Shown: positions 1 through 39,862 of the stretch, in pieces
Layout of the letters: the number at the start of each line of letters is the position of its first letter
How positions within the stretch are numbered: the first letter of the stretch is position 1
DNA from: Bacillota bacterium
Lineage (GTDB): Bacteria > Bacillota_I > Bacilli_A > RF39 > UBA660
Assembly (NCBI GenBank): GCA_015059425.1
Contig: SVAM01000012.1
Span: 1-39,862 of the forward strand
Reading direction: 5' to 3'
Length of the DNA: 39,862 nt
Notes under the pieces: model-generated
The model's input: only the letters and a program-made list of their open reading frames with translations
Told to the model about the DNA's origin: nothing
The model's database searches: none
Made by a program: the position numbers and the translations under genes

Positions 1-82
1 ATATTAAAGTTACACTAACGCAAAATAATATTATTCCAATTAATAATATTTTCTTTTTACTTCTTATAGTTTCAAATTTCAT
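1..82 (-). CDS. Secreted or membrane-anchored protein, N-terminal fragment (cut by window edge)
   Basis: An ATG at 82 opens a frame that runs off the left edge, giving 27 residues. A basic start (MKFETIRSKKK) is followed by a hydrophobic run (ILLIGIILFCVSVTLI), which is the layout of a signal peptide or N-terminal membrane anchor. A GAGGTGA ribosome binding site lies at 87-93. The ATG overlaps the TGA stop of the upstream leader ORF (79-213) as ATGA, which suggests translational coupling. The mature protein lies outside the window, so no function can be given. Confidence 0.6.
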   Translation of the reverse strand, partial: MKFETIRSKKKILLIGIILFCVSVTLI

Positions 83-213
83 TTTGTCACCTCTACTACT
101 AAAGGTAACTTAAAGTTGTTTTGCCTAGTTAGTTCTGGGCTTATTAACTTAAATAACCCCCCCCCAGAAGCATACTCAGCAACTGTTGGGAAGTTCTTAC
201 ATATTTTTTTCAT
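79..213 (-). CDS. Leader ORF, 44 aa, with an in-frame G9 tract
   Basis: ATG at 213, stop TGA at 79-81, preceded by AGGAAGGAAG at 221-230 at a good distance. A near-consensus promoter lies just upstream (242-270). The peptide begins MKKICKNFPTVAEYASGGG and ends LPLVVEVTK; I recognise no family. The three glycines are coded by nine consecutive G (C9 on the plus strand, 157-165), exceptional in this AT-rich DNA. With eight or ten G the frame meets a stop within five codons; with nine it reads to the ATGA overlap with the next gene. It uses codons rare around here (GGG, AGG). It could be a phase-variable leader, a regulatory leader peptide, or a structured RNA that happens to be open. Confidence 0.5.
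   Translation of the reverse strand: MKKICKNFPTVAEYASGGGLFKLISPELTRQNNFKLPLVVEVTK
133..169 (-). promoter_or_regulatory. Hairpin enclosing the G9 tract in a leader
   Basis: TTCTGGG at 133-139 and CCCAGAA at 163-169 are perfect 7-base complements. TTATT/AATAA can pair inside them. The G9 tract forms part of one arm, so a change in tract length would shift the pairing register as well as the reading frame. There is no T-run after it, so it is not a simple terminator. I could not match it to a known riboswitch class. Confidence 0.4.
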
Positions 214-241
214 TTGCTAACTTCCTTCCTATGATAGTTAA

Positions 242-270
242 AATATACCATAAAATAAACTAATTGTCAA
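242..270 (-). promoter_or_regulatory. Sigma-A type promoter of the leader ORF and secreted-protein gene
   Basis: On the minus strand TTGACA (265-270), a 17-base spacer and TATATT (242-247). Predicted transcription start is near 235, just ahead of the AGGAAGG ribosome binding site of the 44-aa leader. Confidence 0.7.
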
Positions 271-280
271 GTTAGACCAG

Positions 281-379
281 TTATTTTTTTATATTTTTCA
301 TTGTATAATACATATCAAATTCTAACATTAAAGTATTAACTTGTTTTATTACATCATTTATTAAAATATCATTTTTCAT
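281..379 (-). CDS. Possible small ORF, 32 aa
   Basis: ATG at 379 with GGTGAGT directly upstream and a promoter-like pair at 408-435. The peptide starts MKNDILINDVIKQVNTLM, is polar and likely helical, and matches no family I know. The ribosome binding site is close to the ATG, but this spacing is common in this genome. The upstream promoter overlaps a consensus Spo0A box, so if real it may be a sporulation-stage peptide. The alternative is chance: AT-rich DNA yields many short open frames. Confidence 0.3.
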   Translation of the reverse strand: MKNDILINDVIKQVNTLMLEFDMYYTMKNIKK

Positions 380-407
380 ATACTCACCAATTTTATGTTA
401 TCAAAAC

Positions 408-435
408 AATATAAATATTTCATTACATTCGACAA
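408..435 (-). promoter_or_regulatory. Putative promoter with exact Spo0A-box match
   Basis: On the minus strand TTGTCG (430-435), 16 bases, TATATT (408-413). The sequence TGTCGAA at 428-434 (minus strand) equals the 0A-box core and overlaps the -35 hexamer. A few chance matches to a 7-mer like this are expected in a window of this size. The rest of 380-530 holds only this element and the recU promoter. Confidence 0.35.
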
Positions 436-508
436 AACATGCCAAAATTTTATTAGCAAGCAAGTGTAAATAGATTTTACAATTATAGATATTTTATATA
501 TTTTATAG

Positions 509-527
509 TATAATTATTTTAGGTGAT
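509..527 (+). promoter_or_regulatory. Putative -10 element and ribosome binding site of recU
   Basis: TATAAT at 509-514 is followed closely by AGGTGAT at 521-527 and the recU ATG at 531, implying a very short 5' leader. No convincing -35 hexamer is seen. Confidence 0.4.
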
Positions 528-530
528 TAC

Positions 531-1133
531 ATGAAGTATCCTAACAACATAAACAAAAAATATAAACATGAAATTAATTATAAAAATCGAGGTATGAACT
601 TAGAAACAATAATTAACGAAGCTTGTAAATATTATTTAGATAATGATATTGCTGTTATATATAAAAAACCTACTCCAATTGGTGTTGTAGATGTTGATTA
701 TAAAAATGGTGCTGTAATTAAAAAAGCATATTTTAAAGAACCCTCTACTTTAGATTACAATGGTTTATATAACGGAAAATATATTGAGTTTGATGCTAAA
801 GAATGTCATAATAAAACATCTTTTCCATTATCTAATATTCATAATCACCAAATTAGTCATATTAAAAATATTATTAATCATGGAGGGATTGCTTTTTTAA
901 TAATAAGTATGAATAACAATTACTATTTATTTAAAGGAGAAAATCTCATCGATTTTATTACTAACGAAAAAAGAAAAAGTATCCCATTTAGCATAATTGA
1001 TAGTATAGGTTACAAATTAAATTATAATTATAATATAGGTTTAGATTATATAAAAGGAATAAATATAGCTTATAAAGGAGTTGAAAATTATGAAAAAAAT
1101 ACCAAAAATCAAATCAAAAAAGAAGAAAGGTAA
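531..1133 (+). CDS. recU: Holliday junction resolvase RecU
   Basis: A 200-residue RecU, the resolvase of Bacillota that cuts four-way DNA junctions during recombination and chromosome segregation. Family signatures are in order: NRGMNLE (19-25), KKPTP (45-49), STLDYNG (72-78), EFDAKE (86-91) and NKTSFPL (94-100). The D in the DYNG motif and the E/K of the DAKE motif are the expected metal-binding and catalytic residues. Start chosen at ATG 531 with AGGTGAT just upstream. Its 3' end overlaps the start of the PBP1a gene by 44 bases, the classic recU-ponA arrangement of Bacilli, so the two are likely co-transcribed and translationally coupled. Confidence 0.95.
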   Translation: MKYPNNINKKYKHEINYKNRGMNLETIINEACKYYLDNDIAVIYKKPTPIGVVDVDYKNGAVIKKAYFKEPSTLDYNGLYNGKYIEFDAKECHNKTSFPLSNIHNHQISHIKNIINHGGIAFLIISMNNNYYLFKGENLIDFITNEKRKSIPFSIIDSIGYKLNYNYNIGLDYIKGINIAYKGVENYEKNTKNQIKKEER

Positions 1134-3708
1134 CAAAAAAAAGAAAAGTGTTAAAAATATCATATTAATAACATTAATATCTTTAGGAATAATTGGGGCT
1201 TCAAGTGTTCTTGCATTTGCACTATACATTATTATTTCATCACCTGATTTTGTTCCCCAAGAATTATATAACAAAGAAGCAACGATAATATATGCAAAAG
1301 ATGGTTCGGAAATTGCAAGATATGGTTCAGAAAACGTTGAAATAGTTACTTATTCAGATTTACCCCAAGTTTTAATAGATGCATTAATTGCAACAGAAGA
1401 TTCAAGGTTTTTTCAACATAATGGATTTGATGCAGCAAGATTTACAAAAGCAACTTTAGGACAACTTGCAGGTAAAAATGCTGGTGGAGCATCCACTTTA
1501 TCAATGCAAGTTATAAAAAACACTTTTACTTCATCAGAAGCAGCTGGTATTAAAGGGATAATTCGTAAATTTACAGATATTTATATGGCGGTTTTTAAAC
1601 TAGAAGCAGTTTACACAAAAGAAGAAATTATAGAATTTTATTTCAATAGTCAATGGCTAGGTGGAGGATCTACTAATTATGGTTCTATTAATGGTATTGA
1701 ACAAGGAAGTCAATATTTCTTTGGAAAATCAGTTTCAGATTTAACTTTACCAGAAGCTAGTTTAATAGTTGGTATATTTAATAATCCTGTAGCATTCAAC
1801 CCCTATTATTATCCAGAATCTGCTACAAATAGACGTTCTACAGTTTTAAATTTAATGGTTAGACACGGTTATATAACAGAAGAAGAAAAAGAATTTGCTG
1901 AATCTATTCCAGTCGAAAGTCTACTTGCAGATAGATCTAATGATAAAAGTGATGATTATCAAGCATTCATAGACTTTGTATTAAGACAAGTACAAAAAGA
2001 AACTGGCGATGATCCGTATAAAACACCAATGGCTATATATACTACATTAGATCCAAATGTTCAAAAGACTATCAAACAACTTGAAAATGGAGAATTATAT
2101 AAATTTGCTGATGAAAAAGTTCAATTTGGAATGGCAATTACAAGTGTAAAAGATGGTTCAATATTAGGACTTTCAGGTGGAAGAAATTATCAACCAAAAG
2201 GAACTAACAGAGGTGTTGGAAAAGATAATTATGGAATTGAAGGAATAAAAAGACAACCAGGATCTACCGCAAAACCTATATTTGACTACGGACCTTATAT
2301 TGAATATTTACATGGCTCTACTGGAACTATATTTTTAGATGAACCTTGGACATATACTAAAGGTGGTTCCGTATTAAATGCAGACCGAGGATACAACGGT
2401 CAAATTACTATGCGTTCTGCTCTAGTACAATCAAGAAATGTTCCAGCATTGCAAGCTTTCCAACAAGTTGCAAATGAAGTCGGTATTAAAAAAATTGCAG
2501 AATTTGCTAACAATTTAGGAATTAATTTTGGAGATACGTTATACGAATCTGCCGCTATTGGTGGTTTTGATGGAGTTGACCCATTAACAATGTCTGCTGC
2601 CTACTCTACTTTTGGACGAGGTGGATATTATATAAAACCTTATTCATTTACAAAAGTAGTATATTTAGAAACTGAAGAAATATACAATTATAAATATGAA
2701 AAAAAACGCGTAATGAGTGAAGAAACTGCGTACATGGTAACTGATATGCTAGTATCAGGTGGAGCAAGTGGCGTTGGAGGAAGTTTCTCAATAAGTGGGA
2801 CACAAATAGCAGCTAAAGGTGGAACAACAACTATAGATAGGAGTGCTGCAGATGCTTTAAATATACCTCGTAGTTCAACACCAGATCATTGGAATATAAC
2901 TTATTCCCCTGATGCATGTATAGCCTTATGGTATGGATACGACGATAATACTCAAGGTTATTTAACTAGTGGTACAGGTGTGCCAGCTCGTAAAGCAATA
3001 ATGAAAGCAGTTGCTACTAAAATCTACAATAAAAATTCAAGATTTAAAAAACCTTCAGGAGTTGTATCAGTAACTACCGAAAAAGAAACATATCCAACTG
3101 CAATCGCTAGTGAATTTACTCCTGATAATTTAAAATTAACTGAGCTATATATAAGTGGTTATGAACCTTCTGAAGTTTCAAATAGATTTAGTATTTTAAA
3201 TAATCCTACGAATGGTAAATCAACATATGATGGCACAACAATTACTATTAGTTGGGATAAGATTAATATACCAGATGCAATAAATAATTCTTATATTGAA
3301 GAAAAATTTAATAATGAATCTTATTGGAATTTCTATGACAAATACAGAAGTGATTATTACCAAAAACGAATTGATTATAATACTACAAATATTGGCGAAA
3401 TTGGCTACCAAGTATATATAAAAGATAATAACGATAATTTAACAAGTTTAGGTTACACTCCAAATAACTCTTATACTTATACAATTAATGATATTAGTAC
3501 TTTAGAATATACATTTATAATAAAATCAGCTTATAGTATTTTTAAAGATAATATGAGTAGTGGACTTGAAATAAAAGCTAAAGTAAATATAGACAGCAAT
3601 ATTGGTAACACAGGTGGACCTACTGAAAATGAACCTACTATTGAAATTCCAAATAATAATGATAACAATAATGATGTTATTACAAATGATAAAAATACAC
3701 TAGAATAA
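1090..3708 (+). CDS. ponA: Bifunctional penicillin-binding protein 1A (class A PBP)
   Basis: An 872-residue class A PBP that polymerises lipid II and cross-links the peptides outside the membrane. A Lys-rich cytoplasmic tail (1-22) and one membrane segment (about 23-50) lead to a GT51 domain with ATEDSRFF (101-108), GGASTLSMQ (132-140) and the FGK...LPEASLIVG region (211-228). The transpeptidase has STAK (392-395, nucleophile S392), SRN (448-450) and KGGTT (576-580); the last is usually KTGTT, a mild variant. The C-terminus has a fibronectin-III-like stretch and an Asn-rich tail. I chose ATG 1090, nine bases after AAAGGAG; a TTG at 1081 would touch that site. The gene overlaps recU and ends inside a terminator hairpin. 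Confidence 0.93.
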   Translation: MKKIPKIKSKKKKGNKKKKSVKNIILITLISLGIIGASSVLAFALYIIISSPDFVPQELYNKEATIIYAKDGSEIARYGSENVEIVTYSDLPQVLIDALIATEDSRFFQHNGFDAARFTKATLGQLAGKNAGGASTLSMQVIKNTFTSSEAAGIKGIIRKFTDIYMAVFKLEAVYTKEEIIEFYFNSQWLGGGSTNYGSINGIEQGSQYFFGKSVSDLTLPEASLIVGIFNNPVAFNPYYYPESATNRRSTVLNLMVRHGYITEEEKEFAESIPVESLLADRSNDKSDDYQAFIDFVLRQVQKETGDDPYKTPMAIYTTLDPNVQKTIKQLENGELYKFADEKVQFGMAITSVKDGSILGLSGGRNYQPKGTNRGVGKDNYGIEGIKRQPGSTAKPIFDYGPYIEYLHGSTGTIFLDEPWTYTKGGSVLNADRGYNGQITMRSALVQSRNVPALQAFQQVANEVGIKKIAEFANNLGINFGDTLYESAAIGGFDGVDPLTMSAAYSTFGRGGYYIKPYSFTKVVYLETEEIYNYKYEKKRVMSEETAYMVTDMLVSGGASGVGGSFSISGTQIAAKGGTTTIDRSAADALNIPRSSTPDHWNITYSPDACIALWYGYDDNTQGYLTSGTGVPARKAIMKAVATKIYNKNSRFKKPSGVVSVTTEKETYPTAIASEFTPDNLKLTELYISGYEPSEVSNRFSILNNPTNGKSTYDGTTITISWDKINIPDAINNSYIEEKFNNESYWNFYDKYRSDYYQKRIDYNTTNIGEIGYQVYIKDNNDNLTSLGYTPNNSYTYTINDISTLEYTFIIKSAYSIFKDNMSSGLEIKAKVNIDSNIGNTGGPTENEPTIEIPNNNDNNNDVITNDKNTLE

Positions 3709-3722
3709 TAGTGTATTTTTTT
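3693..3722. terminator. Bidirectional terminator between ponA and sigE
   Basis: AAATACACTA (3693-3702) pairs perfectly with TAGTGTATTT (3709-3718), loop six bases, followed by a T-run on the plus strand and an A-run on its other side. The ponA stop codon (3706-3708) sits in the loop. It can end ponA and sigE, which converge here. Confidence 0.85.
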
Positions 3723-3738
3723 AATATATAAAAACAAA

Positions 3739-4422
3739 CTACATTTTCATAGTTTGTTTTAATCTTTTAATTACTTTTTTTTCAATACGAGATATGTAAC
3801 TTTGTGATATTCCCAATTTTACTGCCACTTCTTTTTGGGTATATTCTTCAGTATTATTAAGACCATATCTTAATGTCATAATTTCTTTTTCTCTTATATC
3901 TAAAGAATCTATTTCTTTTTCTAATATTTCTTTATTTAATAAACGTTCATATTCATTTGGAACATAATCTACTTCTGTACCTAAAATATCTTCTAAATGA
4001 AGCTCATTACCTTCTGAATCATAATTTAGAGCATCTTCAAAACTAATTTCTCCCCTTCTTTTTTTATTTTTTCTTAAAAACATTAATATTTCATTAGAAA
4101 TACAACGTGATGCATATGTAGCAAGTTTTATATTTTTATCTAACTTATAAGTATTAATACCTTTTATTAAACCGATTGAACCTATACTTACTAAATCTTC
4201 TACATCATAACCAGTATTCTCATATTTTTTAGCTAAAAAAACTACTAACCTTAAATTATGTTCTATTAATTTATTTTTAGCATCTTCATCCCCTTTTCCA
4301 GCTTTAATAATGGCATCCCTTTCTTCTATTTCGCTTAATGGGGGTGGTAATTTATCTGTAGCGCCAACAAAAAAACATTCATTATATTTATTTTTTAACC
4401 ACGACAATATTTTATTAATCAT
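3739..4422 (-). CDS. sigE: Sporulation sigma factor SigE (mother cell, early)
   Basis: A 227-residue sigma-70 family protein. The LPPPLS stretch (about 25-30), NLRLVVFLAKKYENTG with VEDLVSIGSIGLIKG (region 2.1-2.2), YASRCISNEILMFLRK (2.3-2.4) and a C-terminal helix-turn-helix around LGISQSYISRIEKK (region 4.2) are diagnostic of SigE. In the family it directs early mother-cell transcription and is made as an inactive membrane-bound precursor. Here the pro-sequence before LPPPL is only about 24 residues, some ten shorter than in Bacillus subtilis, but it keeps a basic/hydrophobic face. The gene overlaps the end of spoIIGA by eight bases, so enzyme and substrate are co-translated. Confidence 0.93.
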   Translation of the reverse strand: MINKILSWLKNKYNECFFVGATDKLPPPLSEIEERDAIIKAGKGDEDAKNKLIEHNLRLVVFLAKKYENTGYDVEDLVSIGSIGLIKGINTYKLDKNIKLATYASRCISNEILMFLRKNKKRRGEISFEDALNYDSEGNELHLEDILGTEVDYVPNEYERLLNKEILEKEIDSLDIREKEIMTLRYGLNNTEEYTQKEVAVKLGISQSYISRIEKKVIKRLKQTMKM

Positions 4423-5212
4423 TTATATCCTCCAATATTTTATAATTAAGCAAACATTCTATTCCGTTTAATTTAAAAGTATTATTACTTAAACCAATCA
4501 AATAATTTTTTATTTCTTTATTATTTACAAATATTTTTTTAGGTTTTATACACTCAATTATGCCATGATAATTTAGGCTATTATAAGGAACATACATAGG
4601 ACTTCTTATATTAACTTTACCTTTTATTATTTTTTTATTAAGAAGTATAACTGGCTTATTTGTAATTGGATCAACTAATTTATTTCCAGTATCTAAAAAA
4701 CCACTTACATTTAATATATAATTGTTATTAAATACAATACTTATTTTATAATAATAATTTTTAATTTCTTTTAAAGCATTTACGCTTTTTATACAAAGAA
4801 ATAAAATTAAGGGGCTAATTACAATTAGATAAATATAATTTACTGTTAACCCTTTATAATAAAAAACTAAACCATCATTACTATAACTAAATTCTGTTTT
4901 TAAATAATATAAAAACCCTCCTAAAATAATACTAGTCATATATAAATATACAAGATTATAAAAAGTATATTTAATATTTTTATATCCAAATGCAATTAAA
5001 CACATAACTAAAGCCATAATAATTTTAAAAAATATAAAAATATATGAATTAATCGGAATAAATAAACTTAATAAAGATACACTGCCAAATAACGCTCCTA
5101 ATAATAATTTATATAATTTTGTATACCTTTTTAAAACTACATTAACAGTACATAATAACATCAAATCTATTATAAAATTTATTAAAAATATAATATCTAT
5201 ATAAACTGTCAT
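4415..5212 (-). CDS. spoIIGA: Sigma-E processing peptidase SpoIIGA
   Basis: A 265-residue membrane aspartic protease that removes the SigE pro-sequence once the spore septum signals from the forespore. The first 150 residues hold about five hydrophobic membrane segments. The soluble part carries the catalytic motif DTGN (174-177) in GFLDTGNKLVDP. I chose ATG 5212, giving MTVYIDIIFL, because GGTGAT lies just ahead; a longer start at 5248 lacks a site. It overlaps sigE by eight bases, the classical spoIIG operon. Upstream are a TATAAT and a Spo0A-box-like sequence. Confidence 0.9.
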   Translation of the reverse strand: MTVYIDIIFLINFIIDLMLLCTVNVVLKRYTKLYKLLLGALFGSVSLLSLFIPINSYIFIFFKIIMALVMCLIAFGYKNIKYTFYNLVYLYMTSIILGGFLYYLKTEFSYSNDGLVFYYKGLTVNYIYLIVISPLILFLCIKSVNALKEIKNYYYKISIVFNNNYILNVSGFLDTGNKLVDPITNKPVILLNKKIIKGKVNIRSPMYVPYNSLNYHGIIECIKPKKIFVNNKEIKNYLIGLSNNTFKLNGIECLLNYKILEDIND

Positions 5213-5227
5213 ATAATCACCATTTAG

Positions 5228-5261
5228 ATTATATAATATAAGAATCAAAAAATATGTCGAT
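5228..5261 (-). promoter_or_regulatory. spoIIG promoter with Spo0A-box-like site
   Basis: TATAAT on the minus strand at 5228-5233. TGTCGAT on the plus strand at 5255-5261 matches six of seven bases of the 0A box (TGTCGAA) and begins 21 bases upstream of the -10. In B. subtilis the spoIIG promoter also has an over-long spacer with 0A boxes over the -35. The position, more than the sequence alone, supports the call. Confidence 0.5.
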
Positions 5262-5270
5262 ATTAGTTAA

Positions 5271-5304
5271 AAAGAAAAAAAATAGGGCTCTTTAAGAACC
5301 CTAT
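5271..5304 (-). terminator. Rho-independent terminator of the small RNA (and of polC read-through)
   Basis: ATAGGG (5282-5287) and CCCTAT (5299-5304) with extra inner pairing, then TTTTTTTTCTTT on the minus strand (5270-5281). Confidence 0.85.
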
Positions 5305-5366
5305 GAAGGCAAGTATTAGCTTTGCCTGTATGTTATTGTCTAAGTAAACACGAAGTATACTTAGCA
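5271..5366 (-). ncRNA. Candidate small non-coding RNA with three hairpins
   Basis: A strong promoter (5372-5400) points into a 95-base stretch without an ORF. The transcript would fold into hairpin 1 (CTAAGTA/TACTTAG, 5340-5364, with an inner UUCG loop), hairpin 2 (AGGCAA/TTGCCT, 5307-5327) and hairpin 3, an intrinsic terminator (ATAGGG/CCCTAT, 5282-5304) followed by eight T. It lies between the polC stop (5444) and the spoIIG promoter. I could not match it to 4.5S, 6S, tmRNA or a riboswitch. It could instead be a processed polC 3' UTR, though the internal promoter argues for its own transcription. Confidence 0.55.
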
Positions 5367-5371
5367 TCATC

Positions 5372-5400
5372 ATTATAGCATTGTAAATTTTATTTGTCTA
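5372..5400 (-). promoter_or_regulatory. Strong sigma-A promoter of the small RNA
   Basis: TAGACA (5395-5400), 17-base spacer, TATAAT (5372-5377) on the minus strand, with TGC just before the -10 (extended -10). Start expected near 5366. Confidence 0.7.
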
Positions 5401-5443
5401 CAAAATATTACATTTTTTTAAAATTTACTATTAGTTTACACTT

Positions 5444-8400
5444 TTATACTAAATCAAATAAACTTAATTGACTTGTTTCCGGCAAATTACCAAACACTCC
5501 TAAACTTCTCAATTTATCTACAGTAGTTTGATTTACATGGCCTCTTAAACCAAAGTCTTCAATACTATAAAAAGGTTTTATATTTCTTTCTTCAATTATT
5601 TTAGTTGCAACAGAATCCCCAAGACCGTCCAAAGTTCTAAATGGGCAAATTAAAGTTTTTTTGTCATCACCTATAATAAAGTTTTTACCATCACTTTTTT
5701 CAATATCAATATTACCAAATTTAAATCCTCTAGCAGTTGCCTCTAAACATAATTTAAGGGTTTCTAATACACTCAATTCTTTATTAGTTGCTGTATAACC
5801 CTTTTCGATAATCTCTTTCATTTTGGCTTTTATAGCATCATACCCTTTTATCATTGTTTCTAAATCAAAATCATCAAATCTAGTAGAAAAATATGTCGCA
5901 TAATATACTTCTGGATGATGAACTTTAAAATATGCTATTCTAAATGCACTTGTAACATAAGCAGCCGCATGAGCTTTTGGAAACATATATTTAATCTTTT
6001 CACATGAATCTATATACCAAGATTCTATACCAGCTGCTTCCATATCTGCTTTAAACTTAGCCCAACCCTCTGGGTCTTTAGAAGCTTTTCCTTTACGAAC
6101 AAATTCCATTATTTTAAATGCTTTAATTGGCTCCATACCTTTATACATTAAGTAAACCATAATATCATCACGGCATCCAATAACATCACTAAATGGTACT
6201 ATATTATTTCTAATTAGTTCTTGAGCATTGCCAAGCCATACGTCAGTACCATGAGATAAACCTGATATTTTAATTAATTCTGCAAAAGTTTTTGGTTTAG
6301 TATCTACAAGCATCCCTATAGTAAATGGTGTTCCAAATTCCGGAACTCCTAAAGTACCTGTTTCATTCATTATTTGATCTTTAGTAACTCCTAAAGGTTC
6401 AGGTGATAAAAATATACCCATTGTTTCTTTATCATCTAAAGGCACAGTTGTAACATCAATACCTGATATATCTTGTATCATGCGAAGTTGTGTTGGATCT
6501 GTATGACCTAATATATCTAGTTTCAATACATCTTCGTCAATTGCATGGTAATCAAAGTGCGTAGTTCTCCATGTAGCATCTATATCTTCAGCTGGATATT
6601 GAAAAGGCGTAAAATCAAATACATCCATATATCCAGGTATTACTACAATACCACCAGGATGTTGCCCTGTTGTTCTTTTAACACCAGTACATCCTATAGC
6701 TAATCTTTCAATTTCAGCATTATTTAATATAATACCCATTTTTTCTGCATATCCTCTAACAAATCCAAAAGCTGTTTTTTCTGCAACAGTACCAATTGTA
6801 CCTGCACGATATACGTTATCTACCCCAAACAATACTTTAGTATATTCATGGGCCGCTGCTTGATTTAAATCCGAGAAATTTAAATCAATATCTGGAACTT
6901 TATCTGCGTTAAAACCTAAGAAAGTAGCAAATGGCATATCTTGCCCATCTTTTAACATTTTAGTACCGCATTTAGGACATTCTAAATCAGGTAAATCAAA
7001 GCCACTTTTATAAGTAGCACCTAGCGCATTACCATTTTCATCTTCAAAAATACTATGTTTACAATTTTGACAACGATAATGTGGTGGTAAAGCATTAACT
7101 TCAGTAATACCCATCATAGTAGCTACAAAACTTGAACCTACAGATCCACGTGATCCAACTAAGAATCCATCATCATTACTTTTCTTAACAAGTTTTTGAG
7201 CGATTAGATAAATAACGTCAAATCCTCCACCAATTATACCCCCTAAAGCTTTTTTTACTTTTTTATCAATATCATTTAAAGGATCACTACCCTTTAATTT
7301 TTTTAATTCTTCTTCAAATGATAATCTTTCTTCTTCTAAAGCGGCATTTATTTTCTCTTCTAAGTCTTTAATACTATTTTCATATTCTTTTTTTAATTTT
7401 ATTATTAATTCTTCTTTAATAACTTCTTTAACCGAATCAAAGCCTTTTAAAATTGTTTCATGTAAGATACTAAATGCTTTAGTATTTAACTCTTCACCAT
7501 CTAACTTTTCTTCTCGTTTTAATTTACTTTTAATACTTTCTAAGACAGCATCACCATATAATTCCTTAGATATTCTTTCCTCTATATTAAGAGGTAATGG
7601 ATTTCCATACCAATTCTCAGCTTTTGTATAAACTAGTTCTGTAACCGTTTCAACTGATTTATCAATTTTAGGAGAAAATGGTACCCCACCTGTTTGAATG
7701 ATAACTTCTACTTCTTCTATCATATCTGCTATTTTATTAGAATTAGTTACAACTATTTCATTTGCTAAATCTTCGCCTAAAAAACTAAATTCTTGTAACA
7801 TTTCATCTGTAGTTCTAAAATGCATATCAGGTTGATCTACTCCCCTTTTATTTAAAGGGTGTAATTTACCATTTGTTTTTTGAGCAATAATAATATCACG
7901 ATATATTTTATCTTTTGGTGTTAAGTAATGTGCATCTGATGTTGCAACAATTAGTTTACCAGCATCTTTCGCTACTCTAACTATTTTTTTAATATGATTT
8001 TCAAGTTCTGACATATTTTTAAAACCACTAGATTCTAATTGTAGTAAATGCTTAATTGCACTTAATGGTTGAATTTCTATATAATCATAAAATTGCATTA
8101 AGTTTGATAATTCTTCATCATCTTTAGTTTTTGCCTCTTCAAATATTTCACCATTAACACAACCACTGCCGATAAGTAAGCCTTCTCGTAATTTTTTTAA
8201 CTCACCTCTAGGTAACTTAGGTTCACTATTTTTAAATAAATAAGTAGTATTTGCATAAGAGATTATTTTAAATAAATTTTTTAAGCCTGTTTTATTTTTA
8301 ACTAAACAGCATAAATGAAAAGGAAATGAAAATTTAATTAATTCATTTATATCAACAGAATTAAACAAATTAGTTGTTGTTTCAATATTTCTTGAATCTA

Positions 8401-10462
8401 ATTCTTCACACATTTTATGGAATGCTAAAGCTGTACCTTCAGCATCATAATCCGCTCTATGATGTGCGTCTTCATCCCACTCTATATTGTATCTTCTAAC
8501 TAGAGTAGTAAGTTTATGATTAGGCCACTCTGGGTGTAAAGTTCTAGCCATACTCATTGTATCTAATACAGTATTATTAAACTTACCTAAATTATATTTT
8601 CCACATGCAGCATCAATAAAACCTATATCAAATTTAGCATTATGCGCTACCATTGGTAATTCTCCTGCCCACTCTAAAAATATTTTAGTAACAGTTTCTT
8701 CATCATCATGCCCTTTTAACATATCATCTGTAATGCAAGTTAAATCTATAATTTTTTGAGGAAGTGGTCTATGAGGATCAATAAATTCATCAAATCTATC
8801 AATTATCTCTCCATCTTTTATTTTAACAGCACCAATTTCTATCATTTGATCACTGCCTACATAAAAACCTGTAGTTTCTGTATCAAAAACAACATATTCT
8901 TGTCCTAACAAATTATATTCTTTTAAATTATGAATAAAATCTATATCATCATTTACAACATTTAATTCTGTACCATAAATAACTTTAAAATGTTCATCTT
9001 CCGGTTTCCCTTTATTAACTTCACATACTACATGAAATAAATCCGGATAAGCTTGTAAAGCATTATGATCTGTTACTGCAACCGCTTTATGACCTAAAGA
9101 CATAGCATGACCAACTAATGTTTTAGCGTCTATTACTGAATCCATCATACTCATCATTGTATGTGCATGTAATTCAACTCTTTTTACTTCTGCATTATCT
9201 ACAATCTTTTCCTCTTTGCTACTAATACATTCTATATCCCAAATTTGAAAAACATTTTCATGAGAATAATTATCAAATTCTACATTACCATGAAATCTAT
9301 ACCATTTTTTTTTCTTTTTAGCATCTTTTAAACCACTTTTTATTACACTAAATTCTCTTTTATTTTTCTTAAATACTTTAGCAAGCATACTACTAGTATT
9401 ATCACTAATTTTTAAAGTTAATATATTAATCGTATCTTTTTCTAATAAATCTTCACCAAATACATATGCCTCTACAATAACATTTTCTATAGGCCCAACT
9501 ATATTTTCTATCGCTGTTATTTCACCATCTACATGATCACCCATTATTATATTCGGATCTTCATTTTTTAAGGTAATTATTTCTCGAGATTCTATGGATT
9601 CTAAATTTCTAACACTCATAGCTAAGCATTTAGAATAAGAATCAAAGTCAATACTTCCATTAAGTCTATACCAATTTTCTTCTTTTATCGCATTTTTTAT
9701 TGGTAAATACTCTTCTTTTTCTTTTTTAAATATTTTAGCCATAATACTCTTTTTATTATCATTTATAGATAAAGTAATAATATTAATATTGTCTCTTTCT
9801 AAATAGGAAATACTTTCTACATACCCTTCAATAGTAATTCCTCTACCAACACTATTAATACTACTAATATCTACTGGCTCTTTAGTTATTTCTTTACCAA
9901 GAATTACATCTCCTGGCACAAATTCATGAACAACTTCTACAAATTCTGCTGGAGCTTGAACATTTTCTAATTCTGTTACTACAACTTCTCTTTTTTCTTC
10001 ATTTAATTTAGTAGTAATCAAATAATCTTTTAAACCAAAACTAGCTAACATTTTCCTAATGTTTGCTTCTTCTTTTTTTATTGTTTCTTCTTCTATTTCA
10101 CTTATTACTTCAAATATAATTATATCATCATCTATAATTGGTTTATTGTCTATTAAACTTACTAACGATGGCTTTACTTGAACTAATTTCTTAATTATTT
10201 CATTTACATAATTAATAACATCATTATTTTCTATATTAGTATATGTTATAAAAATTTTACATTTATATAAATTATTTATTCTATATTCATTATTAATTAA
10301 TCTATCAATTTCATTAAATGGTAAAACTTTATTAGACATTAAATAAACACTAAACAGCTCATTTTTTTTATTTAAAACAACTTTATTAATTTCAACATTT
10401 TCAAATATATTTTCTTCATCTATAAAATTTATACTATTGAAAAATGCTTTAATATCATGCAT
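5444..10462 (-). CDS. polC: DNA polymerase III alpha subunit, PolC type, enlarged
   Basis: The main replicase of Bacillota with built-in proofreading. At 1672 residues it is about 235 longer than B. subtilis PolC. Order: N-terminal domain (1-180); OB-fold (about 208-292); a second, similar OB-fold (about 328-412); PHP domain with intact LHAHT (431-435) and TDHN (464-467); DnaQ-like exonuclease inserted in PHP (FDTETTG 526-532, AHNAKFD 606-612, HHRADYD 667-673); polymerase core with Zn cysteines CQNC (1131-1134) and CPKC (1162-1165) and catalytic PDIDLNF (1190-1196). A Lys/Glu-rich coiled-coil insert occupies about 970-1068. The C-terminal SQLSLF is a beta-clamp binding motif. Lies 16 bases after dnaE, probably one operon. 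Confidence 0.95.
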   Translation of the reverse strand: MHDIKAFFNSINFIDEENIFENVEINKVVLNKKNELFSVYLMSNKVLPFNEIDRLINNEYRINNLYKCKIFITYTNIENNDVINYVNEIIKKLVQVKPSLVSLIDNKPIIDDDIIIFEVISEIEEETIKKEEANIRKMLASFGLKDYLITTKLNEEKREVVVTELENVQAPAEFVEVVHEFVPGDVILGKEITKEPVDISSINSVGRGITIEGYVESISYLERDNINIITLSINDNKKSIMAKIFKKEKEEYLPIKNAIKEENWYRLNGSIDFDSYSKCLAMSVRNLESIESREIITLKNEDPNIIMGDHVDGEITAIENIVGPIENVIVEAYVFGEDLLEKDTINILTLKISDNTSSMLAKVFKKNKREFSVIKSGLKDAKKKKKWYRFHGNVEFDNYSHENVFQIWDIECISSKEEKIVDNAEVKRVELHAHTMMSMMDSVIDAKTLVGHAMSLGHKAVAVTDHNALQAYPDLFHVVCEVNKGKPEDEHFKVIYGTELNVVNDDIDFIHNLKEYNLLGQEYVVFDTETTGFYVGSDQMIEIGAVKIKDGEIIDRFDEFIDPHRPLPQKIIDLTCITDDMLKGHDDEETVTKIFLEWAGELPMVAHNAKFDIGFIDAACGKYNLGKFNNTVLDTMSMARTLHPEWPNHKLTTLVRRYNIEWDEDAHHRADYDAEGTALAFHKMCEELDSRNIETTTNLFNSVDINELIKFSFPFHLCCLVKNKTGLKNLFKIISYANTTYLFKNSEPKLPRGELKKLREGLLIGSGCVNGEIFEEAKTKDDEELSNLMQFYDYIEIQPLSAIKHLLQLESSGFKNMSELENHIKKIVRVAKDAGKLIVATSDAHYLTPKDKIYRDIIIAQKTNGKLHPLNKRGVDQPDMHFRTTDEMLQEFSFLGEDLANEIVVTNSNKIADMIEEVEVIIQTGGVPFSPKIDKSVETVTELVYTKAENWYGNPLPLNIEERISKELYGDAVLESIKSKLKREEKLDGEELNTKAFSILHETILKGFDSVKEVIKEELIIKLKKEYENSIKDLEEKINAALEEERLSFEEELKKLKGSDPLNDIDKKVKKALGGIIGGGFDVIYLIAQKLVKKSNDDGFLVGSRGSVGSSFVATMMGITEVNALPPHYRCQNCKHSIFEDENGNALGATYKSGFDLPDLECPKCGTKMLKDGQDMPFATFLGFNADKVPDIDLNFSDLNQAAAHEYTKVLFGVDNVYRAGTIGTVAEKTAFGFVRGYAEKMGIILNNAEIERLAIGCTGVKRTTGQHPGGIVVIPGYMDVFDFTPFQYPAEDIDATWRTTHFDYHAIDEDVLKLDILGHTDPTQLRMIQDISGIDVTTVPLDDKETMGIFLSPEPLGVTKDQIMNETGTLGVPEFGTPFTIGMLVDTKPKTFAELIKISGLSHGTDVWLGNAQELIRNNIVPFSDVIGCRDDIMVYLMYKGMEPIKAFKIMEFVRKGKASKDPEGWAKFKADMEAAGIESWYIDSCEKIKYMFPKAHAAAYVTSAFRIAYFKVHHPEVYYATYFSTRFDDFDLETMIKGYDAIKAKMKEIIEKGYTATNKELSVLETLKLCLEATARGFKFGNIDIEKSDGKNFIIGDDKKTLICPFRTLDGLGDSVATKIIEERNIKPFYSIEDFGLRGHVNQTTVDKLRSLGVFGNLPETSQLSLFDLV

Positions 10463-10478
10463 AACTTCACCTACTTCA

Positions 10479-13376
10479 TTAATTTATTTTATTTATCATA
10501 TCTATATTTATTTGATAACTATCAAATCTTTTTGTAACACGCCCTTGTACAGCTATTATATCTCCAACTTTAACATTGCTTAACATATAATATGCAAGAG
10601 GAAATACTACAAAGTCTAATATATCAGTATCATCAGATGCTGTAATAAAAGCCATATTATCACCTTTTTTAGTTTTAACAGTTCTTATTTTTTCAACTAA
10701 TACTACACATCTAATGTGTTTATCAAAATAACCTTTTACGTTACTTAATTTAATAATATTTTTATCATTATATTTACTTACTGGATGATTAGTTACATAA
10801 AAACCATATGAATCATATTCTTTAGTTCTCAAAATATCATCTGTATATTCCTCTTTATCTTCTATTTTTGGAACCAAACAAAACGTTTCATCTAAATCAC
10901 TTATTAGCCCAGCATAATTAACAGCTACATCTAAATTTTCAATCATTGTTCTTTTTGTTAAATTAAAACTATCTAAGACACCAGCATCTATTAAAGATAC
11001 TATAGTTTTTTTATTAACACTTTTACCATATACTCTTTTTATAAAGTCTAAATAGCCTTTATATTCTCCATTTTTGTTTCTTTCATCTATTATTGAATTA
11101 GTTGCCGTATTACCTAAATTTTTAATACTATTAATCGGTAACATCAAACTATTATCTTTAATTATATAAAACTTACCAGTTTTATTAATATCTGGTTTTA
11201 ATATACTTATATCTTTTTTTCTAGCTTCATCTATATATTCTTTAGTTTTTATTTCACTACCAATACTCATATTTAAAAGATTTGTAATAAAATATAACGG
11301 AAATTTAGTTTTTAAATAAGCCATTTGATAACCTAATAGAGCATAAGAAACTGAATGTGCTTTATTAAAACCATAATTAGCAAATTTTAATATTAAATCA
11401 TAAATTTTAGTAGCAACTTCTTTTGTATATCCTCTAGTTACGGCATTATTAATAAAATGTTCTTTATCGCTTAACATAACACTTTCTTTTTTCTTAGACA
11501 TTGCTCTTCGTATATTATCAGCTTCGGCATAAGAATAACCACCAATTTTAACCAATATTTGCATAACTTGTTCTTGATATACTATTATTCCATAAGTTTC
11601 TTTTAATATCGGTTCTAAATCTGGATGTAAATAATTTATTTTTTCTTTACCATATTTTCTCGCTATAAATGAATCAATATTATTCATTGGTCCTGGGCGG
11701 AATAAAGCTACAGATGCCACTAAATCTGAAAAATTTGTAGGGCGTAATTTCTTCATTAAATTCTTCATGCCACTACTTTCATATTGGAATATCCCTTCGG
11801 TATCCGCAGTACTAAATAATTTAAATATTTCAGAATCATTTAAACTAATAAGATTTAAATCTAAAACCTTATTTGTATTTTCTTTAATAAGTTCTAAAAC
11901 ATTTGCTATAATTGTTAAATTTCTTAAAGCTAAGAAATCCATTTTTAATAATCCCAATTCTTCTAGATATTCCATAGTAACACCGGTCATAATAAAATCT
12001 CCATTATTAATTATTGGAATAACTTCATCTAATGAAACGCTTGATATAACTACACCTGCTGCATGGGTAGATATATGTCTTTTTAAACCTTCTAATTTAA
12101 GAGCTACTTTATATAAATTTTTAATCTCACTATAATTATTAACAAAATCTTTTACATTTTTATTATTTAAATTCTCTTGTAAACTACTTTTAGCATCTAT
12201 TAGACTTGCAAATCTATCAATTAATTCTTGTGATATATTAAGAACTCTACCTACATCTCTAATAACTTGTTTAGCACCTAAAGTACCGAAAGTCATAATT
12301 GGTGCAACTTTCATATTGCCATAACGATTTCTTACATAATCTATAACTAAGCCTCTTTTAGTATATTCAAAATCTATATCGATATCTGGCATAGAAATTC
12401 TATCTGGATTTAAAAATCTTTCAAATAATAAATCATATTTTATGGGATCTATATTTGAAATTCCTATACAATAACTTACTAAAGAGCCTGCAGCGCTTCC
12501 CCTAGGGTTTGCTAAAATATTATTTTTTTTAGCATATAAAACATAATCATAAACAATTAAGAAATAATCTACAAACCCCATCTTTTTAATAACACTTAAC
12601 TCATATTCTAATCTTTCTTTATAATTATCAGTTACATTGCCTTTTAATCTTTTTGATAAGCCTTTATATGCTAAATTATATAAATAAGTAAATGAATCTA
12701 TACTTTCATCATACTTAGGTATATAAATCTTGTTATTATTATCTAAATTAATATCTATATCTTTTGTAAATTCTATAGTTGTTTTTTTATCTTCATCTTT
12801 TACATTAAGATTCATATAATTATTACTATAATCATTTACAACGTCTTTTAATAAAATCCCTTTATTAATAGCTTCTAAATAACTTAAATATATAGTATTT
12901 TCTTTTTTTAACACTCTAACATCTCTACAATAAACTACTCTTTCACTTTTTAATAAAGCATTTATTTTTTCTGTATCATTTTTATAACCTAAATAAGAAT
13001 TTGGATATTTATCTAATAATTCATATGAGTTAAAAGGTAATACTATTTTAATATTATTTAAATAATTTTCTAGTTTTTCAAAAGTCAATTGCTTAAACTC
13101 TTTTAAAGTATGAATTTTAAGTAAATTTAAATATCCTTCATAATTTTTAGCATATAAATAAATATCATAATTATCTATATTAATACTTAAACCTATAATA
13201 GGTTTTAAGTTATTTGCAATCATTTTACTATAAAAGTCCATTACACCATATAAATTATCATCACATATAGCACAACTGGCGATATTATTGATTTTTAAAA
13301 ATTCTACTAATTCTGATACCTTAATTGTACTTTGCAATAATGTATATTCTGTATTGATTTTTAAAGGTACAAACAT
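10479..13376 (-). CDS. dnaE: DNA polymerase III alpha subunit, DnaE type
   Basis: The second replicase, in Bacillota thought to extend RNA primers before hand-over to PolC. At 965 residues it is compact (B. subtilis DnaE is about 1115). PHP domain at the N-terminus, polymerase core with PRGSAAGS (291-298), PDIDIDF (330-336, two catalytic Asp) and MDFLALRNL (third Asp), then a helix-hairpin-helix region and a final OB-fold. The PHP metal site is degenerate: the usual HxH is KIN (6-8) and TDH is replaced by CDD (38-40), so this PHP domain is probably inactive. Direct pairing with polC is unusual. ATG 13376 has GGGGTGAT just upstream. Confidence 0.94.
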   Translation of the reverse strand: MFVPLKINTEYTLLQSTIKVSELVEFLKINNIASCAICDDNLYGVMDFYSKMIANNLKPIIGLSINIDNYDIYLYAKNYEGYLNLLKIHTLKEFKQLTFEKLENYLNNIKIVLPFNSYELLDKYPNSYLGYKNDTEKINALLKSERVVYCRDVRVLKKENTIYLSYLEAINKGILLKDVVNDYSNNYMNLNVKDEDKKTTIEFTKDIDINLDNNNKIYIPKYDESIDSFTYLYNLAYKGLSKRLKGNVTDNYKERLEYELSVIKKMGFVDYFLIVYDYVLYAKKNNILANPRGSAAGSLVSYCIGISNIDPIKYDLLFERFLNPDRISMPDIDIDFEYTKRGLVIDYVRNRYGNMKVAPIMTFGTLGAKQVIRDVGRVLNISQELIDRFASLIDAKSSLQENLNNKNVKDFVNNYSEIKNLYKVALKLEGLKRHISTHAAGVVISSVSLDEVIPIINNGDFIMTGVTMEYLEELGLLKMDFLALRNLTIIANVLELIKENTNKVLDLNLISLNDSEIFKLFSTADTEGIFQYESSGMKNLMKKLRPTNFSDLVASVALFRPGPMNNIDSFIARKYGKEKINYLHPDLEPILKETYGIIVYQEQVMQILVKIGGYSYAEADNIRRAMSKKKESVMLSDKEHFINNAVTRGYTKEVATKIYDLILKFANYGFNKAHSVSYALLGYQMAYLKTKFPLYFITNLLNMSIGSEIKTKEYIDEARKKDISILKPDINKTGKFYIIKDNSLMLPINSIKNLGNTATNSIIDERNKNGEYKGYLDFIKRVYGKSVNKKTIVSLIDAGVLDSFNLTKRTMIENLDVAVNYAGLISDLDETFCLVPKIEDKEEYTDDILRTKEYDSYGFYVTNHPVSKYNDKNIIKLSNVKGYFDKHIRCVVLVEKIRTVKTKKGDNMAFITASDDTDILDFVVFPLAYYMLSNVKVGDIIAVQGRVTKRFDSYQINIDMINKIN

Positions 13377-13396
13377 AATATCACCCCACTATATAG

Positions 13397-13402
13397 ATTA
13401 TA
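13397..13402 (-). promoter_or_regulatory. -10 element upstream of dnaE-polC
   Basis: TATAAT on the minus strand with a T-rich, weak -35. The predicted transcript start is only about 14 bases before the dnaE ATG, so the ribosome binding site lies at the 5' end. Confidence 0.4.
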
Positions 13403-13452
13403 TCAAAAACTATTATTTTAAAAAAGCCTTTATATTATATTTAACACTTAAA

Positions 13453-14334
13453 TTATACTAATTTATATTCTCTTGAAATTATTTTATCATCTGAACAATA
13501 TTTGATTACATATTTATTATCTTGTTTACAAATTATTAAACCAATAGTTTTATCTTGATTATTTTTTCTTAAATTTTCATCTACATAATTCATGTACACT
13601 TGAATTTGTCCTATATGTTCTTTTCTTAATTCTGTTACCTTTAGTTCAACTACAACATAACAATTATATTCAATGTTAAACAATAGTAAATCTATATAAT
13701 TATATCTTTTACCTAATTTGATTGGATATTCACTTTTGATAAATGTAAATCCATTACCTAACTCTTCTAAAAATGTTTCTATATTTTCTAAAATAAGTCT
13801 TTGTAATATTTTTTCTGATATAACTTCATAATCGTTATTATTTTTTATAATAATTGGATTTTTTACAAAATCAACTACATTTGAATTAATTTTATTAATA
13901 ATTTTGTTTCTAGTATTACTAGGTAATCTTTTGAATTCATTCGATTTAATTCTTTCTTGTAATTTTCTAACCGATAAATTCTGTTGTCTACATATTAATA
14001 CATAATAATCTATTTCATTATCATCATCAATAGACAATAATATTCTATAATGTGACCAAGATAATTCGTCACACAATGTGTGACTTTTTAAAAATAAATA
14101 AAATTGTCTAAAATACTTTAAATTAGTTTCTGTGTAACCCTTACCTAACTCACTTGTTAGTCTTATAGAATATTGTTTAATTACCCCTTCACCATAATGT
14201 TTCCCAGCTTCACTTAATATTTTACCAACTTTATAATAAGTATCTAAATCACTTTTATTTATTGCATATTTCTTAACTTTTCTATTAATTTCATTATTTA
14301 TTAGCTCATTTTTTATTTCATTATAGTAATTCAT
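13453..14334 (-). CDS. YhcG-type PDDEXK nuclease (DUF1016)
   Basis: A 293-residue protein with the DUF1016 N-terminal region (residues about 10-140, including LSWSHYRILLSI and LSVRKLQERI) and a C-terminal PDDEXK nuclease fold, where YIDLLLF supplies the acidic residue and VVVELKV the E-x-K. The family is an accessory nuclease found near restriction-modification and other mobile genes; its exact role is not settled. Start at ATG 14334 after AGAAAGGAT. It sits between two core operons with its own strong promoter and dyad symmetry upstream, which suggests a single-gene insertion rather than an operon member. No methylase or restriction gene accompanies it. Confidence 0.85.
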   Translation of the reverse strand: MNYYNEIKNELINNEINRKVKKYAINKSDLDTYYKVGKILSEAGKHYGEGVIKQYSIRLTSELGKGYTETNLKYFRQFYLFLKSHTLCDELSWSHYRILLSIDDDNEIDYYVLICRQQNLSVRKLQERIKSNEFKRLPSNTRNKIINKINSNVVDFVKNPIIIKNNNDYEVISEKILQRLILENIETFLEELGNGFTFIKSEYPIKLGKRYNYIDLLLFNIEYNCYVVVELKVTELRKEHIGQIQVYMNYVDENLRKNNQDKTIGLIICKQDNKYVIKYCSDDKIISREYKLV

Positions 14335-14356
14335 AATAATATCCTTTCTAAGTAAC

Positions 14357-14384
14357 AATATATCACATATTTTAATTATGTCAA
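14357..14384 (-). promoter_or_regulatory. Promoter of the YhcG-type gene
   Basis: TTGACA (14379-14384), 16 bases, TATATT (14357-14362) on the minus strand. Confidence 0.65.
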
Positions 14385-14410
14385 AATACAGATTTTTACA
14401 AATCTGTATT
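14385..14410. repeat. Perfect 11-bp inverted repeat upstream of the YhcG-type gene
   Basis: AATACAGATTT (14385-14395) and AAATCTGTATT (14400-14410) around TTAC, abutting the -35 hexamer. It could be an operator or a weak terminator. The DNA from 14411 to 14505 contains further short dyads (TTGG/CCAA near 14458-14468, CAGATTTTA versus TGTAAAATT) and no gene. Confidence 0.6.
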
Positions 14411-14507
14411 AAAACAATTACAAATATGCTGATTTCTACTTAGCAGATTTTACCTATTTGGTAACCAATTAGTTAATATCTGTAAAATTACATTTTTTAT
14501 AAAAAAA

Positions 14508-14530
14508 AAAAAATAGAGATTTCTCTCTAT
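14508..14530 (-). terminator. Terminator of the rpmG-efp unit
   Basis: On the minus strand ATAGAGA, a GAAA-type loop and TCTCTAT are followed by more than ten T. The hairpin starts at the efp stop codon. Confidence 0.85.
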
Positions 14531-15090
14531 TAAGCTCTAGATGAATATTTACCATCTTTAGTAGATACTATAATTCTTTCGCCTTCGTTAATAAATAAAG
14601 GTACTTTTACAATGTAACCAGTTTCAATTTTGGCATCTTTTTGAGCATTATTAGTAGTATTACCTTTTACAGCAGGTTCAGTTTCAATTACTTCATATTC
14701 AACTTTTTCTGGTAAAGTAATACCTAATATTTCACCTTCATAGTAATCAATTGTAATATCTAATCCTTCTTTAATAAACTTTACTTGATCTCCCAAAATT
14801 TTAGTAGAAATTTCAACTTGTTCATAAGTTTCATTATTCATAAATACATAATCATCACCAGCTGCATATAAATATTGCATTGGCATTCTATCAATATGTG
14901 CTTTCATAATTTTAATATTTGTATTATATGTATCCTCGGTTATTGAACCTGTTCTTAAATTCTTCAATTTCATACGTACAAAAGCAGAACCTTTTCCTGG
15001 TTTTACATGTTGGAATTCAACTATTTGATATAAATTATTATCCATTATAATAGTCATTCCGTTTTTAATATCATTTATATTAATATTCAT
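14530..15090 (-). CDS. efp: Elongation factor P
   Basis: EF-P, 186 residues, the usual length. It enters the ribosomal E site and rescues stalling at polyproline. N-terminal KOW-like domain with the exposed tip loop KPGKGSAFVR (about 31-40); the Lys in this loop is the modified residue in many species. Two OB domains follow, ending in the conserved GERIIVSTKDGKYSSRA. No modifying enzyme gene is nearby. It is the last gene of a unit with rpmG and a 68-aa basic protein, ten bases downstream of the latter. Confidence 0.96.
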   Translation of the reverse strand: MNININDIKNGMTIIMDNNLYQIVEFQHVKPGKGSAFVRMKLKNLRTGSITEDTYNTNIKIMKAHIDRMPMQYLYAAGDDYVFMNNETYEQVEISTKILGDQVKFIKEGLDITIDYYEGEILGITLPEKVEYEVIETEPAVKGNTTNNAQKDAKIETGYIVKVPLFINEGERIIVSTKDGKYSSRA

Positions 15091-15100
15091 AATTAACTCC

Positions 15101-15307
15101 TTATTTTTCTATCTTAGAAAATATACCTCTTATACTTCTTTTTCTTTGGTAACCATTTGAAGTTTTAGTTTTACTAATATTTCCTTTAATTGGCATCCCA
15201 TAATCTACAGGCATAAAATCAGTATGATGTTTACCACCTAAAACAGCAACTATAGGTGAATAAGTTTTTTCAGGTTTAACTAATTTATGTTTTTTTCTTT
15301 TTGCCAT
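15101..15307 (-). CDS. Small basic protein of unknown function in a translation operon
   Basis: 68 residues, strongly basic, starting MAKRKKHKLVKPEK and ending RSIRGIFSKIEK. I do not recognise it. It lies 17 bases after rpmG and 10 before efp, so it is almost certainly co-expressed with translation factors. The Lys/Arg-rich ends and a MAKRKK-type start recall small ribosomal proteins, but the middle (YSPIVAVLGGKHHTDFM) resembles none I know. Ribosome or RNA binding is an inference from charge and context only. GGAGC precedes the ATG. Confidence 0.75.
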   Translation of the reverse strand: MAKRKKHKLVKPEKTYSPIVAVLGGKHHTDFMPVDYGMPIKGNISKTKTSNGYQRKRSIRGIFSKIEK

Positions 15308-15324
15308 GATGTGCTCCTATCTTA

Positions 15325-15489
15325 TTATTTTTTTTCTTTTGCAGTTTGATGTTTACGACATTTTTTACAATACTTCTTAACTTCTAAACGGTCAGGAGTA
15401 TTCTTTTTATTTTTGCTTGTAGTTCTAAGTTCTTCACCACATACAGTACATTTTAAAGTCACATAATTTCTATTTTCATTTTTAGCCAT
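15325..15489 (-). CDS. rpmG: 50S ribosomal protein L33
   Basis: A 54-residue L33 with [13 protein letters not shown] (9-21) and YCKKCRKH (40-47). The two CxxC pairs make it the zinc-binding form. It ends in tandem TAA stops. AAAGGAGGTG just before ATG 15489 is the strongest ribosome binding site seen here. A -10-like TATAAT with TGT in front lies at about 15520-15525, overlapping the intergenic gap after the class B PBP gene; no terminator separates the two genes, so read-through is likely. Confidence 0.95.
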
Positions 15490-15535
15490 AAAAGCACCTC
15501 CTTTATAAAAAGTCTAGAAGTATTATAACATTAAA

Positions 15536-17488
15536 TTAAAAACTTGAAAAGACCAAATCGTTAATATTACGCGCAATCAAGCGATTTACAGGGCTTCTAT
15601 AAGCACTTTTATTATCTAAATTACTTGTGTTTGGACTAATTACCACAATAGAATACTTTGGATTATCATATGGAGCATACATTAAAAAAGTATTACTTAA
15701 TACAAAAGTATCTAAACTTCCATCATAATCCGTATCTATATAAGACTCACTAGTACCAGTTTTTCCTGCCGAAGATACTAACCCATTAGTATAATAATAA
15801 CCTGTTCCACTCTCCATAACTTTTTTAAATCCTAATTTAATTCTATCCATATATTTACTATCTAAATTAACTTTGTTTAATTCATCTACTTTATTTAATT
15901 TTATCACTTGATTATCTTTTTTTATACTATGCATTAAATTTAATTTTAACCTAGCCCCGTCATTAGCAATAGTATTAATATATTGTAAAAGACCTACAGG
16001 CGTATATAAATCATACTGACCTATAGCTAAATTCAGTAATAAATCTGGAGCTATAGTACTTCCTTCTAAGCCTGTGGTTTCATTGGGTAAATCAATATTT
16101 GTTTTAGTACCAAGACCATATTCTTTAAAGGTATTACGATATATATTAAAATGTTCCTCGTTAACATCCAGTTTCATATTGTATACATAATTATTTTTTG
16201 TTATACCTATTGCAATCATAAACTGATAATAATTAGAACTTAAAGCAAGAGCATTTATATCATTTAAATAACCTAATTTTTTATATGAGCATTTATAAGG
16301 CAAATTAGCTAACTTAACACATGAATCATTATATGAACTTCCAATATCAATTACTTTATTTTGATAACCAACAGAAATTGACGCTCCTTTTATAGCACTA
16401 CCAACGGTATAAGCATTTTTAACAACATTTATAGTTACATCTTGATACTCACCATTATCTAATCTTCTAATCCCTGCAAGAGCATTAATATTACCTGTTT
16501 TAGGATTACTTATTAAAACATATGACTCTCTATAATACTCAGTATTTGCCTGTTTTTTAGCTTTTTCAATTTCTTTTTTTATAATATTTTCTATTTCAAG
16601 TTGCAAGTCTATATCTATATTTAATATTAAGTCATTTCCCCTTTTAGCTTCACTTACCAATTTTAAATTATTATTTTCTAGCTTATATATTGCTTTTTCA
16701 CCTCTTAAATATTCTTCATAATACTCTTCTAACCCACTTATACCAACTTTATCATTATAAGTATAACCGTCACTTAATAAATACTCTTTTTCTTTTGGTA
16801 AAGTATTACTTATATTTCCAAAAATACTACTTAAAGTATTTCCATATTTGTAATTTCTAGCCCATTCTATTTCCCCAAATATTCCGTCTAAATTAGCTTC
16901 TAATATTTTAGCATACACTTCATCACATACATCTTTTAATAAAACTTTATTATCAAATGCGTATCCATCATTCATTAAGTAATAGAAATATGAACTATAT
17001 TTTTCTAACTTTGTTAAACCATTTAGCATATTATTAGTAATTCGTTCTTTTTTTAATTTATATAATTTATCATTAGTTATTTTTCTTTCATTATATAATT
17101 TATATTCTTCTTCTGTAATTAATTTATCAGCTAATTCATCATTTAATAATATATAGAAATCTTTTAATTTTGCTTCATCATATAAATATTTATAATCCGT
17201 TAATTCTACTAATTTCTTAGCAATACCTAATTCCATACTAAGATTACTTTTATCAGTTTTATGATAAACTATCGTATTAATGCCAACATTGTCTACTAAT
17301 ACATTGCCATTTATATCTAATATTCTACCACGAGGAGCACTATTTCCTTTAATATAATGTTCTTTTAAATTATTATATTTTTCTAAATAATAATCATGTT
17401 TCGCATAAGATAAATCTATAACTCTTAAAGAAAAAAAAGAAAATATTAAAACAATTATCATTATTAATAAATAAAACTTTTTATTCAT
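15536..17488 (-). CDS. Class B penicillin-binding protein (monofunctional transpeptidase)
   Basis: A 650-residue PBP2/FtsI-like transpeptidase anchored by one N-terminal membrane helix (about 4-22). APRGRILDINGNVL (51-64) is the dimerisation-domain signature; residues 90-240 hold the long helical insert seen in PBP2b-like proteins. Catalytic motifs: SAIK (364-367), SSN (417-419) and KTGT (576-579). Just after KTGT, DTDYDGSLD (585-593) resembles an EF-hand calcium loop. No PASTA domains. ATG 17488 is preferred over 17500 because GGTGG sits just before it. Whether it serves division, elongation or spore cortex cannot be decided: no ftsL, mraY or rod gene is adjacent. Confidence 0.9.
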   Translation of the reverse strand: MNKKFYLLIMIIVLIFSFFSLRVIDLSYAKHDYYLEKYNNLKEHYIKGNSAPRGRILDINGNVLVDNVGINTIVYHKTDKSNLSMELGIAKKLVELTDYKYLYDEAKLKDFYILLNDELADKLITEEEYKLYNERKITNDKLYKLKKERITNNMLNGLTKLEKYSSYFYYLMNDGYAFDNKVLLKDVCDEVYAKILEANLDGIFGEIEWARNYKYGNTLSSIFGNISNTLPKEKEYLLSDGYTYNDKVGISGLEEYYEEYLRGEKAIYKLENNNLKLVSEAKRGNDLILNIDIDLQLEIENIIKKEIEKAKKQANTEYYRESYVLISNPKTGNINALAGIRRLDNGEYQDVTINVVKNAYTVGSAIKGASISVGYQNKVIDIGSSYNDSCVKLANLPYKCSYKKLGYLNDINALALSSNYYQFMIAIGITKNNYVYNMKLDVNEEHFNIYRNTFKEYGLGTKTNIDLPNETTGLEGSTIAPDLLLNLAIGQYDLYTPVGLLQYINTIANDGARLKLNLMHSIKKDNQVIKLNKVDELNKVNLDSKYMDRIKLGFKKVMESGTGYYYTNGLVSSAGKTGTSESYIDTDYDGSLDTFVLSNTFLMYAPYDNPKYSIVVISPNTSNLDNKSAYRSPVNRLIARNINDLVFSSF

Positions 17489-17550
17489 TTTCGCCACCAT
17501 TATTAGTATTTAAAAATAACTTATTTTCATACAATATATTAGGTGATAAT

Positions 17551-17814
17551 ATGTATAATTTAATAAGTAGATATATGTCTAATTTATCTAAAGAAGAAGT
17601 AAATGATTTTGCAATTAAAAAAAATGTTAATTTAAGTAATGAAGAATTGGATTTTGTTTATATATTTGTAAAAAAGAATTGGGAACAAGTAATAAAAAAT
17701 CCTAAATTATTAAATTTAGAAAGATATCAAGATCGTTTTACTCCAGAAAATTTTATTAAAATTAAAAAATTATTTATAGAATATAGCTCAAAATATCAAG
17801 CATTTTTAAAATAA
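17551..17814 (+). CDS. yqfT: DUF2624 protein (YqfT-like)
   Basis: 87 residues, acidic and basic helices without membrane segments, matching the small DUF2624 family in size and in its pattern of a helical N-terminus (LSKEEVNDFAIKKN) followed by NLSNEELDFVYIFV. In B. subtilis yqfT neighbours yqfS (nfo); here nfo also lies next door, on the opposite strand, which supports the assignment. Function unknown. AGGTGAT is placed just before the ATG, and the gene diverges from the class B PBP gene with only 62 bases between them. Confidence 0.65.
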   Translation: MYNLISRYMSNLSKEEVNDFAIKKNVNLSNEELDFVYIFVKKNWEQVIKNPKLLNLERYQDRFTPENFIKIKKLFIEYSSKYQAFLK

Positions 17815-17816
17815 AC

Positions 17817-17845
17817 AAAAAGCGATGAAATTAAATCATCGTTTT
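17817..17845. terminator. Bidirectional terminator between DUF2624 and nfo
   Basis: CGATGA (17823-17828) and TCATCG (17836-17841) with an A-run before and a T-run after, so it can end both converging genes. Confidence 0.75.
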
Positions 17846-17861
17846 AATTTAGTAGTAAAAA

Positions 17862-18773
17862 TTATTTTAAATTTTTATAATAATTCCTTATATCTTCTAA
17901 TAAATTTTCATTAAATATGCCATTTCTTAACATTTCAATTTCAAATTTATATGGTGGATATATTCTTTCCTTATCTTCATCGTGTTCCCCAATATAAGGA
18001 GTTTCAAGTATCTTTGGAACATCTTTTAATCTAGTATTTGTAATAACATTTAAAATAGTATTAAAACCTAATGTTCCATAACCAATATTAGCATGTCTAT
18101 CTTTATGAGTATTAATATCATTTTTACTATCATTTACATGAACACATTTAATATAATTAATTCCAACAACTTTATCAAATTCATCTAAAAAATTATCAAA
18201 CTCTTTAATATTATAACCTGCATCATTTAAGTGACATGTATCAATACATACACCTATTTTACCTTTTTCTATTATATTATTTATAATATATTTTATTTCT
18301 TCTAAACTTCTTCCAATTTCTGTTCCTTTACCTGCCATAGTTTCTAAAAGTATCATAATTTTTGTCTCACTTTTTAATACTTGATTTAAAGCATATACTA
18401 TATTATCTAACGCGATATTTCTATCTAATCCAACACTAGAACCTGGATGTAAAACTAAATACTTAATTCCTAGATCTTCACATCTAGTAACCTCACCTTT
18501 TAAAAATGTTATACTAAAATTGTATTTAGACTCATCATTATTTGCTAGATTAATAATATATGGAGCATGACAAATAACATTATTTATATCAATATCATTT
18601 TCTTTCATTAATTTTCTAGCTTCTTTACTTAAATTTTCATCAATACTTTTTCTTAATGTATTTTGAGGAGCACCGGTATAAAACATAAATGTATTTGCTC
18701 CATAACTAATTGCCTCTTTAACACTTCCTAAGAGTTGTTCTTTTCCAAATGAAACATGAGAACCTATAATCAT
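17862..18773 (-). CDS. nfo: Endonuclease IV (AP endonuclease)
   Basis: A 303-residue TIM-barrel AP endonuclease of base-excision repair, cutting 5' of abasic sites with a three-zinc centre. Conserved ligands are in place: GSHVS near the N-terminus, CHAPYIINLA, LVLHPGS, ILLETMAGKGTEIG, CIDTCHLNDAGY, KCVHVNDS with HKDRHANIGYG, and ILETPY near the end. I use ATG 18773, with AGGTGAT upstream, not the GTG nine bases earlier. It has its own promoter (18791-18819) and converges with DUF2624. Confidence 0.96.
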   Translation of the reverse strand: MIIGSHVSFGKEQLLGSVKEAISYGANTFMFYTGAPQNTLRKSIDENLSKEARKLMKENDIDINNVICHAPYIINLANNDESKYNFSITFLKGEVTRCEDLGIKYLVLHPGSSVGLDRNIALDNIVYALNQVLKSETKIMILLETMAGKGTEIGRSLEEIKYIINNIIEKGKIGVCIDTCHLNDAGYNIKEFDNFLDEFDKVVGINYIKCVHVNDSKNDINTHKDRHANIGYGTLGFNTILNVITNTRLKDVPKILETPYIGEHDEDKERIYPPYKFEIEMLRNGIFNENLLEDIRNYYKNLK

Positions 18774-18790
18774 TTTTATCACCTAAATAT

Positions 18791-18819
18791 ATTATATAAA
18801 AATATAGATTTTAAAACAA
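18791..18819 (-). promoter_or_regulatory. nfo promoter
   Basis: TTGTTT (18814-18819), 17 bases, TATAAT (18791-18796) on the minus strand; start about 10-15 bases before the ribosome binding site. Confidence 0.6.
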
Positions 18820-18832
18820 GTTTTTTAGCAAT

Positions 18833-18854
18833 ATAAAAAGGACTTATTAGTCCT
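18833..18854 (-). terminator. Terminator of the pilin-like gene
   Basis: On the minus strand AGGACT and AGTCCT (arms 18839-18844 and 18849-18854) followed by TTTTTAT. The stop codon lies in the loop. Confidence 0.75.
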
Positions 18855-19275
18855 CTTGTGCTCCACAAACTTCGGATGCATCATCACTAGAAGTAATAAC
18901 ATCATCACTTGTAATATCTGGTGATTTACCATCTACTAAATTAGTTCCATTTGATAACCAAATTTTATAAGTATATTTCCCACTATTTTCTTCAATTAAG
19001 AAACTGCCACTATAAGCTTCATCATTTTTTTCCATTAATCCTGAATTAATAACATCTTCTAATGAATAACATTTTGTACCACTTACATTTTGATTAACAT
19101 ATAAAGTTTTAGCTGCTGTTACAAATTTATTAGCTTCTGTAGCTAATACTTGTTTTTTTGCATTAGTCATCATTGGTACAACTGCATTTGTTGCTATTAA
19201 AACTACTACTGAAAGTATTGCTATAACACTCAATAATTCTACTAAAGTAAATCCATTTTTATTTAATTTTTTCAT
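18847..19275 (-). CDS. Type IV pilin-like / pseudopilin protein
   Basis: 142 residues with a class III signal: KLNKNGFTLVELLSVIAIL, where prepilin peptidase would cut after G and the new F1 is followed by E5 (FTLVE). A long hydrophobic helix follows, then a small soluble domain with two Cys (GTKCYS and EVCGAQ) that may form a disulfide. This resembles ComGC/major-pilin-like proteins, but no assembly ATPase, inner-membrane protein or peptidase lies nearby, so it must use machinery encoded elsewhere. Start ATG 19275, preceded by AAGGTGAAGG; a GTG nine bases upstream is within that site. It is transcribed on its own. Confidence 0.8.
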   Translation of the reverse strand: MKKLNKNGFTLVELLSVIAILSVVVLIATNAVVPMMTNAKKQVLATEANKFVTAAKTLYVNQNVSGTKCYSLEDVINSGLMEKNDEAYSGSFLIEENSGKYTYKIWLSNGTNLVDGKSPDITSDDVITSSDDASEVCGAQED

Positions 19276-19295
19276 ATCCTTCACCTTCTAAATTA

Positions 19296-19323
19296 ATTAT
19301 ATCAAAAATATCAGTTTAGTCAA
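19296..19323 (-). promoter_or_regulatory. Promoter of the pilin-like gene
   Basis: TTGACT (19318-19323), 16 bases, TATAAT (19296-19301) on the minus strand. The -35 lies in the loop of the preceding gene's terminator. Confidence 0.65.
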
Positions 19324-19332
19324 CTGATATTT
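19303..19332 (-). terminator. Terminator of the GntR/ABC operon
   Basis: AAATATCAGT on the minus strand (19323-19332) pairs with ACTGATATTT (19306-19315), 10 bp, loop 7, with T after it. It overlaps the promoter of the next gene. Confidence 0.7.
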
Positions 19333-19369
19333 CGGAAATTAAATGTACATTAGTGCAAAATTTGTCGAT

Positions 19370-19726
19370 TTATTTTCTTAATATTTTTAGAACATCTTCT
19401 AAAGATAATCCATAATTTTCCAATTCTTTAACATTTAATTTAATTTGTTTTAATAATTCATTAATTTTAATCTCTTTAGCTTTACTAATATTATTACTTA
19501 TAAAAGTCCCTTTAGTAGATTTTGAAATAATAATTCCTTTATTTTCTAATATATCATAAGCTTTTTTTACAGTATTAGGATTAATTCCTAATGTACAAGC
19601 AAGTTCTCTTATACTAGGTATTTGTTCATTACTTTTTAATATTTCTAAAGTTACAAGTTTTTCAACTTCACTTACTATTTGTTCATAAATTGGAGTTCTT
19701 GTAGCATAATCAATATTAATATTCAT
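19370..19726 (-). CDS. GntR-family (YtrA-type) transcriptional regulator
   Basis: 118 residues: a winged helix-turn-helix (about 10-75; IPSIRELACTLGINPNTVKKAYDILENKGII) and a short helical dimerisation tail of about 40 residues, the size of YtrA-subfamily regulators. These usually repress their own ABC transporter operon and respond to cell-envelope stress. It overlaps the permease gene by 11 bases and is the last gene of the operon. The inverted repeat at 22550-22572 in the operon promoter is its likely operator. Confidence 0.9.
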   Translation of the reverse strand: MNINIDYATRTPIYEQIVSEVEKLVTLEILKSNEQIPSIRELACTLGINPNTVKKAYDILENKGIIISKSTKGTFISNNISKAKEIKINELLKQIKLNVKELENYGLSLEDVLKILRK

Positions 19727-21659
19727 ATTTTACCTCATTATCTTGTTTGTACCTTTCAATTAAATTTTTATATTCTTCTTCATTTTTTAATTTTTCTTTA
19801 TAACTATCAAATTCTTTTTTAAAGCTTTCTACATCATTAATTCTTATGTTTCTATAACATCTATCCCCATAAAATTCAATATTTAGATAACTATTAGTAT
19901 AATATATTTTATTATTATTTTCAACATATCTAACAAAAGCATCAAAATTATTATTTAATACATAATCAAAAATATAATTATCAAATTCTGTAAAATATAC
20001 ACTATTCATTTCGCTTAAATAGAAATTTCTATATAAACTATTATTTTTCATATCTTTTACTGCAATATTATTAGCATATTCTATTACATACTTATATAAT
20101 TCTTTATTAGCATTAACAGATATCCTTATAGTTTCATATTTATGATTATTATAATTATATATAATTAAATTTTCATAATCAGAAGCATAAAAGTTATTTA
20201 AACTTTCCTTTATTAAACTTTTTAATTCTTTAGTAACTGGTATATAAATATCTCTATATTCTACAGCATCTATATTATTATAATTATATTTATTTACTAT
20301 TTCCTTCATTTCGTTTTTAATATAATTTTTTACTTCAGTACTTATGTTATCATTGCTTAAAGATATATTAGTTATATATTTACCATTTTTTGTTTTAATT
20401 ATTGAATCATAATAAGTATCCATATTTTCCATATTAGACATTTCTACTTTCATAATTTTATTTATAATTTTTTTATTATCAATTTCAATATTAATTCCAT
20501 AATTAAAAAGAACAACACTATCAATATCTTTAACTTTTAAAATATGATTATGATCAAAACAATCAACTATAGCATACATTCCATTATAAATACCAAATGA
20601 AATAATAAATATTAATAATGATTTACCAAATTTATATATTTCTTTTCTAGTAATCAAATCATATACAATATAGTATATAAACGCTATAGCTATACCTATT
20701 AATAAACCTATGAAATGTATTTCTTTCATTAAGAAATAAGTTATTATACATACTGGTAAAAGAGTAATACTTTTAACTATATAATGTTTATATTCATTTC
20801 TAAAACTAATTTCATTTTCTTCCATTTTTCTTTTTTGGAATATAAAGTATCCTACAGATAAATAAATTATACTTAAAATAAACATTTTAATTAACACTTT
20901 AGAACTAAATATATTATTTAAACCATATGTAAATCTAACTGGTGTTGTATAATCATCACCAATTTTTTTGTCTAAATAATAAAAATAATTATTATTTTTA
21001 AGTTCTTCTTTACAATCAGTACTATAACACTCATAATTAGTAGGTTTACAAGCTTCTTCAGTACAATTTATATAATTAATACTATAACTATTTGTTAAAT
21101 AACCATTAGCTAGTGTAATAAATGGATACAATAAAATAACTATAAATAGTATAACTAAACTAGTTATAAAATTACCAGAAAATGCAATACCTAAAGAAAT
21201 TATAGAATACATAAATACATAAGAAATAAAATAAAATATAAAATAATCTAGTAATAATTTAAATGGAATAACAAGTGAATTAAATAATATCCCAAATAAA
21301 CCATATATTAAAGTATTTATTAAAAGAAAAACAAATAATATTAATATACCTCCAGCGGTATTAGTAAAATATACTGTTTTTCTACTAAGTGGTTTTGACA
21401 TTACAAAATCAACACTTTTTTGTTTAAATAAAAAGCCAAATAAAGAAACTGCTAGAGCTATAGGAATAATATACATCCCTATATGAGTTATAGAACTTAT
21501 TAAACTAAATTCTAAAATATTTTCTTTTTCGAATAAACAAATTATTAAAATTAATATATTTAGTAAAGGAACAATACCAAATAAGAATGCCAAAATTCCT
21601 TTTGATTTTTTTATATTTTCTTTAAAATAATTTAAATTAAATAACGCTTTCAAATTCAT
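19716..21659 (-). CDS. ABC transporter permease with large extracytoplasmic region
   Basis: 647 residues. About six membrane segments in the first 300 residues, interrupted near 185-235 by a Cys-rich outside loop (NCTEEACKPTNYECYSTDCK, four Cys that could pair). More membrane segments follow, then a soluble Lys/Asn/Tyr-rich domain of about 250 residues with no recognisable motif. The arrangement recalls the ABC-2 type permeases of B. subtilis ytr-like operons. It overlaps the ATPase gene by 23 bases and the regulator by 11, so all three are tightly coupled. The substrate is unknown; an antibiotic or envelope-stress function is inferred from the regulator type. Confidence 0.8.
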   Translation of the reverse strand: MNLKALFNLNYFKENIKKSKGILAFLFGIVPLLNILILIICLFEKENILEFSLISSITHIGMYIIPIALAVSLFGFLFKQKSVDFVMSKPLSRKTVYFTNTAGGILILFVFLLINTLIYGLFGILFNSLVIPFKLLLDYFIFYFISYVFMYSIISLGIAFSGNFITSLVILFIVILLYPFITLANGYLTNSYSINYINCTEEACKPTNYECYSTDCKEELKNNNYFYYLDKKIGDDYTTPVRFTYGLNNIFSSKVLIKMFILSIIYLSVGYFIFQKRKMEENEISFRNEYKHYIVKSITLLPVCIITYFLMKEIHFIGLLIGIAIAFIYYIVYDLITRKEIYKFGKSLLIFIISFGIYNGMYAIVDCFDHNHILKVKDIDSVVLFNYGINIEIDNKKIINKIMKVEMSNMENMDTYYDSIIKTKNGKYITNISLSNDNISTEVKNYIKNEMKEIVNKYNYNNIDAVEYRDIYIPVTKELKSLIKESLNNFYASDYENLIIYNYNNHKYETIRISVNANKELYKYVIEYANNIAVKDMKNNSLYRNFYLSEMNSVYFTEFDNYIFDYVLNNNFDAFVRYVENNNKIYYTNSYLNIEFYGDRCYRNIRINDVESFKKEFDSYKEKLKNEEEYKNLIERYKQDNEVKYEY

Positions 21660-22536
21660 ATCCTAAAGCCTCCATTTGATAAATAAATACTTCTTCTAAA
21701 GTTAGTGGTAAGTAATCAAGTATCACCGGTTTTAATTTTTCTAATATTTCTTTACTATCTTTACCTTGTTCATCAATAATTAGAGTGGCAACACTACCAA
21801 CTTTTTTATATGATAATATTTTTAAACCTTTAAAAGTACTTTTATTAAAATCATCTTTTAAAGATATTTGCACTTTAAACATATTAGTTTTTAAAGTATC
21901 AATATCACTTTCAAATAATATATTTCCCTTATATAATAATCCTAAATTATCACATATATCTTCAAGCTCTCTTAAATTATGACTAGTCATAATTATAGTT
22001 GTACCATTCTTATCCATCATATCTGCAAGTAAACTCTTAAAATATTTTCTAACTACCGGATCTAAACCATCAAATGTTTCATCAAAAAACATATATTTAG
22101 CATTAGTAGCCATTGCGCATAATAAAGCACATTGTCTTTTCATACCTTTAGAAAAAGAACTTAACTTAGCATTTTTATCTAACTTTAAATTATTAGCATG
22201 TTCAAGTATATAATTCATATCAAACTTTTTATATAATGCATCATAATATAAAGCCATATCCATTAAAGAATATCCAGGATAAAAGAATAAATCATCAGGT
22301 ACAAAAACCATATCCTGTTTTAATTCTTCGTTGTCATAAACATCTTTTTCGTTTATTAAAATTGTTCCACTATCTGGCGTATAAATACTATTTATGAGTC
22401 TAAGAAGAGTTGATTTACCAGCACCATTCGCTCCAACAAGCCCATAAATAGCATTATCTTTAATAGTGGAATTAAGATTTTCTAACACAATTTTGTTTTT
22501 ACCAAAACTTTTAGTTAGATTTTTAATTTCTATCAT
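21637..22536 (-). CDS. ABC transporter ATP-binding protein
   Basis: 299 residues. Walker A GANGAGKST (about 34-42), a Q-loop near 74, signature FSKGMKRQ in place of LSGGQ, and Walker B YMFFDETFDGLD followed by the H-loop TSHNLRELE. The SKGMKRQ signature is typical of the YtrB/BcrA-like group. The C-terminal 90 residues form the usual small accessory domain. First gene of the operon, with AAAGGAGG upstream of ATG 22536 and the palindromic operator just ahead. Confidence 0.93.
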   Translation of the reverse strand: MIEIKNLTKSFGKNKIVLENLNSTIKDNAIYGLVGANGAGKSTLLRLINSIYTPDSGTILINEKDVYDNEELKQDMVFVPDDLFFYPGYSLMDMALYYDALYKKFDMNYILEHANNLKLDKNAKLSSFSKGMKRQCALLCAMATNAKYMFFDETFDGLDPVVRKYFKSLLADMMDKNGTTIIMTSHNLRELEDICDNLGLLYKGNILFESDIDTLKTNMFKVQISLKDDFNKSTFKGLKILSYKKVGSVATLIIDEQGKDSKEILEKLKPVILDYLPLTLEEVFIYQMEALGYEFESVI

Positions 22537-22549
22537 ATATCCTCCTTTA

Positions 22550-22572
22550 TTGTACTATATGTACTAGTACAA
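22550..22572. promoter_or_regulatory. Operator-like palindrome of the GntR/ABC operon
   Basis: TTGTACTA (22550-22557) and TAGTACAA (22565-22572) are perfect 8-bp inverted arms seven bases apart, placed over the predicted transcription start, downstream of the -10. Binding of a dimeric GntR repressor here would block the promoter. Confidence 0.75.
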
Positions 22573-22576
22573 TTAA

Positions 22577-22605
22577 AATATACCACTACATTTATATTAT
22601 TGCAA
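22577..22605 (-). promoter_or_regulatory. Promoter of the GntR/ABC operon
   Basis: TTGCAA (22600-22605), 17 bases, TATATT (22577-22582) on the minus strand, immediately after the terminator of the rhodanese gene. Confidence 0.7.
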
Positions 22606-22640
22606 GAAAAAAGTGTAAAATATTTATTTTTTTTACACTT
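22606..22640 (-). terminator. Terminator of the rhodanese gene
   Basis: AAGTGTAAAA and TTTTACACTT (arms 22611-22620 and 22631-22640) are a perfect 10-bp stem, followed by TTTT on the minus strand. Confidence 0.75.
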
Positions 22641-22642
22641 AA

Positions 22643-22900
22643 TTATTCATAACTCATTTGTGTTACATCATACCCATAAAATTCTAATATACTAACAGCC
22701 TTTCTAGATTTAGTACCCTTATTACAAACAATATAATAAGATTTATTTTTATCTAATAAAGTTTTATAGTTTAACAATAATTTTTCATATGGAATATTAA
22801 TACTATCAGGATGATGATACTTTTGGTAATCTACTTGATTTTGAATATCTATTAACATGCCCATACTTTTATAATAATTATTTATATCTAACCTTTTCAT
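22643..22900 (-). CDS. Rhodanese-like domain protein
   Basis: 85 residues, a single minimal rhodanese domain. DIQNQVDYQKYHHPDSINIP (18-37) is the usual first conserved box. The active-site loop starts at C59 (VCNKGTKSRKAV), so a sulfurtransferase or persulfide carrier activity is possible. Start ATG 22900; the upstream GTG is ignored. It follows the VirD4-like gene but has a terminator between them, and nothing here names its partner. Confidence 0.85.
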   Translation of the reverse strand: MKRLDINNYYKSMGMLIDIQNQVDYQKYHHPDSINIPYEKLLLNYKTLLDKNKSYYIVCNKGTKSRKAVSILEFYGYDVTQMSYE

Positions 22901-22932
22901 ACTTATCACTACTAAATATTATGAAATTATTA

Positions 22933-22957
22933 AAAAAGAGCCTATAATAAAGGCCCT
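22933..22957 (-). terminator. Terminator of the VirD4-like gene
   Basis: AGGGCCT pairs with AGGCTCT (arms 22951-22957 and 22937-22943, one G-T pair), followed by TTTTTT. It overlaps the stop codon. Confidence 0.75.
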
Positions 22958-25241
22958 ATTCATTAAAGAAATCATCAAAGAATTCATCATCTGTAATAAC
23001 ATTTTCATTTACTATAATGCTATCTGCATCAACATTTATTTTAGGTTTGTTTTGATCTTCTACTACTTCAATAGATGGTGAAACATCTAAAATTTCCTCA
23101 TTCATAATATTCGAGCTTACTTCTTTTTGTTCCATATTTCCAAATGGTGAAAAAGTAGTTATCGGAGATTCTGTTTTTTCTATTTTTTCTTCTACCTTAA
23201 CTTCAGGAATTTCTTTAGTTATTTCTTTATTTTCTAACTTAGCTTTTTCTTTAGCTTCTTCTTCATCTAATTCTTTTAATCTACGATCAATGTCTTTCAT
23301 CATCGCATCTATGTCCATATCTGATAAACTACTCATAGGCTTGTCAAACATTGGATTAGTACTAAATGGATTTGGATTAGGATTTACATTAGGCGCCATA
23401 GAAGTTGGACCAAATGGAGAAGAAGACATACCACCCATTCCACTTGGCATAAACGGATTACCAAAATTAGTACTAAATGGATTTGCCATATTAGGATTAT
23501 TATTTTCTAAATTATCCATCATTTGTTTTCTTTTTTCTTCAGTAACAAATTTCTTAACATCAAATAATTCTATCTTTTGAACTTCTCTATTAGGATAAGG
23601 TGTTTCTGTTCTATTCATTCCCCAGTCCATTTTAAAGTCTGGTTGTAATTTTGTTTTAAAAGGATTTTTTCTAAGTCTAATAATTATAGCTTCAAAAAGT
23701 TTAAGCTTTTGTAAATCAGAAACAGTTACTAAAGGAGTTGAAGCAGTTTTGTCTTTTTCTTTAGATTTTACTTCACCACACATTTTAGAAATTTCTTCTA
23801 ATGCTGCTAGTTCTGTACTAATTAAATATATTAAATTACCACAGTTACCTTTAATAATTTCTCCTACTTCTTTACCATAAACATCACTTAATTGAGCAAA
23901 ATTTTGAATAATAAATGTAAATCTAATATCTCTTGAACGAGCTGCTGATACCATTGAATCAACATCTTTAAGTGGAGGCATGTTTGCAAACTCATCTAAA
24001 ATAAAGTTTGTTCTATAAGGAAGTTTCCCACCATTTTCTTGCGCAACATCTATTAATGTTTCATAACATTGTTTAATGAAAATTGTCATCAACGAATGGT
24101 ATGTTTTCTTTTCATCATGAATTATCATGAATACAGCCGTTTTTTCTCTACCAATATCTTGCATATTGAAATCACTATATGCTAACATTTCACTTAAAGA
24201 TTCACGTGATGAAAATAATCTTATTTTTTGTCTAAAAGTAGATAGAATACCACCTTTAGTTTCATTAGGTGCATTAATTGTATTTGAAGCAAATATATAT
24301 GGACTTGATTCTTGTCCTTTTAAATTAAAATATTCTTTTATATAAGTACCTGTTGCATATCTTTCTTCCCCAATACTACTCATATAATTAATACTATTTA
24401 AATTAACTTCTTTTTCTTTAGCATCATAAAATAATCCTAAAGCCAAACCTGAAAAATAGTCAGCCGCACTTTTTTCCCAGAAATCAGAATCTCCACCTTT
24501 TTTACTTTGATCATAAAGTATATTTAAAGCAACGTCATCTAATAATTCAGTTGATTTGTCTGTATTACCTTCTTTATAATAGCGATAAGGTAAAGTAAGT
24601 GGATTCCACGCATTACCATGATTTGGTTCTCTAAAGTTTAAAACAATTATTTTATATCCACGTTCTTTTAAAGCAGTCGCAGAATATTTAAAAATTTCAC
24701 CTTTAGGGTCAGTAATAACCATTGATTCACCTTTTTTTGCAAGTAAATTTACCATAGGTTTAACAACAGTTTGTGTTTTACCTGAACCAGTAGAACCTAT
24801 TACTAGGTTATGATACTCGCCATTATCCACCCATATTTCCTTACCATTATTAATTAAAGGTATACCTGCAGCATCTAGCTTTTCAGCTTTAGGATCAACT
24901 TTAACTACCCCAGAATCAGTCTTAATTTCTTTTTCACTACTCCATCTAGAATAACCATTTTCCTGTTTCTCACCAAATTTAAGACCTATACCTTTACCTT
25001 TTTCTTTGTTAAAGATATATGAAGAAACACTCGTAAAAATCATTACTAATGATATTGCAAATAATAACAACGTTAAACCTATATATTCTCCAGTAAAAGC
25101 TTTAAAAGGTAATAAACCATAAAACTCTCCTTCATTTAAAATAGATGAAAAATTTAAAACTGCTATAGCACATAAATATAATAATAATAAACAATATAAA
25201 CAAAATATTAAAAAATCTTTTGGTGCGATTTTAAATTTCAT
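22956..25241 (-). CDS. VirD4/TraG-like type IV coupling ATPase (orphan)
   Basis: 761 residues. Two membrane helices at about 10-32 and 53-76, then a P-loop NTPase domain with Walker A GSTGSGKT (149-156), ITDPKGE (176-182), Walker B FILDEFANMPPL (413-424) and a conserved QNFAQL after it. This is the T4SS coupling protein/TraG family, which feeds DNA or proteins to a secretion channel. After residue 575 comes a low-complexity tail: a Pro/Asn/Phe/Met/Gly-rich part, then an acidic Lys/Glu part ending DDEFFDDFFNE. No relaxase, VirB4, VirB6 or other conjugation gene is near; the neighbours are uppS and a rhodanese. CGGAGGA precedes the ATG, with TATAAT at 25273-25278. Confidence 0.88.
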   Translation of the reverse strand: MKFKIAPKDFLIFCLYCLLLLYLCAIAVLNFSSILNEGEFYGLLPFKAFTGEYIGLTLLLFAISLVMIFTSVSSYIFNKEKGKGIGLKFGEKQENGYSRWSSEKEIKTDSGVVKVDPKAEKLDAAGIPLINNGKEIWVDNGEYHNLVIGSTGSGKTQTVVKPMVNLLAKKGESMVITDPKGEIFKYSATALKERGYKIIVLNFREPNHGNAWNPLTLPYRYYKEGNTDKSTELLDDVALNILYDQSKKGGDSDFWEKSAADYFSGLALGLFYDAKEKEVNLNSINYMSSIGEERYATGTYIKEYFNLKGQESSPYIFASNTINAPNETKGGILSTFRQKIRLFSSRESLSEMLAYSDFNMQDIGREKTAVFMIIHDEKKTYHSLMTIFIKQCYETLIDVAQENGGKLPYRTNFILDEFANMPPLKDVDSMVSAARSRDIRFTFIIQNFAQLSDVYGKEVGEIIKGNCGNLIYLISTELAALEEISKMCGEVKSKEKDKTASTPLVTVSDLQKLKLFEAIIIRLRKNPFKTKLQPDFKMDWGMNRTETPYPNREVQKIELFDVKKFVTEEKRKQMMDNLENNNPNMANPFSTNFGNPFMPSGMGGMSSSPFGPTSMAPNVNPNPNPFSTNPMFDKPMSSLSDMDIDAMMKDIDRRLKELDEEEAKEKAKLENKEITKEIPEVKVEEKIEKTESPITTFSPFGNMEQKEVSSNIMNEEILDVSPSIEVVEDQNKPKINVDADSIIVNENVITDDEFFDDFFNE

Positions 25242-25314
25242 AAAAATTCCTCCGTTAATAAACTAAAATCATTATACTACAAATTAAAATAAAATTAAAG
25301 TTTTTTAAAAAAAT

Positions 25315-26025
25315 TTAACCATTTTCTATATCATTAATCCCACCAAAACGTCTATCTCTATTTTCATACATAAAAAGAGATTTATTTAATTCAGATTTAT
25401 CAAAATCAGGGAATAATGTATTAGTGAAGTAAAACTCGCTATAACTCATTTGATATAACATAAAATTACTTACTCTTTGTTCTCCACCAGTTCTAATAAG
25501 TAAATCTATTGGTGGTAATTCATTATATAAATACTTATAAAAATCTTCTCTAGTAAAATTATTAATATCAATTCCATTATTTATATCTTTAGCTAGTTTT
25601 ATAGCGCCATCAATTATTTCTTCTTGTCCACCGTAATTTAAGCATATATTTAATATTCCACTAGTATTTTCTTTAGTTTTTTCTTCTATTTCTTCCATAG
25701 ACTTAATTACATCTTCTCTTAGATTTATTTTACGACCAGAAAACATTACTTTAATACCTTTTTTATTAAATTTATCAAATTTAGTTTTAAACATTTTAAC
25801 AAACAAATTCATTAGATAATCCACTTCATCTTTACTTCTTTTAAAGTTATCAGTTGAAAAAGCATAGACGCTTAAAACTTCTACTCCCATACCAAGTGCA
25901 TGTATAGCTAATTTTTCTAAAGTTTTACTACCTTCTAAATGCCCTTCACTTCTTTTTAGACCCTTTTTAGTAGCCCATCTTCCATTACCATCCATAATAA
26001 TTGCTACATGTTTTGGTACATTCAT
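25315..26025 (-). CDS. uppS: Undecaprenyl diphosphate synthase (isoprenyl transferase)
   Basis: A 236-residue cis-prenyltransferase making the C55 lipid carrier for peptidoglycan and wall polymers. HVAIIMDGNGRWA (6-18) holds the catalytic Asp and phosphate-binding residues; the FSTDNFKRS box and the C-terminal DLLIRTGGEQRVSNFMLYQ and YSEFYF boxes are conserved. No cdsA follows, unlike in many Bacillota. Its promoter has TATAAT with TGT before it at 26048-26053 and shares a short divergent region with tRNA-Thr. Confidence 0.95.
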   Translation of the reverse strand: MNVPKHVAIIMDGNGRWATKKGLKRSEGHLEGSKTLEKLAIHALGMGVEVLSVYAFSTDNFKRSKDEVDYLMNLFVKMFKTKFDKFNKKGIKVMFSGRKINLREDVIKSMEEIEEKTKENTSGILNICLNYGGQEEIIDGAIKLAKDINNGIDINNFTREDFYKYLYNELPPIDLLIRTGGEQRVSNFMLYQMSYSEFYFTNTLFPDFDKSELNKSLFMYENRDRRFGGINDIENG

Positions 26026-26062
26026 AAATCCACCATCTTTCTCATAAATTATAACATACTTA

Positions 26063-26091
26063 TTGCTTTAAAACTACATCACTGATATAAT
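26063..26091 (+). promoter_or_regulatory. Promoter of tRNA-Thr
   Basis: TTGCTT (26063-26068), 17 bases, TATAAT (26086-26091), with TGA before the -10 (extended). The start would be about two bases before the tRNA. Confidence 0.7.
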
Positions 26092-26099
26092 TTAAATAT

Positions 26100-26173
26100 G
26101 CTGATTTAGTTTAGTGGTAAAACAGATGCATGGTAAGCATCAGAGGACTGTTCAATTCAGTCATTCAGCACCA
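26100..26173 (+). tRNA. trnT: tRNA-Thr (anticodon GGU)
   Basis: Cloverleaf of 74 bases including an encoded CCA. Acceptor GCTGATT/ATTCAGC with one T-T mismatch at the sixth pair, D-arm GTTT/AAAC, anticodon arm GATGC/GCATC with loop ATGGTAA (anticodon GGT), T-arm GACTG/CAGTC with loop TTCAATT. The gene stands alone, with its own promoter and terminator. Confidence 0.92.
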
Positions 26174-26183
26174 TATAGATAAT

Positions 26184-26213
26184 AAAAAAAATAGTATTTC
26201 AAACTATTTTTTT
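26184..26213. terminator. Bidirectional terminator between tRNA-Thr and the ybjQ-like gene
   Basis: AAAAAAATAGT and ACTATTTTTTT flank a short loop; usable in both directions. Confidence 0.75.
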
Positions 26214-26527
26214 TATTTTAATTTAACAGCAGTGCCATAAGCGATAACTTCAGCAGCACCACTCATAACAGATGAAGAGCCATATTTAACATTTATTATT
26301 GCATCTGCACCTAAAGACATAGCATCATCCACCATTCTTTTAGTAGCAATTTGTCTAGCAGTAATTAACATATCAGTATAACCAGTTATTTCTCCACCTA
26401 CTATTGTTTTCATGCTAGCCATAAAATCCCTTCCAATATTTTTAGATTGGACTATAGTTCCTTTTACTAAGCCTAATGCTTCTGTTATTTCTTCTCCTGG
26501 TATATAATCAATATTTACGAGCTTCAT
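26213..26527 (-). CDS. YbjQ/UPF0145 family protein
   Basis: 104 residues matching the YbjQ family in length (about 105) and motifs: GLVKGTIVQSKNIGRD near 19-34, GGEITGYTDML, ARQIATKRMVDDAMSLGADAI and the C-terminal EVIAYGTAVKL. The family forms pentamers; its function is not established although it is sometimes called heavy-metal-binding. Its first 20 bases overlap the end of the 84-aa membrane-protein gene, and its GGAGGAG site lies inside that gene, so the two are coupled. Confidence 0.88.
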   Translation of the reverse strand: MKLVNIDYIPGEEITEALGLVKGTIVQSKNIGRDFMASMKTIVGGEITGYTDMLITARQIATKRMVDDAMSLGADAIINVKYGSSSVMSGAAEVIAYGTAVKLK

Positions 26528-26762
26528 ATTCTTCTCCTCCTTTAATTTCTTTTATTCTTTTAATTAAATTTATAATTATACCTACTATTGGTATAGTAAA
26601 GAAAATTAGAAAAAATACATATAACATCGTAGGAAATGTATCATCCGTTAATTTTACATAAGTAAATAATATATCAAAAAATATAAACATAAGACAAAAT
26701 ACTATACTAGATAAAACAGCACTCATAATATCTTTTTTATAATTTTTATTTTTTTCTTTCAT
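26508..26762 (-). CDS. Small membrane protein, two predicted helices
   Basis: 84 residues: a Lys-rich start, a helix at about 13-36 (VLSSIVFCLMFIFFDILF), a second at 44-66 (MLYVFFLIFFTIPIVGIIIN), and a charged tail. No family is recognised. It overlaps the ybjQ-like gene by 20 bases and follows the 147-aa gene by 17. A role as membrane partner of the YbjQ protein is an inference from the overlap only. Confidence 0.7.
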   Translation of the reverse strand: MKEKNKNYKKDIMSAVLSSIVFCLMFIFFDILFTYVKLTDDTFPTMLYVFFLIFFTIPIVGIIINLIKRIKEIKGGEEYEARKY

Positions 26763-26779
26763 AGCAAACCCTTTCTTAT

Positions 26780-27223
26780 TTATAAACTTCTTCTTAACGC
26801 CATATTATCGTTATAGATTTTTAGCCTAGCATTTATCATTTCTAAATATCTATATATATCATGAATATATAAACCGTATTCTTTTAAAAATAAACGCATT
26901 TCATCAACCCACATATAAGTTTGTTTTAAAACAGTTAATTGATCATATTCTCCAGATACTATAATTCTTTCAACATCAATATTTTTAATCATTTTATTAT
27001 CAACCGCTTCTTCAATTGGACTTATTAATTCTTGATAATAAACATAATCACATAAATTATTAAATGTAAAACAAGTTAACAACTTATTAAATCTATTATT
27101 TTTTTTACACTCCAATATAAAGCTTCCTAATTCGCTATAATATATAACTTTATTATGTTCAAAACAAACTAAAGTTAATAGTAAATTAATAAAATTTTCG
27201 TTTGTAATAAATTCTTCTTGCAT
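26780..27223 (-). CDS. Hypothetical protein, 147 aa
   Basis: A soluble, mainly helical protein with many aromatic residues and four scattered Cys; it starts MQEEFITNENFINLL and ends NARLKIYNDNMALRRSL. I do not recognise a family. It is the third gene of the RDD-Nudix operon, 24 bases downstream of the Nudix gene, with AGGAAGG before its ATG. Base composition is like its neighbours. Confidence 0.75.
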   Translation of the reverse strand: MQEEFITNENFINLLLTLVCFEHNKVIYYSELGSFILECKKNNRFNKLLTCFTFNNLCDYVYYQELISPIEEAVDNKMIKNIDVERIIVSGEYDQLTVLKQTYMWVDEMRLFLKEYGLYIHDIYRYLEMINARLKIYNDNMALRRSL

Positions 27224-27247
27224 ATAATACCTTCCTATTAATTCCCC

Positions 27248-27664
27248 TTATAAAATATTATTCTTTTTAGCATAATCTATAAAATCTTTTATAGAATTTG
27301 AAACATTTAAATCTTCATCTAAAGAATACCAATGATATATTAATATTTCTTCATTCGGAACTAATTTTACATTAATTTCTTTTTTTGCAATAAACATGTT
27401 CATTTCTATAGTCTTATTTGGATCACTTGCAGCTTTTTCTTGTTTTGTCATAACAAGTTCTAACTCAGTTGGTTCAATTGTAAAACCATTATGGATTTCT
27501 TCAGATACTTCACGTACGGCTGCATCAATTATTGTTTCGCCTTCTTCTACTCCTCCACCAATAAATGTATAAGAATTAGTTTTGCTACTTTTTTTTGATT
27601 GAACTATTAATAGCTTCTTATCTTTTATAAATGCTATTCCTACTACCTTTTGTATATTACTCAT
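27248..27664 (-). CDS. Nudix hydrolase
   Basis: 138 residues with a complete Nudix box: GGGVEEGETIIDAAVREVSEEI (about 36-57 overall, in two short parts GGGVEEGE and REVSEE) carrying the magnesium-binding Glu residues. These enzymes cleave nucleoside diphosphates linked to another group; the substrate cannot be told. Start ATG 27664 lies inside the last codons of the RDD gene (eight-base overlap), so translation is coupled. Confidence 0.92.
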   Translation of the reverse strand: MSNIQKVVGIAFIKDKKLLIVQSKKSSKTNSYTFIGGGVEEGETIIDAAVREVSEEIHNGFTIEPTELELVMTKQEKAASDPNKTIEMNMFIAKKEINVKLVPNEEILIYHWYSLDEDLNVSNSIKDFIDYAKKNNIL

Positions 27665-28331
27665 CTTCTTTTTTCACTTTCTTTTTTGGTTTTATAATTT
27701 CCACTTCTTTAGTTTCTTCTTTCATAGGTTCTTTTAAATCAATAACTTTAGTACCAGCTAAAACATCATGCAAGCCTCTATTATCTTTTTTAAATAATAA
27801 CATTAATACTATAATAATTAAAATAATAGTATCTAAATTAGAAGCATATGTAAAGATAGTTATGTATGTATTTTTACTAAAACATATAGCAATTAAAGTA
27901 GCTAGATTTAAAATAACACTATTTAAGATGAAAACTCTTATAAAATAATTATATGGTTTTAATTCTTTTTCATCATCATTGCTTACTATTTGTATTTTAA
28001 GTAATTTTTTACCAAGAGTTTGCCCTTTTCTGAAATATGCGTATACACCAAAATAAGCAAATAATATAATCGTATCTGCAATAATGTATACATAACCATT
28101 CTTATTCAATTTATAACTCATCTCTTGTGTTTTTGAATTTAGTTCATTAACATCTAAATCTTCATCATAATAATCTTCTAATAATTCATTATATTCCTTT
28201 GAAGCATCAACATACTTATCATAATTTGGATTTAAATAAGGTATTGCAATTATTATTGAACTTATCATAGAAATTATAAAAAAATCTATCATATATGCCC
28301 CAATTCTTTTTAAAGTTAAATTGTTTTTCAT
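27657..28331 (-). CDS. RDD-family membrane protein
   Basis: 224 residues. KRIGAYMIDFFII near the start is the RDD motif; membrane segments lie at about 13-33, 85-105, 125-150 and 160-180. A loop of about 45 residues after the first helix is acidic and faces outside. GQTLGKKLLKIQIV and NRGLHDVLAGTKVI are the other family signatures. The C-terminus is a Lys/Glu-rich cytoplasmic tail. ATG 28331 follows AGGAG. First gene of an operon with Nudix, two hypotheticals and YbjQ. The family's function is not settled; transport or sodium-proton exchange has been proposed. Confidence 0.88.
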   Translation of the reverse strand: MKNNLTLKRIGAYMIDFFIISMISSIIIAIPYLNPNYDKYVDASKEYNELLEDYYDEDLDVNELNSKTQEMSYKLNKNGYVYIIADTIILFAYFGVYAYFRKGQTLGKKLLKIQIVSNDDEKELKPYNYFIRVFILNSVILNLATLIAICFSKNTYITIFTYASNLDTIILIIIVLMLLFKKDNRGLHDVLAGTKVIDLKEPMKEETKEVEIIKPKKKVKKEDE

Positions 28332-28351
28332 CAAATCATCTCCTAATGATA

Positions 28352-28380
28352 ATTATATTATGATTTTTATTTATTGTAAA
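28352..28380 (-). promoter_or_regulatory. Promoter of the RDD-Nudix-YbjQ operon
   Basis: TTTACA (28375-28380), 17 bases, TATAAT (28352-28357) on the minus strand. The -35 ends three bases from the IS target repeat, so the insertion left it intact. Confidence 0.7.
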
Positions 28381-28383
28381 GAA

Positions 28384-28410
28384 AATAGACATATTTAGCA
28401 TATAATTCTT
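28384..28410. repeat. 27-bp direct repeat, left copy (target-site duplication)
   Basis: A perfect 27-base copy of 29545-29571. It begins AATAGACATATT and ends TATAATTCTT. The two copies sit at equal distance (14 bases) outside the matching parts of the terminal inverted repeats. Confidence 0.85.
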
Positions 28411-28451
28411 GTTGTTATACAATAGATGTGAAACATTTCTATATATAAAAA

Positions 28452-28514
28452 ATGACTTAAGTCTTATAATTGAGTTAAGCAACAAAACAATTAATAAGAA
28501 AGGACTTAAGTCAT
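28452..28514 (+). promoter_or_regulatory. Inverted repeat masking the transposase start codon
   Basis: ATGACTTAAGTC (28452-28463) and GACTTAAGTCAT (28503-28514) are perfect 12-base inverted arms; the second covers part of the ribosome binding site and the AT of the start codon. A TATAAT at 28465-28470 lies between them, so the element's own transcript would lack the first arm, whereas read-through from outside would contain both and hide the start. Confidence 0.6.
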
Positions 28515-29475
28515 GTCAAGTATATCACAAAATAATATAAGATATCTACCCCATGAATTAAAAACTAGAATTCATGCTGTAGAGACATATAGAAATGGTA
28601 ATTCAATTAGTTATGTTTGTAGAAAATATCATATATCTAGATCTTCTCTTTGGAGATGGAATAAGAAGTATGATGGTACTCCTGAATCTTTAATAGATAA
28701 ATCTCATCGTCCCATTTCTAAACATCCTAATGCTCATACAGACGAAGAAATTAAATGGATTAAAGATTTAATAAGGAGAAATCCTCATATAACTTTATGC
28801 GAATTATGGATTAAATTAAAGAGAAATAAAGGTTATTCTAGACATATTGTTAGTTTATACAGATTACTAAAAAGAATTGGTTTTTATAATCAAGTATTAA
28901 TAAGTGGTACTTCCAATTATAAACCTAAAAAATATGATACTCCTAAAGTGTTGGGTAAAAAATGGCAAGTTGATGTTAAATATGTACCTAACGAGTGTAA
29001 AACTAGAGCTATTCCAGATGATTTAAGATTTTACCAATATACTTGTTTAGATGAAGCGTCTCGCGAAAGATATTTATATTGGTATACTGAACATACTCAC
29101 GCTAATACTGTTGATTTCTTAAAAAAATGTATTGAATATTATGAATATAAACCTGAAGAAATACAAACTGATAATGGAATAGAATTTACTTATAATCAAG
29201 AAAAAATAAAAGTATTGCACCCGATGGATGACTTTTGTATTAAAAATAACATATATCATCATAAAATAAGACCTAGAACTCCTAGACATAATGGCAAAGT
29301 TGAAAGAAGTCACAGAAATGATAATGAAAGATTTTATTCATTTCTATCGTTTTATTCTCTAGATGATTTAAGATATCAAGGCAAGTTATATTTAAAAAGA
29401 TCTAACAATATCCCTATGCACGTTTTAAACTTTTTAACTCCAATTGAAATGAGAAACAAATTATTAAATTCATAA
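28513..29475 (+). CDS. IS481/IS1202-like DDE transposase
   Basis: 320 residues. An N-terminal helix-turn-helix (about 12-55, SISYVCRKYHISRSSLWRWNK in two parts) is followed by a second helical DNA-binding region and an RNase-H-like core with D in WQVDVKY (about 157), D in IQTDNGIEF (about 219) and E in GKVERSHRND (about 263), the DDE triad of integrase-type enzymes. The single uninterrupted frame, without a programmed frameshift, favours IS481/IS1202 over IS3. AAGAAAGGA precedes the ATG. No stop or frameshift is seen, so it is probably active. Confidence 0.92.
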   Translation: MSSISQNNIRYLPHELKTRIHAVETYRNGNSISYVCRKYHISRSSLWRWNKKYDGTPESLIDKSHRPISKHPNAHTDEEIKWIKDLIRRNPHITLCELWIKLKRNKGYSRHIVSLYRLLKRIGFYNQVLISGTSNYKPKKYDTPKVLGKKWQVDVKYVPNECKTRAIPDDLRFYQYTCLDEASRERYLYWYTEHTHANTVDFLKKCIEYYEYKPEEIQTDNGIEFTYNQEKIKVLHPMDDFCIKNNIYHHKIRPRTPRHNGKVERSHRNDNERFYSFLSFYSLDDLRYQGKLYLKRSNNIPMHVLNFLTPIEMRNKLLNS

Positions 29476-29544
29476 AAAATTAACTCAGTTTAAACTAAGC
29501 TAAATTTTTATATATTTTTTGTTTCACATCATTGACTAATATTC

Positions 29545-29571
29545 AATAGACATATTTAGCATATAATTCTT
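29545..29571. repeat. 27-bp direct repeat, right copy (target-site duplication)
   Basis: Identical to 28384-28410. It contains a TATAAT and ends two bases before the GGAGG of the decayed sod gene, so the insertion separated that gene from whatever lay upstream. Confidence 0.85.
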
Positions 29572-29583
29572 TGGAGGCAAAAT

Positions 29584-29775
29584 ATGTATAAATTAAAAGT
29601 TTTACCATATGATTATGAAGAATTAGAACCTTTTATTGATACTCATACTTACAACTTTTAGCAATAGATTTATGGGAACATGCTTATTATTTAAATTATG
29701 AAAACAAGAAAGATTTATATAGATAATTTTTTAGAAATAATAGATTTTAAAGAAGCAAATAAAATATTTGATTAA
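29584..29775 (+). pseudogene. sodA: Superoxide dismutase remnant (internal deletion plus frameshift)
   Basis: With GGAGG upstream, an ATG opens 25 codons (MYKLKVLPYDYEELEPFIDT), the start of Fe/Mn superoxide dismutase, and then hits TAG. From about 29653 another frame reads QLLAIDLWEHAYYLNYENKK, the C-terminal Mn/Fe-binding signature (DxWEHAYY). After DLY one base is missing and the tail DNFLEIIDF continues in a third frame. About 130 central residues, including two metal ligands, are gone. The gene cannot make an enzyme. It ends at a normal terminator. The IS insertion upstream may have come before or after the decay. Confidence 0.88.
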
Positions 29776-29799
29776 GTATTATATATTAATACTTTTTTA
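29774..29799 (+). terminator. Terminator of the decayed sod gene
   Basis: AAGTATTA (29774-29781) and TAATACTT (29787-29794), then a T-run. Confidence 0.8.
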
Positions 29800-29829
29800 T
29801 TTTTTGGTTAAACTAATTATGGTGATTAT

Positions 29830-31098
29830 ATGAAAGACTTTAATAATAACTTATTAGAATTTTTAAATAACGGAACTTGTTCATTTACTACCTTATTAGA
29901 AATTAAAAAAATATTAGATAACAATGGATATCAAGAATTAAGTGAGTTTGATTCATGGGATCTTGAAAATGATAAATATTATGTTATTAGAAATGATGCT
30001 TCAATTATAGCTTTTAACATAAATAAAAATATTAAAAATCAATTTAATATTATTTGTACTCATAATGATACACCCGCATTTACAATAAAACCTAATCCAG
30101 AATATTTCGAAAATGGATATTTAAAACTTAATGTTGCTCCTTATGGTGGAATTCTCAATTATGGTTTTATGGATAGACCATTAGGAATTGCAGGTAGATT
30201 AATATTAAAAAACGAAAATGAGTTTACTAAAAAAATTATAGATACTAAAGATTCAGTTGCTATTATCCCAAGTATTGCAATACATCAAAATGATAGTGCT
30301 AATTCAAATTTAGATATTAATACCGAAATAGATTTAATGCCTATAATATCTCAGGATAAAAATTATAGTTTATCTAAACTTTTAAAAAACAAATTAAATA
30401 TTAATGAAGAAATATATGAATATGATTTATTTTTATATAACAAAGATTTAGCAACAATAATTAATGATGAATTTATAGCTAGTCCTAGAATAGATAATTT
30501 AACTTGTACATATGCAGCATTAGAAGCATTCCTAAATAATATTAATGATAGTATTAATGTTTTAGCAGTTTTCAACAGTGAAGAAATAGGTTCAAATACT
30601 TTAGAAGGAGCGGATTCTAACTTTTTAATAGATACATTAAAAAAAATATGTAAAATCCTAGATTTAGAACTTACTACAACTCTTGCTAATTCACTTATTA
30701 TTAGTGCGGATAATACTCATGCTAGGCATCCAAACCATGATGAATTATCAGACCATACTAATACTCCTCTTTTAAATGATGGAATTTTAATTATGAAAGA
30801 AATGAACGGAACCACCAACAGTATTACATCTTCTATTTTTAAATATATATGTGAAAAAAATAAATTACCATATACTTATTATACTTCTAGAAATGATTTT
30901 GCTACAGGTTCTACTCAAGCTGGAGCAAGTTTAAAACACTTAAGTATAAATTCATTAGATGTTGGTCTTCCAATGCTTGCAATGCATTCAGGATTAGAAG
31001 TAATTGGTATTAAAGATACTTATCTTTTATATAAAGCATTTAAAAAATTTTATCAAATAAAGTATCAAATGAAAGATAATAAAATAAAATTTATATAA
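29830..31098 (+). CDS. M18 family aminopeptidase
   Basis: 422 residues, a two-zinc aspartyl-aminopeptidase-like enzyme (M18) that removes N-terminal, mostly acidic, residues from peptides in the cytoplasm. Conserved boxes: ICTHNDTPAFTIKPNP (about 75-90, first His/Asp ligands), the ASPRIDNLTCTYAAL region (Asp ligand), NSEEIGSNTLEGADS (catalytic and zinc Glu), SADNTHARHPNH, and the C-terminal MHSGLEVIG (final His). GGTGAT lies just before ATG 29830. No clear promoter of its own was found. It is followed after 27 bases by the DUF2974 gene, so the two may be co-transcribed. Confidence 0.92.
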   Translation: MKDFNNNLLEFLNNGTCSFTTLLEIKKILDNNGYQELSEFDSWDLENDKYYVIRNDASIIAFNINKNIKNQFNIICTHNDTPAFTIKPNPEYFENGYLKLNVAPYGGILNYGFMDRPLGIAGRLILKNENEFTKKIIDTKDSVAIIPSIAIHQNDSANSNLDINTEIDLMPIISQDKNYSLSKLLKNKLNINEEIYEYDLFLYNKDLATIINDEFIASPRIDNLTCTYAALEAFLNNINDSINVLAVFNSEEIGSNTLEGADSNFLIDTLKKICKILDLELTTTLANSLIISADNTHARHPNHDELSDHTNTPLLNDGILIMKEMNGTTNSITSSIFKYICEKNKLPYTYYTSRNDFATGSTQAGASLKHLSINSLDVGLPMLAMHSGLEVIGIKDTYLLYKAFKKFYQIKYQMKDNKIKFI

Positions 31099-31125
31099 TA
31101 CTATTAGATAAATGGAGTTTATTTA

Positions 31126-32157
31126 ATGAATATTATTGATTATATTGAAAAAAACAAAAACAAAGATTTTAATGAATTTAAATTTACAGAAGTAGATAAT
31201 CTTATATTTACTTTAATTCCCTATTTAGATTTAACAAATATTGTTCCTGCTTTTAAAAACAAAAAATCAACTTTAAGTGAAGTTGCTAAAAGTATCCAAA
31301 GTAAAGCTTATAAAGGTTTCTTTATAAGTAATATTTATAAAATGATTCAAACTATGAAAGATACCAAAAGATATGGTAATACTCTACTTTATAATTACAT
31401 GAATGTAGTAAATGATGAAATGCAATTTGCGGCTATAACTATGAAACTAAATGATAATAGTATTTACATAGTTTATGCTGGAACGGATACATCTATAATT
31501 GGTTGGGAAGAAGATTTTAAAATGGCATATATGTATCCAGGAAAAAGTCAAAAATATGCTACTATTTATTTAAATAAAGCAATAAATTTATTTGATAAGA
31601 ATATAAGAGTTGGTGGTCATTCTAAAGGCGGAAATTTAGCTATATGTGCTGCAATGAATACTAACTTTTTTAATAAAAGAAAAATCATACATATTTACAA
31701 TAATGATGGACCAGGATTTTTAAAGGAACAAGTTTTATCTAAAGCTTATAAAAGTATAGAAAATAAAATAAACATGTATATTCCCGAACAAAGTATTATA
31801 GGTCTAATTTTATATCATACAGACAATTACAATGTTGTTAAATCAAAAAACTTTAGTCTTTTACAACACGACTCTTTTAATTGGCTATGTGATAATGATT
31901 CTTTTGTTAAATCCAAACTTAGTAAAAGAAGTAAAAGAATAGAAGCCAAATTAACAGAAAAAATAGAACAAATGCAAATTGAAGATAGAATTAATCTTGT
32001 TAATAATCTTTTTAAGATTTTTAAAGATAATAATATTAAAAATATAAAAGAAATAAGTGTTAATAACTTATTTCAAATTATAAAAAATATTACTTCTTTA
32101 GATAAAGAAACTCAAAACTTATTAATAGAGTTTATCTTAATTTTATTTATTAAATAA
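31126..32157 (+). CDS. DUF2974 (Mbeg1-like) alpha/beta hydrolase
   Basis: 343 residues. YAGTDTSIIGWEEDFKMAY (about 118-136) and the nucleophile elbow VGGHSKGGNLA (about 164-174; G-H-S-K-G) are hallmarks of this lipase-like family. NNDGPGF after it supplies the likely catalytic Asp, and a His near LLQHDSFNW may complete the triad. The C-terminal 80 residues are helical and family-specific. No signal peptide is seen, so it is probably cytoplasmic. Substrate unknown. It follows the M18 gene closely, and its last 15 bases overlap the converging gene on the other strand. Confidence 0.88.
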   Translation: MNIIDYIEKNKNKDFNEFKFTEVDNLIFTLIPYLDLTNIVPAFKNKKSTLSEVAKSIQSKAYKGFFISNIYKMIQTMKDTKRYGNTLLYNYMNVVNDEMQFAAITMKLNDNSIYIVYAGTDTSIIGWEEDFKMAYMYPGKSQKYATIYLNKAINLFDKNIRVGGHSKGGNLAICAAMNTNFFNKRKIIHIYNNDGPGFLKEQVLSKAYKSIENKINMYIPEQSIIGLILYHTDNYNVVKSKNFSLLQHDSFNWLCDNDSFVKSKLSKRSKRIEAKLTEKIEQMQIEDRINLVNNLFKIFKDNNIKNIKEISVNNLFQIIKNITSLDKETQNLLIEFILILFIK

Positions 32158-32619
32158 TCTTCTTGATCGAGTAAAACTAGATTCTTTATAATAATTTAAT
32201 TTACTAATATCTTTTTCTTTTAATCTATTTATTTCATTAGTTAATTCTGCTATTTGTACTTCTTTGGCACTTATTATTGATTTTAATGCGTATTCTAAAG
32301 ATGATTTACCATATAAAACTTCAAGAACATCAAATGATAAATATGCCATATATCTATTTTTAATATTTTCAAATCCTAAATTACTAGATTCATTTAAATA
32401 AATTTTCATATCATCTTGTTCATACCTAAAATATTCATTTTCAGGTCCATCTCCAAAATTTATTGTCATTATTCCTCTACTAGCAAATTCATCTTCTATA
32501 TATTTAGAAAATAAATCAAATTCAGCAAAAGTTATATATTTTTCTTTTATTCCTAATCTATCTTTATCTACTAATAATGCTGTTATTATATAATTATTTG
32601 ATATTTGTTGTGCCATCAT
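32143..32619 (-). CDS. Hypothetical protein with C-terminal coiled coil, 158 aa
   Basis: Starts MMAQQISNNYIITALL. A compact N-terminal domain of mixed strands and helices is followed by a coiled-coil-like helix (residues about 115-137, KEVQIAELTNEINRLKEK) and a basic end (RSRRLFNK). No family recognised. AGGTGATAA precedes the start. It converges with the DUF2974 gene and overlaps its end by 15 bases, with no terminator visible between them, so opposing transcripts would overlap. Confidence 0.7.
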   Translation of the reverse strand: MMAQQISNNYIITALLVDKDRLGIKEKYITFAEFDLFSKYIEDEFASRGIMTINFGDGPENEYFRYEQDDMKIYLNESSNLGFENIKNRYMAYLSFDVLEVLYGKSSLEYALKSIISAKEVQIAELTNEINRLKEKDISKLNYYKESSFTRSRRLFNK

Positions 32620-32674
32620 ATCTTTATCACCTCTTTAAAATCATATCACATTACAATAGTTGTTTCCATATTTT

Positions 32675-33183
32675 TTAATCAATAATTTTATTAACTTTTA
32701 TAATCAAAGCTTTAATCATTTCATTGTCTTCTAACTTATTTATACAAAAAAGCTTTTTACCTGCATGATTAATATTAATTTTTTATAATATTGTTGTTCC
32801 ATTAAATCATAAGAAATATAGTTTTTCATTTCAACAAAAGCATTTATTATTAAAACATTAATTTTAACAGCAATATCACTTTTTAGTAACCCACTTAACA
32901 TCATAATTCCATGCTCAGTAAATACATATGGTAAATATCTTACACCACCACGACTTACTTTGTTTGAGGTCGCATTTTGCGACCTCAAACTATTCACTTC
33001 CTGATACGTTAATTGAAAACAAAAATTATCTGGAAATCTTTCAATATTTCTTTTTACAACTTCATTTATTCTTTTAGTTTCAACTTGATACAATTTAGCA
33101 ATATCACTTGCTAACATAACTTGTTTACCTCTAAATTCATATATCATATATTTTACAACTTCTTTTGTTATTACATCTTTCAT
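32675..33183 (-). pseudogene. ORF6N-domain protein gene, frameshifted near the 3' end
   Basis: From ATG 33183 a frame of 147 residues runs to a stop at 32740. Residues about 8-110 form an ORF6N domain (FRGKQVMLASDIAKLYQVET, RNIERFPDNFCFQLT, RYLPYVFTEHGIMML), a DNA-binding module common in phage antirepressors and mobile genes. The last 15 residues (LILIMQVKSFFV) are unlike the family. Shifting frame near 32772 restores a plausible ending, NHAGKKLFCINKLEDNEM, like the family's usual GKKCFAxxKLE tail, down to a stop at 32675. A one- or two-base indel, perhaps with an internal deletion, has occurred. Its promoter is still perfect, so decay is recent or the short form is kept. Confidence 0.75.
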
Positions 33184-33205
33184 ATTTATTTCCCCCACCA
33201 TTATA

Positions 33206-33234
33206 ATTATATTAAACGTTTGTACGTATGTCAA
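33206..33234 (-). promoter_or_regulatory. Perfect consensus promoter of the ORF6N gene
   Basis: TTGACA (33229-33234), 17 bases, TATAAT (33206-33211) on the minus strand. The spacer contains ACGT twice and the palindrome AAACGTTT, which could bind a regulator. Confidence 0.75.
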
Positions 33235-33235
33235 T

Positions 33236-33269
33236 GTAAAAAAATTAATAATAAAATTATTATTAATTC
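33236..33269 (-). terminator. Terminator after the SDR gene
   Basis: AATTAATAATA and TATTATTAATT form an 11-bp stem of A-T pairs only, followed by T on the minus strand. It separates the lipid operon from the ORF6N gene. Confidence 0.6.
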
Positions 33270-33282
33270 AATGTAAATACAT

Positions 33283-34023
33283 TTAACTTCTAGCAGCCCC
33301 ATCAACGTTTAGTATAACACCAGTAATATAACCTGCCATATCACTTGCCAAGAACAAAAATGCATTTGCTATATCTTCAGGAGTTCCAATTCTTCCTAAA
33401 GGAATACTTTTTATTAAAGGTTCAATCATTTCTTTTGGTAATTCTTTTACCATGTCTGTTTCTGTTATACCAGGTGCTACTGCATTTACTCTAATTCCAA
33501 ACGGAGCAAGTTCTCTAGCTAAAGACTTAGTTAAACCATTAACGGCAAATTTACTTGCTGGATACATAACTCCAGATGGTTGACCATAAACACTAACCAT
33601 TGAACTTGTATTTAAAATTACTCCTTTAGTTTCTTTTAAATATGGAACTATTTCTTTTGAACAAACGAATACTGACTTAATATTTAAATCTGATATCTTA
33701 TCATATTCTTCTTCTGTATAACTTTCTACCGGAGTTTTCGAAGATATCCCAGCATTGTTAACTAAAATATCTATTTTCCCGTATTCGTTTTTTATTTTTG
33801 CAAATACTTCCTTAACATTATCAATATTACTTAACTGTGGATAATAACCACTTACATCATATTCAATATTTTCTTCTTTTAATTTTTTTATTGCATTATT
33901 AACACTTTCTTCTTTACTACCAAATATAATTACTTTAGCTTTATTTTCTAAAAACTTTTTTGCTATAGCATACCCGATACCTCTAGTGCCACCTGTTATT
34001 ACAGCAACTTTTCCTTCTAACAT
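33283..34023 (-). CDS. FabG-like short-chain dehydrogenase/reductase
   Basis: 246 residues, a classical SDR: NAD(P)-binding TGGTRGIG (10-17), NNAG, the serine of LNTSSMVSVYG, and the YPASK catalytic pair (Tyr/Lys), then PGITETDM. The length and the last strand (DMAGYITGVILNVDGA) fit 3-oxoacyl-ACP reductase, the fatty-acid synthesis step, but other alcohol dehydrogenases of this class look similar. No other fab gene is near. It follows the phosphatidyltransferase gene by eight bases, with AGGAGG before the ATG, and is the last gene of the lipid operon. Confidence 0.85.
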   Translation of the reverse strand: MLEGKVAVITGGTRGIGYAIAKKFLENKAKVIIFGSKEESVNNAIKKLKEENIEYDVSGYYPQLSNIDNVKEVFAKIKNEYGKIDILVNNAGISSKTPVESYTEEEYDKISDLNIKSVFVCSKEIVPYLKETKGVILNTSSMVSVYGQPSGVMYPASKFAVNGLTKSLARELAPFGIRVNAVAPGITETDMVKELPKEMIEPLIKSIPLGRIGTPEDIANAFLFLASDMAGYITGVILNVDGAARS

Positions 34024-34031
34024 AAATCCTC

Positions 34032-34616
34032 CTATTTATTTTCCAAATAAAACTCTGTACTAAATAACTTTTGTATAAAATCTTTCTTACCATTTATAAC
34101 TATTTTTTTAATTTCTTTTTGTCTAATTAAATATATTATATAATCTATAATTACTATTACTTGCATAGCACTAGTTATAACTGGCAAATACACAAATGTA
34201 CCACCATATATTCCAAACATTTTTAAATATCCTAAAATAAGAGTAAATGCTATAATCCACATTTTTATTTTACCAAGTGTTCTAGCCATTATTTCTTTTC
34301 CCATTATTTTACCAGTAGTATTAGTAATAATAATAATTAATTCTAATAATAATACTAAAAATAAATATGGAGCTAATTTTAATAAAGGTAATATTAAAGC
34401 CATATTAAGAGTTTTATCTGCGATAGTATCCATAATACTTCCATAGAAAGTTTGAACATTATATTTACGAGCTAAAAAACCATCAACAAAATCACTCAAA
34501 TATAAACTCATTATTGCTATAATAAAAAACGTATGATCAATTTTATTTAATAAACATATAAACACTATTGCTAAAATTAGTCTTGATGTAGTAATTAAAT
34601 TTACTAATACTTTCAT
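34032..34616 (-). CDS. CDP-alcohol phosphatidyltransferase (PgsA-like)
   Basis: 194 residues, an integral membrane enzyme with about five helices. The family motif is complete: SDFVDGFLARKY (41-52) followed by GSIMDTIADK, giving D-x2-D-G-x2-A-R-x8-G-x3-D-x3-D. It exchanges CMP of CDP-diacylglycerol for an alcohol; glycerol-3-phosphate (PgsA) is most likely, but the alcohol is not fixed by the motif. ATG 34616 overlaps the TGA of the nuclease gene (ATGA), so the two are translationally coupled. Confidence 0.88.
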   Translation of the reverse strand: MKVLVNLITTSRLILAIVFICLLNKIDHTFFIIAIMSLYLSDFVDGFLARKYNVQTFYGSIMDTIADKTLNMALILPLLKLAPYLFLVLLLELIIIITNTTGKIMGKEIMARTLGKIKMWIIAFTLILGYLKMFGIYGGTFVYLPVITSAMQVIVIIDYIIYLIRQKEIKKIVINGKKDFIQKLFSTEFYLENK

Positions 34617-35344
34617 AAATCCTCCTCTAGTTTACTTTCGCCTGTTTTATAATCTATTTCTATACCATCTTGAACATTATAAACATAAACGTTAAATTTT
34701 ATTCCTCTGCCGTTATCTTCAATTGATAAAGCCTCCATCTGAACTCCACTTGCTAATCTATTATTATCTATATATATTGGAGTTACACGATATAATACAT
34801 GATTATTAGTTTTTCTTATATAATTAGCAATTTTATTTTCATACTCTAGCATTTTTCCAGTATTCATTTGTCTAGTACAAGTAATTAAATTTTTTTCATT
34901 AGCATTTTCACCAGTTAATTGAAAACCTATTAAATGACATCTATTATATAAATATTTACCATCAACTATATCATATTTAATCGTATGCCAACCACTAGGC
35001 TTTATCATACCAATACTTTCTCTTTCCTCTGTTGGCATTAAATCTTTACCAATATTAGCTACAGCTACTCCTGCTCTACCCAAAAAATCTAAATTACTAT
35101 ATTTTTCATAAGAATCTGAAGTTTTATCATTCTCATTAAAATTAGGAATATTATCGTTTATGACTATAAAAGACTTCCCCGAATATTCAGGAATACTATC
35201 TATGGCATACGATTCTTGAGTTAAATTTAAAATAAAATTTTCTATCTCATTTTGATAATATGTACTTATAACACTACCAAATAAAAATAATATTACTAAT
35301 ATTTTTAAACCATTATTATACTTTTTCTTTTTCCTTCTTCCCAT
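34613..35344 (-). CDS. Membrane-anchored DNA/RNA non-specific endonuclease
   Basis: 243 residues: a Lys/Arg-rich start (MGRRKKKKY), one membrane helix (about 13-28), then an outside nuclease domain of the NUC1/EndA-like beta-beta-alpha-metal type. LYNRCHLIGFQL replaces the usual DRGH box but keeps the catalytic His (NRCHL), and ITCTRQMN supplies the metal-binding Asn. Such enzymes cut DNA at the cell surface, for nutrition or uptake. It sits inside a lipid-synthesis operon, overlapping the next gene by four bases, an odd partnership. GGCGGTGAG precedes the ATG. Confidence 0.87.
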   Translation of the reverse strand: MGRRKKKKYNNGLKILVILFLFGSVISTYYQNEIENFILNLTQESYAIDSIPEYSGKSFIVINDNIPNFNENDKTSDSYEKYSNLDFLGRAGVAVANIGKDLMPTEERESIGMIKPSGWHTIKYDIVDGKYLYNRCHLIGFQLTGENANEKNLITCTRQMNTGKMLEYENKIANYIRKTNNHVLYRVTPIYIDNNRLASGVQMEALSIEDNGRGIKFNVYVYNVQDGIEIDYKTGESKLEEDL

Positions 35345-35372
35345 AAACTCACCGCCTTGTATTATTTAAATG

Positions 35373-35726
35373 TTAAAATAAACTTAAAATTTTAGGTACA
35401 AATATAATTAAGCCTATTATAGCAGCAGAAATAGCTATAATTAATACTGCTCCTGCAGAAATATCTTTAGCAAGTTTAGCTTTTTTATTTTTATCTGGCA
35501 TAACTAAATCCACTACTGTTTCTATCGCTGTATTAAAAAGTTCACTCGCTATTACTAAACCAAATAGAATAATACATATAATCCATTCTAAAATACTTAT
35601 ATTTAATATAAATCCACAAATTACAACTAGCATTAAAAATAGTAAATGTATCTTCATATTTCTTTCACTTTTGAAAGATGAAATTATACCTTCTATCGCA
35701 TATTTAAAACTATTAATTATTTTCAT
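35373..35726 (-). CDS. dgkA: Diacylglycerol/undecaprenol kinase
   Basis: 117 residues, a small three-helix membrane kinase. ERNMKIH (21-27), the long SELFNTAIETVVD motif (61-73) and KDISAGAV (88-95) are the conserved active-site elements of the family. In Bacillota this enzyme mainly phosphorylates undecaprenol, restoring the wall lipid carrier. ATG 35726 follows AGGTGG; an upstream GTG lies within that site. Its start overlaps the end of the PAP2 gene by 14 bases, so a kinase and a phosphatase acting on related lipids are coupled. Confidence 0.92.
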   Translation of the reverse strand: MKIINSFKYAIEGIISSFKSERNMKIHLLFLMLVVICGFILNISILEWIICIILFGLVIASELFNTAIETVVDLVMPDKNKKAKLAKDISAGAVLIIAISAAIIGLIIFVPKILSLF

Positions 35727-36360
35727 TTTTACCACCTATATACCTTTTTGCAATACTTGTAAACACTACCAAATAAGCCAAAGAAATTAGGAATCCCGCA
35801 ATAACATCACTTAAGTAATGCACTCCTAAATAAACTCTAGATATTCCTATCATAAACACTAGTATACTTAAAAAAAACATTAAAATTATTCTTAATTTTT
35901 TATTTTTGAAATATTTCCATATTAAATAAATTAAATAACCATAAAATGCAGCACTAATCATAGAATGTCCTGAAGGAAAGCTATAGCCTGATGCACTAAT
36001 AATTTGAAAATTACTAGGTCTAGGTCTTTCTACTATATTTTTTAAAATAAGATTTATTATAGTTATTAAAGCTAAATTAAAACATATACATACGCCAATT
36101 TTTTTATTTTTTAAAACAAATAATAATATTAATGCAACACTTACTAATGCTAAAGCGCTTCCCATATTAGTTATTACTAAAGCTATAGGTGTTACATATC
36201 TTGAAATTAAATGATCAGAAATAAATTCATAGCTAGCAATATCAAATTTCATAATTTCATTATTAAATACTTTAAAAGTTATATATATAAAACCTATCAA
36301 AGCTATTAATATAATAAAAGATTTTATAATAATTTTTTTAGAAATTAACTTATTTTTCAT
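35713..36360 (-). CDS. PAP2-family lipid phosphatase
   Basis: 215 residues with about six membrane helices. The three phosphatase motifs are complete: KNIVERPRP, FPSGHS and SRVYLGVHYLSDV. Such enzymes remove phosphate from undecaprenyl diphosphate (BcrC-type) or phosphatidic acid; the dgkA partner and the wall-gene content of the window favour undecaprenyl diphosphate, by inference. ATG 36360 follows GGAGGG; a longer frame starting at 36390 has no site. First gene of the five-gene lipid operon. Confidence 0.92.
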   Translation of the reverse strand: MKNKLISKKIIIKSFIILIALIGFIYITFKVFNNEIMKFDIASYEFISDHLISRYVTPIALVITNMGSALALVSVALILLFVLKNKKIGVCICFNLALITIINLILKNIVERPRPSNFQIISASGYSFPSGHSMISAAFYGYLIYLIWKYFKNKKLRIILMFFLSILVFMIGISRVYLGVHYLSDVIAGFLISLAYLVVFTSIAKRYIGGKNENN

Positions 36361-36389
36361 ATACCCTCCATAATAAATATTATAACACA

Positions 36390-36414
36390 CAAAAAGTAGT
36401 CTTAAAACTACTTT
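36390..36414. terminator. Terminator at the end of the YwaF-like gene
   Basis: AAAGTAGT and ACTACTTT arms with a T-run on the minus strand; overlaps the stop-codon region. Confidence 0.7.
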
Positions 36415-37214
36415 CTTTTTAATTTATTAATACCAAGTGATATTAAATAAATTACTAAACTTCCTAAAAATATACTTAATATATAAAGAAATAAATAAAC
36501 TAAATATGGTGTATTTTCTTGTATAGTATTATATATAGGCAAATGTGTAATAAAATATGGACTTATATAAAACATATTAAATGTTTCGCCATTTAAAATA
36601 CCTAAATTATATATAACTAAATTAAGATACATAGCAATACCTGCAAATATCAAAAATACTATAAATGCATTTTTTAAATTTGACCATTTTATCTCAACTT
36701 CTTTAGTAATCAATAAATATATAGAAACTACTAAACTTCCACAGTGCAGCCACATAGTATGTATATTAACAAGTGCAGTTGAAACAAAACAGCTATCAGG
36801 AAATAATATAGTAGTAATACTACCTAAGATAGTAATAAAAGCTATATAAGATAATAAAGAATCTCTAATTTTTCCTTTTTTTAAAAATAAACACAATAAA
36901 CACACATATATAGGTGTTGTACATAACTGAAATGGTGCCGCATACCACTGATAATCCCATGTTACTATATTAGCTACAGGATCGTAATTAAAAGACCATA
37001 TTATTTGTTTTAATAATTCTAATATAAAAGCTATAACTCCATAAATGAACAAAACTGACTTTAATTGTTTTTCATTATATTTCTTCCTTATTGTATATAA
37101 AAATACAATTGAAGCTATAACTAAAACAATCCACATTAGATGAAACCAACCAAAAGGTTTAGGTGTTTTCATTTCAAAGTTTAACTTATAAATAATATTT
37201 TCAAATAAATTCAT
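36408..37214 (-). CDS. YwaF/TIGR02206 family membrane protein
   Basis: 268 residues with about seven evenly spaced membrane helices. WFHLMWI near residue 23, AAPFQLCTTPIYVCLL near 92, and MWLHCGSLVVSIYLL near 154 are the conserved parts of this family of unknown function. The Trp/His/Cys residues face one side of the bundle in the family. TATAAT at about 37245-37250, with TGG before it, is the likely -10. It is separated from the GH3 gene by that gene's terminator. Confidence 0.85.
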   Translation of the reverse strand: MNLFENIIYKLNFEMKTPKPFGWFHLMWIVLVIASIVFLYTIRKKYNEKQLKSVLFIYGVIAFILELLKQIIWSFNYDPVANIVTWDYQWYAAPFQLCTTPIYVCLLCLFLKKGKIRDSLLSYIAFITILGSITTILFPDSCFVSTALVNIHTMWLHCGSLVVSIYLLITKEVEIKWSNLKNAFIVFLIFAGIAMYLNLVIYNLGILNGETFNMFYISPYFITHLPIYNTIQENTPYLVYLFLYILSIFLGSLVIYLISLGINKLKRK

Positions 37215-37275
37215 ATTACCACTCTTTACTACTACATAATTATTATACCATAATATTCAAATTTAAGTATTTAAA

Positions 37276-37297
37276 AAAGATTGATTCTACAATCTAT
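37276..37297 (-). terminator. Terminator of the GH3 gene
   Basis: On the minus strand AGATTG, six-base loop, CAATCT, then TTTTTT. Confidence 0.75.
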
Positions 37298-38370
37298 TTT
37301 ATACTATCAATTTTCTCATTAACTAATTCTATTTCTTCATTTATGGAATCTACATTAATATCATTATTTATTAAATCATTATTTATTTTATATTTTTCTT
37401 TGTATTCTATAATCTTTTTAAAACTTTCATTAATTCTATTTTCATCTATAAAACCATTTTTTACTTTATTAAATAATTTTTTATATACTTTATTTAAATC
37501 TTTTTTTTCATATTTAATAATTAATAAATCGTTACAGGCTTCAACTGCTAATTTAATACTATTATTAATACCATAAATATATTTTAAAACATTCATTTTT
37601 AAATCATCTGTTATAATTAAACCTTCATATTTTTTAGGCAAATAATCATTTAAAAACTTTTTATTTATTGATGCTGGTAAAGAACCATAACCACTAACTA
37701 ATAAGTGTCCTACCATTATAGCATCACACCCATTATCTATAGCAGCCTCAAATACTTTTAAATCTTCATTAACCATTTTTGAAACATCTTTTATCTTAGG
37801 AATAAATATATGACTATCTTTAGTAGTTAAGCCATGACCTGGAAAATGTTTAATAACTGAGATTATATTATTATCTTGCATATTTTTCATAAAAGGAATA
37901 CCGTATTTAATAACATCATCTACATTACTTCCATAACTTCTATTTCCAATTACCTTATTTTTATCATCACGACATATATCTAAAGTAGGTGCAAAATTCA
38001 TATTAATACCGTATAAATTTAATAATTTAGAAGTAATAGTATTACATTCATAAATTAATTCTAAATCTTTTGTATAAGCTTGTTTTCTAGCATTATAAAT
38101 TCTTTTAATTTCTTTAGGAAATCTATTAACTCTACCATTTTCTTGGTCTATAGCAACAAATAAAGGAATATTATTATTAATCTTTTTTAATTTATTTACA
38201 ACATGTATTAATGCATCACTAGTATTATAAAGAGATTTATATAATACAACTCCACCAATTTTATACTTTTCAATTAATTCTATAATATCGTCACTAATTT
38301 CAGATACATCTAAACCAATAAGTAGCATTTGCGCAAATTTTTCTTCTAAACTCATATTTTGTATATTCAT
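37294..38370 (-). CDS. Glycoside hydrolase family 3 protein (NagZ-like)
   Basis: 358 residues, one GH3 domain. AIDQENGRVNRFP (73-85), FAPTLDICRD, GNRSYG, KHFPGHGLTTKDSH (174-187; His of the NagZ His-Asp pair) and IITDDLKM (252-259; nucleophile Asp near 255) match beta-N-acetylglucosaminidases of peptidoglycan recycling. There is no signal peptide, so it would act in the cytoplasm. The last 50 residues are an Asn/Asp/Ile-rich helical tail not needed for the fold. ATG 38370 follows AGGTGAT. Promoter: TTGCTC (38418-38423), 18 bases, TATAAT (38394-38399). Confidence 0.9.
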   Translation of the reverse strand: MNIQNMSLEEKFAQMLLIGLDVSEISDDIIELIEKYKIGGVVLYKSLYNTSDALIHVVNKLKKINNNIPLFVAIDQENGRVNRFPKEIKRIYNARKQAYTKDLELIYECNTITSKLLNLYGINMNFAPTLDICRDDKNKVIGNRSYGSNVDDVIKYGIPFMKNMQDNNIISVIKHFPGHGLTTKDSHIFIPKIKDVSKMVNEDLKVFEAAIDNGCDAIMVGHLLVSGYGSLPASINKKFLNDYLPKKYEGLIITDDLKMNVLKYIYGINNSIKLAVEACNDLLIIKYEKKDLNKVYKKLFNKVKNGFIDENRINESFKKIIEYKEKYKINNDLINNDINVDSINEEIELVNEKIDSIK

Positions 38371-38482
38371 ACATATCACCTAAATTCTATATTATTATAT
38401 CAATAATAGTATATGATGAGCAACATAAAAATTTTTATATAATACTAGATTTATCATTTTAAACGTAGTAAAATATAAATGT

Positions 38483-38559
38483 GTCCCTGTAGCTCAGTTG
38501 GATAGAGCAACCCCCTCCTAAGGGGTAGGTCGTTGGTTCGACTCCAATCAGGGACGCCA
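38483..38559 (+). tRNA. trnR: tRNA-Arg (anticodon CCU)
   Basis: 77 bases with encoded CCA. Acceptor GTCCCTG/CAGGGAC, D-arm GCTC/GAGC, anticodon arm ACCCC/GGGGT with loop CTCCTAA (anticodon CCT), T-arm GTTGG/CCAAT with loop TTCGACT. All stems pair (one G-T). A weak TAAAAT at 38469-38474 could be its -10. Confidence 0.95.
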
Positions 38560-38577
38560 TCTTATTTTTATGTATAC

Positions 38578-38608
38578 TAAAAGAAGCTTTTGTTTTAAGC
38601 TTCTTTTT
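38578..38608. terminator. Bidirectional terminator between tRNA-Arg and the surface-protein gene
   Basis: AAGAAGCTT (38581-38589) and AAGCTTCTT (38597-38605) with A and T runs on the two sides. Confidence 0.8.
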
Positions 38609-38613
38609 AATTG

Positions 38614-39862
38614 TTAATTATTTACAGCAGTTGCAGTATACACAAATACATTTTCAAGATCTGTTTCATTACGAGTTTCATATAACCCTTTTACTGTTAC
38701 AATTCTTTCATTTTCTGTTCCAATTGATGGATTAAATTCTTTAACAACAGCTCCACCATTTTCTACATTAAATGTACCTGCAGTAATATCAATAACTATA
38801 TGATCAGCATACGAAGCATTTTCTTCTGCTAAGAATATATCACCAGTTAAATTAATACCATTATTACTTGCTACTGGTGCTGTTGGTGTACCAGTAGCTG
38901 TAAATTTTCCACCTGATACATTTAAATTACCAGCTTTAATCCCAAGTATAGTATTTGCTTCAAATGTTCCACCAGTAATATTTGTTGTACCTTGTTGTGG
39001 TTGATATATTGCTGCGCCATATGGTGCATTAATTATAGAACCTTCATAAATATTGAAAACAGTACCTTCATTATTTGGATTTCCATTACCACTTATACCG
39101 TATCCATCACCTGATACATTAATTGTTCCGTAAAAATCAAGTTGTGATTTACCAAATACTACTATACCAAATGTTGGAACATTTATTATTACATCACTTT
39201 CTACTATTAAGTTTCTTTTTGTAACTCCTGATGCATCTTCTTTGTCTGTACCAACAGCAAGTCCTGCTGCATTTCCAGTTGTGGTAAATGTTCCATTGCT
39301 AACAGTTAAAGATGAATTATTACCTTTTAATCTTATTGCATGAACATTAGCAATAGATATATCTTTATCATTTAAATCTAAATGCATATCTCTATCAGCA
39401 TCTATTAAAACTGTTTCTGTTAATACTAAATTATCAAGTAACATTGCATAGTTCATATTATCACTATGTTCAATAGCATATTTTAAACCTGATTGAGTAT
39501 AATTAACCGCTTTTAATTGAACTTTAGCTAAATCTGTAGATACATAATTAAAAGTGTTTGCAATATTTGTTACTTCTCTAGTTGTATATAAACCATAAAC
39601 TGTTACAGTTCTTTCGTTTTCTGTTCCAATTGATGGATTAAATTCTTTAATAATTGCTCCACCATTAGTTTCAAAAGAACCGCCTCTAACATCAATTATA
39701 ATATGATCAGCATACGAAGCATTTTCTTCAGCTAGGAATATATCACCAGTTAAATTAATACCATTATTACTTGCTTTAGGATTTGTCGGTGTTCCTATAG
39801 CTTTAAATGTTCCATCGGATACATTTAGGTTTCCAGCCTTAATTCCTAATATAGTATTTGCT
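38614..39862 (-). CDS. Repetitive beta-helix-like surface protein, C-terminal part (runs off the window)
   Basis: The frame is open from the right edge to a stop at 38614, 415 residues, so the true start is beyond the window. It is rich in Asn, Thr, Gly and Val, with short turns such as NGTFTTTG, GGTFEANT and GGKFTATG, the look of a right-handed parallel beta-helix (pectate-lyase-like or adhesin). Two copies of a long repeat are visible with a period of about 903 bases (301 residues): ANTILGIKAGNLNVS and SNNGINLTGDIFLAEENAS recur nearly unchanged. It ends FVYTATAVNN without an LPxTG, membrane anchor or other sorting signal. A tRNA and terminator follow. Secretion is inferred from composition. 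Confidence 0.75.
   Translation of the reverse strand, partial: ANTILGIKAGNLNVSDGTFKAIGTPTNPKASNNGINLTGDIFLAEENASYADHIIIDVRGGSFETNGGAIIKEFNPSIGTENERTVTVYGLYTTREVTNIANTFNYVSTDLAKVQLKAVNYTQSGLKYAIEHSDNMNYAMLLDNLVLTETVLIDADRDMHLDLNDKDISIANVHAIRLKGNNSSLTVSNGTFTTTGNAAGLAVGTDKEDASGVTKRNLIVESDVIINVPTFGIVVFGKSQLDFYGTINVSGDGYGISGNGNPNNEGTVFNIYEGSIINAPYGAAIYQPQQGTTNITGGTFEANTILGIKAGNLNVSGGKFTATGTPTAPVASNNGINLTGDIFLAEENASYADHIVIDITAGTFNVENGGAVVKEFNPSIGTENERIVTVKGLYETRNETDLENVFVYTATAVNN
38799..39862 (-). repeat. About 903-bp tandem repeat within the surface-protein gene
   Basis: Matching blocks lie 903 bases apart (TGATCAGCATACGAAGC at 38801 and 39704; ATAGTATTTGCT at 38948 and 39851), with a 3-base indel making the spacing 906 nearer the unit's end (38721 and 39627). 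The right copy is cut by the window edge, so the copy number is unknown. Confidence 0.8.

Follow-up and report, generated by a model that had tools for sequence, protein, structure and literature searches.

The closest described relative of the locus reported here is pil1 of S. gallolyticus. At pil1 and pil3, GCAGA repeats in a leader open reading frame (ORF) decide whether the ribosome opens a terminator (PMC3894217). Both systems place a slippery repeat in a short leader ORF ahead of surface-protein genes, and in both the number of repeats sets the position of the stop relative to a hairpin. They differ in that our locus carries poly-G instead of GCAGA, a hairpin over a Shine-Dalgarno (SD) sequence without a T-run instead of a terminator, an ATGA overlap between leader and target, one single ON residue class and many copies in the genome.

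Homopolymer phase variation in coding regions is described in Neisseria, Campylobacter and the pili of Bifidobacterium breve (PMC9187656). These switches share with ours poly-G slippage and surface or secreted products, but their tract lies in the frame of the protein itself, whereas here it lies in a separate upstream ORF. Homopolymers in promoter spacers, a tract of the same kind that is also present in this genus, act on transcription, while the leader type would act on translation of the target. The coupling component has its own precedent in E. coli iraD, whose translation is coupled to a short upstream ORF (PMC5574718). There, downstream translation depends on ribosomes on the upstream ORF, as we propose for our locus, but control is exerted by CsrA with no genetic switch, in contrast to the tract-length switch proposed below. 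A search restricted to open-licence papers, and hence a weak negative, returned no other case that joins coupling or a leader ORF with phase variation.

The stretch of DNA analysed (the window) is the entire contig C15, 39,862 nt at 25% GC, of an 18-contig, 1.15 Mb Bacillota genome (G000). An earlier sequence-only reading had described at its left edge a nine-G run within a 44-codon ORF that has its own promoter and ribosome binding site and ends in an ATGA overlap with a signal-peptide gene. Re-examination confirmed each of these elements:

Positions 265-270, minus strand: -35 hexamer TTGACA of the leader promoter (sequence scan).
Positions 242-247, minus strand: -10 hexamer TATATT of the leader promoter, with a TG extension and a 17-nt spacer (sequence scan).
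Positions 224-230, minus strand: leader SD, AGGAAGG (read from the sequence).
Positions 79-213, minus strand: leader ORF of 44 codons, its TGA overlapping the target ATG as ATGA (ORF call and frame reading; seven tract-bearing copies of this genome and two cousins).
Positions 157-165, minus strand: nine-G tract, the proposed slippage site, with read-through when the number of G residues (n) is divisible by 3 (frame reading).
Positions 2-82, minus strand: codons 1-27 of the target gene, with a signal-peptide-like N terminus; the remainder lies past the contig end (ORF call).

The leader promoter matches the consensus at 11 of 12 positions and is the top-scoring candidate in the region, and the leader SD is mostly accessible by prediction (unpaired probability 0.47-0.94). 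As for the truncated target, the ends of contigs C15, C11 and C10 carry exactly 127 identical bases, as expected when an assembly graph breaks at a repeat; contig C14, too, starts within this shared sequence. The target gene of the window therefore probably continues either as the 482-aa gene on C10 or as the gene that opens C14. No viral contigs were found, and an Rfam search of the window returned two tRNAs only, with no known riboswitch or leader family.

Eight copies of the leader are present in the genome: seven with a tract and one, at the start of contig C10, that lacks the upstream half. Searching 291 genomes of the family gave two weak matches outside the genome itself and no others. 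Cousins of the leader occur one each in two uncultured Bacilli MAGs labelled 'Lapin', G019 (9 G) and G020 (10 G), and share, in the part after the tract, 46-53% DNA identity with the own copies.

This arrangement probably represents slipped-strand phase variation acting on translational coupling. The mechanism that we infer would link slippage within a population, through translation of the leader and opening of a hairpin, to protein output. Leader and target would be co-transcribed from the leader promoter, and a strong SD of its own would drive translation of the leader. The target SD would be shut in a stable hairpin, with the target silent unless a leader ribosome crosses this hairpin and stops at the ATGA, where the target start would be re-used or exposed. 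Replication slippage in the G tract would change n. Whenever n is divisible by 3 the ribosome would arrive (ON); at any other n it would stop at most five codons past the tract and thus some 60 nt or more short of the target start, leaving the hairpin shut (OFF). With one tract per paralogue, the population would display a mixed set of secreted proteins.

Three hairpins were considered in the leader region:

Positions 86-109, minus strand: hairpin H3 over the target SD, GTTACCTTTA (109-100) with TAGAGGTGAC (95-86), 10 pairs, -12.3 kcal/mol (predicted folds).
Positions 189-225, minus strand: hairpin H1, GGAAGTT (225-219) with AACTTCC (195-189), overlapping the leader SD (complementarity in 9/9 copies).
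Positions 121-182, minus strand: tentative hairpin H2 around the tract, TTCTGGG (169-163) with CCCAGAA (139-133) and a lower stem of TTGCT (182-178) with GGCAA (125-121) (hand-placed, with individual folds).

H3 is predicted in all seven own copies as ten pairs that include the SD, GTTACCTTTA pairing with TAGAGGTGAC (TGGAGGTGAC in one of them), at about -12 kcal/mol, a value that beats 99% of shuffles. Its counterpart in G019 and G020 is shorter (5 bp, CCTCT/AGAGG) and of unexceptional energy, equalled by a fraction of 0.11-0.15 of shuffles. Across the nine leader-bearing genes the predicted unpaired probability of the target SD is 0.00-0.09; six leaderless paralogues reach 0.53-0.96, and 17 window genes average 0.65. 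The target SD is thus predicted to be occluded by a hairpin only where a leader exists. Folding the RNA without the 5' arm of H3, to mimic its capture by a ribosome, partly frees the SD (0.30-0.88). We rejected a direct effect of tract length on access to either SD: the target SD is hidden at every n tested in the fold, and the leader SD shifts modestly. The sequence-only reading had also placed the tract in a hairpin arm. The complementary arms TTCTGGG and CCCAGAA do exist, but a consensus fold of the nine copies did not recover H2, the covariation term of that fold was almost nil (0.13), and the case for H2 is weaker than for H3. We consequently assign no role to H1 and H2.

The same hairpin could be read in the manner of pil1, as transcription attenuation in which the leader ribosome would act by preventing a terminator hairpin and not by exposing an SD. 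The logic is indeed shared, a repeat in a leader ORF followed by a hairpin (PMC3894217), yet H3 is followed by AAAATGAAATTT, with no T-run, and no terminator-like site is found in the leader region. The stem, moreover, contains the target SD, and in every copy the stop of the leader and the start of the target overlap. Attenuation is accordingly an unlikely explanation. Rho-dependent polarity may operate in the OFF state.

Translational coupling would make tract length decisive. The reading frames, the tract-length differences, the ATGA overlaps and the gene family can all be read directly from the DNA. The seven own copies carry tracts of 9, 6, 10, 10, GGGGAGGGG, 6 and 10, where GGGGAGGGG is an interrupted tract of 9. 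In these copies and both cousins, n divisible by 3 leads to the TGA of the ATGA, 25 codons beyond the tract, and in the same nine copies, from three species, every n not divisible by 3 gives a stop at most five codons after it. Four of the seven own copies accordingly read through and would be ON, and three do not and would be OFF. The frame outcome depends on length in 9/9 copies, and n differs among paralogues. In the window leader, nine G read through to the ATGA, eight stop 4 codons past the tract and ten stop 2 codons past it; re-reading the frames bore out the earlier statement that eight or ten G give a stop within five codons and nine give read-through. Premature stops of this kind in the remaining two frames would, taken alone, prove little, because they are not rare at 25% GC: we estimate a chance of about one in three per frame within five codons. 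The comparison is based on one genome per species and on assembled sequence, homopolymer lengths can be miscounted in metagenome assemblies, and the length differences between paralogues may be anciently fixed.

Poly-G is itself concentrated in the leaders. The 1.15 Mb genome contains four runs of at least 8 G, each of them of at least 9, and all lie within leader copies that together make up about 1 kb. A first-order Markov model predicts 0.67 runs of at least 8, and 0.11 of at least 9, G or C per 1.15 Mb. The clustering of poly-G in leaders exceeds chance, as judged from searches of the genome and the base composition of the window. Loss of MutS was rejected as the origin of the tracts: the genome encodes MutS and is not an obvious mutator.

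Polymerases or ribosomes can slip on long homopolymers, so that expression would be leaky whatever n is. Slippage in transcription, or frameshifting by the ribosome, could in this way set a constant ON fraction, with no genetic switch at all. The rate of slippage depends on tract length, and two G6 copies and the interrupted GGGGAGGGG copy keep an open frame. By the length dependence these three would be locked ON, and their open frames fit such alleles better than a slippery site that has to be maintained. Constant slippage is an unlikely explanation.

The part of the leader after the tract is exactly 78 nt long and always open in the nine copies from three species. The chance of this frame staying open is 0.12-0.34 per comparison by simulation, which is not tiny. 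The weight therefore lies on all comparisons taken together, on the constant length of 78 nt and on the ATGA overlap. That stop-start overlap, an arrangement characteristic of translational coupling, is present in all nine copies and in the genus-mate G029 discussed below. Two copies on contig C14, C14a and C14b, lost one base and gained one before the tract; the peptide is altered, with its N-terminal half replaced, while the frame and the DNA motif AAGAACTTCCCAACAG are kept. Across the seven own copies, the columns that vary number 7, 8 and 9 at the three codon positions, with no bias. Because this bias is lacking and compensating indels preserve the frame, it appears that ribosome passage matters and the peptide does not, the leader serving as a ribosome track. 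Its translation is judged from the SD, the kept frame and the compensating indels, and the position of the tract inside the ORF is clear.

That the leader encodes a functional small peptide, with the G tract merely a glycine run, is the least credible alternative: a glycine stretch and NNFK are common to the G019 cousin, but third codon positions show no excess of variation, the N-terminal half has been exchanged in two copies, 3/7 copies are out of frame and the leader of G029 is unrelated.

The G029 genome contains a second design of the same kind. Its leaders differ in sequence (e.g. MEQIYVWGG...NILTEVVNI) and precede proteins that start MKFVTLKSFDKKK and belong to the same family by profile. 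The tracts range from G9 to G11; one residue class of n leads to the ATGA, and in the remaining classes a stop comes 1-4 codons past the tract. Here the hairpin has 11-12 bp and extends up to the target AUG, with the SD unpaired in its loop. Four of the readable coupled copies are ON and three OFF. Given that the two leader types have no sequence similarity, we infer that they arose independently. At another G029 locus (L141, around 3627 of G029:C18), leader and target share one frame and the coupling region is apparently deleted, so that a coupling switch has apparently been turned into a coding-frame switch. In other G029 copies the coding start itself contains the tract.

These results strengthen the earlier proposal of slippage acting on translational coupling, since n varies, the frame is kept, the target SD is predicted to be buried where a leader is present and G029 repeats the design. 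A tract fixed at nine, or a leader not conserved in frame, would have spoken against it, and neither is what we observe among paralogues and species. The multigene family and the hairpin over the target SD were not part of the earlier reading.

Tracts of at least 8 G occur in 25 of 36 genomes of the genus. Of the 121 tracts that were analysed, 52 separate a -35 from a -10 hexamer, 23 fall within coding frames and 12 belong to coupled leaders; a thirteenth leader entry, L075, is a putative automatic call and is left out of this count. Promoter-type tracts precede members of the target family in G015 and G022, and coding-type tracts accompany it in G003, G020 and G021; selection for switching of this family is the simplest reading. 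Spacer tracts of the form TTGAC..-Gn-TATGnTATnnT precede secreted proteins in G015, G017, G019, G020, G022 and others (e.g. L081:1203-1212), and look like a repertoire of transcriptional poly-G switches that spans the genus. Promoter-type tracts also stand before proteins that by eye resemble RNA polymerase sigma factors (e.g. MTDDLFVDELPRAF..., MHNDLLGIKLPKAL...) at L091 (G015), L151 (G032) and L154 (G034); a switched sigma factor, if true, would mean a switched regulon. One further G032 locus, L153 (G032:C114:3373-3512), is a G-rich, low-complexity contig end with a 23-G run, probably an artefact of assembly or sequencing.

The six complete targets have 450-696 aa, and five of them are 36-50% identical to the first. 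They combine two kinds of N-terminal signal region with a common C-terminal part (FAGFYWRIIRINGNGS..., GLITADEVAYAGG, RPVINL), and from their N termini they are probably secreted or surface-displayed. Sequence searches of the targets against Pfam, NCBIfam and PDB gave nothing above cut-off, and a single-sequence structure model of one C-terminal part reached a pLDDT of 34 and was unusable. The family comprises roughly twenty loci in G000, most of them leaderless; members lie on contigs C6, C11, C12, C14 and C16, some adjacent (C16:11964-16797).

Taken together, we consider it probable that a duplicated cassette, evolved at least twice in the genus, uses a homopolymer in a dispensable leader to switch the coupling of a secreted family gene by gene, while relatives use promoter spacers or coding starts for the same family. 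Gene callers would overlook such leaders. If true, the coupling of a throw-away leader to a hidden ribosome site would be a further site for homopolymer switches, besides promoters and coding frames, and one family under three switch designs would offer a natural experiment on switch evolution. Small-genome, gut-type Bacilli without a cultured model would then possess a reserve of secreted proteins, each switching independently.
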